The notes under the pieces are model-generated. The model was not told where the DNA came from, searched no databases, and saw only the letters and a program-made list of their open reading frames with translations. Made by a program: the position numbers and the translations under genes. 64,000 nt of DNA from Antedon mediterranea (lineage: Eukaryota > Echinodermata > Crinoidea > Comatulida > Antedonidae): NCBI RefSeq assembly GCF_964355755.1, contig NC_092672.1, positions 21,076,501 through 21,140,500 of the forward strand, written 5' to 3'. Below, in pieces: positions 1-64,000 of this stretch (positions are counted from its first letter, which is position 1; each line of letters starts with the position of its first letter).

Positions 1-959
1 CCATATATGGACAAAATGATGCCATATCACCACCATATTTGGGCAATCACACATTTTTTTGTCAGTCTAGTCTAGTGATAGTGTAGACATACAGTAACTG
101 AAGTTGAGCAACATGACAGAAATAACTGTTTTTACTATATAACAGGCACATGAACATGAGTTTTAAACCGCCTGATTATATACTGAAATTTGATTAATTA
201 ATTTGAAACAATAAAGATGAAGAAACATAAGAATATTTAAATTACAAATAAATTTGACATTTAGTCCTTATGACACTCAAATCTTAAAACATTAATCCTC
301 TCAACATTTTAAAAATTCTATAAGAATAATATTTAATATAATGTTGTTTTACTCTACTATCACTTTGTTCTATATTTATTTTACTGCATGTTTGTGTCTT
401 TGTCTTTCTGATTCTGAAATATTTAAAGTTATTGGTGAACTCTACACAGTAGGCACATTGTAAATAAACTATAGAAATTGATACCAAGAACTATGTTTAT
501 CCTCATTCTTTTAGAGAATCAAGACAGATTTTGTGGATTCATTTATTTCAAGATGGATATTTTCAATAATCCTCATTTTGGGATAATTTTAAAAATATGT
601 TAGCACTGTTATAATAGACAAACCAATTTCACAAGAAGAAAATGTTGTGAATGAAATCATTAAGATTAGATTTGGGTTATGGCTGGTAGATTGTATACAT
701 TACAATTCATACTAATTGTGATAATATAATAAGACACACTATCACTCTGATAAATAGTAAACTGAATCAACAAATTGAACTTATTATAAATGATGGCAAA
801 TAATCACAATAAAAGCTTAAAAAATGCTCATTTAACTGGCACATAATTAGTATGTTATGTTCAGGCCTACTTTGTCTAATTTTTCTTAAGTACTTGACTA
901 CAGTCGGTAGTATAATAGCAATAATACTTGTTATTCTTTCAATGATTATTATTATTATT

Positions 960-1150
960 TTTTTGGGACCATATTTAATGAGGGTGATCCATCCATTGCT
1001 GATCATTAGGGACCCTCAGAGGTTCACAAGACAAACATATACACAAGATACTCTACATAAACAAAGTCTTATTACAAGTCTTTGGGAGTGGAGTTGTAAT
1101 TTTTTCCTGACATGTGACAGGACTTGAACCACCCAGGATCCTTAATTATG
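960..1150 (-). repeat. tRNA-derived SINE-like fragment
   Basis: On the minus strand a B-box-like GGTTCAAGTCC lies near 1,117-1,130 (broken by a short insertion here, intact in the second copy near 6,670), followed by a conserved-looking tail ending near 965. A convincing A box was not seen. Both segmental copies carry it, so the insertion predates the duplication. Confidence 0.35.
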
Positions 1151-1936
1151 ATAACATACTGTCTGTTATTATTTCATAGATCCTAAATGTATATCAAAGC
1201 AATGCTGAAAATTAGTATTATACAATGTTTGTTATAAAAGACATTAAGTTTTAATTGATTAATTTTATTGATTAAAAAAATTTATTAGATTTATATTTTT
1301 GCACGACAAAATAATATGAAAGAAAATATATACTAAATAATTGTGAATAAAAAGTGAGGTTATGATTACACTGTCAACAATTGTGATGTACAAAATAAAA
1401 ATGCCTACACAAAAAACACACACGAATAAACAGTAGGCCTAAATGATTATCAACAAGCTATTACAAGTTGGAGTGGTACAATTGAATATTAACAGCTACC
1501 AACACAATTTGAAATTTAAAATAAATTGTCCAGTTTTATAATTGCACTGTAAAATAATCCTATAAATGAAATTGTTTAAAACATGTAGGATACCTTTTAT
1601 TTTCACAATAGTTTTGCATTAAAATAAAATTGATTATAGATGATATAGTTAGTATACTGTTATCTGTTTAATATTTCAGAATATAAATACCTTGATCATG
1701 AGCATAAGAATAGTTTACAAAAAAACAATACATTTTACAATGCTTTGTAGAAATAATCATTTAAAATTGATTGTTGTTTTTAGAAAAATTATTTTCAACA
1801 TTGAAAAAAATATTAACTTTTATTAAATTAAGGATATTTATAAGATTATTAATATTAGTCATTTTTTTGTGTTCGATATTAAGGAATATGATGTACATGT
1901 TTTGTAACTTTGTTTATTATTTAATATTTTCAATAG

Positions 1937-2035
1937 GATGGCTGGACAGCATTAATGCATGCTGCTTATGCAGGTAATACAACCATCTGCCAACTGGTCT
2001 TAGATGGTGGAGCTGATGTCAATATGCAGACTAAT
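1937..2035 (+). CDS. Ankyrin repeat exon 1
   Basis: This 99-nt exon encodes exactly one 33-residue ankyrin repeat. Visible features are the opening DGWTALMHAA, the central helix residues and the GADVN turn near the end. Ankyrin repeats mediate protein-protein contacts. It is bordered by an AG acceptor after a T-rich tract (ends 1,936) and a GTAAG donor at 2,036, and has phase 0 at both ends, so it can be gained or lost without frame change. It was copied as part of the segmental duplication (second copy at 7,488). Confidence 0.9.
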
Positions 2036-3260
2036 GTAAGCCATACACACAGTTTATAACATTAATTTAACCTTCAGTGAAACAAATCAATAAATTGAAA
2101 CTCTTGTTTTTAGAATTTAGATGACTACCAGTACTATAAGACTTTAGGAAAATCATAGATATTATATAATAATTATCTCTATGAGAAGATTAATTTAGTT
2201 GACAATACACTACTGTAGTATCCATGTTATTATACTATTGTAGTTATATTATAATAATACCAATTCTCGTAACAAACATATTTTAAATATCTTGTACATT
2301 CTTAAAATGAATAGAATAACACAATACTGGTGTGTATATAGGTCAATATAGAAATGATGAATATTATAAGTTATAAACACATGCGTAATAACTTATTTTC
2401 TTCTTTTTTACAAATTCTCATACTATTACTATTCTGTTTAAATTTGCAATCAAATTTTTGTATTAAGAACATGTATACTTCAAGTTACTTGTTTACACAC
2501 TGTTATACCATAACATTAATATGTGTATTAAATAATATACACATTTATTTTCCATAATTCATTGCCGAATGCTGCTTTTAGAAATAAAGTGTGAAATGAA
2601 TTTTACACCACAGTTTTTAAAAATGTTTGCTATTGATTAAATAAAAATGTTGATAGCATACACCTCAATCATCAAAGTAAAACTAAATGGTATTAAAGTC
2701 AGTATGTTTTTATAAATTGATATTAACATTCAATAGAATACTCATAACACTTTTCATAGCATAAACTTCTTTTGAATATTTAACTGTATTTTAGTATTAG
2801 GCAGGTCAGAAAATAGGAATAACATTTGTTGATATAATAAGTATGTACATTAAAAAAAAATAAGTTGTGAATATGAATCACGTCTATCATCAACCTTCAC
2901 CTTGATTCCTTTGCTCTTTATAATTTGAGGATATTTCTAGATTAAAATGATATATCTATGCTGAAATGAAAGGTAGTGAAGATTATTTTTGATAGAAGGG
3001 CTCTTCTTACCTAAAATTTAAAACCAGAAATTTGTCAACATCCAGAGCCAGGTATACATCAATTTGTTTTCCTTTGTAATGAATTTATTTGATAATACAA
3101 ACCGAAAATTACTTGACACTAATTCAAGTGCATCAATACTAATTTGTTTTTAAGATCTTTTATAATTGTTCTCTCGTTGCATATTTTCAGTAACATTCAC
3201 ACTGATTGTTAAAAGCATCATATTTGTTTCACTTCTTGAGCATTTTTTAGTGTTAAAAAG

Positions 3261-3878
3261 TATATTGTGTGTTTATATCTTATCTTAGCTGTATGTTAGA
3301 TGGTTTGTATATTGTGTGTTTATATCTTATCTTAGCTGTATGTTAGATGGTTTGTATATTGTGTGTTTATATCTTATCTTAGCTGTATGTTAGATGGTTT
3401 GTATATTGTGTGTTTATATCTTATCTTAGCTGTATGTTAGATGGTTTGTATATTGTGTGTTTATATCTTATCTTAGCTGTATGTTAGATGGTTTGTATAT
3501 TGTGTGTTTATATCTTATCTTAGCTGTATGTTAGATAGTTTGTATATTGTGTGTTTATATCTTATCTTAGCTGTACTGTATGTTAGATGGTTTGTATATT
3601 GTGTGTTTATATCTTATCTTAGCTGTATGTTAGATGGTTTGTATATTGTGTGTTTATATCTTATCTTAGCTGTATGTTAGATGGTTTGTATATTGTGTGT
3701 TTATATCTTATCTTAGCTGTATGTTAGATGGTTTGTATATTGTGTGTCTATATCTTATCTTAGCTGTATGTTAGATGGTTTGTATATTGTGTGTTTATAT
3801 CTTATCTTAGCTGTATGTTAGATGGTTTGTATATTGTGTGTTTATATCTTATCTTAGCTGTATGTTAGATGGTTTGTC
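3261..3878. repeat. 47-bp minisatellite, about 13 copies
   Basis: The unit contains TATATTGTGTGTTTATATC followed by TTATCTTAGCTGTATG and repeats every 47 bp with very few substitutions; one copy near 3,570 has a short insertion. It lies in the unique sequence between the two segmental copies, inside an intron. Confidence 0.95.
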
Positions 3879-4440
3879 AATATAATTTAGTACATTAGTC
3901 TTTCAGTACAATTTGCTTAGACAATTTGATTGGCTAATACCCGATTTGAATAATGGCTTGGTAACCCAATCCCCTGTAATTGTAATTAATTTCAGAATCT
4001 GAACAATGGTATAATTATTCATCTGTTGAACAAATAACTAAACAAACTTCATAAGAAATATATCTTATTTTGTATTCTTACTATGTATTAATTACTCGTT
4101 ATAGGCCTACTTGATAATGTTTATTGTATCTTTTCTGGTGGGTAAGCCTTAAAGTTCTTTGAACTTATTTGCCCACCAGCCACACATCTTTCTATATATA
4201 TATATATGTTTATTTTTACTTAATTATCATATTCATTTTATGTGGAAAATCAATAAAAACAAAACAAAACAAAACAAAACCACTTGTACAAATAACAAAA
4301 CATAAAAACACAAACATTTAAGATATAAAAATAGCTGAAATGATTCTTTTTTAAGTTTCATATATAAAGCATGCAACATGCCATCATTTACAAAATAAAA
4401 TAATAATAGATCCATATTTAGTTTGTATAATTATTGTAAT

Positions 4441-4645
4441 ATTGTTTTATTATGTTGGGGACCCCTTTGGAAACAAGCCTCTGGGCTTAAAGGGCCATCC
4501 CCTGCTTTCCATGCTTATTTTCTTGTCTAGTCTTGTATTTCTATATTTAAATGTTTCTCTTTTTATTTCATTTACATTATACTGTTTTATATATTTGTAC
4601 TGTATTTGGAAAGCAATAAATATTACTTACTTACTTACTTACAAC
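4441..4645 (+). repeat. Retroposon 3' end with (TTAC)n tail
   Basis: A GC-richer stretch beginning near TTGGGGACCCC runs into AAGCAATAAATA and a TTAC microsatellite at about 4,622-4,642. This is the form of the 3' end of a CR1/L2-type LINE or a SINE that borrowed such a tail. No coding sequence is attached. The rest of 3,879-5,543 is AT-rich intron, with a weak tRNA-like stretch near 5,118-5,210 on the minus strand. Confidence 0.5.
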
Positions 4646-5543
4646 CTGGATTTCACACAGCAGTTTGAAACAAACAATTCAATTTTCCATTTATAAAATG
4701 TACCATAACATTAACAAATTGACAAAACCTAACCATTAAAAAAAAAAAAGCCTAAAACATTGTAGAACACTGGAGGCCTTTTGCTACCCCCTCCACCACC
4801 AGTTCCTGTGGCTGATTGTTCAAACTTTATATGATCATTTATATGATCTTCCCAACATAGGTATGATGCTATTTTGACACCAAGATTAGTTTGTGTTTTC
4901 TCAAAGATACAACCATTCTTCTGATAAAAAAATGTGATGAGATGTTTATCATGTGATATAGAAATAATTTGAAAATTAATTAATTAAACCTCTGAGGCAA
5001 ATGACAGTCATCAATGTTAATGATTGACTTTTTCCTTATTTAAAATATACGTCATGAACCAATCATGCAAATTAATTTAGATATTGACACAAACTACTTG
5101 TAGTAGTTATCAACATATTGGTGCACTACCCACTGATTCTTGAGGCTGAAATCAAACCCTATCAGCTCAAGCTCTGTGTTGTATACAGATTTAACCACCA
5201 GACTAGTGACTGTTTTATTACTACAGTATTACTATTTTATTATTGTATTCAATTATTCAAGACCCAACAGTGTATCAAAACACCAATACAGGATCAAAAT
5301 AAAAGTACAATATAACATATTTCCATGATAAAAATATTAACATAATTAAAAAACTATTCATTAAACATTAACAATTCAACAGATTTAGTTATTCAAGTTA
5401 TTTAAAATGACATTAAATGCTGTATAAGTATTAATGTGTAAGTATTACAACTAAAAATATCAATGTTAGGAAAAATTTAACTAGATCATTATAAAGCTCT
5501 GTTTACACTATTAAACTTTATGTGACAAAAAAATGTGATTTGC

Positions 5544-8500
5544 CCATATATGGACAAAATGATGCCATATCACCACCATATTTGGGCACATCACACATTT
5601 TTTTGTAAATCTAGTCTAGTGATAGTGTAGACATACAGTAACTGAAGTTGAGCAACATGACAGAAATAACTGTTTTTACTATATAACAGGCACATGAACA
5701 TGAGTTTTAAACCGCCTGATTATATACTGAAATTTGATTAATTAATTTGAAACAATAAAGATGAAGAAACATAAGAATATTTAAATTACAAATAAATTTG
5801 ACATTTAGTCCTTATGACACTCAAATCTTAAAACATTAATCCTCTCAACATTTTAAAAATTCTATAAGAATAATATTTAATATAATGTTGTTTTACTCTA
5901 CTATCACTTTGTTCTATATTTATTTTACTGCATGTTTGTGTCTTTGTTTTTCTGATTCTGAAATATTTAAAGTTATTGGTAAACTCTACACAGTAGGCAC
6001 ATTGTAAATAAACTATAGAAATTGATACCAAGAACTATGTTTATCCTCATTCTTTTAGAGAATCAAGACAGATTTTGTGGATTCATTTATTTCAAGATGG
6101 ATATTTTCAATAATCCTCATTATGGGATAATTTTAAAAATATGTTACCACTGTTATAATAGACAAACCAATTTCACAAGAAGAAAATATGTGAATGAAAT
6201 CATTAAGATTAGATTTGGGTTATGGCTGGTAGATTGTATACATTACAATTCATACTAATTGTGATAATATAATAAGACACACTATCACTCTAATAAATAG
6301 TAAACTGAATCAACAAATTAAACTTATTATAAATGATGGCAAATAATCACAATAAAAGCTTAAAAAATGCTTGCTCATTTGACTGGCACATAATTAGTAT
6401 GTTATGTTCAGGCCTAATTTGTCTAATTTTTTCTTAAGTACTTGACTACAGTCGGTAGTATAATAGCAATAATACTTGTTATTCTTTCAATGATTATTAT
6501 TATTTTTTTTTTTTACCATATTTAATGAGGGTGATCCATCCAGCAATTGCTGATCATTAGGGACCCTCAGAGGTTCACAAGACAAACATATACACAAGAT
6601 ACTCTACATAAACAAAGTCTTATTACAAGTCTTTGGGAGTGGAGTTGTAATGTTTTCTGACATGTGACAGGACTTGAACCCAGGATCCTTAATTATGATA
6701 ACACACTGTCTGTTATTATTTCATAGATCCTAAATGTATATCAAAGCAATGCTGAAAATTAGTATTATACAATGTTTGTTATAAAAGACATTAAGTTTTA
6801 ATTGATTAATTTTATTGATTAAACATTTTTTATTAGATTTATATTTTTTGCACGACAAAATAATATGAAAGAAAATATTTACTAAATAATTGTGAATAAA
6901 AAGTGAGGTTATGATTACACTGTCAACAATTGTGATGTACAAAATAAAAATGCCTACACACAAAACACACACAATAAACAGTAGGCCTAAATGATTATCA
7001 ACAAGCTATTACAAGTTGGAGTGGTGCAATTGAATATTAACAGCTACCAACACAATTTGAAATTTAAAATAAATTGTCCAGTTTTATAATTGCACTGTAA
7101 AATAATCCTATAAATGAAATTGTTTAAAACATGTAGGATACCTTTTATTTTCACAATAGTTTTGCATTAAAATAAAATTGATTATAGATGATATAGTTAG
7201 TATACTGTTATCTGTTTAATATTTCAGAATATAAATACCTTGATCATGAGCATAAGAATAGTTTACAAAAAAACAATACATTTTACAATGCTTTGTAGAA
7301 ATAATCATTTAAAATTGATTGTTGTTTTTAGGAAAATTATTTTCAACATTGAAAAAATATTAATTTATTAATATAAATTAAGGATATTTATAAGATTATT
7401 AATATTAGTCATTTTTTGTATGTTAGATATTAAGGAATATGATGTACATGTTTTGTAACTTTGTTTATTATTTAATATTTTCAATAGGATAGCTATACAG
7501 CATTAATATATGCTGCTGCAGCAGGTAATAGAACCATCTGCCAACTGGTCTTAGATGGTGGAGCTGATGTCAATATGCAGGCTAATGTAAGTCATACACA
7601 CAGTTTATAACATTAATTTAACCTTCAGTGAAACAAATCAATAAATTTAAACTATTGTTTTTAGAATTTAGATGACTACCAGTACTATAAGACTTTAGGA
7701 AAATCATAGATATTATATAATATCTCTATGGGAAGATTAATTTAGTTGACAATACACTAATGTAGTATCCATGTTATTATACTATTGTAGTTATATTATA
7801 ATAATACCAATTCTCGTAACAAACATATTTTAAATATATCTTGTACATTCTTAAAATGAATAGAATAACACAATACTGGGGTGTGTGTATATAGGTCAAT
7901 ATAGAAATGATGAATATTATAAGTTATAAACACATGCGCAATAACTTATTTTCTTCTTTTTTACAAATTCTCATACTATTACTATTCTGTTTAAACTTGC
8001 AATTAAATTTTTTGTATTAAGAACATGTATACTTCAAGTTACTTGTTTACACACTGTTATACCATAACATTAATATGTGTATTCAATAATATACACATTT
8101 ATTTTCCATAATTCATTGCCGAATGGTGCTTTAGAAATAAAGTGTGAAATGAATTTTACAGCACAGTTTTAAAATATTTTTGCTATTGATTATTATAATT
8201 TAACTACTGTACTGTAAAATAAAAACTGCTGATAGCATACACCTCAATCATCAAAGTTTGTAAAGTTAAATGGTATTATAGTATGTTTTTATAAATTGAT
8301 AACGTTCAATAAAATACTCATAACACTTTTCATAGCATAAACTTCTTTTGAATATTTAACTGTTTTTTAGTATTAGGCAGGTCAGAAAACAGGAATAACA
8401 TTTGTTGATATAAGTTTAAAAAAAAAAATGTACATTTAAAAAAAAAGTTGTGAACATGAATCATGTCTATCATCAACCTTCACCTTGATTCCTTTGCTCT

Positions 8501-8602
8501 TTATAATTTGAGGATATTTCTATATTAAAATGATATATCTATGCTGAAATGAAAGATGGTGAGGATTACTTTTGATAGAAGGGCTCTGTCTTACCTAAAA
8601 TT
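5544..8602. repeat. Tandem segmental duplication, copy 2 (contains ankyrin exon)
   Basis: Second copy of the segment at 1-3,019. It carries the duplicated ankyrin exon and the duplicated SINE-like fragment (about 6,520-6,700). The offset is 5,543 at the left edge and 5,551 at the exon, showing small accumulated indels. Confidence 0.93.
7488..7586 (+). CDS. Ankyrin repeat exon 2 (duplicate of exon 1)
   Basis: A 99-nt, phase 0-0 exon with an AG acceptor (ends 7,487) and GTAAG donor. It encodes a 33-residue ankyrin repeat that ends in the same GADVNMQ motif as exon 1. Differences from exon 1 cluster in the first half (DSYTALIYAA instead of DGWTALMHAA, and AAAGNR instead of AYAGNT), while the second half is almost identical. 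The frame is intact, so both copies can be spliced into one protein. Confidence 0.88.
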
Positions 8603-11392
8603 AGAGCAAATACATAAGCCCATCCCACCATAATAATATTATGATAAAATATATATTACATACAGTATACTAGACTTGCCCCAAGTCTGTATTGTTTTTT
8701 TATTTTATTTATTTGTTTTTATTTCGACCGCGATTTTTGTCTGAAAATACAGACTTGTGAAACACGTATAGAAATCGATTTGCAGACCGCAAACATCCGA
8801 TAAGAATGACGTAGGTTATCATACCGTATTTGGCTATATGGGGCGGGCGGTATGTAAATATGGATTTCGAATCAACCAATGATCATTTTGTTTCAAAATG
8901 AAAAAGATCGAGTAGGCCTACGTACAGTGCTGAATGTACGATCGAGTTCGAGGCTCGTGTTGAAATATGAAATCGTGTTGCCAAGTTTTGTTTATTAATT
9001 GTTTAGTCCTTAGTCTAGGTCTCCTTCGTAGGTCCTACTCAACTCGCACGTATGACCTGCCAAATAAAACGCCAATAAGGTAGGCCTACATAATACCACC
9101 ACCGGCACACAACAGGATTCACACACAACACAGGGCTACACCACACTACACAGAACAGGACAGGGTCTGGGTGGGAATTAAATCAAATTATCTCCGCGTA
9201 ATATTAAATGATCCATATAAAATCCTGTACCCAAGTACACTGTCTAAACGTAACATAGCGCATGCGCACCATCTTAGTTGTTGAGTCTTTGAAATTCTGA
9301 AATATGAATATTAAAATGGTGTACGAGTGAGTAGCCAATCGCATGCAGCTGAAACTAGTCAACCAGATAATCTATGCACCAAGAATTCTTGGTGTCAAAC
9401 CACGTGACTTTTGCGTGTTTCCCCAGACGGAGTATCCAAACTCAAGTAATACACGTATGAAACGCCATATGTGCAAAAATATTTATATTTTTACTAATAT
9501 TAAGAAAAAACTCCGTCTGGAGCCCAGACTAACAGTATACACACACATATATTATACAAAATTTCATATTTTTGGTGGTATATTGTTCTGTATTATTTTG
9601 AAGATCCTAAGTTGTTTAAATTTAACCAATGGCAACATATCATAGTTAAAATTATTTGAGTTGCTCCTACAGCCTTGTGTTAAATGTTTGTTGGAACCAT
9701 TGTTATAATTTGAAGTCTTTTGGTTTAGGAACCAAATTCAAGGCTATTAGTATTAAATTATATTGGCTTGCTACTCATATATCTTTGTAATTTTTAGTCG
9801 CGTGGAAGCGACTCTATAGTTCACTAGGTCGGTCCGTCCGTCTGTCGGTCCGGTATCACTATGCGTTTTATCGCTTTCTGACCTTATCTTGATATCAGGT
9901 TAATCTAGCTAGGTAAATTTTTCACAGTATATTCCTTATGGCCAGGAATCGATGTGGTTATGTTTTCACGGTGTGCAATAAAAAATTACACGGTCTACGC
10001 ACGATTTAACGAAATCACGTTTGTAATCATATCTTCACAACCATGAATCACAATTAAATAAACTTTGGTACTCATAAATTTCAGGGCATAAATCATCATT
10101 ATGGCAATACAATTACATACGTAGTGCATGTAACGCATGCGTACGCGCGCTTAAAATTTTCAAAATTTATTTTCAATGAAATAAGAGTACGTTTCAGGCA
10201 ATTTTAAGCAATTTTAAGCGTTTACAAAATTGCCATGAGTGCGCATATTTTTTCGCGCGCACTGCGCGTTAAATGTTATTGCGCACTCTTTTTGCCCGAT
10301 TTCTGTTTTCTTGACTTACTTTTCAACTTGAAATTACGTTATACGAGCACGTCAAAAGCGACAGGCTAATAATTTACCTCCTGGTTCATCCTGTTTTTCA
10401 TCACTGTTTTCCTCCTTGTACTCTTTTTGCACAAACAATACTTTGCGTACTATATTATTCTTGTTAGTTGTTGTTTACAATAGTGATGAAAGCATTCATT
10501 TTGAAAATTTCTGTTATTTCGTGCGGAAGTAATCAGATTTATCTTAATTATTTATGTCATATTCATCCCACCAAAATCTGATGATGAAAACTGTTACCAT
10601 GAAATTAGTACTTATGTAGAAACAAGGCTATAAAAAAAGGATAGCTTAAGGGTTTAATAAAATATATGCCATAATCAATTTTAACTGGCTGAAAACATCT
10701 ATTGAAATCCTCCATACATTATGTAGAAGAGCTAACTGACTCTTGGATTATGCTTTATTAGTTGATGCCATTCCAAAAGATTGTAGGCCTATAAGTATAA
10801 TTAAGAATCATAACAACAATATGTCTGTACATAATTAAGGATGAATGTATTATAACAAATAACACATGAAGCCAACAGCAAAATGTATATACTCATGCTT
10901 CAAATCAAAATCTATTACTTCTCGGGTTATAGACAAATGAAATGTTGCTCTCAACGCCCAAAACATAAATCTGATAAAGAAGGTGAAAAATGGAAAAATA
11001 TACTAAATTATAAACCATTACATAAAATTGTTCCAACTAACTTACAGCTGTATCTGGAAATTGAAAAATAAAAATGAATGTGATATATATGTGTTATTGA
11101 AAATGAAAAGCATATGTTCTTATAATTATTGTATACATAACAAATTATGTAAAAATATTGATAACATTTTTATAGGAATAGACAATAGCAGAAGTTCATT
11201 TAAAGAGCCTCTTTAATGCATGGCTCAGATTGTTTACAGTATATACATATATACAGTGCTTAAATGCTTTAAGTATCTAATACCTTGCAATTGTATATTC
11301 TTTTAACAATCATAAATCATACAGGTTTGATAATGCATTTTTTCTCATATTTGAATAAAATAGGTGTTTATCAAGTCAATAGTAGGGTAGTA
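8603..11392. other. Intron stretch with repeat fragments, no gene seen
   Basis: No coding exon was recognised. From about 8,680 to 9,340 the DNA is richer in G+C and CpG than its surroundings and holds short inverted repeats (CAAGTCTGTATT at 8,688 against AATACAGACTTG at 8,744; CCAGACGGAGT at 9,423 against ACTCCGTCTGG at 9,509), suggesting old transposon pieces. A dispersed repeat begins at 9,796. Small open frames near 9,343 and 10,883 match nothing known to me. Confidence 0.5.
9796..9890 (+). repeat. Dispersed repeat (inverted copy near 51,705-51,812)
   Basis: The block from TTTTTAGTCGCGTGGAAGCG through a GGTCGGTCCGTCC run to ATCACTATGCGTTTTA matches the reverse complement of about 51,705-51,812. 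One end is a small hairpin (AGTCGC and GCGACT). This is probably the terminus of a mobile element; the family is not identified. Confidence 0.6.
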
Positions 11393-12510
11393 GGGTATTG
11401 CTAAACTGCGCAAACACTGCGCAAACACTGCGCAAACAACAAAAAAAGCTGCGCAAACCTCCTTCAAAACAATTATTATTGATTAGAACACAACTAGAAC
11501 TATATAGGGAGACAATTTATGAGGAAAAAAATTTGAAATTCCTTTAAGTTTGCCTTTTTTTTTGGTGAAAAATTTCAATTTTTGGGAAAATTACTGATTT
11601 CACAGCGCAAACCCCCCAAAAAAGCTGCGCAAACCTCCTTCAAAACAATTAATATTGATAGAACACAACTAGACCTATATAGGAAGACAATTTATGGGAA
11701 AAAAAAATTGAATTTCCTTTAAGTTTGTCTTATTTTTGGTTAAAAACTTCAATTTTTTGAAAAAGTACTGATTTCACAGCGCAACCCCCAAAAAAAGCTG
11801 CGCAAACCTCCTTCAAAACAATTAATATTGATTAGAACACAACTAGAACTATATAGGGAGACAATTTATGGGGAAAAAAATTTGAAATTCCTTTAAGTTT
11901 GCCTTATTTTTGGTTAAAAACTTCAATTTTTGGGAAAATTACTGATTTCACAGCGCAAACAACAAAAAAAGCTGCGCAAACCTCCTTCAAAACAATTAAT
12001 ATTGATAGAACACAACTAGAACTATATAGGGAGACAATTTATGTGAAATAAAAGTTTGAAATTCCTTTAAGTTTACCTTTTTTTGGGTGAAAAACTTCAA
12101 TTTTTGGGAAAATTACTGATTTCACAGCGCAAACCCCCAAAAAAAGCTGCGCAAACCTCCTTCAAACCAATTATTATTGATTAGAACACAACTAGAACTA
12201 TATAGGGAGACAATTTATGGGAAAAAAATTTGAAATTCCTTCAAGTTTGCCTTTTTTTGGGTGAAAAACTTCAATTTTTGGGAAAATTACTGATTTCACA
12301 GCGCACCCCAAAAAAAGCTGCGCAAACCTCCTTCAAACCAATTAATATTGATTAAAACACAACTATACCAGATATAGGGAGACAATTTATGGGAAAAATA
12401 AATTGAAATTCCTTTAAGTTTGCCTTATTTTTGGTTAAAAACTTCAATTTTTTGGAAAATTACTGATTTCACAGCGCAAACAACAAAAAAAGCTGCGCAA
12501 ACCTTGTTGA

Positions 12511-12760
12511 ACCCACAAATGTAAAAACGCCCACAAATGTGAAAACAACCACAAATGTGAAAACGCATCACCCACAAATGTGAAAACAACCACAAATGTG
12601 AAAACGCATCACCCACAAATGTGAAAACAACCACAAATGTGAAAACGCATCAACCACAAATGTAATAAACAGCGCCCACAAATGTGAAAACGATCATCGC
12701 CCACAAATGTGATAACGCCCACAAATGTTTAAAAAAAAGAGAATTTTTCGGCCACAAATG
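12511..12760. repeat. CCACAAATGTG short tandem repeats (left arm)
   Basis: Units of roughly 15-20 bp built on CCACAAATGTGAAAAC, including a longer period with ACGCATCA. They are mirrored at 14,735-14,990 in the right arm of the foldback element. Confidence 0.9.
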
Positions 12761-13137
12761 TAAAAAAAAAAAATCAGATGAAATTTAATGCTAGACTCAA
12801 ACAATTTTGATCGAGGTACTACATTATATCATGATTGTATTGAGTTGTTTCAATAATTGTTTGTTCACGATACGTCTGTTAGGGTCGTGGTTAACGCGTT
12901 GGATTATTATAATTTGCTGCTCATGCACGCGATATTTGCACGTAAACTCGTTTGTTTAATGAACGTAATAGTTCAAGACGATATTTGTTATTTGCTGCGC
13001 GCGTGCACGATACTTCAAGGTCAAGGCCATGTTATATCATTGTTGCTTCTACTGTGTGGTTGTTGGCTTACTATTATGTACGTATAGTTATAAGTCGATG
13101 TTCGATATTTTTTTTTTGCGCGCACACGATACAACAA

Positions 13138-13440
13138 CCCGATCGGGAACGGGATTTCGGCCGGGATCCCGTCGGGAATTTTCCCAATAATCCCGAACGG
13201 GATTTCGACCGGGATCCCACCGGGAATCCCGACCAATAATCCCGATCCCGATCGGGATTCCGATCAAAATTTCGATTGGGATTTCCTTCCAATAATCCCG
13301 ATCAGGAACGGGATTTCGACCGGGATCCCGTCGGGAATTTTCCCAATAATCCCGATCGAAATCGGGATTTCGGCCGGGATCCCGATCGGGAATCCCGACC
13401 AATAATCCCGACGGGATCCCGGTCGGGATCCCGACGAATT
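13138..13440. repeat. GC-rich CCCGATCGGGAT palindromic repeat block
   Basis: About 300 bp in the loop region of the foldback element composed of permutations of AATCCCGATCGGGATTTC and CCGGGATCCCG. It is far richer in G+C than anything around it and self-complementary at many scales. Open frames on both strands are a by-product of this composition, not evidence of a gene. Confidence 0.85.
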
Positions 13441-14734
13441 TTTTTGTGGGGAAAGTCAAGGTTAAATTGCTACTTGTATGTAGTGTGTGGTTATTAACTC
13501 GTTGGCTTACTGTTATGTACGTATAGTTCCAAGTCGATGCTCGATTCGATGTTTTTTTGCGCGCACACGATACAACAAGGTCAAGGTTAAATTGCTACTT
13601 GTATGTAGTGTGTGGTTATTAACTCGTTGGCTTACTGTTATGACTTCTAATGCTCATACAGTGTTATAGGCATCTCCAATCAAGTGTAAGCCTACTATTA
13701 GTAGATAACATTATTTAATCGCATTGCAACTCCTCCTTAAATATTTTGTTAGGTAATTCATGAAGCCAGTTTGTTCCTCATTAACAATACCGTTATACCT
13801 TGTACGTTGACTTATTTACTTATAATTATATTATACATAAAAATTGTCGAATATACGTTTGATAGTAAATCAGTTAAATTGTAATGCATTCAATAGGTAA
13901 TATTATTCTCCGTATATCTTTATAATTATCCGCTAAAAATAGATATACAAATTAAACAATAAGCATCAGATTAAACCACGAATGTAAATAGTAGTTAGGC
14001 CTATAGTAGGAAGTTTTGTCCATTAGTATAATTGTTATAGATTTCATAGTATGTTTTATAGAATACATGTTCGTGACAAGTTTGATACTATCGTATCGTG
14101 TATTATGTTTGGTTGGATATTGGTGTTACGGTATTATTCTAATTACAATTTGTTTATCGCTCTAAAATAAAGAAATATTCTTTTATTAGTTGTTCTTGCT
14201 CTAGCTCTTGTATTATTATCTTGTGGTTATAGTTTTGTAAAAAAATTGAACATTAGGAACTACTGCAACAACGACGAGTATAGCATTGATCTTGTAGTAT
14301 CGTGTACACCGAGCATCGACTTGGAGCTATAATACGTACATAATACTAATATAGTAAGCCCAACTGCACTTCAAGCAGCAATGATATATGACCTTGTCGT
14401 ATTGTGTACGCGCCCAAAAACATCGAATCGAGCATCGACTTGGAACTATACGTACATAACAGTAAGCCAACGAGTTAATAACCAACAATGATATAACATG
14501 GCCTTGACCTTGAAGTATCGTGCACGCGCGCAGCAAATAACAAATATTGTCTTGAACTATTACATTCATTAAACAAACGAGTTAACTTGCAAATATCGCG
14601 CGCACGAGCAGCAAATGATAATAATCCAACGTGTTAACGACGACCCTAACAGACGTATCGTGAACAAACAACTCAATACAATCATGATATAATGTTTGTC
14701 TGAATCTAGCATTAAATTTGATCTGATTTTTTTA

Positions 14735-14990
14735 CATTTGTGGGCGAAAAAGTCTCTCTTGTTTTTACATTTGTGGGCGTTATCACATTTGTGGGCGATG
14801 ATCGTTTTCACATTTGTGGGCGCTGTTTTCACATTTGTGGTTGATGCGTTTTCACATTTGTGGTTGTTTTCACATTTGTGGGTGATGCGTTTTCACATTT
14901 GTGGTTGTTTTCACATTTGTGGGTGATGCGTTTTCACATTTGTGGTTGTTTTCACATTTGTGGGCGTTTTCACATTTGTGGGTTCAACAA
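14735..14990. repeat. CACATTTGTGG short tandem repeats (right arm)
   Basis: Reverse-complement counterpart of 12,511-12,760, ending in GGGTTCAACAAAC where the expected arm order breaks. Confidence 0.9.
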
Positions 14991-15705
14991 ACCTCCTTCA
15001 AAACAATTAAGATTGATAGCACACAACTAGAACTATATAGGGAGACAATTTATGTGAAAAAAAAATTTGAAATTCCTTTAAGTTTGCCTTTTTTTGGGTG
15101 AAAAACTTCAATTTTTGGGAAAATTACTGATTTCACAGCGCAAACCCCCAAAAAAAGCTGCGCAAACCTCCTTCAAACCAATTATTATTGATTAGAACAC
15201 AACTAGAACTATATAGGGAGACAATTTATGAGAAAAAAAATTTGAAATTCCTTTAGTTTGCCTTTTTTTTGGTGAAAAACTTTAATATTTTGGGAAAATT
15301 ACAGATTTCACAGCGCAAACCCCCAAAAAAGCTGCGCAAACCTCCTTCAAACCAATTAATATTTATTAGAACACAACTAGACCTATATAGGGAGACATTT
15401 TATGGAAAAAAGTTTGCCTTTTTTGGGGGCAAAAACTTTAATTTAAATATTAATTGGTTTGAAGTAGGTTTGCGCAGCTTTTTTGGGGGGTTTGCGCTGT
15501 GAAATCAGTAATTTTCCCAAAAATTGAAGTTTTTAACCAAAAAAAGGCAAACTTAAAGGAATTTTACATTTTTTCCCCATAAATTGTCTCCCTATATAGG
15601 TCTAGTTGTGCTTTAATCAATAATAATTGGTTTGAAGGAGGTTTGCGCAGCTTTTTTTGTTATTTGCGCAGTGTTTGCGCAGTTTGCGCAGTTTAGCAAT
15701 ACCCT

Positions 15706-16227
15706 CAATACTGTATTCAAATTTAGAAACAGCTTAATCACAAAATAATGGGATCATTGTGCACTTTGTAAATATTAATAATTCATTATACGATGTATTG
15801 ATACTTTAACACTTCTTTGTTGTATCTTGAACTTTGTTGTTATCATTGATACAATAATACATGAATCAAGTGTCAACAATTATAGAGCATTCATATTAAC
15901 AGTTAATGTTGACTGATATGGTTTTACTGTACCTTTCACCTCATCTTGAAAATAAAAAAATAAATAAATAAAAATTAATCAAATATTAAAAATAATTTAA
16001 ATATAAAGCTGATGATTGCAATTTGCCTAATGAGGTTTGATGATGAAAATAAGAATTCAGCAGGGTGACTTTTCAATGCGAGATGTAGACATAAGTAATA
16101 ATAACCTGTCATTCTTTTAAAATACAAAATAAATTGGCAAATTGATGGTAAATACCACTTTAAAAGAGTTTATATGAAAGTATTTGTATGAAAAAATTGA
16201 ATTATTATATGCATTTATTATTTTTAG
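15706..16227. other. Intron sequence before ankyrin exon 3
   Basis: AT-rich, with a short AATAAATAAATA run near 15,955. Nothing else was recognised. Confidence 0.6.
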
Positions 16228-16326
16228 AATGGATCAACACCTCTGTTTGAAGCTGCATATAATGGTTTTCACGAAGTCTGCTTGGTACTTCTCAATAAGG
16301 GAGCTGATGCAAATCAACAAGACAAG
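16228..16326 (+). CDS. Ankyrin repeat exon 3
   Basis: A 99-nt, phase 0-0 exon encoding one 33-residue ankyrin repeat (NGSTPLFEAAYNGFHEVC, then LLNKGADANQQDK). The TPLxxAA and GAD motifs are clear. The acceptor is TTTTTAG and the donor GTACTT, a weaker GTA-type donor. The same length and phase as exons 1 and 2 show a one-repeat-per-exon plan. Confidence 0.9.
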
Positions 16327-19300
16327 GTACTTTCACACATTGTATTTTAAACATTTTTAAATACATAGGTGGACAGTACATATTAATAACAATTTATGTT
16401 TTGTCATTGATAATGGGATTGTAGGATAATTCAAAATTAGTACTAGTTCAAAATCTAGACTAGTAGTATATTTAAATTTGTTTGAAAATGCATACCACAA
16501 ATATTTGTTGACATGTGCACACAAATAGTTTGTTTATTTTGCCTAATTTATCACTCAACTTTGTTACCCTATTTTGTAAAGAAATTAATCAAAGCCTTAT
16601 CCATAAAAGTTTACATTATTTATATATGGAGTATGTTTATTTACATATTTCTTGGTAGCAGAAATAAAGCTCACCTTATTCTGTCATGTATTTCCTCACA
16701 GTGGTTTGAATTCAGTACAGTACATTGCATTTAATGTGCCATTTCTAATGCCTTACTGTACTGTATATTTTTCCCCCTTCACCATAACAAATTTTTAAAA
16801 CTCAATTTTTTAAAAACTGTTCTTCTTTTCTATTGTTTGTGACTGATTCTAGTATGTCTTATCACTCAATAAATATTATTTACCACCAAAAACGTACATT
16901 GTCTCTATACTTACCTATATTTCCAGAGAACTTTAATTTTACCAGGAAAATGATTTAAATGAAAAGTAGAATCATTACCAAAAAAAAAAAAAACCATTAT
17001 GTAGTTAAATGTAATAATGAGGGCACAATTATTGTTATTATTTTTTAGCGATTTCATGCATGGATTACCACAATGCTTTCTTATTTATGTTATAATTTAA
17101 GAATCTGTTTTTTAAAAATGATTTCATAATAAATATCTGCTAATTAATTAATTAATGTATGTTTAAAATTAAAAAACAAAAATGAAATTAATTCTAAATA
17201 GGCCATGTAGTTTTTCTTGGTCAGAATAGCATATAGCTTGTCCTATATTGAATCCCAAATTCATAAGTTTTTATGTAGACTTGACAATATTATTTGCATA
17301 CAAACCAGCAGCCACTTCCAGACATGAGGCACTTTTGCGCTACCTAACAGGTAAAAGGCAACGCAATAGGGGGCGCAATTGCGTTTGCAAAGGAGTTCAC
17401 AATAACACTGGAAGCTAAGTTTCTCAAACGTATGACCCCTTTTAGCAATGGGCTTAGCATCCAGTGAAGCTAAAATCCTCTCTAAAACTGTGCGATAAAT
17501 CGTGACATTTTGATGCCGGACATAACTACTAATTTCACCCCATCATTTCCCACACTTGTGTTACCAAGTCCTTGGTAATATACCTCATAAATGCTGCACC
17601 TCCCCGTATGGAAATATTTAACAGTGACTTTTAATATATTCATACAGCAAAAACTGGATAACGAGATATGAAGCAACAAACAAAAATTTATATAAAAATA
17701 TCTTACACAAAGAATGAATAGGTTCACATAAAAAAAACTGATACATTCACTTTGTGGTGATTGGCCATTGTATTGGTCTAAGTTTCAAAATTACTTCACA
17801 AGCTTTGTTCGATCTCATTTTAAAAATAAACTTTCAATGAACAATTCTGATAATTATTAGAACTGTGCATATACTGAACTTATACAAATGCACAGAGTAA
17901 TTGTTTGTTTTTTATAATCGTCTACCGACTACTGTCTCATGTAAAACTTCTAGGTTCCTTACTCCAAACATGACTTTGAGTTAACAACTCATAAACTATT
18001 ATTTTTTGATTGTTGAAAGAGAAATTGAACTTGAATGTATCACCTGGTTTCCACCTTATACATCCTTGAAACTCATCAAGACCCAGATACAATCACTCAT
18101 AAATTTATACAATTTATTGTAATACTTTCTATTATTTTGTATACATATTTCTTTTAATGCAAAATCAATCTGCACATGTTGTATGGTTCTTATCATCAGA
18201 CCAGGTACATTGCACCTACTTTTATTTCATACCTTTTTCAAACTCATTGTCAACAGTTCTTAAACAAAATTTACTTCATTGTCTGTTTAAATATTTTGAT
18301 TTTGATTATTATAATTTTTGATATGAATTGATTTTTTGTAAAACAACATAATATTAAGTACGATCTAGTGAGTGAGTGGCCGAGCGCTTAAGACAGTGGA
18401 ACCGTAATTACGTAGCCATAACATCGGCAGGGGTTCGAGGCTCACTCACTCCATGGTTCTGGTGGTAGAACGAGTCTTCTCGGATAAGGACTATAAACCG
18501 TAGGTCTAGTGTACACATCTAGCTCGTGTGCACTTTAAAGAACCTAGTACATCTTTCGAGACGAGTAGGGTGTTACCCCGGTGTATTAGTACATCACAGC
18601 CACTGATCACCAACTGGGCCCTCTGGGAGACCAGTCTTTGACTTTACCCAGTATAAATATAAATTTCAATTTCAAATCATTTTCTTTGCATCTTTTATTC
18701 ACCACTGATGTAATAATGTTATGTTATTAATGCAACTCTTAATAGGTCAAGGGTCAAATAATAAATATATATTGTTATTGTATACTATTTATTTTCACAA
18801 TGTGGCTAGAGCAAACTATCATTTAACAATGTTATTGCTGCCATAGTTTACTTTAACGTATCTATATTGATGTTCATTTATATTCATAGTAAGTTGCAGA
18901 TTTAATTATATACTCCTTGGTTGTTTAGGAAATTGTGCAATAACCACTATAAAATGGTTCCATTTCCAGTTCACAGAGTATTTAAACATTTCATAAGTTA
19001 ATTACATTTGTTTTAAACATGCTTAAATGTCTAAATAAAATAACTATTAATATCATGTTAATTATAATATTTGCATGATGATGCACAATATAAACACTGA
19101 TATGTCTACATCATTCATGATTGTTTTTGTTTATTTGAAATTGGAATTTGCACTATTGCAGTATAGTAGAAGAATAGAGAAAGAGTAAAAAATTATAATC
19201 ATAAAAGATTGCCTTTGTTAAAACCACAAGGGATTTAATAGATTACAGTTATGTATTGTTAGGAAAATACAGTTTTAGTTTACAGAAGATTGTACCCCTG

Positions 19301-19435
19301 GAACTCTTTAAGTAAAAAAAAAAGGTTAAATATTGGATTCCCATATTGTTGTTTGAGTAGTGGTTTCCTTGATTACTTTTTTCCCTTAAAAATATTCAGT
19401 ATGGTTTATGCACATTATTGTCTTTTTTTTTCTAG
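16327..19435. other. Intron between ankyrin exons 3 and 4
   Basis: Mostly AT-rich. A somewhat GC-richer block at about 17,300-17,620 includes GGGGGCGCAATTGCG and looks like an old insertion that I cannot name. A SINE lies at about 18,367-18,675. No exon was recognised. Confidence 0.6.
18367..18675 (+). repeat. tRNA-derived SINE
   Basis: The head carries an A-box-like TGGCCGAGCGCTTAAG (as in Leu/Ser tRNAs) and a B box GGTTCGAGGCT about 45 bp on. The body has GGACTATAAACCG and AGGTCTAGTGTACAC, resembling the conserved central part of invertebrate SINEs, and the tail ends in ATAAATATAAATTTC repeats. It is transcribed by RNA polymerase III when active. It sits in an intron in the sense direction of the host gene. 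Confidence 0.75.
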
Positions 19436-19555
19436 GATGGTGACACAGCCCTGCATTTCTGTGCTATGAGTGATCTTACTTACGATGAGCACAGAAACAC
19501 TATGGTGTGTTTGATAAAGGCTCATGGTAGAGGTATTATTTCAAATAAAAATAAG
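19436..19555 (+). CDS. Ankyrin repeat exon 4
   Basis: A 120-nt, phase 0-0 exon (40 codons). It starts DGDTALHFCAMSD and contains an ankyrin-like first helix, then an insertion (LTYDEHRNT) before MVCLIKAHGRGI. It is longer than the 33-residue norm and is probably the last or next-to-last, degenerate, repeat of the stack. The acceptor is TTTTTTCTAG and the donor GTAAAC. Confidence 0.85.
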
Positions 19556-20226
19556 GTAAACTATTTGAGTTAAAACAATTAGAATAATAACAATACTTTT
19601 ATTAAATAAAAATTAAATGATATTCATTTTTCATAAGAGTACTCTTTTTGTAAATGTTGGACCTGTTTATTCCATAACATATTTTCATGCTATTTGTAAA
19701 CATCCATAGGCCAATTTATACTTTCCTCCTACCCTGTAAGTTATGACATAATATTAATAATTAGATTAAATCAGATATATTAATTCCAGGTTATGATCAA
19801 AGGTATTACCTTAATGATTAAATATGTGATAGTGTATGCTTTTGCAATGATTATAGTTAATATTTTTAGAATGAAGTGTTCTTGATAAATGTTGTATAGC
19901 TGTACCAAAATACTTTATTTCCTTCTCAATATTGTTGTTCATAGTGCTAAACTGACCATCTAATTTGAATGCATTGAACTTTATACATTCACTTTTATTT
20001 ATTTGCTTTTACATATTTATTATTTTATTAAATATGTCTAATTTGAATGAAATACAAATAATAATATTAATTCTACCGTATATCAATCATTGTTTTATTT
20101 ACATTTTTAGTTTATGAAAAGTAGAAACTTGAGGATTGTCACAGTCATGCCTATTGTTTTTATGATGAATTTTGTAATCACTAATTTTATACTTGGATTC
20201 TTACATTTTATATCTTTGATTGTCAG

Positions 20227-20323
20227 AATGGCAAATCTGTTATTGATTTGTACATTACAAATGTATGTGGAAAATATGAAGATGTCAAATCCCAAAAGGA
20301 AGAAGTAATGAAATTGTTGAAAG
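20227..20323 (+). CDS. Linker / degenerate ankyrin exon
   Basis: A 97-nt exon in phase 0, out phase 1. It encodes NGKSVIDLYITNVCGKYEDV and a charged helix ending EEVMKLLK. The opening NGKSVIDL fits the start of a capping ankyrin repeat. The acceptor is GATTGTCAG and the donor is a weak GTTTGA, so the 3' border is less certain. The phase matches the following 36-nt exon. Confidence 0.7.
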
Positions 20324-20975
20324 GTTTGAAAGTTTAAATACAGTACAAAACAAGTTTGTTCCACAAAATGCTTTGATAAGTAATCTTGAAAGCAGTGATT
20401 ACCCATCCCAAATTGAAATAATAATAATGCCTATATCAAACAAATAGAATTTATTACAGTTATAATAATAAGAATAATTTCTTTTATGTATTTATATATA
20501 CATCGTTGATTTTACAGAAAGTAAAATAGATCAATTAATTTCAAAGAACACCATCTCAAAAAGAACCCTATCCAATTGCTGATTACCTAGATTGTTTTAC
20601 TCATTTATTACATTAAACAATACTATTATATTGATGAATTTGGTTAAAAACTGTTTTTTTTATATTAGTATAAAATTAACAAAAACAGCATTCTTAATCT
20701 GTTTCTTGCCTTCTTTGTTATTCTTATTTGTATTGTATTGTATTTTAATCTATAGCATATCATAATACAAAAATACAAAATTAAAATACAAAAATACAAT
20801 TCTCTGATTGTTTATTGAAGGAATTAATATAAAGCATAATTGCCTGCCTAAAAGTTACTTTGCAAAATAAAATGTTTAAAATGTTGATCTTTATCTTATT
20901 TCCAATATGGTATGTCTTTTTTTTATTATGAAGGAGCTTCATCAACTTTATATCATATATTCTACTTTCTTTTAG

Positions 20976-21011
20976 GTGGACCTTTACCAGAAATATATTT
21001 CACATCATCAG
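20976..21011 (+). CDS. 36-nt linker exon
   Basis: A small exon in phase 1-1 with a good T-rich acceptor (CTTTTAG) and GTATGA donor. It encodes GGPLPEIYFTSS, an unstructured-looking link between the ankyrin stack and the first death domain. Confidence 0.7.
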
Positions 21012-21332
21012 GTATGAGTATTCACCCATACCATGTCATACTTCGTGACATGATTTGACACCCTTTAGTGTGTAATAAAGAATGTAGAATTATTTACATT
21101 TTTACGCAAAAATTGTTTCTTTAAACTACATTGTCATTATTCAGTCTACAATCCTTTATGAGGAATATTTCAGCCCAGAGCTGCAATTTAACCCAGGACT
21201 ACATGATTCAAAGGCAAACATGTTACTTGGGAAGCTGGGATGAAATCTGTTTAAACCATATGTACTTTCATATTTAAAATTGCTATAATATATTATCTTT
21301 TGAGAATTATTAGAATATCTTTTTTTTTGTAG

Positions 21333-21584
21333 ATATAACAACTAAAGATTTTATACATGTAGCTAACAACATGTTCAATCAGTTTGAAGAACTAGCAGAA
21401 TGTCTTGGATTCAAGCAGGAAGATATTGATTCTTTCCTGGTCAATTCACTTAGCAAAACAGATTCAATGTATAAGATGCTGAACACCTGGTACAAGACAG
21501 TACAAGTTACTGAGTCCAGGCGTTCACAACTTTGTGAAGCTGTCAGGAAAGCAGGCCGACATGATTTGGCTGATGAAGTTGAAA
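21333..21584 (+). CDS. Death domain exon 1
   Basis: A 252-nt exon, phase 1-1, encoding about 83 residues of a death-fold domain: FEELAECLGFKQEDIDSF, a helix with MLNTWYK, and the closing LCEAVRKAGRHDLADEVE. The LAxxLGF, W-Y and LADEV signatures are typical of death domains, which self-associate in cell-death and immune signalling assemblies. Length and phase are identical to the exon at 46,621. If unspliced, the donor reads SK and then a stop. The position between ankyrin repeats and ROC is unusual. Confidence 0.9.
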
Positions 21585-22063
21585 GTAAGTGAGACATTCC
21601 AGGTTAGGTTACTTCCCTCAAACCTTCAAACTGACTATTTCATAACTTTAAGGGGAAGATTTGTTAAGAGACAGCTGCAGTAAAAGTTTTAAAAAATCCA
21701 ACAACACAATATTATCCTTGATTTTAAAATTAAACATATACAAATTAAGCTAACTAACAATATGAGAACAAATTAAACAAATGAATATAGTATACCATAT
21801 AAGTCCATTTCTCCTGTCTCATGAAGGAAGGGGATTATCAACAATGGATTAACATATATACATTATTTTCATTTTAGAACTAATGAGCCTACTTTAATTT
21901 TGCAAAAATACTGAATACACAATATGTATACATACAACATTTTTTTGTTAATTTCAGATCTAGCTTTACTGTATTAGTTGTATTTTATTGTTTAAATAAT
22001 AAAATGTAGAACTGTATGTGCTTAATAAACTGTATAACTAATACTTATTTTATTTCTGAGTAG

Positions 22064-22229
22064 AAATAGACATCCCTTATGCAATATCTGCTCGTGGTAA
22101 AGAAGTTGAAAAAGCTTACATTGAAGCATTGAAAGAAGGTCAAGTTGAAGTGAATCTTGGAATGGTTAAAGTGATTGGTCAGGAAGGTGTGGGCAAAACT
22201 TGCCTGATCAATGCTTGTCTTGGAAAGAA
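22064..22229 (+). CDS. ROC GTPase exon with P-loop
   Basis: A 166-nt exon, phase 1 in, phase 2 out. After a short helix (EKAYIEALKEG) comes the nucleotide-binding motif GQEGVGKT followed by CLINACLGKK, matching the Walker A (GxxxxGKT) of Ras-like ROC domains. This is the start of the GTPase core and binds the phosphates of GTP. The acceptor is CTGAGTAG and the donor GTAAGT. The next exon exists in two tandem copies. Confidence 0.92.
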
Positions 22230-22475
22230 GTAAGTATAAGTTAAGCTTAGAAATAATGATAATAGTGTTATAGTATTGTAACATTTTATCTGCCTGGATG
22301 AGGTATTTTCAAGTTTGAGTTAATTGGTATCTGGTAATAGTCTGGTATCTTTGGAGGATCAAACTGGACTGCCTACCATGTGGGTTTCTCCCTTGAAATG
22401 TTACCATATCTATCCACCAATCAGCAGTCTCACAGCAGGACTGTTCCATAAATAAAGTGGTTTCAAAGTCTTAAG

Positions 22476-22827
22476 GCCCATTTAAACTAGGACAATAACG
22501 ATCAATGATAAATATATAAGCATGAATGTCTCTTACATAAAACAAAAGAAATAGAGACGTATTTTTTTCTAAAACTAGTGGATTTATGCTGTTTTGATAA
22601 AAATAATATTTGTTAAAATCCAATCAAATGACGTCATGCATAATAAAACAAAAAATATTGTATTGTCACAGTATTATTGCTCTTACTAATCATGACGTCA
22701 TTTGTTTGGACGTGTGAAAGGAAGCAAAGAAGGTTATCCTTTAGTTTTACATTTTATATATATTTTGTTTTATGTATGAACAATGCATATTTATCTATTG
22801 ATCGTTATCATCCTAGTGTAAATGGGC
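22476..22827. mobile_element. Palindromic MITE, about 350 bp
   Basis: The ends GCCCATTTAAACTAGG and CCTAGTGTAAATGGGC are inverted copies, and the match continues inward for about 50 bp (ACGATCAATGATAAATAT against its complement). The inner arms each carry TGACGTCA. There is no coding capacity. The element is a non-autonomous DNA transposon of unknown family inside the P-loop intron. Confidence 0.75.
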
Positions 22828-22929
22828 GTTTACATAGGGCTATCAAATTAATTTTAAAAAAAAACTAATTTTGCTACAGTATAAAAACTTCAATCAGTGT
22901 ATCTAATAATAAATGTTTTAATATATACA

Positions 22930-23440
22930 TATATAAACACAAGAGGCAAAGAACATTAATTCTAAACCGCCCGGTGATATACTGAAATTTAATTAATTAA
23001 TTTGAAACGATAAAGATGAGGAAATCTGTGAGAATGAGAAAAAGTCGCCCCAACCGAGACTCGAACTCGGACCGCCTGCTTGATATGCAGATGTCCTAAC
23101 CATTAGACCACTGGGGCTTTCATGGTATTGTTCGAACTCGATTGGATAACGACTCTTTAACATTCTCGGCGTGGTACGGCGGAACAGCACTAGTCCTCAG
23201 TTGTACGCACGCGCAACAGAGATCAAATTGATACGCCCTCATCTTTCAGTATTTTTATTCACGAGGCGGGATCTTCGAAGAGATACTTTTATATAAACAC
23301 AAGAGGCAAAGAACATTAATTCTAAACCGCCCGGTGATATACTGAAATTTAATTAATTAATTTGAAACGATAAAGATGAGGAAATCTGTAAGAATGAGAA
23401 AAAGTCGCCCCAACTGAGAATGAGAAAAAGTCGCCCCAAC
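22930..23440. repeat. Duplicated repeat flanking a tRNA-like gene
   Basis: The sequence from ATATAAACACAAGAGGC to GAGAAAAAGTCGCCCC occurs at 22,932-23,051 and again at 23,291-23,412. The first copy continues into a full tRNA-like sequence; the second ends at the stub GTCGCCCCAACTGAG and a further small repeat. Related text (ACCGCCTGATTATATACTG) also occurs near 170 and 5,710. This is a tRNA-headed repeat family with one truncated member. Confidence 0.75.
23047..23117 (-). tRNA. tRNA-like gene, anticodon ATC (Asp-type by codon)
   Basis: The 71-nt minus-strand sequence folds as a full cloverleaf: a 7-bp acceptor (GCCCCAG with TTGGGGC), a D stem GTCT/GGAC, an anticodon stem TCTGC/GCAGG with loop ATATCAA, and a T arm CCGAG-TTCGAGT-CTCGG. 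The B box is GGTCCGAGTTCGAGTC-like, and a TTTTT terminator follows 3 nt downstream on the minus strand. The anticodon read from the loop is ATC, which would decode GAT; Asp tRNAs normally carry GTC. It sits in a duplicated repeat, so it may be a SINE head or pseudogene rather than a working tRNA. Confidence 0.65.
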
Positions 23441-23710
23441 ATACATATATACAATGCTTTTACCTTTATATCTAAACATTAAAATGTTTTTTGATCTAAT
23501 TAATGATTTGACCACATTTTTCATATTAGGAAAGCTAATATATATATATAACTACTTTATAGTATTTGTTTGTTTAACACATGCTTTATCTAAAATATTC
23601 AAGCAAACATACCAACAAGCAAATTACGACTTTGATGAATTTATTTAATGTTAAACAACTTTATCTAAATTCATACTTGGATGACCAATAATGTTTTTAT
23701 TATATTTCAG

Positions 23711-23817
23711 TTTTAACAAAGAGCATTTAATAACAGATGGTATTGCCGTGATTAAAACAGTAGAAACAAAGGCTTAAGAACAAAAAAACTGGACAGCGGA
23801 TCTTACAGATGATTGTG
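23711..23817 (+). pseudogene. Duplicate ROC exon copy A with nonsense codon
   Basis: This 107-nt exon-like copy of 23,873-23,979 has an intact acceptor (ATATTTCAG) and a GTAAAA donor. In the frame set by the P-loop exon (phase 2) it reads FNKEHLITDGIAVIKTVETKA and then TAA at 23,774-23,776, where the other copy has AAA. Four other substitutions separate the copies. Its phase is 2 in and 1 out, so including both copies would shift the frame. It is either dead or, if spliced in, would truncate the protein inside ROC. Confidence 0.8.
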
Positions 23818-23872
23818 GTAAAAATGAATAAATTAAAGAATCGATAATGTTTTTGTATAAATTATATTTCAG

Positions 23873-23979
23873 ATTTAACAAAGAGCATTTAATAACAGAT
23901 GGTATTGCTGTGATTAAAACAGTAGAAACAAAGGCTAAAGAACAAAACAACTGGACAGAGGATCTTACAGATGATTGTG
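23873..23979 (+). CDS. ROC exon copy B (switch I region)
   Basis: A 107-nt exon with an open frame: FNKEHLITDGIAVIKTVETK, then AKEQNNWTEDLTDDC. The TDGI segment is the likely switch I threonine region of the ROC GTPase. The phase (2 in, 1 out) matches the P-loop exon before it and the exon at 26,227 after it. The donor GTAAAA is weak but is shared by both copies. Confidence 0.85.
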
Positions 23980-24359
23980 GTAAAAATGAATAAATTAAAG
24001 TATCATCATCATTATCCTCATCAAAGTAGACAAGCAAAATGAAGAGGGATAGATCATAAAGTCAGTCCATTTAAAGTGTGGCATTGTGTTTAATATTAGT
24101 GTTCATATACTGTAATTCACCAAGTTCAATTTTCAGGAATAAATCATATCATTTCCTTAATAAATCTAATTAATTTAATTAACAATGGCTCTAACAAACT
24201 TTTCCTAAAAACTAAAATTAATTAAGCAACATTGTAACAAATCCATCACTTAAATATCTCCTTAATATTCAGTAAAATATAAATAGTTATTAGTGAGAAA
24301 CTGAAAACTAAATGATAGCACATATTGTTATTAAAGGCAGAACAATTTGTGTATTTGTA

Positions 24360-25936
24360 AAGCCCCTTTCTCACAGATGTGCCTGCAATATACCGGTATG
24401 ATGCTGGCACCATGCCGGTATCGTTACCGGCATATACCCATTCTCATCGGACTATCGTGCCGGAAATATAACCGGAATATACCGGCTTTCTGTGAGAAAG
24501 GAGTCGGGCATATTCGGCCAATAAAAAGTCTCTGACAAAATAATTATTGAGGGCGTCCTTTATTGTTATTATTTTTGTCTAGCGATTATGGCGGCGAATT
24601 ATAAGTCACAGATTATTATCTTCCTTTATAGCATATTTATGCAATACTTGCTATGTACAGTATATTGTGCATATATTATACAGGTACAGCAATTAATTAG
24701 CCGTCATCAGCAATCTGTAAAACACCTTCGAAGGCTGTACAATTTACAAGGCAAGGCGACGAAGGGTCAGGCACCAATAAACAAATAGCTATGAATGGCC
24801 TATGTCTATAGATTATGCTACAAATTTCTTCTTGTCCCCTTATTTTAAGCAGCTCTCTTATCTCATTATCCCTCCAGTTCGACATTATTATTGTTAGGCC
24901 TAATTGAATTGAATCGGCTCCAAAGTGATACACTTGACCGCGCAAGGTGTCAAAGCCTCGACGGGGAATTAAATATACGCCGTGGTTAGGATTCCGGCAC
25001 CGGAACTCAACTGCCCAGCGTTAGGGAATCCGACACGCTATTGCGCATGCCCAGAGCGAGGTAATCGGCGACTCATACCTATCAACAACAGCGATGGATC
25101 ATTTCATAGCTGCGCCACACGGCGAACTAGCCTAGATGCCTACTAATTTGGTATCCACTAATCTAGGCTAGGGCTACCAGTTAGACGTGACCAGTGGGCC
25201 TATTTATTTTTTAATTAAATAGTGGTTGCTTCATTCATATATAAACTTCATATCATTATGAATTATATAATTACATGACTAGTTTTATGATTTTTCATAA
25301 CGCATTATACTGTACATAACAACATGCAATCACAAGTTGATTTGTTGACGGCAGCCACCGCGTGGATGTGAAAACTGTTCGGAAAGTCAGGGTCGCAACG
25401 CTAAAAACAGCATTACGATTCTTAGATAGATATTAATATCATTATAATTATTTTAACGCGTGGCGTAGTCGTATTTTAATTATTAATTCATGTATGGCAT
25501 AGGCCAAGTTTCATCCATCGCTCTCTCGCTCGCGCAACGACTATCTAGGCTACAGTAAATCCCTATAACACTCCGACTCTCGGTGGTGTGGTGTGTGTGG
25601 CACTCTATAAGTGCAAGCTATAATTCACTTCCCAGAGCTATGAGCATGCGCAATAGCGTGTCGGATTCCCTAACGGTGGGCAGTTGAGTTCCGGTGCCGG
25701 AATCCTAACCACGGCGTTAAACATAACCCCGGCCGGAATATAACGGCGAACACGTTCTCACAGAATGCCCGTCTGGCATTGCGGGGAATATCCCTAGAAT
25801 ATTACTAGGTCTAAAGCAGGTCATGTCGATGCCGGTATGATGCCAAGACGGCCCGTTCTCACAGAAAACCATACCGGCATGGTAATGGTATATTCCCGCA
25901 ATATTCCTAGCACACAGCTCTGTGAGAAAGGGGCTT
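24360..25936. mobile_element. TIR element, 1.58 kb, non-autonomous
   Basis: The ends are perfect inverted copies of AAGCCCCTTTCTCACAGA. A second inverted pair lies inside (about 24,980-25,052 against 25,640-25,713, with GGATTCCGGCACCGGAACTC). CCGG-rich ACCGGTATG and CATACCGG motifs fill the subterminal parts. No transposase frame was seen. The flanking bases do not show a clear target-site duplication, so the superfamily is left open. Confidence 0.8.
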
Positions 25937-26226
25937 AGAAGTTTTTAAACCATTATAATACAGTATAACATGAATTGTTTGTAGGTTACTTTTATTTTCA
26001 ATTTCAACAAGGAATTTTAATTTGATACAACCACACTTAAGTGTTAAAATTATAATGATAATACAGTCTTTTCAAAATGAGGAGTAAGCTTGTTTCATGT
26101 TTTTGAGAAAATAAAGTTGAATATTTTTTACTTTGTAAAGAGTTCCACAACTTGCTATATTGTACAGCCCCAAAATAAGATTTTATTATAGACAATTACA
26201 TAATAAAAACTGGTATTCATTTTCAG

Positions 26227-26339
26227 GAAATCCAATTGAATTGTATAGAAGACTTGCTAAAGAAAATATCAGTAAAACAATAGAAGATAATAAAAAAGGT
26301 GTAGCAGCAGCAAGTAAGCCTCACAGCTCAACTGAAAAG
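26227..26339 (+). CDS. ROC exon with basic/charged linker
   Basis: A 113-nt exon, phase 1 in, phase 0 out. It encodes GNPIELYRRLAKENISKTIE, then DNKKGVAAASKPHSSTEK. It probably covers the end of a ROC helix and a flexible insertion before switch II. The donor is AAAAG/GTATGT, and this exact junction is the first unit of the 23-bp array that follows. Confidence 0.82.
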
Positions 26340-27930
26340 GTATGTACACACTATAACAAAAGGTATGTACACACTATAACAACAGGTGTGTACACACTAT
26401 AACAAAAGGTATGTACACAATATAACAAAAGGTATGTACACACTATAACAAAAGGTATGTACACACTATAACAAAAGGTGTGTACACACTATAACAAAAG
26501 GTGTGTACACACTATAACAAAAGGTGTGTACACACTATAACAAAAGGTGTGTACACACTATAACAAAAGGTATGTACACACTATAACAAAAGGCATGTAC
26601 ACACTATAACAAAAGGTGTGTACACACTATAACAAAAGGTGTGTACACACTATAACAAAAGGTGTGTACACACTATAACAAAAGGTGTGTACACACTATA
26701 ACAAAAGGTATGTACACACTATAACAAAAGGTATGTACACACTATAACAAAAGGTATGTACACACTATAACAAAAGGTGTGTACACACTATAACAAAAGG
26801 TGTGTACACACTATAACAAAAGGTATGTACACACTATAAGAAAAGGTATGTACACACTATAACAAAAGGTGTGTACACACTATAAAAGGTATGTACACAC
26901 TATAACAAAAGGTGTGTACACACTATAACAAAAGGTGTGTACACACTATAACAAAAGGTGTGTACACACTATAACAAAAGGTATGTACACACTATAACAA
27001 AAGGTATGTACACACTATAACAAAAGGTATGTACACAATACAACAAAAGGTATGTACACACTATAACAAAAGGTGTGTACACACTATAACAAAAGGTATG
27101 TACACAATATAACAAAAGGTATGTACACACTATAACAAAAGGTATGTACACACTATAACAACAGGTGTGTACACACTATAACAAATGGTATGTACACACT
27201 ATAACAAAATGTGTGTACACACTATAACAAAAGGTATGTACACACTATAACAAAAGGTATGTACACACTATAACAAAAGGTATGTACACACTATAACAAA
27301 AGGTATGTACACACTATAACAAAAGGTGCGTACACAATATAACAAAAGGTGTGTACACACTATAACAAAAGGTATGTACACACTATAAGAAAAGGTATGT
27401 ACACACTATAACAAAAGGTGTGTACACACTATAAAAGGTATGTACACACTATAACAAAAGGTGTGTACACACTATAACAAAAGGTGTGTACACACTATAA
27501 CAAAAGGTGTGTACACACTATAACAAAAGGTATGTACACACTATAACAAAAGGTATGTACACACTATAACAAAAGGTATGTACACAATACAACAAAAGGT
27601 ATGTACACACTATAACAAAAGGTGTGTACACACTATAACAAAAGGTATGTACACACTATAACAAAAGGTATGTACACACTATAACAAAAGGTATGTACAC
27701 ACTATAACAAAAGGTATGTACACACTATAAGAAAAGGTATGTACACACTATAACAAAAGGTATGTACACACTATAACAAAAGGTGTGTACACACTATAAC
27801 AAAAGGTGTGTACACACTATAACAAAAGGTATGTACACACTATAACAAAAGGTGTGTACACACTATAATAAAAGGTGTGTACACACTATAACAAAAGGTA
27901 TGTACACACTATAACAAAAGGTATGTACAC
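26340..27930 (+). repeat. 23-bp minisatellite carrying splice donors, part 1
   Basis: About 69 units. Each unit is GTATGTACACAC or GTGTGTACACAC followed by TATAACAAAAG. The first unit begins at the real splice donor of the preceding exon, and every unit repeats the exon-intron junction AAAAG/GTRTGT. The GTGTGTACACAC form is a perfect 12-bp palindrome. A few units are 20 bp (lacking CA or similar). A higher-order period of about 550 bp is visible from 26,830 to 27,600, with shared variants AAGAAAAG, ATAAAAGG and CAATACAAC. Confidence 0.97.
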
Positions 27931-29996
27931 CAGGCCCGTAGCCAGGGGGGGTTTTTATGGTTCGGGCGAACCCCCCCTTTACAGCGAACCCCCCTTAACC
28001 GACTGCGAACCCCATCCCCGACATGCCCAATACCTCACCCTCACCTCCGAAAATCGTCCAAATACGTGCCCCACAGTACAAAAAATTGTTCGTAAATTAA
28101 AAAATTCGTAAACTCGTTCGGAATAACTCATACAGTACCTTCTTCCCTGTATGAGCGTACTTCAAGCGATATAGTATGTAAAGAGTTGCAAATGAATTGC
28201 CGATTTTAACCTGAATAAATGTTTGGTCCCTGCATGTAACATGTACGGTGGCCTATAAGTGTCACGGCAACTTTCAAAAAATATCACGGCAACTTTCAAA
28301 AAAAGCTACGGCAATTTGAAAAAAGCCACGGCAATTTGAAAAAAGCCACGGCAAATTAAAAATAAAACATCACGGCAAATTAAAAATAAAACATCGCAGC
28401 AATTTAACAAAAATACCACGGCAACTTAAAAATGAAACACCACGGCAAATTAGTAATGAAACACCACGGCAAATTACAGAATGCCACGTCGGAAGTGAGT
28501 TACCACGGCGGAAGTGAAACCTTTGGAATCTTCGATTTTTTCTTATGTAAGTAATTATTTGTGCATTGAAGTAAATATTATTATATTAATTTATTATATT
28601 TAACTGCAGCATTTACGTGTTTATTGCACTAGGCCTAGCTATGCCTACTACTAGCCCTAGGCCTTAGGCCTACAGTAGTAGCTAGGTCTACTGTAAAAAC
28701 AACTTGTTATATAAAAAACAGATTACTGTAAATATATTAAAACATTGTAGAATGTTATAGGGCCTAGGCCTACCTTGTAATAAGGCCTATGGTCTAGCCC
28801 GGCCTAGAAAGTTCAAGAAGAGTGCAATAAACACGTAAACTGCTGCAGTTAAATAAATTAATATAATATTTACATCAATGCACAAATAATTACTTACCTC
28901 AGAAAAAATCGAAGATTCCAAAGGTTTCACTTCCGCCGTGGTAACTCACTTCCGCCGTGGCATTCTGTAATTTGCCGTCGTGTTTCACTATTAATTTGCC
29001 GTGGTGTTTCAATACTAATTTGCCTTGGTGTTTCATTTTTAAGTTGCCCTGGTATTTTTGTTACCGTAAATTGCCGCGATGCTTTTATTTTTAATTTGCC
29101 GTGATGTTTTATTTTTAATTTGCCGTGGCTTTTTTTCAAATTGCCGTGGCTTTTTTTCCAATTGCCGTGGCTTTTTTCAAATTGCCGTGGCTTTTTTTGA
29201 AAAAATTGCCGTGATATTTTTTGAAAGTTGCCGTGACACTTATAGGCCACCGTAAACATGATATTGACGCGTCTCAAAGCGAGCTGGGGGACGAACGATT
29301 CGTACAATTCGTACAAAGGACACCGACAGACAACTGCGTACCAATTGTTTAGATCACTGGCAGTCAGGCAGCATGCATAAAGTATAGCCTTCCGACATAC
29401 ATCAGTATTTATGTGTGGCTATGAAGTATAATGTATCATAGAGGATTATAGTGAATATTAATATTTTACACTATAATATCTATGGTATCATGTACTGTAG
29501 TTCAAATTATGGCATCCGATTATTTTTTTCTAGACCACCAGCCGATACGTATCAATATCACCTATTTACATTGGCATATTTAATTTCCTCAACAAATTGC
29601 TGTAAATAAATATTATAGATAGAGCTATAATAAGAATAGCATTTTCCTTCACCCAGTGTGCTTTTTTCGGGGCTTCTCCTAGACGTACGTTCGCATTGAA
29701 CTTGAACGCAAAACAAAATATCGAGTCGAGCGGTTCCGCACAGAGCACGCGCATCTAACATACGGCAACAAATGTTATTGTTTAAATAGTCCACGAGTCC
29801 AAGTACGATCGTTTTGCTCATTGGTAGCATGCTGCATGAGAGTGTCTTTTCCGGCCATCTAGGGGTGTCATTTAAAAAAATTTGCTTCGCCTCAGGCCCT
29901 ACCCCAGGGGGGGGGGGGGGGCTAGGTATGGGGGTGGGGGTGACCCAAATACTTAGTGTGCGAACCCCCCCTTGACAGATCCTGGCTACGGCCCTG
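27931..29996. mobile_element. TIR element with 1-kb internal palindrome, inserted in the array
   Basis: The ends CAGGCCCGTAGCCAGG and CCTGGCTACGGCCCTG form imperfect 16-bp inverted repeats, followed on both sides by a GCGAACCCCCCCTT stretch. TACAC flanks both ends, possibly a 5-bp target-site duplication, although the array itself is repetitive. Inside, 28,239-28,690 is the inverse of about 28,770-29,260, and the arms are made of repeated CACGGCAA motifs spaced by A/T runs. Open frames there (28,927-29,316, minus) are repeat products. No transposase was recognised. Confidence 0.85.
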
Positions 29997-32420
29997 TACA
30001 CACTATAACAAAAGGTGTGTACACACTATAACAAAAGGTATGTACACACTATAACAAAAGGTGTGTACACACTATAACAAAAGGTGTGTACACACTATAA
30101 CAAAAGGTATGTACACACTATAACAAAAGGTATGTACACACTATAACAAAAGGTGTGTACACACTATAACAAAAGGTATGTACACACTATAACAAAAGGT
30201 ATGTACACACTATAACAAAAGGTGTGTACACACTATAACAAAAGGTATGTACACACTATAACAAAAGGTGTGTACACACTATAACAAAAGGTGTGTACAC
30301 ACTATAACAAAAGGTATGTACACACTATAACAAAAGGTATGTACACACTATAACAAAAGGTGTGTACACACTATAACAAAAGGTATGTACACACTATAAC
30401 AAATGGTGTGTACACACTATAACAAAAGGTGTGTACACACTATAACAAAAGGTATGTACACACTATAACAAAAGGTGTGTACACACTATAACAAAAGGTA
30501 TGTACACACTATAACAAAAGGTATGTACACACTATAACAAAAGGTGTGTACACACTATAACAAAAGGTATGTACACACTATAACAAAAGGTGTGTACACA
30601 CTATAACAAAAGGTATGTACACACTATGACAAAAGGTATGTACACACTATAACAAAAGGTGTGTACACACTATAACAAAAGGTGTGTACACACTATAACA
30701 AAAGGTGTGTACACACTATAACAAAAGGTGTGTACACACTATAAAAGGTATGTACACACTATAACAAAAGGTGTGTACACACTATAACAAAAGGTATGTA
30801 CACACTATAACAAAAGGTGTGTACACACTATAACAAAAGGTATGTACACACTATAACAAAAGGTATGTACACACTATGACAAAGGTATGTACACACTATA
30901 ACAAAAGGTATGTACACACTATAACAAAAGGTATGTACACACTATAACAAAAGGTATGTACACACTATAACAAAAGGTATGTACACACTATAACAAAAGG
31001 TATGTACACACTATGACAAAGGTATGTACACACTATAACAAAAGGTGTGTACACACTATAACAAAAGGTGTGTACACACTATAACAAAAGGTATGTACAC
31101 ACTATAACAAAAGGTGTGTACACACTATAACAAAAGGTGTGTACACACTATAACAAAAGGTATGTACACACTATAACAAAAGGTGTGTACACACTATAAC
31201 AAAAGGTGTGTACACACTATAACAAAAGGTGTGTACACACTATAACAAAAGGTGTGTACACACTATAACAAAAGGTATGTACACACTATAACAAAAGGTG
31301 TGTACACACTATAACAAAAGGTGTGTACACACTATAACAAAAGGTGTGTACACACTATAACAAAAGGTGTGTACACACTATAACAAAAGGTATGTACACA
31401 CTATGACAAAAGGTATGTACACACTATGACAAAAGGTATGTACACACTATAACAAAAGGTATGTACACACTATAACAAAAGGTATGTACACACTATAACA
31501 AAAGGTGTGTACACACTATAACAAAGGGTATGTACACACTATGACAAAAGGTGTGTACACACTATGACAAAAGGTGTGTACACACTATGACAAAAGGTGT
31601 GTACACACTATAACAAAAGATGTGTACACACTATAACAAAAGATATGTACACACTATAACAAAAGGTGTGTACACACTATAACAAAAGGTGTGTACACAC
31701 TATGACAAAAGGTGTGTACACACTATGACAAAAGGTGTGTACACACTATAACAAAAGGTGTGTACACACTATAACAAAAGGTATGTACACACTATAACAA
31801 AAGATATGTACACACTATAACAAAAGGTGTGTACACACTATAACAAAAGGTATGTACACACTATGACAAAAGGTGTGTACACACTATGACAAAAGGTGTG
31901 TACACACTATAACAAAAGGTGTGTACACACTATAACAAAAGGTATGTAGACACTATAACAAAAGGTGTGTACACACTATAACAAAAGGTGTGTACACACT
32001 ATAACAAAAGGTATGTACACACTATAACAAAAGGTATGTACACACTATAACAAAAGGTGTGTACACACTATAACAAAAGGTGTGTACACACTATAACAAA
32101 AGGTATGTACACACTATAACAAAAGGTGTGTACACACTATAACAAAAGGTGTGTACACACTATAACAAAAGGTGTGTACACACTATAACAAAAGGTGTGT
32201 ACACACTATAACAAAAGGTATGTACACACTATAACAAAAGGTGTGTACACACTATAACAAAAGGTATGTACACACTATAACAAAAGGTGTGTACACACTA
32301 TAACAAAAGGTGTGTACACACTATAACAAAAGGTATGTACACACTATAACAAAAGGTGTGTACACACTATAACAAAAGGTGTGTACACACTATAACAAAA
32401 GGTGTGTACACACTATAACA
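29997..32420 (+). repeat. 23-bp minisatellite carrying splice donors, part 2
   Basis: About 105 more units of the same 23-bp repeat, in phase with part 1 after removal of the inserted element. Variants include ACTATGACAAAAG and AAAAGATATGT. The array stops at 32,420 in ACTATAACAACTATGCGAGC, where a different repeat begins. Confidence 0.97.
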
Positions 32421-33480
32421 ACTATGCGAGCGAAGCGCGCTTCACTAGGCTGGGGGCCAGGAGGCGAAGCCCCCGGAATCAACATGTTTTAGCGTCATTT
32501 GAGGCCAATTTAATCAGATTTTGGGTAGTCGTATCACTTTTTTCCATTTTTTATAATGCATAAATAAAATACTGCTTGCAAAAAAACGATGCGCGATGAC
32601 TGTTTAAATCAATATTTTTCAATTTAAAAAAAAAAAGTTCAAAATATGCCTATATTTATCGGGTAAATTGTAGCATAGAAAATATACGCAAACGTAAAAC
32701 GTACCCACAGACCAAGAGGTAGGCCTATATTGTTTATTGCAGAGGCGTAGGCTGGTTGCTGTCTGGGGGTGCAAAAATAGTAAATGGGTGCCTTGGGCTG
32801 ATCTGTAAGAAAATTTTGAAAAATAGAGCTGCTAGGTCCCTGGAAGTTGCAATTATACATAATATTGATTGGCCTACTATGAAACGAAATTACAAGTCTA
32901 CAGAACGAGGTTGGGATGGAGCTAAGAAAATTTAGATAAATAGAGTTGGAGATCCCGGAAATTGGACTTTTTATACTTCAAAACATGAAACAAAATATAC
33001 AAGTCCCTATCATGGTTGTGACTGAGCTATGAAATGTTTGAAAAATAGAGCTGTTAGGTCCCGAAAAATGCACTTATTGTACTTCGAAATATGACCAGCT
33101 TTATGGTTGGGGCTGAGCTAAGAAAACTTTTAAAACTAGAGCTGCAGGTCTTTAAAAATTGCATCTTATACTTTGAAAACATCAGGCCTAGAGGCTTAAA
33201 AAAAGTGGTCGTAAGCGACGGGAAAATCATTTTATACCTCCCAAGTGTATGCGTGCGTACCATCTGGACTTCCGAGTACAAAAGTATAGTTAGTACAAGA
33301 GTTAGCTATAATAAGATGTTGGCTAAGCGAAAATGGCATGTTTTTTTGTTTAGTAATGTATGAAATATTTATTTTAGGTGCCCCACGGTACAGAGGGTTA
33401 CTTGTAAATTTAAAAATTGGTGAACATACGAAAAATTGACAATTCGTTTTTGCTTTAGCGTACATTCTAGGCTCCCCGAC
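32421..33480. repeat. Transposon-like terminus and decayed about 90-120 bp tandem repeats
   Basis: The left edge has GCGAGCGAAGCGCGC and GGGGGCCAGGAGGCGAAGCCC hairpins, like ends of Helitron-type or other mobile elements. From about 32,798 to 33,187, four diverged copies of a unit with GAGCTAAGAAAA...AAATAGAGCTGTTAGGTCCC are visible. A GTAGGCTGGTTGCTGTCTGG stretch near 32,747 may be a decayed terminal repeat. No credible gene is present; 33,481-34,021 is AT-rich intron. Confidence 0.5.
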
Positions 33481-34021
33481 GAAAGGGTTAGATTGTAGTA
33501 ATTTAAAGCAAAAAATAGTAAAATTGGCTGCTAGTCAGTGGGTTTTGGCTTGAATGTAACCATTTATTTTGTCATTTTATAAGTGACCAATTTATTTATT
33601 TTTTCATTTTTTTTTCATCTTTCATGTTTTTTTGTGGGACAATACATCTTTAATGAAATTGTTGTTAATATAAAAGTTGCTTTCAAAAGACATCAGACCT
33701 CCCAACTCTCTCCCTAAAATACAATTTATTTTGGATTAACCAACAAAATATCCAAAGGTGTTAAAAAAAATGTTACTACTTTAATTTTAGTGTTCTTGGA
33801 TTAGATGTATTTTTTTTATAAGTAAATATTATAGCACTTTATAAAGTCTTCCAATATTTCATTTTTCTAAGTTAGAAAGTCCAAAACTTCCTTATATGGT
33901 TATCTTCTAAATTATAATAATAATTAGAGCATAGCATTTCATATTTGTATAGAAGCCTTTACCAGTGACATTGCTTTAAATCTTAATTACTTCACAGATT
34001 CACTTTTTTATTTCTTGTCAG

Positions 34022-34067
34022 GAAAAGTCACGTCCAAATAAGAGAGACAAAGGAATAACATTTTTTG
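34022..34067 (+). CDS. 46-nt linker exon
   Basis: Phase 0 in, phase 1 out; acceptor TTCTTGTCAG, donor GTATGA. It encodes EKSRPNKRDKGITFF, a basic linker. It is the first exon after the 8-kb repeat-filled intron. The call rests on borders, phase and position rather than domain content. Confidence 0.6.
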
Positions 34068-34222
34068 GTATGAATTGGGAAACAATTCGTCAAAAGATAA
34101 ATTCCTTTTTCTGTAATCAGTTTATTGAGTTTGGTAATTTACGAATTGATTTTGAAATAAATATTCATGTACATTTTGGTAAACTAAATTTATGTTTTTT
34201 AGTTCAAAACTACCACAAACAG

Positions 34223-34242
34223 CAAAACCACCACAAACAGTA
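34223..34242 (+). CDS. 20-nt microexon (or 40-nt from 34,203)
   Basis: Starting at the second AG (34,221-34,222) gives 20 nt that restore phase 0 and read AKPPQTV, before a GTAAGT donor. Starting at the nearer AG (34,202) gives 40 nt but then creates a stop at the next junction. The strong donor supports a real exon; the acceptor choice is by frame only. Confidence 0.45.
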
Positions 34243-34355
34243 GTAAGTTTCATTTTATTTTCTAACAGCTATACAATGTCTAGTTAACTCAGTTCATCTA
34301 ATAGATAAATTATAATTTTCTTATACTTTTTTTTGTATTTAATCATATTTTAGAG

Positions 34356-34388
34356 GTGAATACTGAAACACCTGCAAAAGTTAAAGAT
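34356..34388 (+). CDS. 33-nt microexon
   Basis: Phase 0-0, reading VNTETPAKVKD, with donor GTGAGT. The acceptor TTTTAGAG uses the second AG, because the first would give AGG TGA. Low-complexity linker in the ROC insertion. Confidence 0.55.
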
Positions 34389-34749
34389 GTGAGTACTACA
34401 ATATAGCATTTGTTGACTGTTCTATTTAACTCAACTCTGCCTCCTCAAAAAGAATAATCCATCTTTCTTTTAACTCACAAATTCATTATACTTGTATACT
34501 GTTTAAATTGAGGAATTAAATCTATTATACTTTTAACATTATAGCCCTGGCGAAAGAACAGTGTTTAACTTTTCCTTATTCTATTAAGATCCAGCCAATG
34601 ATAACCATTGACAGTAATTTGCCTTCGAATTTATATACTTACTTTTAACATGGTATATAACATTACACTGATATGAATGGTTCAGAAAGTAACACATTTT
34701 CTTCTATGTTATTTATATAATATTTGTTATTTTTATTTTTGTGTATCAG

Positions 34750-34774
34750 GTTAGCAAGAAATCAACTGCAGAAG
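34750..34774 (+). CDS. 25-nt microexon
   Basis: Phase 0 in, phase 1 out; acceptor TGTATCAG, donor GTAAGT. It reads VSKKSTAE plus one base that joins GA of the exon at 36,268 to make Gly. Good borders and matching phase support it despite its size. Confidence 0.6.
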
Positions 34775-34839
34775 GTAAGTGTGTAATTAATTTTTAAATT
34801 CTTAATACTTTAATTGTGCAAGTATAAAATAATTTAACA

Positions 34840-35820
34840 TGCTGAGTGAATAATAATAATAGAATTAGTGAATGATAAAAATGATAACTGTGATGAAGAA
34901 AATTAATAACGACACTTAAAACCATTTTGAATAAAAACTGTTTTCCACTCAGTATAATTAATGACAACATTTACAGATATCTTAATAATGTTTTTTCTCC
35001 TTGCAATGTTGCGTCAGTTGAGTCAATTATTGAACAAAACAAGGTTCTTTATTTTAAATTACCTTACTTACAGTTTGCCAAATGCGCACAACAAAGAATC
35101 GATAATTACAAGTAAATGTTGCAAAGGTGTTAATATTAAATTAGCTTTCAAATCATTTAAGGACCCTGTCCCTGATGTTTTCCGCTCTCGTGTTGTATAT
35201 AAATTTAAATGTATGGGATGTAATTCCATGTATATTAGTGAAACCAATAGACGGTTATCAATGCGGGTGCGTGAACATTTCAGGGACAAGGCTTCTCACA
35301 TATTTCAACATCTGCAGGATTCAGAACGGTGTAAGGCCCTCGCTAAGGCGGAATGCTTCACCGTTCTGGAGTCTGCAGATTCCACTTTCAAGCTTAAGGT
35401 CAAGGAAGCCCTCCACATCACGTGGAGTAAACCTTCCTTGTACATCCAAATCTATAACTTAGGCGTCACACTTCCCATATGATTGTTTTTTGCTTACATT
35501 CCTTGTTGTTTTATTATGCTAATTACTTACTTATTTACATACAACCTGTCCTATTGGTATCTAAACACTCTAGGCGTTGTTTACTGTTCAAATGATGAGA
35601 ATAGTTTCTCGAAACATGTCACATTTTAAGGCAGTTTGCCTTTTCATTAAATGCCTCTCTATAGTCATTTTAACTCGTAAATTTGGTGGTATTATTCATG
35701 ATTTATCTGAAAATGGTAACGTTGATAAAATTAACAGTGAGAGTGTTTACTACAATGATCAAGATAGCCTTTCTACCCAAAGAAGAACCATTTAATCAGT
35801 TTTTACATCTTTTCTTGTCA
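34840..35820 (+). mobile_element. Penelope-like element fragment with GIY-YIG endonuclease
   Basis: Frames within 34,927-35,482 encode the end of the reverse transcriptase (KVLYFKLPYLQFA) and, after a frame change, a linker KDPVPDVFRSRVVYKFKC followed by a GIY-YIG-type endonuclease (CNSMYISETNRRLSMRVREH, later FTVLESADSTFKLKVKEAL). The cysteine pair before the nuclease and the RxxEH motif are characteristic of Penelope-like retroelements. The 5' part is missing and the frame is broken, so it is inactive. It sits in an intron of the ROC region. Confidence 0.85.
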
Positions 35821-36267
35821 TTTTATGTTTAATAAATGTTATCTTTTAAACATTTTAATTGTAGGAAAAGTGATTTTCTGAAATATTGTTGCTACAGTAT
35901 ATAAGTTTATTATAGATTTATTTTTTATCCTTTATAAATACCATATTTAATATTTTACTAAAATGAGAAAGAGGTAGATCATTATTATTCAATTATTGTG
36001 CAATAATTTTAAAAACAAAAACAAAAAAGTTAGGGTGAGACCACGAAACACAACCAAAAAAATGAACTTAAAGATATAATGATAAAGATAATGACAACAG
36101 AGAATTACAACAGAGAAGATGTCATTGATAATAGTAACATTTAGACAAATGATAATAGAGATGATAATGATGATATATTCAATGTCTATTATCTTTTTAC
36201 ATATATATTTAGTCTATTTGATTTTTGAAATTATTTTTTAAACATTTTTTCCTGTTGATTTATAAAG

Positions 36268-36419
36268 GAACTGAAGATACATCATTGAATGCACAACAAT
36301 CGTTGGATAAAGATATTATTCAGGACATTTTTTCAAAGCAAGAAGTAAAACGGTCTCCTTTGGAAACTTTTAACATTTGGGATCACGGGGGACAGTTAAT
36401 CTATCAAGGAATACATCAG
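36268..36419 (+). CDS. ROC exon with switch II (G3) motif
   Basis: A 152-nt exon, phase 1 in, phase 0 out. After an acidic helix (DKDIIQDIFSKQEV) it reads ETFNIWDHGGQLIYQGIHQ. WDHGGQ corresponds to the DxxG/GQ switch II motif of the GTPase, and the YxxxHQ ending is usual in ROC domains. The acceptor TATAAAG has a modest pyrimidine tract; the donor is GTAAGT. Confidence 0.9.
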
Positions 36420-36952
36420 GTAAGTTTTGGACATTTTGTATATTTGTATGGTCTATTGTTTGTGTATTAACAGTTTTAATGCCTAATTATGGCAGTATCT
36501 TATCTGTATCACATGGATAGGATTCTGCTGTGTGTAGGTAGGTGGGAACATGCCCGCTGTACAGATTGTTGTTTAGGTCTTCCACCTATCCTAATGTAAA
36601 CAGATTACCCAACACACCTTCGTGTATCTCTTCACACACCCAATCTATAAAGTTTTGCAAGCTATCTCTAGACTTCTCTCACTACATGTGAAGTGAATTT
36701 TGAAGAGCTTTTTCTCTATTTAGCACTCTTAACTATTTATAAAGTTTACTTTTCTTTATTCTAATATATTTGTATTCTATTCACATTATTTCTAATTGCT
36801 GTTTTAAGAGATAAGTATTTCTTTGATGATATGCGCTCTATATGTTCTGGATATATTTATTGATTTTAGAAAGCACTGCATTATATTACATCAGTAGGCT
36901 TTACTATCCTTGTCAAATAGTTTATAAATTATTGTTTTTATTTTGTATGCAG

Positions 36953-37042
36953 ATCTTTGTGACATCAGAGGCAGTTTATGTTGCTGTCTTTGATTTGAGT
37001 AAAGACCTCGATGATCCTGCAATAGTAATGGATCCCAATGGG
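36953..37042 (+). CDS. ROC core beta-strand exon
   Basis: A 90-nt, phase 0-0 exon encoding IFVTSEAVYVAVFDLSKDLD followed by DPAIVMDPNG. The hydrophobic AVYVAVFDLS strand after the switch II helix is the fourth strand of the Ras-like fold, ending in the common DLS. Acceptor GTATGCAG, donor GTAAGT. Confidence 0.88.
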
Positions 37043-37255
37043 GTAAGTATTTCAGGGGTATTAGATTAGATTAGATGTTGTTGACAATCTCATTCATTAG
37101 TTAAAGTAAAATGCTTGCATTGCAATGTAGCTGTGTCAAAGATAGTCATAGTTTTGTTTTTATATAAGCTTGTTTGGTACTAAAATAATATACAATTTCT
37201 TATAGATTTTTTATAGAAAATTATTATTTAAAATTAATAAAATTATTTTTTACAG

Positions 37256-37435
37256 CAACAACGTAAACATCATTGGACAAATCGTCAGTTTTTACTGTCT
37301 TCAATCCTGTCAATATATTCCCATAGTCGTATATTGGGAGAGAATATTGAGAAGGAAGTAAATTTACCTGCTATCCTTGTTGTTGGCACACACAAGGCAA
37401 GTCTGGGAGAAACAGAAGAAGAACAAAATGAAGAG
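37256..37435 (+). CDS. ROC exon with G4-like THKA motif
   Basis: A 180-nt, phase 0-0 exon: a tryptophan-containing helix (HHWTNRQFLLSSILSIYSHS), then LPAILVVGTHKASLGE. ILVVGTHK is the guanine-recognition strand. The family usually has Asp after THK (THKD); here it is Ala, which may weaken guanine specificity. Acceptor TTTTTACAG, donor GTTAGT. Confidence 0.9.
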
Positions 37436-37719
37436 GTTAGTAATAATCTAGAATAGGTTTGTGTTTACATTTAATACAAAGCTTAAAATATTTGTCTTGG
37501 GCACATGTACCACAGTGGGTATAGTACATTTAAACTGTAGGACTAATAATCAATCAATTTACACAGTTTTAAATCCACCAAATGTAATTTAGCTTTTTGT
37601 GCAAATTAAGTTGACATGACATAAAACAAGTGATTGTCAAATTTGAAATATATAAAGAATATACTTGATGAAAATGAAACATAGAAGAGGAAATTTGGAC
37701 TTTATTAATATAAATACTA

Positions 37720-39175
37720 CATATATACCAAACTTTTTAATGAGAGTTTAGCAAGTGGTAGAGTGCCCAATCAATGGAAAACGGCCTGTATCTCACCTAT
37801 TCCTAAGATAAAAAATCCCAAGGAACTTAATGACTATAGGCCAATAGCTATCACATCCAATGTTGGTAAGTGCCTAGAAAAGATTGTACTTAGGCAGTTG
37901 CTTGATCAGACCAAATTGTTTCTCGATCCTCTCCAATTTGCCTATCAGAGTAATAGAAGTGTTGAAGATACTGTGCTCTTCCACTTACATAATATTTACC
38001 AACATTTAGATGTGCCTAAATCATATGTAAGATGTTTGTATATAGATTTTTCTAGTGCTTTTAATACCGTTGAACCTGGTTCATTAGTACGCAAACTTAA
38101 AGAAATGAACGTAAACGACACATTGCCTTCATGGATATATAATTTCTTAACAAAAAGGTTCCAGTATGTTAAACTAAACGGTATTTTATCTGATAAAAGA
38201 ACTGTTAGCATTGGCACGCCACAAGGGTCTGTTATCTCCCCAATGTTGTTTTCACTGTTCACCAGCAGTTTCAGAGCCAATTCAAATGAATGTTGTATAG
38301 TAAAATATGCAGATGACACAGTCATCACTGGATACATTACTGGCAATGATGAAACAAGCTATAGACAAATAGGATGTGATTTTTATCACTGGTGCTGCAA
38401 TAACAACCTGAAACTAAACATAAAGAAAACAAAAGAAATGCAAATTGATTTTAGGAAAATTAAAGAACCCTTAGAACCTCTGATTATAAATGAAAATGAG
38501 ATTGAAGTAGTAAATGAGTACAAATATCTGGGTTGTATAATTGACAATAAGCTAAATTGGATAAATAATGTAAATAAAGCCACATGCAAAGCCAACCAAA
38601 GGATGTTTATTTTAAGAAAAATGAAGTACCTACAAATTGACAAAAACTATACTTAAATTGTTTTATAACTCTGTAATTCTCAGTGTAATACTTTTTTGTA
38701 ATGTTTGTTTTTATGGTAATACAATGCAAAAAGATAAAATTAAACTTAATCGAATAGGAAATAGAGCAATTAGACTAATAGGAGAGCACTTACCTGATGT
38801 TGAATCTTTGTATAAAGAAAATGTGTTAAAAAAAGTAAAAAGTATCATTGATGATGAAACACATCCTCTTCACAAACAATTTGCTCTCATGAATTCTGGC
38901 ATAAGACTACGTGCACTTAATACCAAAACAAAACGGTTTAGGTGCTCGTTTGTACCTAATGCTATACATTTATATAACTCCAGAGTACAAAGGTAAAATG
39001 TAATTGTAACCGATAATTTTTATCTAATTTTAACAATTTTTAGCCTCTTAACTTTTTGTGTGTGTTTTTGTAAATTGTATTTTATATTTTTGTATTTTGC
39101 CAGTTTTCAAATCACATTTCTGTTTTTTAAATGGACAATAAAGTATATATGACTACATGACTATGACTATGACTA
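37720..39175 (+). mobile_element. 5'-truncated non-LTR retrotransposon (Jockey/CR1/Rex1-like RT)
   Basis: The frame at 37,757-38,656 encodes reverse transcriptase with NDYRPIAITSNVGKCLEKIV, LDPLQFAYQSNRSVEDTVLF, IDFSSAFNT, GTPQGSVISPMLFSLF and the catalytic YADDT box, then the thumb region ending YLGCIID. A frameshift near 38,640 moves to 38,637-38,996, the RT C-terminus (LNRIGNRAIRLIGEH). The 3' end is GACAATAAAGTATATATGAC with a GACTACAT/GACTATGA microsatellite. The endonuclease half is missing and the frame is broken. It is inserted in sense in a host intron. Confidence 0.9.
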
Positions 39176-39317
39176 CATGTTAGCATTTTAAGGTTTTAAA
39201 ATAAAGTTTTGGGGAGAAAAATTAATAATTCTTTTTGTAGGTTTAAATACGGTGCTGTTTTTATTGTCTTTTGTTTGTATATATTATGTAGTAGTGTTTA
39301 ATTTGTTTTTAATCCAG

Positions 39318-39559
39318 GCAGAGGTGGTGTTAAAGAAAGTTAAAGATTCCATGAAAGGAAAACCATATGAAAAACATGTACTTGGATACTATGCTGTTGA
39401 AAACAGTAGGGAGACTACAGACAAGAGCTTTAGTGATCTGAAAAAAGTAATTCAGGATCTTATGAACCATTTAAAAAAGTCTATTCCATAAAGTGGATGC
39501 GGTTTAGATGTGAAATGTATAATCTGAGGAAGGACAAATTGATATGTTCTGCAGAAGAG
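39318..39559 (+). pseudogene. End of ROC / start of COR exon with one-base frameshift
   Basis: A 242-nt exon; 243 would keep phase 0-0. It encodes EVVLKKVKDSMKGKPYEKHV, YYAVENS (G5 region), a helix KKVIQDLMNHLKKSIP, and then TAA at 39,489-39,491. One base out of register the coding continues as KWMRFRCEMYNLRKDKLICS and AEE before the GTAAAT donor, which is the conserved start of COR. A single base is missing between CCA and AAG. Without correction the protein would end before COR. Confidence 0.87.
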
Positions 39560-39589
39560 GTAAATTTTTATTTTATTATAATTTTTTTT

Positions 39590-42265
39590 TTTAGGGGAAG
39601 CAAAACTTGTTCAATAAATATTGTGAAGGCAAAGCACCTTTCTTTAACAACACATTCAAGACTGTCTGCTCTTGAAAACAAATCACCAGATTCTATTATA
39701 CTTGTAATTTGTGATGTTAATAAATGCCACCTTAACTATCCGGGCTATGTTCAATACATTAATAAACCAACTAACTCCCGTACCACTTTAGGTGCCTCGA
39801 ATCATAACACAATATGTATGTTGCCGAAATACAGGCAATACTTTAATAATAAATTTAAGCCTGCTACAATTAAATACCGCTCCTGGACAAGAGATGCAAT
39901 GGTCAGACGTGTACTATGACAACACTGGCATAAATGCTAGTGTGACTGTCATCAATGAATACATCAAGCAATGCATCAACAACGTGATCCCAATTAAACA
40001 TAAGAAGTCATACTTACACAACAAACCTTGGATGTCTAAAAATATTGCAACATGCGAAAAACAGCGTGCCTTTGCTAACAACGTCTACAGTCTCGTGAAA
40101 CAAAAAGAAATTAGAAATTCAAAAACTGTGATAGCCAAGCAGCATGTAAAGCAATGCAAACCATAACTGGTTTTAACTGTAAACAAAAAAAAAGGATATA
40201 AATGGTAATACAAACTAAACTTGTAAATGACCTCAATGAATTCTATTGTAGATTTGACAAATACGACTTTAGTGATTGTATTAATGCAAAAGTTAAGTTA
40301 CTAGAAAGCAAAGTTAAACTATTAGATCATGAATCTTACATGTTGCATGTCAATGAACACTTAGTTAAGCAGGTTTTAGGTGTTAAGGTAACTAAATCTA
40401 TGGGCCCTGACGGTATTAGTAATAAAGTCCTGAAATGCTTTAGCCACCAATTGTCGGCAGTTTTCACTAAACTATATCAACGCTCTATAGACTCTGGATT
40501 GATCCAAAATATTTAGAAAACTTCTCTAATTTCTTCTTTACCAAAAGCTAAAAATAAACCTCCTACTTACCTCAATGATTACCGTCCCATCGCGTTAACA
40601 TCAAATCCCATGAAATGTCTCGAATCATACTAAGAGCACTGGGAAAGTCAAAAGATGAATACCGCAAATGATATTAATCAGTTTGCATATAAACCAAACC
40701 AAGGTGTGGATGATGCTGTGATCATATACAATGTCTATAAACACCTAGACAAACAAAGATCCTACTGTATATCAGGTTAACCTTTATTGACTTTTTCAGT
40801 GCCTTTAACCATACTTTAACTGTATTCAACCCCACCTACTCATTGATAAGATGTATAAATTAAATTTCAATAATAAAATTTTCTTTGGCTTAAGTTACCT
40901 GAGAGAGAGACCACAGTATGTTATTAATTAAAAATTAGTGATACACAATCTGAATTACGCAAAGTTAGCACGAGCGCACCACAAGGCTGTGTCCTATCAC
41001 CCATTTTATTCAAACTCTATACCAGTGACTACTTATGTAAAGAGCCAAAATGCTCAATTATCAATTAAGCTGAAGACACTGTCATAACAGATTTTATGTC
41101 AGATAAACCAAATGGCTATTTTGATGATGAAGCTAACCAGTTTGCATAATGGTGTAGAGATAATTTTTTAGAGCTAAACATTACGAAAACTAAAGAACTT
41201 ATTATCGATTTTAGAATTAAGAAACCTCAAATTGAACTTCTCCTTATTGATGGTGAAGATGTTGAACGAGTCAACAAATACATATATTTAGGAACCATAA
41301 TTGACGAGAAACTCACCTGGATCGACCAAGCCATGGTAAAGAAAGCTAACTAACAACTGTACTTTTTAAGGAAACTTAGAACTTTTAATGTAGATAGTAA
41401 AATACTGTTACTTTTTTATAAATCTGTTGAATATAATCTGTTACTATGGGAACACTTCACAATTGATTACTATAAAAAGCAATACAAGCGTGTAGTCTAA
41501 AACACCGATTTAAATACCGTCTCCTAATTGTATGAAGATTGTTTGATTAAAAAAGTGAAAGCAATAATGGATAACGATACCCACCCGCTCAGGCTTTCTT
41601 TTATGCTTAATCAAGCTGGACGTAGAGTACCGCTTAGAATACGAACCTCAAGATACCGATTACCATTCGTCCCACAATGCATTTTCGAGTATAATAACAC
41701 AAGTTGATAAATTATAATCAATCTTACACAGAATTTATAATATTAATTACACTCTCTGTAAATTATATTTCTTGTTTCCTTTTTATATCTGTATTTTATA
41801 GTATTTTTATATCTGTAGTTTTATATGAATTTGTTTACATTACATACTGTGTATTTTATATGAATTTGTTTACATTACATACTGTGTATTTTATATGAAT
41901 TTGTTTACATTACATACTGTGTATTTTATATGAATTTGTTTACATTACATACTGTGTATTTTATATGAATTTGTTTACATTACATACTGTGTATTTTATA
42001 TGAATTTGTTTACATTACATACTGTGTATTTTATATGAATTTGTTTACATTACATACTGTGTATTTTATATGAATTTGTTTACATTACATACTGTGTATT
42101 TTATATGAATTTGTTTACATTACATACTGTGTAGTTTTATATGAATTTGTGTATTTTTAACTTTTTTAAGTTATTCTAAATGTTTTATGCTGTTTATTGC
42201 CTTGAGGAAGAGAAATTTCAAATTATATATTTTTTGACAATAAAGTTATCTTGGATTTTGAATAT
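39590..42265 (+). mobile_element. Decayed full-length-like LINE (same clade as 37,720)
   Basis: Fragments in several frames follow the order of an endonuclease-RT protein: ILVICDVNKCHLNYPGYVQY (endonuclease end), HNTICMLPKYRQYF, a WTRDAM segment, NKPWMSKNI, SMGPDGISNKVL, LNDYRPIALTSN, INQFAYKPNQGVDDAV, a TSAPQGCVLSP-like motif with GT-to-CT changes, and a degenerate ADDT region. The 3' end GACAATAAAGTTATCTTGG at about 42,237 resembles that of the neighbouring LINE. Many stops and frameshifts make it inactive. Confidence 0.85.
41824..42135. repeat. 35-bp minisatellite in the LINE 3' UTR, about 9 copies
   Basis: Units of TATGAATTTGTTTACATTAC plus ATACTGTGTATTTTA, almost identical, between the decayed RT end and the LINE 3' terminus. 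Confidence 0.95.
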
Positions 42266-42298
42266 GCATTGGCTTATAACTTTTAATTCAGGTTTAGA

Positions 42299-42436
42299 TT
42301 TATTATTCATTCATTCAATTCATGTAAGACTTTGATAAAGGTTTTTCCTTTAAATATTATGTTTATTTCTGTTATATTTATATTTACTTTTAATTTATGT
42401 TTGAACAAGGAAAGTCTTACATGAATGAATAATAAA
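42299..42436. mobile_element. Short palindromic MITE-like element
   Basis: The left end TTATTATTCATTCATT ... CATGTAAGACTTT is repeated in inverse at the right (AAAGTCTTACATG, AATGAATAATAA). About 138 bp, AT-rich, non-coding. Confidence 0.6.
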
Positions 42437-42568
42437 TTTTGAGTATTGTATTTTGACGTTGAACTTGAGTGCAGAAAGTTATTTTGAAGAAACACCTACT
42501 TATTGTGTAGAGTACAACACTTGTATATTTATTTAAATTTTAAAAACATGCATTTTTGTTGATTTTAG

Positions 42569-42766
42569 GTTAAAGAAATGGCCAGACAAAACGGAATTGG
42601 TAATGAAAGCCAACAGTTAATTATGCTTAACTTTCTGTACGACCTTGGTGACATCATCTACTTGCCTGATAATGAATTATTACGAAATCAAGTGGTGTTG
42701 GACCCAATGAGTCTTGTTCAGTTTGTTACAGCATTTGTGAAAGTGGTTACACCCGATGAGTTTAAA
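42569..42766 (+). CDS. COR domain exon
   Basis: A 198-nt, phase 0-0 exon with an open frame. It encodes VKEMARQNGIGNESQQLIML, then NFLYDLGDIIYLPDNELLRN and QVVLDPMSLVQFVTAFVKVV. The F-x-x-x-LG-x-I/L-x-Y and VVLDPxxLVxFV patterns are diagnostic of the COR-A subdomain, the dimerisation module C-terminal to ROC. Acceptor GATTTTAG, donor GTAAGT. Confidence 0.93.
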
Positions 42767-43444
42767 GTAAGTGGGCTTATGTTGATCAACAAAACACTCA
42801 TTCGTTCAGAAGTTGACAGATAAAAAAAATGCTAGATTGGTGAAACTTTTAATTAGTCTTAAACTTTCTCTAATTTATCTGTAAACCCCAACACAATCAA
42901 GTTTGTTTCATTTGACACAAATGTTCCAATTGTGGTAAAACATGTGATGAATCTATATATAGGAGTACTTTTAGAATGTGGTACGCAATGTCGATACTGA
43001 AACATACCCACACACAATAATATGATGCTGCTTTGCAGCAGGCTATCTTCATCTACAATAATTGTTTTGTGTATGATATAATTGTGAAGGTCCACCCAAA
43101 TTCATCAAAGGTGTCAAAACAAAATTGGCTTTGTTTAAATTTGTTTCAATATTTGGACAATTTTTTACTACATACATGACCACCATCATATTTGCAGGTA
43201 TAGCCCTCCAGTACACATATACAATAGCTTTGTCTACATTTTTTTTTATGCCAAAGCTTCATTACAGTATTTAAGAACCATTTGAGGGCACTTCCTAGAT
43301 ACAGGATACGAAAAGCAAGCATACTGTACCCTCTAGTTAAATTAATTATATTGGTTCTCATAAAAATTCTCTTCTTTCTCTTAACATTCATTCACTACTG
43401 GTTCATGGACACAAAAGTATATTTTGATTGTTTTGTTATTTTAG

Positions 43445-43628
43445 ACACCTCAGTACCGTGAAGCCTTTAGAAACCTTGACAAAGGCATACTGGATGAGAT
43501 GTTGTTAAAGAAATTGTGGGAGAAAAAGGGTATTGATAGTGAGAAATTTCAATACCTTGTTGACCTGATGATTTGATTTGGTTTCATTTGTGAGAGAACA
43601 ACTTCCATCAGCCAAGCCAACACAGCAA
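43445..43628 (+). pseudogene. COR domain exon with in-frame TGA
   Basis: This exon encodes TPQYREAFRNLDKGILDEML, a helix KKLWEKKGIDSEKFQYLVDL, MI, then TGA (43,574-43,576) and FGFICERTTSIS in the same frame. Related COR domains have a basic residue where the stop falls; CGA or AGA to TGA is a likely origin. The donor is uncertain: GTACAT at 43,629 gives phase 1, which agrees with the next exon only if that starts at 44,005. Confidence 0.87.
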
Positions 43629-43997
43629 GTACATCTACAGTAGGTTTTTTTCTTAGCTTTTTTACCCAAATTTATTTTACGACCAATATTTTATATGGTT
43701 TTTTTTCAAGAACAACCCTGTTGATGACATACCCTTACTTCTGAGAGGTAGTTTAAATGGGATATAAAGGAATTTTTGTAATTGATGAAAGCTGCTTACG
43801 TTTTGCCCCAATAACGCACTTAGGCCGTCTCAGTCTTCAACCTTCCTTGCTACTGGCCTGATTTTAACAAGACTTAGTATTAAAGATGTTAGATACATTG
43901 CTTTAAGCACTATTATTTTACTGTACTTGTTTAAAGTTTGATCAAAGCAGATTAAATTTTATTGCATTTTTACACATTTTAACATTAATTATTTCAG

Positions 43998-44309
43998 AAA
44001 TCAGTTGTCAAGCGATCATTTTTTGTACCACTACGACTTGCTTTTGAGACGTCACCATCCAGTGAAGTGAAGTCTGTGCATGATGGGCACTATTCTATCA
44101 GCATCTATTACGACCTTTGTGGACATCTGCCTGACATACTGTTTCCATATTTAGTGATTGATTTCATTAATGAATATCAGAAGGAGACAGAAGATGAACC
44201 ACAACTATCCCATAATCATGCTGAGCTCTACATAGACCAATGTCATAATGTGATTCTGTCTCTTGTTCAATTGGTAACTAAAGAAGATGAACGAAAGTTC
44301 ATGTTAAAG
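43998..44309 (+). CDS. COR-B exon
   Basis: Up to 312 nt. It begins KSVVKRSFFVPLRLAFETSP; the FFVPLRL motif is typical of COR-B. It continues HYSISIYYDLCGHLPDILFP, YLVIDFINEYQ and ends ERKFMLK at a GTGACA donor, phase 0. With the upstream donor at 43,629, the acceptor at 44,004 (exon from 44,005) keeps the frame; the stronger-looking acceptor is at 43,997. The frame inside the exon is fully open. Confidence 0.88.
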
Positions 44310-44834
44310 GTGACATTAAATCTTAAATTTAAACTATGAATAGTGTAATGTTATATTTTGGTGCTATTAAATATGTTATATACAAGTGTGCGACAATAAT
44401 GCATGCAATAGCTTTCAAATCCTAAAATTAATATGCTACAACCGATCAAGTGCATATAAAAACTAGAATGGCACTCTGAGAGTTCATACCTCCGCCTACT
44501 GTAAAATTCTTAATGCTGCGTGTGATTGGGCTAATTTCACTACAACAATTTTTATGCAAGTTTGGTGTAAATGTTATTTAACCAGCCTTTCAACTGACAA
44601 TAGTTTCAGTTGACTATCAATAGAACAGCAACGACAAAAACAAGAAATTGAGATTCCAGTTTATTTGTTACTTTGAGACTGCTCGCCATCTTTTGAAAAT
44701 TCTCTCTAATCTTTTAACACTAACAGATCTGAAATAATAATAAAATGTCCAGAATTGGCATCCTGAGATCCATAAGATTTATTACAAACATAATAGACAA
44801 ATAAACTTATGTACTTTAAAATGTTTGTCTTTAG

Positions 44835-44912
44835 GGTACAATTAAAGGCAGAATGGCAATTGCAGAAACAGCTACCACAGAATGTGAACCTTCTCCTGAA
44901 GCATGTAAACAG
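44835..44912 (+). CDS. Linker exon after COR-B
   Basis: A 78-nt, phase 0-0 exon encoding GTIKGRMAIAETATTECEPS and PEACKQ. Acceptor TCTTTAG, donor GTATGT. No domain is recognised; the borders and phase fit the neighbours. Confidence 0.72.
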
Positions 44913-45248
44913 GTATGTTATGATTTCTTTTAAAACATGCACCATTGGTGGCGACATTCAATATTTTTATTCGTCGATAAGTCCAGAAAATATGAATACA
45001 CCGCACAATGAATATGTAGTACCGGGACGATTCGGCCAGGAGACGATTCGTGTACATACATCATTTCTGACAGGGGACATAATCATAATTGGCATATATT
45101 TCGCATCTTACAAGACTTATTTTCAGTACATGTTCAAATCTCACACACATAGTTTCCAGAGGCGTTGGCCATGTTTCAGAAATTCTCAGTAGAGTGAAGC
45201 GAACAAACTCTCTAGTTAAAAGGAATTATCAACTTTATTTTCTTACAG

Positions 45249-45450
45249 GTTATGTCAACGCTTGAGATGTCTTTCAAACATTCTAAAGATGGTGGTAGAA
45301 GGGGCATTAAATTCCATCGATGCATTCCCTGTGATTGTAGTAAGACATCTGAGAAGAAACACATGCAAGTTCTTGGTGATTTCCAGGAAGAGATGTTGCC
45401 ATGCAAAGGAGATCGGATGAATGTTAAACGCTACAAGAGGCTATTTGGCA
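45249..45450 (+). CDS. COR tail exon with Cys-rich motif
   Basis: A 202-nt exon, phase 0 in, phase 1 out. It encodes VMSTLEMSFKHSKDGG, then IKFHRCIPCDCSKTSEKKH, a short helix and EMLPCKGDRMNVKRYKRLFG. The Cys/His cluster (C-x2-C-x-C ... H ... C) followed by a basic end is common after ROC-COR in invertebrate members and may bind a metal; that is an inference. Acceptor TCTTACAG, donor GTAAGT. Confidence 0.85.
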
Positions 45451-46620
45451 GTAAGTTCAGCAATACTAGAGTACAAATTATACAAATCACTGGTGCATTG
45501 TATTTCAGATTAAATTTCATGGTGAAGGGCTCTATTTGATGAAAACAATATAGATTTTGGATAAAAAAGTAAGAAGTGTAGATACATACAGGTAATGATT
45601 CAACAAATTACATTCAATAGAATTTAAACAATAACTATGAAGCGGTTAAAATATGTGCAACAAGATCATCATCATTATCACCCTACATAAATGAATAGAA
45701 TACACTTTAAAACGTCATTAAAGGCAAGCAATTACCCATAATGTTTAATGTCTGGTAAACACGCATCGTGACACTAGCAGTGGCACTGTGGCTTGGTGTA
45801 TTACTGTACATTAGTCCTTGGTTCAAATCATAATACTAAGATGTTTCTCATGACCCAACAACAACACCGCAATTTACATAGACGAGTGATAATGGTAAGC
45901 GGTAAACTGCATGCTTGTCCCACGTAAGATCTATATCTATCCTGAGTGGGTTTCCACTAAACCGCCATCCACGTTTAAAAAACATAGATTCTGTATTTTT
46001 GTTTTTCATTACCCCTTACAGTTCACGCTCATCTGTGTAAATTGGCCTTAAGCCTAATATTAATCCCGATTTATAAAATATGGATTTGTATTTCATCTGT
46101 AATTGGTGAGTTATGTTCTTGCTTTTGGATCTGCTGCGTTAAAATTATATATTATACATACCATAATGGTATGTTACTAAACTTTACAGGTTTAAACTAC
46201 TGTAGTATTGTATGACAAGCAATTGGTCATATGATGTAAACACAAATACCCTTTTTAATTCAACAGTGAGTTTAAACTGCCTAGTTAAATACATGCATTC
46301 TTTTTTATTTGTATCAGTATTATTATCATCATTGTAAATGCACTTTTCATATTAGTGTATCAATAAATAGGCCAGAAAATAAAGTGTTCATTCAAGTAAG
46401 CATTCGTAGCTGATGGGGCCATTTATTCAAAAGCCACTGCTGTCATCACACATAATATTTACACAGAATACCACAATGATCACCTTTTCAAAGCAACATA
46501 TTTAATTTCGTCATTAGTAGTCGCATTACATGTATGCACAGTATTTGTTGTTATTTGTTTCTAAAATGTTAATAATAATTATAATTCTGAATCAAAGAAA
46601 AGTATATTCTTATTTTGTAG
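45451..46620. other. Intron with degenerate tRNA-like SINE trace
   Basis: Mostly AT-rich. Near 45,775-45,960 a B-box-like GGTTCAAATC follows a TGGCTTGGTGTA stretch, and CCACTAAACCGCCATCCACG occurs downstream, consistent with a decayed tRNA-derived SINE. No exon was recognised. Confidence 0.35.
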
Positions 46621-46872
46621 ATGAAAGAACAAGAGAATTGATGAAGCTAGCAAAAAAGCTAGGCAATGAATGGGAACAACTGGCTGTGTTTCTTGGGTTC
46701 ACTAAGGCAGAGCTTGATGGCTTTAAATATGGCAATCGTAACATGCTAGGAGCAATATTCAGCATGCTAGACACTTGCTGCAAGAAGGCAGGTACTAGCA
46801 AGTCATGGAATATACAACTCACTAAAGCACTCAGAGAAATTGATAGACACGATTTAGCAGATGAAGTCAAAA
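46621..46872 (+). CDS. Death domain exon 2
   Basis: A 252-nt exon, phase 1-1, identical in length and phase to the death-domain exon at 21,333. It encodes RELMKLAKKLGNEWEQLAVF, LGFTKAELDGF, AIFSMLDTCCKKAG and LTKALREIDRHDLADEVK. The EWEQLA core and LADEV ending mark a death domain. The donor GTAAGC overlaps codons that, unspliced, read KSKL and stop, matching the KCRL end of the last exon, so intron retention would give a normal-looking C-terminus. Confidence 0.92.
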
Positions 46873-47523
46873 GTAAGCTATAAACAGTGTTCTAAAAACT
46901 GCTAATAATTTTAGCCCTATCATCACCATCCTTTTCAATTTTTTATAAATACATTTTTGTTAAATATGTTTTACGTTTCATTATAGAGTTGATGTCTATA
47001 ACATAGTATATTTTCACAACTTCCCATACAATACATTTCTTTTTTTTTGTAACACCATTGTTGGTATTTTAATATTTTTTACGTTTCATTATAAGTCTAT
47101 AACTTAGTTTTCTTCCACGCCATTCCATTTTGTATTATATTAAAGTTTCTTAGCAGCTTTTGGACTGATTTTAATAAATAAATAAAACATTGTTCCAACA
47201 ACAGCAACTAAAACATTGACTGATTTATACTTTTATACTTTTGTACTCATTTTCATGTGCTTACAATTTAGATAAAGAATCTCAATTATTTTCCATGTAT
47301 TTGGTTTGATAATGAACAACTATTTTGATTTTCAATGAATATATACAATTGCCCAGCAGGTAATTCAGTGATATTTTGTTTAAGTAATACTGTAGTAAGA
47401 CAATGTATTCTCCACATTCAACTTGTTATGAAAAAATGTTATTCCTATTACATTAAATTTAATATCAGTGTGTAAAATCTCAAATGTGAAAGAAATAAGA
47501 GAAAAATCTTTTTGTTTTCTTAG

Positions 47524-47780
47524 ATGAAGCATCTAAAAAATTAATGGAATTAGCCAAAAAACTTGGCAGTGAGTGGGAACAAGTTGCAATATTCCTAGAG
47601 TTTGCAAAGGCTGACCTTGATCGCTTTAAGCAAGACAATCATGGTTACTTGCTAGGAGCAATCTTCAGTATGCTGGATGCATGGTACAGGAAGTCGTCAG
47701 GTACTATGTCACAACTAATTGAAGCCCTTAAACAAGCTAACAGAAATGACTTAGCAGATGAAGTTAAATGCAGGCTATGA
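47524..47780 (+). CDS. Death domain exon 3 (terminal exon)
   Basis: Enters in phase 1 after a TTTTCTTAG acceptor and ends at TGA (47,778-47,780). It encodes KLMELAKKLGSEWEQVAIFL, AKADLDRFKQDN, LGAIFSMLDAWYRKSSG and LIEALKQANRNDLADEVKCR followed by L. It is clearly a paralogue of exon 46,621 (shared EWEQ, LGAIFSMLD, DLADEVK), so the C-terminus arose by tandem exon duplication. The intron between the two is about 650 bp of AT-rich sequence. Confidence 0.93.
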
Positions 47781-47879
47781 AAACAATGATTGTTTGAATG
47801 TCACTGCCTACAACCAGCAGTATCAGCAGCATCACTGTCATTGAAATAATGTTGACTTGTGCATTTATCTATTGTGTAT

Positions 47880-47885
47880 ATTAAA
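47880..47885 (+). terminator. Possible poly(A) signal ATTAAA
   Basis: ATTAAA lies about 100 nt after the stop codon of the terminal exon, just before the 112-bp array. It is the nearest variant of the AATAAA signal; use is not shown. Confidence 0.3.
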
Positions 47886-47890
47886 ATTAA

Positions 47891-48620
47891 ATGTCATTCA
47901 CCAAGGTATTGATTGGTCTTCCTGGTTGTATTCTAACCTTCCAGTTCATTTGTATTGTTTACAATAACTCAACAGTCTCACAATAGATTGTAAATCAATT
48001 AAATGTAATTTACCAAGGCATTGATTGGTCTTCTTGGTTGTATTCTAACCTTCCAGTTCATTTGTATTGTTTACAATAACTCAACAGTCTCACAATAGAT
48101 TTTAAATCAATTAAATGTCATTTACCAAGGCATGGATTGATCTTCCTGGTTGTATTCTAACCTTCCAGTTCATATGTATTGTTTACAATAACTCAACAGT
48201 CTCACAATAGATTGTAAATCAATTAAATGTCATTTACCAAGGCATTGATTGGTCTTCCTGGTTGTATTCTAACCTTCCAGTTCATATGTATTGTTTACAA
48301 TAACTCAACAGTCTCACAATAGATTGTAAATCAATTAAATGTCATTCACCAAGGCATTGATTGGTCTTCTTGGTTGTATTCTAACCTTCCAGTTCATTTT
48401 TATTGTTTACAATAACTCAACAGTCTCACAATAGATTGTAAATCAATTAAATGTCATTTACCAAGGCATTGATTGGTCTTATTGGTTGTATTTTAACCTT
48501 CCAGTTCATTTGTATTGTTTACAATAACTCAACAGTCTCACAATAGATTGTAAATCAATTAAATGTAATTTACCAAGGCATTGGTTGGTCTTATTGGTTG
48601 TATTCTAACTTTCCAACTCA
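47891..48620. repeat. 112-bp minisatellite, about 6.5 copies, at gene 3' end
   Basis: Units starting ATGTCATTYACCAAGG recur at 47,891, 48,003, 48,115, 48,227, 48,339, 48,451 and 48,563 with a constant 112-bp step and few changes. Each contains CTCAACAGTCTCACAATAG. It lies immediately downstream of, or within, the 3' UTR. Confidence 0.95.
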
Positions 48621-48782
48621 TTATATACTAGTATAATGAAAACAAATACACAGTTGTGTGCACAATTTAAACATTAAATATGACCACCTGCAATACCATA
48701 AGTTACAATTTACAACGTTCATATGAATTTGTTAAAATATTGGTATGTTGCAACTTGAATTGGATATATCATATTAACAATT

Positions 48783-48867
48783 ATGGCGGCAGTACACAAC
48801 CACATTGATGGATTGGAAGTTGAAGGATTTTTAGATTTACAGTTGCAACCAATCAAACTGTACAACA
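48783..48867 (+). CDS. Candidate first coding exon, unknown product
   Basis: ATGGCGGC in a good start context opens 85 nt (MAAVHNHIDGLEVEGFLDLQ, then LQPIKLYN) ending at a GTATGT donor. Codon content looks coding-like, but no partner exons or known domain were found. It could belong to a gene whose other exons were missed, or be chance. Confidence 0.25.
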
Positions 48868-49356
48868 GTATGTTTGTAAATATCATTTGTTTTGTATCCT
48901 TGTTGTCCTTTATTATTAGTATAATACAAAATATGTGTATTTCCAGTTTCAAACTTATTAACATTCACTTGGAAACAGAATAATGTATACATTATAAAGT
49001 GTAGATCATTTAATCATAATCATAATTAAGAATAAATGTTAGTTAAAATAAGAATATTCTGCAATTTTAATGCCACTTTGTAAACATTTTTTTATAATTT
49101 AATTTTTTTACTGCCATATAATTAAGTTTAGTTTTTAGATGTTTGTTTTACTTTGTTTTTCTGAATAAAGAAACCTTTATATGTTAGTCTTTAGATGTGT
49201 ATGGTGCTAACCAAATTAACCAAATGTATTTCTATGTATAAATTTTTCAAAATATTTTGTTAAAGCTAACTACTTTTCTTAACTATGATACCAGTTATTC
49301 CGATATTTACTGTTCAATTCAATTTCGTAACCGATATATGGCTAGAAATACCATTC

Positions 49357-50108
49357 AAAGGCATGGTCCAATCTAATGCATGGTATTGATGCTTCTATAC
49401 AACATTCTTATCTGTTAATACATTCAAATACAGTACTATTCAAAGGCATAGTCCAATCTAATGGATGGTATTGATGCTTCTATACAATATTCTTATCTGT
49501 TAATACATTCAAATACAGTACTATTCAAAGGCATAGTCCAATCTAATGGATGGTATTGATGCTTCTATACAACATTCTTATCTGTTAATACATTCAAATA
49601 CAGTACTATTCAAAGGCATAGTCCAATCTAATGGATGGTATTGATGCTTCTATACAACATTCTTATCTGTTAATACATTCAAATACAGTACTATTCAAAG
49701 GCATAGTCCAATCTAATGGATGATATTGATGCTACTATACAACATTCTTATCTGTTAATACATTCAAATACAGTACTATTCAAAGGCATAGTCCAATCTA
49801 ATGCATGGTATTGATGCTTCTATACAACATTCTTATCTGTTAATACATTCAAATACAGTACTATTCAAAGGCATAGTCCAATCTAATGGATGGTATTGAT
49901 GCTACTATACAACATTCTTATCTGTTAATACATTCAAATACAGTACTATTCAAAGGCATAGTCCAATCTAATGGATGGTATTGATGCTTCTATACAACAT
50001 TCTTATCTGTTAATACATTCAAATACAGTACTATTCAAAGGCATAGTCCAATCTAATGGATAGTATTGATGCATCTATACAACATTCTTATCTGTTAATA
50101 CTTTCAAA
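49357..50108. repeat. 85-bp minisatellite, about 9 copies
   Basis: Units starting AAAGGCATAGTCCAATCTAA repeat every 85 bp with one or two substitutions each. Confidence 0.95.
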
Positions 50109-50394
50109 ATTATAAAAGATCAATTATTATCAACCTATTGGTAAGATCAATATATATATATGTCATGTTATAAGCCTGTTATATAATCTGTCAACATTTT
50201 TTGTTTTAGTATTTTATGTTTTTAATATAATCATGTTTGTAATTGTTATTATGTTTTTAGGCATGTAGTACATATCATGTTTGTAATTATTATCGTATTT
50301 TCTTATTTCTTTTTAAGGTGAACACACTGTGTACGAGTTTGCTATTTTTTGGTCATTCTTTCCATTTAAATTGTCAGAAATCAATTGTGATATT

Positions 50395-50548
50395 TTAGAG
50401 ATTGGTTACCCTCTCATTATGCCCAGTCTCTCAGCTGAAATATGTCAGGAGTCAATTGTGATACATCTAGTGAACCGCACAAATCGATGAGAACATTTAA
50501 GAGATTGGTTACCCTCTCATTATACCCAGTCTCTCAGCTGAAATGTGT
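50395..50548. repeat. Tandem duplication around GAGATTGGTTACCCTCTC
   Basis: The block GAGATTGGTTACCCTCTCAT ... CTCTCAGCTGAAAT occurs at about 50,397 and 50,509, with CAATTGTGATA repeated around it. Two copies only. Confidence 0.8.
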
Positions 50549-50710
50549 CCTATGTGTTTACATCCCTGATATGATGTTATATAGGCCTATATTCTAAAAA
50601 GAGAGATGGGAACAAATAAACTGACTCTGAAACAAAAATTATTAAAGTAAAACATGCAACTAGATTGAAAATGAAAGCCATTTATTCTATGATTGTGCAC
50701 AGCTAATTAT

Positions 50711-51018
50711 TATGTTATGATACCATATTATATAGGAATCAGTTGTTAATATGTTATGATACCATTATTATATAGGAATCAGTGGTTAATATGTTATGAT
50801 ACCATATTATATTGGAATCAGTTGTTAATATGTTATGATACCATATTATATAGGAATCAGTTGTTAATATGTTATGATACCATATTATATAGGAATCAGT
50901 TGTTAATATGTTATGATACCATATTATATAGGAATCAGTTGTTAATATGTTATGATACCATATTATATAGGAATCAGTTGTTAATATGTTATGATACCAT
51001 TATTATATAGGAATCAGT
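50711..51018. repeat. 39-bp minisatellite, about 8 copies
   Basis: Units of TGTTATGATACCATATTATA plus TAGGAATCAGTTGTTAATA. Because 39 is a multiple of three, one frame stays open (NQLLICYDTILYR repeated); this is a by-product, not a gene. Confidence 0.95.
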
Positions 51019-51699
51019 TTATAAAATGTAGTGTTAACTATCTGTCGGTTATTTTGTACACCAAAGCAGATGTATTTTGTGATGTAGTTAAATATCTATG
51101 GACGTTTTATTACGAAAGGAAAATTATAAAACACATTTTAAATATTTTTATATCACTATTTTGAATATAAAGTATCTAATTTACAGTACTAAATTGTTTA
51201 TATTTGTATGATAAAATAATTATAAATGAATAAAAGCGGGATGATATTTCCATGAAATATTTCTAATTACCGTGATAATAATTTGTATATTTTGAACTTA
51301 ATTCATTTTAAATCTGTGTCGTTGTAAGAAGAGAACACCTCAATTATTGCATCCGCGTCTCTTTGGTTGCCGTTTAAATATCACGTCAGCGTTCATCATC
51401 ATTGCCGTTCGTGTTCATTATCATTGTCACTATCGTCATTATTCTCAAATCATTATTCGTCACCATCATTCGAAACTGTATATTAAAATGTAACGGATTC
51501 TTTCGGAATTCTGTGTGTCACCTCATTAGTGCAGCAATGTGTACTAATTCGTGTCTTTAAATTTTCTCTAGACTTAAAAAGTACGTAATTAAATGCACCG
51601 TGCAGGAATCAGTAACTTCCAGAAAGAGATCCAAATACTTTGAGGAACTGTAAGCACGCCGAAAAAAAACAACTCATCGTGGTGAAGTGAACATGAACA

Positions 51700-51815
51700 A
51701 GGCCAACAGTCATAAGTCGCGTGCTAAAACGCATAGTGATACCGGACCGACAGACCGACCGACCGACCGACCGACATAATGAACTATAGAGTCGCGTCCA
51801 CGCGACTAAAAATAG
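51700..51815 (-). repeat. Dispersed repeat, inverted relative of 9,796
   Basis: Contains ACGCATAGTGATACCGGACC, a run of CCGA repeats, and ACTATAGAGTCGCGTCCACG ending GCGACTAAAAATA, the complement of the block at 9,796. Sequence between 51,019 and 51,700 has no recognised gene. Confidence 0.6.
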
Positions 51816-52082
51816 TAGGCAAACATCATGAGTAAAAAAAGGTCACGATAACTGGTGTGTAATACAAAATTGCTCAGTTGACCATAAATACAATAATATG
51901 ATAATACGTCATAATCATCGTAACCAACAACATTAAATAGTTAGATTATTCCTCATGAATGTTATAAATAATAAACTGAATGAAGCTACTCTAAATAAAT
52001 ATAAAGTTTAGATAGGAGTTAAACGCTTAATGATGAGACCAGTGAGTTTGCAGAATTTGATAATTACCAACTTAATACAAAA

Positions 52083-52275
52083 AATAGAAAGACAAAAAGG
52101 AGGTGGTCTATATTGCCAACGGAACTATTATGTGAGACACTTACCGACCACAACAAAAGGAGGTGGTCTATATTGCCAACGGAACTATTACGTGAGACAC
52201 TTACCAACCACAACAAAAGGAGCTGGTCTATATTGCCAACGGAACTAGTATGTGAGACACTTACCGACCACAACA
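52083..52275. repeat. 60-bp tandem repeat, 3 copies
   Basis: Units from AAAAGGAGGTGGTCTATATT to TTACCGACCACAAC. The 60-bp length keeps frames open on both strands; no gene is implied. Confidence 0.92.
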
Positions 52276-52899
52276 ACTGCCCTTTTGAATGCCTTTTGAT
52301 TAAAGTTACATTACCAAGAATGTGCAAACTCTTTAGCACCAATCGGTCGAACCATCACAACTTTATTCTTATCTGCTCGACGAATGAGATAAACACTAAG
52401 ATCATAAATCACAATGAAGACACAGTTCTACGAGAGTTCGTCAGTTAGATCTTTCGGCCAAAGTATACAATGGAGATGATCCTTTTCTCTCGGATGGTAA
52501 TGTTAATGCCAAAACTAATTTATATAATTCAATTATGCATGATACTTACAATGAGCATTTCCCAGTGATTACTAGCAATAAGCGGGTTACAGATAAAACT
52601 GACGCACAACATAAGAAAATTAGTTAATTAATTAAGTTGCTAAATTTAATTTAAGATAAATTTAAAAAACTGATCAATGGGCCAGACTTCGGAATTTGGT
52701 ACAGAAAATAATTTAGGTTACCAGCATAATTTCCATCAAGAGAACCTCCCCAGTTATATTCATATACTTTTTTTTGTATAATTTGTTCATCATTTTTATA
52801 TTGTAATTGTATTTCTTTCATACGGTCTCGTGGAAAAACACATTTTGTTGTGAACGAGCCTCCGTTTTAAAATAAATATATTGTTATTATTATATATGC

Positions 52900-53470
52900 C
52901 TGGAAAGTACGGAAAAGGCTTAATATAGCTTGATTTAAAAGCATCTAAAGCTGGTCATCCCGACAATTAACCAGTGAGCTTAATAATGGATTTTGCACCT
53001 ATACTAACTCCAATTATCACGAATATTTTGAACAGTGTACTAGTGAAAGATATTTTTTTTGGAGGATTGGAAGAAGTCCACTCAGTTTACAATATGAAAG
53101 GTTAAAAATGCCAAGACTTTAAATGTGCTTAGACCTATCTCGCTCTCTCCATTTTTGTTTGAATATTTCATTTTTCAATGGATTCTCTAGAATAACAGGT
53201 ACTTTAATAGCACCCACCCTTTTCCTGGTGTTATTCAATGATGCACTCATTGTGTGCTGTGGAGGTTACAGTTACTTAAACAAGTGGTGCAATGTAACTG
53301 GTAATATGACACCGAAACTATCTAAATGTAAGGTGATGTCGTTACAACTATTAAGATGTTATTAAATTTGAAGTAAAAATGATTCAGTATTAAAGGTGTT
53401 GAAAATAATTACTCGATATTGTTATTCAGAATAATTTAAAATGCGATACGAATACTGAGGAGATTGTTTC
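52900..53470 (+). mobile_element. Heavily decayed LINE reverse transcriptase remnant
   Basis: Translating across stops gives SLIMDFAPILTPIITNILNS followed by VLVKDIF (RT N-terminal region of Jockey/CR1-like LINEs), then after a gap WCNVTGNMTPKLSKCKVM and DIVIQNNLKCDTN, which fit the RT thumb and connection. Many stops and deletions are present. The stretch 52,276-52,900 looks like further degraded flank. Confidence 0.6.
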
Positions 53471-53574
53471 AAGAGATCTATGTTTGAAAACGATATATTG
53501 ATAGATCTATTTATTGAACAAACAGTAGGCCTAATAAAAAAAAATGATGTGTGGGAATTGTATGTAGTTGAAAC

Positions 53575-53765
53575 CGAAACACGACATAAACGCCCTGGTA
53601 CAATATTGTGTGTATGCATTTGGCGGAGCGTTATATGAGGGAAAATGCCCCGGGGCATTTATTATTTGAGGAGGTGGAAGGGTGGGCGTTTATTTCAAAT
53701 GATGTTTTATGAAGGGGACGCGGCGCGTCATTCAAAGCGGGCGTTTATTCGAATAAATACGGTAG
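53575..53765. repeat. Probable transposon remnant, CGTTTATT-rich
   Basis: Repeated GGGCGTTTATT motifs, CCCCGGGGCATTTATTATTTG and a terminal AATAAATACGGTA are unlike the AT-rich neighbourhood and resemble dispersed transposon ends. Family not identified. 53,766-54,860 has no recognised feature. Confidence 0.35.
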
Positions 53766-54908
53766 GTTATTAGTTTTAATAAGTTAATCACTTCCGTAAA
53801 AAAACGACAAATGACAAAATAAAATGGTTAAATTCTATCAAAAACCCATTGACTTGTAGCAATTTGACTCTTTTTAAAATTACAGTTTTTCAGGTAAATT
53901 CAATTTTTGTCAAAGTGGATAACTATTAATGTGACATTAAAATGGCATCTGTAATTAACGGGGCCAAAATTACATTTCGATGATTATGTTGACATCTTAA
54001 ATAATGAACAAAATATATATTGCGATATTAATTTGATTAAAAAATCAGGATTAGGATATGACATTAAACAAAATTTAAAAATACGTTATCACCACTTAAT
54101 ACGAAACGATCTGGGAAGACAACTTTAGCTTATGGTTATAAAAGATATCTCTGATTATTTGATGATAAATAGATGTATGAATTATTTGATCACAGTCATT
54201 CCAAATTACATCTCTCTTGCGTCTTTTAGTTAATAGATTATAATGATTAAGACATGGTTTGTTCTTCGAGGCCTAAAAGGCTGTCGATTGCTTGATGATC
54301 GATTGATGAATAGGGTCACATCCCTACCATAGGCCTAGGTCTGCAATATTTATTACACAATAGTATATCCTGACTTGCAATGATCTCAACCATGATCCTG
54401 TTTTAGAATGATTTTTTGTTGTTGAAAGTAGATAAATTCGTATTATTAGGCCTACTTTTTAAATTTATTAACATCACGTCATTTCAGTAATTTCCCAGGG
54501 ACGTCTTCTTAAAAGATTCCAGGTCATCTCTTTAGACTTAGACCAAAGAATATATATCACTGGATGAGTATTCCGCGATTTTTGCATGAGAAATTTGTAA
54601 CAGAGAGCTCCAGAGAGTGTGATGCCCGCCCTAATAAGTGCGGATGTATACATACTAAATAAGACTTGATTTAATAGATATTATACATGTCACATTATAT
54701 AGAATTATGATAATATATTTTGCAATTGTAAACTATTTTATAATATATATTTATTAACAAACTAGTGTACATTCACTTTTACAGACAATTATTTACTAAC
54801 ATGCTAAATTAGTTCACAAAAAAGGCCTAACACAGCAATAGGTGGTCCAGCCTTTGATTAGTGAAACCCTCACAAAAAGTTGTATACATCCCAGATACAT
54901 CCTCACTC

Positions 54909-55082
54909 ATGGCGGCGCCCTACCACATGTACAAGGAAAATCGCGGATTACTCATTCTTGTGAGTCATCGCCAGAGGTTGCACACGTGTGTGTACTACCA
55001 TGGAGTGAAGAATAAGGGTACTACATGTGTTGGCACAAAAAAGTTTTCAGGAATCATGACTGTTAGTGTTGACATATTTTGA
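54909..55082 (+). CDS. Weak caspase-like coding trace
   Basis: ATGGCGGCGCCC opens a frame reading MAAPYHMYKENRGLLILVSH and, later, GVKNKGTTCVGTKKFSG. The Y-x-M-x4-RG-x-x-L-I/L pattern is like the start of a caspase large subunit, and KxxGT is loosely like the next conserved segment. No catalytic His-Gly or QACxG motif was found nearby. A possible GTGAGT donor lies at 54,960. It may be an exon, a relic or chance. Confidence 0.22.
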   Translation: MAAPYHMYKENRGLLILVSHRQRLHTCVYYHGVKNKGTTCVGTKKFSGIMTVSVDIF

Positions 55083-56799
55083 ACTTTAGTTCCCGGTAAT
55101 ATTTTACATATTTTATGGTAAAGTTAAGCTATCAGTGACTTTTGTAAAGGATAACAATAGGCCATTCCAACAATACAGGTGCCTAAGCCTACTAATAATT
55201 ATTAAGCTAATAAGACAAGAATGATTTTAGCCTTAGGCTACTATAGTAAGCTGTGTAGTAAGTACTGTATGTAGGCTAAAGTTAAGCCCCCGATCCGGCC
55301 TCACTATGGCCTAGCTAGCTGAGATTTAGGTACCTGTCTTTCTTACTGTAACAGCAGTCTATCACAGCTTTTCCGACTGGCGAGGTATGCAAGACTTGAT
55401 AATTTTAAGATTGAATGCCTACAACTTAAGCAATAAATCTTGGTAGCAAAAATGATACTGTACATTAGTTACTATACAGTGTGTGCCGCAATTGTTTTGA
55501 AGTAATTAACCACTGATGGAAGGTATCCCATCCTAGTCCCATTGCCTATGTTTTTTTATGTTAAAAGTTTTAAAACATGAAACCAGGTCATTCCGTGTCT
55601 TAAATGTACGTTTTATGGTAATTTGATAAAAAGAAAAAAAAACAATGCACTACTAAATTTATTAGAATCGATTATTTTTCACATTTTTAACCATTTAAAG
55701 CCAAAACAAGTTATCGCAATAGGATAAGATGAATGTAATTTGTGACCTTCTTAAATTAAATCTTAAAAACGTAGGGAATGGGACTTTAGACAGACTTCCC
55801 CCATGATTGTATACTCCTTGAGTGGTGGTAAATATGCAACAGTATTCATAAAATGGTTTTGCAAAATGAGGACCAGTGAAAATACCACTACACCATGACA
55901 TTTATATTAACTAAAAAGATTACTAAAAGTATTACAGTTACCTCTGACTTAATTAAAGTCTTCAGTCCATGTTGATCAGATTTTTGTAGATTTTGTATTT
56001 TGGTATGACCCACTATACGACACGATTACATGGTTTTGTAAATATTTTGTTCTCTAATTTTTTTAATTCCACAATTTTTCCAGTCATCATCTTAATTTTG
56101 TAAAGCTCGGTTTAATACCTATAGCAGAGCATCATTTTTTACATTTGTTTCTTGAAGGTATTTTTATCATGAACACATTCTCTACGTTACCAAACTGTTC
56201 CAAGCCAAACACACACCATTTAACAAACGACTGACACATAAAATCTATGAGCGTAGTCAGCCTAGACGAGTACTAAGTCTTACCATTTGCCTCTTTTTTT
56301 CATTTAAGGTAAAGATTAATAAGATAATAAATTACTAACTTCTATCATAATTAATTATGGAAAACTACAGGGATATTGTAAATTAGAAATGTGAAGTATA
56401 AATATATCCACTGTGATGTAACACATACACATCTATCAGACACACACTGCAGAATAAGAGTAATTTTCAGAATAACAATTAATTAATAGTTCTAGATAGT
56501 CTTTCTCCTTTTTTGCTGAAGTAGGGAAGGCCATTGCCTCTGTATCCCCCTCTTTTGATCCTGCATTTGCCCCCATGGTTTTTCAAGATTAAAAAAACCT
56601 TTAAAAACCTGTTGAAATACTGGCTGTTCTATTTAACTCAGTTCAACCTTCTTTTAACAATAGTCAATCTTTCAATTCATGACATTTTCTCACCACAACT
56701 CAAACATTCATTATTTGCATACTAATGCCAAGTGCCAAGCCATAATAACATCAATTTCCATAGACAGCTGCCAATACTGTAAACTATTTTATTTTGCAG

Positions 56800-56859
56800 G
56801 TTCATAACTGGGCAGCAGTGCCTCTTGTGGTTGTTACCTTACCACAAAGGCAGAAATAG
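56800..56859 (+). CDS. Candidate terminal exon, caspase-like C-terminus
   Basis: After a good acceptor (TATTTTGCAG) the frame reads VHNWAAVPLVVVTLPQRQK and stops at TAG. VPLVVVTL resembles the last strand of caspase small subunits (P-x-V-V-S/T-x-L). No joining exons were recognised between 55,082 and 56,800, where the sequence is AT-rich, so this is tentative. Confidence 0.22.
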   Translation, partial: VHNWAAVPLVVVTLPQRQK

Positions 56860-57714
56860 CAAAGCATTGAAGAAGACTGCTCATAAAAGTGTGCCGTACA
56901 GACAACATAGTACGGTATGTTTTTGCTATAGGTCTACAGTATAGCAATGATTTTCTATTGAAACTTGTTTTAATGATACTTGTATGATTGATATTATGTC
57001 TATTAAGTTTCCATATACTACACTTAACAACTTCTTGTGTTTTGTACTACAATTCCAAAGGAAATCATGTGTAGGAGTTTTGTAAATGAATTGTAAGAAT
57101 TCTAAAGTGAAATTCAATAGAATACTTGTGTATTGTGCTTCTATATTTAATAAGTGCACAGACCGTGGACACGTTTTTGTGATATCATAGTTAGGTACTA
57201 TTCATTGTGAATACTATATAAAAGAAATATACTCTAAAGAGTTAGACAGTTGGTGCTATGAATTGATTGAATTCAGACAACTAGAAAGTCAGTCCAGTTA
57301 TTGTGAATTACCAGATTATTCCATTTTAACCAATAATAATGTAAGTTTGCAATGTAGATGTTATGTAAGTACAGTAAGAAATACAGTATATTGCTGATTT
57401 TTCAATTTTATAAATTTGATAAATATTAGTTTATAATTTTGATTATTAAGAGTAAGAGTTTTAAGGAAGAAGGAAGCTAAAATAAGCTGGTTGAGAATTG
57501 AAATGTTTGGATAAAAGAGAAGAAAATTAAATGAGTTGTTACAACAGGATATGTCATTTTTTTTGTCACCAGTATGTAGATTTAGGAAGACACTTTAATA
57601 TAGTCTAACTCTATTTCCTTTAACATAACATGTTTGGTAGCCTGATAAGTTTAGTAGACTTCTTAGTCAATGTAAAGAGTGGCCTACTGTATCTTTTAAG
57701 CTGCTTGGTCAGTT

Positions 57715-58672
57715 CTGTAGGTCTGTCAGTCTTTTAAACATGTAACAGGTTAGATCTAGTACACCAATTGATTCCTGTAGGTCTGTCAGTCTTTTTTAAA
57801 CATTTAACAGGTTAGATCTGATATACCAATTGGTTTCTGTAGGTCTGTCAGTCTTTTAAACATGTATAACAGGTTAGATCTGATATACCAATTGATTTCT
57901 GTAGGTCTGTCAGTCTTTTAAACATGTATAACAGGTTAGATCTGATATACCAATTGGTTTCTGTAGGTCTGTCAGTCTTTTAAACATGTAACAGGTTAGA
58001 TCTGATATACCAATTGATTTCTGTATGTCTGTCAGTCTTTTTTTTATTATGATAACAGGTTAGATCTGATATACCAATTGATTCCTGTATGTATGTCAGT
58101 CTTGTAAACATTTATCACATTAGATCTTATATACCAATTGATTCCTGTAGGTCTGTCAGTCTTTTAAACATTTAACAGGTTAGATCTGATATACCAATTG
58201 ATTTCTGTAGGTCTGTCAGTCTTTTAGACATGTAACAGGTTAGATCTAATATACCAATTGATTTCTGTAGGTCTGTCAGTTTTTTAAACATTTAACAGGT
58301 TAGATCTGATATACCAATTGATTTCTGTAGGTCTGTCAGTCTTTTAAACATTTAACAGGTTAGATCTGATATACCAATTGATTCCTGTAGGTCTGTCAGT
58401 CTTTTAAACATTTAACAGGTTAGATCTGATATACCAATTGATTTCTGTAGGTCTGTCAGTCTTTTTTTTTATTATGATAACAGGTTAGATCTGATATACC
58501 AATTGATTCCTGTAGGTCTGTCGGTCTTTTTTTATTATGATAACAGGTTAGAGCTGATTTACCAAACCTACAGAAATCATTTGGTATATTAGATCTAATG
58601 TGTTAAATGTTTAAAATACTAAAAGACCTACAGAAATCAATTAATGTACTAGATCTAATGTGTTAAATGTTT
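57715..58672. repeat. 60-bp minisatellite with inverted flank copies
   Basis: About 14 units of CTGTAGGTCTGTCAGTCTTT plus AACAGGTTAGATCTGATATA plus CCAATTGATTT run from 57,715 to about 58,562. Then two diverged units in the opposite orientation (CCTACAGAAATCA ... AGATCTAATGTGTTAAATG) fill 58,563-58,672. Some units carry TTTTTTATTATGATAAC insertions. Confidence 0.92.
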
Positions 58673-58980
58673 TATTATTTTTTCTGTCTAAACTTGCAGT
58701 CCTTTTGTTACCATACTGAGAATTTTCCTCAAGTAGTAATTAAATTAAAATACTATTTATTTTTTTGGCTAAAATAGCAATTATTTGCTAATAAAAACTG
58801 GGCTAAACTTGTTTCCCTTTAGTACTTTTTAGGGGTTTTATAGAAATTTAATAACAGAATTCTAAAGAAAATTCCACAGAGTATTGTGAATTGTACAAGT
58901 GCATAGACCATGCAAAAGTTGTTGTGACATCATAGCTAAAGTCAATAAGCATATCTATATATAAATTTACGTAAGGGCAA

Positions 58981-61490
58981 AATTCGGTAAATCGCGCGTT
59001 ATTTCTAGAATGTTTACTCGATGGTATATAAAGTTGGTTCGTACTTTCTGTACTGATTTTAACCACCTGATGTAACCCTGTTTACTAATTAAATTGAGTT
59101 CGATAATTAGTTATTGACGATTAAAACGAATTTAGGTTCAACTATTTGCCCCAAATAGGGGTGTTTTTCGATCGTGGTATACACTGTCTAATGGATGTCC
59201 GTCTTGAAAAATACCCGCCACAAAAATGCGAGGAGGCTTCGCATTTTCCTATCTCCTCCTACGATAATTGTTTTTAATGGCTGAAAACCGGTTGAACAGC
59301 TAGAGTACACCATCATAATGTTGAAGACAGGCCGATTTTCTTTAAAAAATACTATTTTGATAGATTTAATATACGATATACAAATCTATTGATTTGCGAT
59401 GAATAGAACATCCCAATCTCTCAGTCTGCCAGAGTTTGGTTTAACACAAGTACTGTAGGTAAATTTATGAGCCCTTGGTTTAACACATACGGTAGGTAAA
59501 TATATGGGCCCTTTGAGAATAAACTTGTGAGATTGTGGATAGGCTCTACTGTTAGATATATAAACACATTATTATATACAAATACACTTTATACTGACAG
59601 TTCTTTCTCAACGTTTGTATTAATTAATAATTACCAAATATAAACGTCGTAGTTGTGTATCGTGACATGGTACTTTAATATTTCAATCGATTATGACAGT
59701 GACAGTTTTAACTAAACTAAATAAAGAATGTTCTCTAATATAATTAGGAATCTCTTGCCATACACGGGGAAAATTAGTGTACAATGAATATTTAAAAGAA
59801 ATAAATAAATAAATAAAATAAAAAAAGTATTAAATCGCAAATGTTTTACTGTATTTAGAGGTATATTATTTATAGGCCTATAAAACATGAAAAAAATATT
59901 TCGTTAGTGAGTGGATAAAGAATAATAATATTTTAAAATTGTTCCTCTTTGTACCTATCCGCTTTCCCATCCCTCAACCCTAATGTTACATACAAAACAC
60001 AAATTGGGTTTCTTTAAATGAGTCCAAATCAAAAACTTGATTTTGTGATAAGTTTCTCCTTCGGAAGTAATTCCCAGGGTGCTAATTTTAGTTGACTACA
60101 TAAATCATCGTGTCTATTTAAATTCGGTAAATCGCGCCTTACTTCTAGAATTTTCACTCGATGGTATGTAAAGTTGGTTCGTACTTTCGGTACTGATTTT
60201 AACCGCCTGATGTAACCCTGTTTACTAATTAAATTGAGTTAGATAATTAGTTATTGACGATTAAAACGAATTTAGGTTCAAAGATTTGCCCCAAATAGGG
60301 GTGTTTTCCGATCGTGGTATACACTGTCTAATTGATGTCCATCTTGAAAAATACCCGCCAAAAAAATGCGAGGAGGCTTCGCATTTTTCTATCTCCTCCT
60401 ACGACAATTGTTTTTAATAGCTGAAAACCGGTTGAACAGCTAGAGTACACCATCATAATGTTGAAGACAGGCCGATTTTCTTTAAAAAATACTATTTTGA
60501 TAGATTTAATATACGATTATACAAATGTATTGATTTGCGATGAATGGAACATCCCAATCTCTCAGTCTGCCAGAGTTTGGTTTAACACAAGTACTGTAGG
60601 TAAATTTATGAGCCCTTGGTTTAACACATACGGTAGGTAAATATATGGGCCCTTTGAGAATAAACTTGCAATACTTTGACAATACTGTAAATACCTATTA
60701 ACTATTTTTCATTTGAATCGAACATTTCTTACTGTGAATGTTCGTACTGTTAGATGTAATATAAAAATGTATACAAATAAACTTTATTACTGAGACTGTG
60801 GATAGGCTCTACTGTTAGATATACAAATAAACTTTATACTGACAGTTCCTTCTCAACGTTTGTATTAATTAATAATTACCAAAAATATAAACGTCGTAGT
60901 GGTGTATCGTGACATGTACTTTAATATTTCAATCGATTATGACAGTGACAGTTTTAACAAAGTATTAAATCGCAAATGTTTTAGGCCTACTGTATTTAGA
61001 GGTATATTATTTATAGGCCTATAAAACATGAACAAAATATTTCGTTACTCAGTGGATAAAGAATATATTTAAAAATTGTTCCTCTTTGTACCTATCCGCT
61101 TTCCCATCCCTCAACCCTAATGTTACATAGCGAGGAGGCTTCGCATTTTCCTATCTCCTCTTACGATAATTGTTTTTAATAGCTGAAAACCGGTTGAACA
61201 GCTAGAGTACACCATCATAATGTTGAAGACAGGCCGATTTTCTTTAAAAAATACTATTTTGATAGATTGCTAGAGTACACCATCATAATGTTGAAGACAG
61301 GCCGATTTTCTTTAAAAAATAATATTTTGATAGATTTAATATACGATTATACAAATGTATTGATTTGCGATGAATGGAACATCCAGTTTGGTTTAACACA
61401 AGTACTGTAGGTAAATTTATGAGCCCTTGGTTTAACACATACGGTAGGTAAATATATGGGCCCTTTGAGAATAAACTTGCAATAGGTTCG
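58981..61490. repeat. 1.14-kb tandem segmental duplication, 2.3 copies
   Basis: Copy 1 starts at 58,981 and copy 2 at 60,121 (AATTCGGTAAATCGCGC in both), with high identity through GAGCCCTTGGTTTAACAC. A third, 5'-truncated copy starts at about 61,130 (GCGAGGAGGCTTCGCATTTT) and contains a further internal repeat of GCTAGAGTACACCATCATAA. The unit includes a GCGAGGAGGCTTCGC hairpin. No gene was recognised; it looks like a duplicated transposon-derived segment. Confidence 0.9.
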
Positions 61491-62374
61491 GAAAATGTTA
61501 AAAACCAATTTCTATTATTTGAATCGGTAAACAGTTTCCATTTATTATACATTGATAATGAAACATGAAATATTCCTATTTATGTCCCTCGAGGTTCATT
61601 ACAATTTATATTTAGTAGTCCCACGGACTTCATCTTAGCCACTCCCCCGAGTGCTAAGGCCAAATTTATGATACCTTACTTTCTATGTAAGTTTAGTTAC
61701 AGTTAGTTCTTGACGATAATACAACGAATTTAGGTTACACCCTTCGGCCGCGAAAACGTTTCTGTACAAATATGATACCGATTGGCTTTATTTCATTCAA
61801 CAGCGACCATAATCTCGCCAATTACAGGATAGATAAACTATTTTATTATTGATGTGCTTATAAATTAAGACTCATGTAAACAGCTTGATTACATCATTTT
61901 ACAGACAAACGAAACTTTTTTAAACCTACTGTTTCAATAACTGAGTATAATACTGTATACGTTTTCATAAGTAAGTGCATATACATTTTCGTGTTTTCAT
62001 TGACGAGATTGTAATAGTAACTTCAGTAACTATTACAGTACTTATTTATTATACGACACAAGACAATTGTATCTGACAGGTACGTACATTATTCTAAAAA
62101 ATAAGTCTAGATAGATCCCTTGGGCGTCATAAATCACAGGCCAACAAATCAGTACTCATGACAGAAATTCGACCCAGTTTGGTTCACACAAATGTTTACA
62201 GGAAGTTCAACACCACAACCGATGATTTGCCCTAAATATTTAGGTAGACTACAGTTTAATTTTTCACTGAATAGGAGCTTGAATTTCCGATTTCCATTTC
62301 GCAGAATGTCTAGGTCTATTTATTTAGTTTGGTTCTTATAATATAAATACAATCAACTTTATTACTGCGGTTCC

Positions 62375-62645
62375 ATCACCACCACCACGTGCCGCCGCCC
62401 AATTCCCGTACATACATTTCCATTTCTCCCTAATTTCTTTAATCCACATAAATTAATTGTCCTTTATGGAATCCAGTATTGGTTTTGTTGTCTCTATTTC
62501 TGAATACCCCAATTAGGGGGACACTTCCGTTTTTGTTTAGTGTCCCAAAAAAGTCCCCGTCCGTGGATTCTACTGTATTCGAGAACCATCTGTGAGCACC
62601 CCTAGATGGTACGCGAGCGAAGCGAGCGTGCCATCTAGTTATGTG
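62375..62645. mobile_element. Possible Helitron-like 3' terminus
   Basis: The block ends in a GC-rich hairpin (GGTACGC-GAGCGAAGCGA-GCGTGCC) followed by ATCTAG and T, the layout of Helitron 3' ends (hairpin, then CTRR). CTAGATGG before the hairpin mirrors CCATCTAG after it, so a plain inverted repeat is the alternative. No replicase-helicase gene and no 5' end were found. 61,491-62,374 has a partial echo of the preceding segmental unit near 61,690-61,735 and nothing else. Confidence 0.35.
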
Positions 62646-63659
62646 AATGAACACTAAATATGAAAATAGACTGTAAGGAGTGGTAGGCAGTTGGTGCTAC
62701 AAATTGGTTTAATTTTGAGTTGATTGGTAAAGTCAGTATAGTTATCAAGATTTCTAGTCCAAGTTGAGTCCATAATTTGTCAGTTTGCACTGTAGTTCAT
62801 ATTAAAGCAAGAAATACTACCCTAACTATTATCAGATTAATTTATTTACAAATCTGATTTGTAATTTACAGTGTAGTATGGAAGGCTGCAATGAGTAGGT
62901 TTGAAAATAAACACTGAAATACTGGATTTGGATCAGAGTGCAAACCATTTTTGTAAATGTAAAAATTACACAATTGTGGGATGGTGTTAAGAGTATGGGA
63001 GGGGCATGTGCTTTCACCCCTAATTAGGAATGTCAGAGCCTAAAATCTGGGCAATCCCTAGGCTTGATTGTTTTTTTATCCAGTCACCATGCATCACAGA
63101 TTTACAAAGCCAATTAAATTGGACAGAAAAGTATGAGTCAAATGTAAAATTGTCATATTAAACATTTTTTTGAACGGCAACAGATTCTATGTAAAAGATG
63201 CCGAGATTGAATTCATTTTCTTAATTTTGTTTTTCTCTTTTGTTGGGGCAGTCCCCCTTTTATTGCACATATTATGATAAACAATATGATAAAAGTTATA
63301 TCTATCTATCAATGGATATTTATGTTATACATTTTTTACTGCACTTTTAAATTTTGGCCTATAGGCCTATAACACACACACATTCCTATTAGGGAGTGCA
63401 TTAATTGTCTCTTTTATCATAATTAACCTTAAAATGCACATTTAATCTTTTTAAAGTTATATATATGCATTATTTTTACAAAACGTCAACAATTGCAGAT
63501 CTAGTGTCTTTAACCAATATTAAAACCGATGTTGTAATTTCATGAATTAAGTCATAGATTGTATACCTTCCAAAACTCCTAAGCGTCAGAATCATTTTTT
63601 GTTAGGTCGTTTTCTGACTTAGTGTATTTATTATTATTATCAAGCAAAGTAAGAATGCA

Positions 63660-64000
63660 GTGGCGCACTCTCCGCATCTCATTCGTAACGATTCGTACAG
63701 AGGACACCGTCATACAACCGCGGCCCCTAGGCCTACCTATTGTTTAGCTGACAGTCAGTAAGCATAAATAAAAGTGTATATACGTCAAAAATGGAACGCT
63801 GTGGTTAACTACAGATCATCATCATAGAGGATATGTTAATAATAATATAGTACACTAACTGTGTGCTGTAGTATACATTATAGCAACCTACAGTATGTGT
63901 GGCTAGTATATGTATCATCATCATAGGATATGTTAATAATAATATAGTACACTAACTGTGTACTATAGTATACATTATAGCAACCTACAGTATGTGTGGC
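63660..64000. repeat. Dispersed repeat related to 29,280-29,460, with local duplication
   Basis: ACGATTCGTACAGAGGACACCG, a TATTGTTTAGCTGACAGTCAG stretch and CATCATAGAGGATAT match, with divergence, the right part of the TIR element that interrupts the 23-bp array (about 29,293-29,460). Within it, AGGATATGTTAATAATAATA to CAGTATGTGTGGC is tandemly duplicated (about 63,829 and 63,927), the second copy reaching the window edge. 62,646-63,659 has no recognised feature. Confidence 0.65.

Follow-up and report, generated by a model that had tools for sequence, protein, structure and literature searches.

The human IFI6 (6-16) gene has a 12-bp repeat present in about 26 copies. A minisatellite with multiple splice donor sites was reportedly described in this gene by Turri, Cuin and Porter in 1995. 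In the passage of a published account that concerns this gene (PMC4526556), two downstream repeat units act as donors, giving three mRNA species. A second related process is intron gain by AGGT tandem duplication (the Rogers model, ATP2A1 and fission yeast); PMC4974935 describes such short duplications, among them multi-copy 24-bp cases in fission yeast with introns spanning several copies.

Here, we examined a window of 64,000 bp from Antedon mediterranea containing a tandem array that begins at the donor of an exon. Like the IFI6 minisatellite, it is a tandem repeat at an exon's donor with donors within the units, but here 69–220 units are present in five gene copies, arrays are found in up to six more genes, and the later donors are almost never productive. 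A short duplication with AG/GT is shared with AGGT intron gain, but in this case an existing intron was lengthened and no new one formed, as far as array-free paralogs show, and copies of the exon end turned into intron sequence. Recurrence within one genome and natural competition between donors are the points of interest beyond the IFI6 precedent.

Structure of the array

The features of the locus are as follows (window coordinates).

26227–26339, forward strand: exon ending ACT GAA AAG; the terminal GAAAAG is what the exon contributes to the repeat unit
26340–27930, forward strand: array block 1, 23-bp units; donor 1 at 26340
27931–29996, no strand assigned: transposon inside the array, with target duplication TACAC (27926–27930 and 29997–30001); ends and duplication read directly
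29997–32421, forward strand: array block 2, 23-bp units
32422–33462, no strand assigned: dispersed-repeat remnant, the right border of the array in all five junction copies
34022–34096, forward strand: next exon, GAA AAG TCA CGT ..., joined in frame to donor 1 only; its end was set from paralogs, and the following donor in the window copy is AT, not GT

The exon–intron border at 26,339/26,340 is the start of the first array copy (...ACTGAAAAG/GTATGTACACAC), and the 23-bp unit consists of six exon bases (GAAAAG) followed by 17 intron bases (GTATGTACACACTATAA). About 175 tandem copies are present, 69.7 at 26335–27930 and 105.7 at 29995–32421 (95–96% matching, TRF). A preliminary description of the locus had reported one array of about 170 copies at 26340–32420; the copies and the exact start at the border were as described, but the array is not continuous, being split by the transposon at 27931–29996. 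This 2,066-bp insert has inverted ends (CAGGCCCGTAGCCAGG/CCTGGCTACGGCCCTG) and a palindromic element with inverted arms nested within it (about 28244–29254), and its outer and inner parts are found separately elsewhere in the genome. The array is like ordinary intronic minisatellites in the size of its unit, in its transposon insertions and in having blocks of variant units that are duplicated, but it differs from them in starting on the splice junction itself and taking in exon bases.

The host exon had also been labelled ROC, an assignment that proved weak: no Pfam match was returned for the exon ending at 26,339, and the P-loop exon matched Roc only at E=0.049. A Death-domain exon was clear (5.6e-10).

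Distribution of the array among paralogs

Exact matches to a two-unit pattern were sought in 354 Mb. There were 574 forward matches against none in reverse and none to a reversed control, and the pattern is therefore not due to chance. Five gene copies on one chromosome, in each of which an array starts at the same junction, accounted for 497 of these matches, with 67 more in three further arrays on the same contig. All 33 matches of a left-edge pattern fall in the five junction arrays, where 793 of 810 matched units start with GT. Array size in the five copies ranged from 69 to 220 matched units, a three-fold spread. Every array copy that possesses the exon (5/5) has the array touching the junction, and thus the arrangement of the IFI6 type, with an array at the exon's donor and a donor in each unit; the four other copies of the exon found are array-free.

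An unexpanded, donor-like border was present at the aligned place in all four array-free paralogs, the comparison covering the border itself. In three of them it reads GAAAAC/GTACGTA, near GAAAAG/GTATGTA, and two of the arrays still contain a minority of GTACGT units. Resemblance between the unit body and the array-free introns was weak and is not part of the main evidence. When each of three introns was tested against each of four unit bodies, two of the twelve comparisons gave p below 0.02, both involving one intron and a minority variant, and the best p of the twelve, about 0.01, was post hoc. The claim that the satellite grew from the splice junction is borne out, as the unit holds the last bases of the exon (6 exon plus 17 intron bases), all five of these arrays sit at the junction and all four paralogs are unexpanded.

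In four of the five junction copies the right end of the array is GTATGTACACACTATAAGAACATTCCC or its GTGTGT form. From this we infer an ancestral sequence, based on those four copies, with GAA on both sides of the 23-bp unit. Such microhomology is only suggestive, because the GAA on the right may instead belong to a final unit that was cut short where it meets the transposon remnant.

Productivity and conservation of the donors

Among the 794 donors in the five arrays, an open frame was obtained from the five first ones only. All 789 later donors yield a stop, 781 inside the retained array and eight after the join, and useful variation of exon length in 23-nt steps, as proposed in the preliminary description, is not borne out. 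An acceptor role for AAAAG, also suggested there, is unlikely from the sequence because ACACACTATAACAAAAG, which precedes the AG, has no pyrimidine tract. The array does not resemble an array of recursive splice sites either, since AG/GT is present but ACACACTATAACAAAAG again lacks the tract.

The unit donors are good candidates for U1 pairing, ranking in the top 0.4–0.8% of window 15-mers by estimated duplex energy. No excess conservation of later donors was seen in a coarse count of distinct events per site (5.0 for GT, 5.1 for the donor window and 3.8 for the body). The count gave no sign of selection on later donors, GT and the donor window changing like the rest of the unit. Masking of later donors by RNA structure was also considered as a reason for the choice of donor 1 and discarded. 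Donor 1 has the same sequence as the later donors, its predicted accessibility was not higher in any of the five arrays, and arrays with shuffled unit bodies were equally inaccessible (24/40 at or below the real median). Judged by coding continuity, donor 1 would be the donor used, and later donors would probably be ignored rather than used and their products degraded. Productive use of several donors in the manner of IFI6 is argued against by the coding continuity predicted from these joins.

The exon corresponding to 26227–26339 is free of stops in all five junction-array copies. The dN/dS among the five was 0.63–1.46 over four exons, with few differences, and 0.27–1.10 without the Death exon, values that are not low and do not prove purifying selection, so that rapid evolution or partial decay of these genes is conceivable.

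Junction arrays in other genes

Six of 15 other donor-bearing arrays inspected also begin where an open exon ends. They are located in DHX8, TDP2, UTP6, a CUB gene, a DHX16-like gene and one uncharacterised gene, in introns of 202–1092 bp, and have units unlike the 23-bp unit of the window. Donor 1 was open in all six, and none of 77 later AG/GT donors was productive. With a looser definition that allowed any preceding bases, two of 82 later donors were open, both in the uncharacterised gene, where non-AG donors at +57 and +114 preserve an open frame. Unit lengths across the window family and the six other genes are 19, 23, 31, 37 and 40, none a multiple of three, which is why a later donor hardly ever yields an open join. 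The donor-1 join gave gap-free alignments to DHX8, TDP2 and UTP6. Since the dN/dS of the five window-family copies is no proof of purifying selection, coding continuity carries more weight in these three genes. Matches to donor triples were mixed when set against reversed controls (191 v 245, 38 v 17, 101 v 38 and 33 v 15), and a genome-wide excess of donor-bearing arrays was not established by these counts.

Origin of the arrays and alternative explanations

The array probably arose from a 23-bp duplication born at the splice junction of an ancestral gene, and expanded as a passenger because the exon-most donor would be the one used. This is supported by the origin of the unit from the junction, the common position of the arrays, the single productive donor of these genes, the lack of excess conservation in later donors and the recurrence in other genes. 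A tandem duplication of the segment straddling the exon–intron border in an ancestral Death-domain/P-loop gene, perhaps by slippage between the short GAA repeats, would have been followed by expansion through unequal exchange to the 69–220 matched units now seen in each of five copies. If the spliceosome takes the exon-most donor, later copies would be intronic and the mRNA unaltered, so that duplications would be tolerated and nothing would keep the copies from multiplying, mutating, recombining or receiving transposons. The three arrays away from the junction would be array pieces carried by recombination. The process has recurred, separately from this family, in as many as six other genes. 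More tentatively, short duplications of donor junctions could be a recurrent route of intron growth in this lineage, each exon end being copied repeatedly into its own intron, with the exon-most donor reliably chosen among tens to hundreds of near-identical ones.

Spliceosome choice among equal, close donors has mostly been studied in reporter genes that contain two or three sites. Here the donor of an open-frame gene is repeated in tandem, three to about 220 times and in its native setting, and this holds for several genes; the protein survives almost only when the first donor is chosen. If the recurrent route is real, conserved genes of this genome, homologs of splicing helicases among them, would amount to natural experiments in 5' splice-site competition. 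The arrays also show in a simple way how exon sequence can turn into intron sequence with function retained.

An array could instead damp expression, with stop-containing transcripts from later donors entering nonsense-mediated decay and array length tuning the protein level of each paralog. The good U1 matches of donors that would all give stops and the three-fold difference in length among the five copies fit this. However, the case is drawn from sequence, the donors show no excess conservation, and the same arrangement in DHX8 and UTP6 homologs fits tolerance better than tuning; we regard damping as unlikely. That more than 100 U1 sites guard a long intron from premature polyadenylation, or deplete U1 locally, is very unlikely. 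Donor density and the pairing estimate favour such a role, but over the first 2.2 kb of each of the five arrays the predicted accessibility of GTGTGT units is 7–16 times lower than that of GTATGT units, excess conservation is again lacking, and the short introns of the six other genes would hardly need protection.

The array might also have been carried by a transposon, be introner-like or have begun elsewhere in the intron, the match to the exon end being coincidental. A transposon remnant lies on its right in all five junction copies, and three arrays lie away from the exon. Copies of the remnant elsewhere extend further out at the left end. However, all 35 non-paralog copies listed, from 40 scored of 563 candidates, match outside the unit only, and a near-identical junction is present in the array-free paralogs. 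The pattern is also confined, 564 of its 574 matches falling in the eight arrays, all on one contig and in a single gene family, which is not the distribution of an introner-like element. The preliminary description had held that relatives with the array off the junction would count against its reading, and, taken literally, three of the eight arrays are so placed. They lie on C3 at 22.76, 23.22 and 23.52 Mb and belong to three further, truncated gene copies with shorter arrays, no exon and a foreign left flank, and the right side keeps just the last part of the same remnant, which they abut at about base 909 of 1041, further inside than the junction arrays do. Because the remnant is entered further inside, these arrays probably derive from a junction-like state and not the reverse, and they look like truncated derivatives of junction arrays. 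An origin of any of these three kinds is accordingly highly improbable.

Least probable is the use of alternative donors for protein length variants, for which there is the reported IFI6 precedent (in the passage of PMC4526556 cited above) and the open +57 and +114 donors of the uncharacterised gene, but which the unit lengths and the closed frames of all 789 and 77 later donors oppose, and which for the window's gene the predicted joins already contradict.

On the acceptor side, triples of TTTTTCAG gave 29 matches against 24 in the control. No significant donor/acceptor asymmetry was found among the arrays inspected, as 1/11 acceptor and 6/15 donor arrays were junction-born (Fisher p 0.18). 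The exon at the single junction-born acceptor-side array is one that we take to be DEAD-box-like.

The array in the window

The 354-Mb genome comprises 18 contigs. The window, C3:21076501–21140500, has a G+C content of 31.5%. The exon ends ...TCA ACT GAA AAG at base 26339, and copy 1 of the array starts immediately after it. The features from this border to the next exon are:

26335–27930: array block 1, 69.7 copies of a 23-bp unit (Tandem Repeats Finder)
27931–29996: insert of 2,066 bp, its terminal sequence inverted, with TACAC duplicated (5 bp)
29995–32421: array block 2, 105.7 copies of the same 23-bp unit as block 1 (Tandem Repeats Finder)
32422–33462: transposon remnant, 1041 bases
34022–34096, plus strand: next exon of the gene

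In the insert a palindromic element is nested within an outer one, and each of the two was found separately elsewhere. The duplicated TACAC belongs to the repeat unit. Because repeat units lie on both its sides, the insert postdates formation of the array.

Distribution of the unit

Comparisons were made among paralogs. A two-unit pattern had 574 exact forward matches in the genome (100 listed) and none in reverse, and its reversed control had no matches in the same search. Five copies of the gene on C3 (21.10, 22.24, 23.67, 24.05 and 24.64 Mb), the first being that in the window, hold 497 of the matches, and three shorter arrays (22.76, 23.22 and 23.52 Mb) hold 67; the other 10 have no assigned place. 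All five gene copies have the start of the array at one shared exon border, with 170 (window), 69, 205, 220 and 146 matched units, 810 in total. The 24.64-Mb copy has a short insertion after GTATGT in the first unit. The exon preceding the array also has four more distant copies that are array-free, and their aligned borders read GAAAAC/GTACGTA in three and AAAGAT/GTGAGTA in one.

The three shorter arrays, of 18, 17 and 39 matched units, lie in truncated relatives of the gene (L073, L074 and L075, respectively). They share a left flank that has no similarity to the upstream region in the window, and genome searches with the exon that precedes the array did not find it near any of them. To the right, each is followed by the terminal portion of the transposon remnant seen in the junction copies (from approximately base 909 of 1041) and then by the same intron, and the downstream exon region was present at two of the three within the 5 kb fetched. 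The five junction arrays adjoin the remnant at its start, and the three others are therefore best accounted for as truncated derivatives whose breakpoints fell inside the array. The preliminary description had the array growing from the splice junction and held that relatives with an array off the junction would speak against this. Such arrays exist, and array and junction can separate, but the truncation of the remnant points to the junction coming first and the off-junction arrays later.

Origin of the unit

The last unit reads ...GTRTGTACACACTATAAGAACATTCCC in four of the five junction copies. If this end represents the old intron, the 23-base segment GAAAAGGTATGTACACACTATAA is flanked by a GAA triplet in the exon and another in the intron. 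Slipped pairing would duplicate GAAAAGGTATGTACACACTATAA, and the flanking triplets fit that expectation. The right-hand GAA could also be what is left of a truncated unit, because the sequence 3′ of the last unit is the transposon remnant, and the other inspected copies of the remnant (n=3) reach further out. Whichever reading of this triplet holds, the unit includes the last bases of the exon. Most units now have the form CAAAAG, with G in place of the C in 51 of 810. GTACGT, a minority unit, makes up 60 of the 77 units in which position 4 is C, and it matches the donor in three of the array-free paralogs.

Donors and reading frame

In each of the five copies, every matched unit whose GT is intact was taken in turn as the donor for joining the exon to the one that follows (165, 69, 201, 216 and 143 donors, 794 in all). 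The join from donor 1, the exon-most donor, was open in all five copies, and all 789 later donors led to a stop, 781 within the retained repeat and eight past the join. Conservation of the donor region did not exceed that elsewhere in the unit, with 5.0 distinct changes per site in the GT, 5.1 in the nine-base donor and 3.8 in the body on a coarse count.

Arrays at donor junctions in other genes

A genome search for three donors in close tandem revealed 20 different donor arrays among the matches listed (complete for the sets of 38 and 33, and the first 100 in each of the sets of 191 and 101), and the 5′ flank was fetched for 15 of them. Six start where an open exon ends, and their units combine exon bases with the first bases of the intron; nine were not junction-born or were ambiguous. 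The sample was chosen by donor motif, so 6 of 15 does not represent a frequency across the genome.

Junction-born donor arrays in six other genes (gene; unit; match; longest exact stretch common to the exon end and the units)
DHX8 homolog; 37 bp; exon match to DHX8, 1.1e-20; 29 bases
TDP2 homolog; 31 bp; 1.4e-10; 23 bases
UTP6 homolog; 31 bp; 1.2e-7; 10 bases
CUB-domain gene; 23 bp; 9.7e-17; 22 bases
DHX16-like gene; 40 bp, three copies; joined peptide 3.9e-4, small gaps near the join; 9 bases
Uncharacterised gene; 19 bp; no database match; 9 bases

The name DHX16-like also rests partly on what we take the downstream exons to be, and the gene with the 19-bp unit is presumably aminotransferase-V-like. 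The next exon was found behind the array in all six genes. When donors of the form AG/GT[AG][AT]G were examined, donor 1 was open in six of six and none of 77 later donors was. With the full GT[AG][AT]GT and any preceding bases, two of 82 later donors were open, both in the 19-bp gene (+57 and +114). The donor-1 joins of the DHX8, TDP2 and UTP6 homologs align to solved proteins with no gap across the border.

On the acceptor side one of 11 arrays was junction-born, which does not differ significantly from the 6 of 15 on the donor side (p 0.18). At one acceptor junction (L062, C1:41235890–41236790) a 39-bp array repeats TTTTTCAG together with nine exon bases, and it is followed by an exon that we take to resemble a DEAD-box helicase.

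How such arrays may persist

A duplication spanning a donor would leave the original exon and donor in place and put a second donor downstream. Were the exon-most donor used, the copy would be intron, neutral and free to grow like any minisatellite. Use of a later donor would nearly always break the frame and such alleles would be lost, so that the arrays seen are probably those in which donor 1 wins, as judged from coding continuity. A part of the transcripts may nevertheless leak to later donors and be degraded. Predicted RNA structure does not account for a preference for donor 1.

The human gene IFI6 likewise has a minisatellite that supplies multiple donors (Turri and colleagues 1995, as mentioned in PMC4526556). 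PMC4974935 reviews how introns can arise by tandem duplication of AGGT-bearing sequence, with multi-copy 24-bp examples from fission yeast. No title describing a recurrent class like these junction-born arrays was found in the open-licence literature, which is weak evidence of absence.

Evolution and condition of the five gene copies

Blocks of variant units recur inside the arrays, as expected from unequal exchange. A 2.7-kb alignment upstream of the array has 26 informative sites that group the window copy with the 24.64-Mb copy and seven that group it with the 24.05-Mb copy. Downstream of the array the corresponding numbers are none and 32. This conflicting kinship of the flanks among the five paralogs places a recombination or conversion breakpoint between the upstream and downstream stretches compared, in or near the array intron.

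Stops were absent from four exons in all five copies, and dN/dS among the copies was not low. At 34097 the donor after the next exon is AT in the window copy and GT in the other four. At 23699–24004 an upstream exon (the FNKEHLITDGIAVIKTVETKAKEQNNWTEDLTDDCG region) and its acceptor are tandemly duplicated with a period of 162 bp, and the first copy contains a stop codon. The 24.05-Mb paralog (L039, bases 4382–6650) carries a 63-bp minisatellite of approximately 36 units, estimated by length, in the intron before the array exon. It represents an additional intron array within this gene family and has a single match in the window, at approximately 24059–24125. Further upstream in the window, similar 174-bp tandem repeats (11426–12504 and 14988–15411) flank a stretch from 12.5 to 15 kb and are perhaps parts of another large element.
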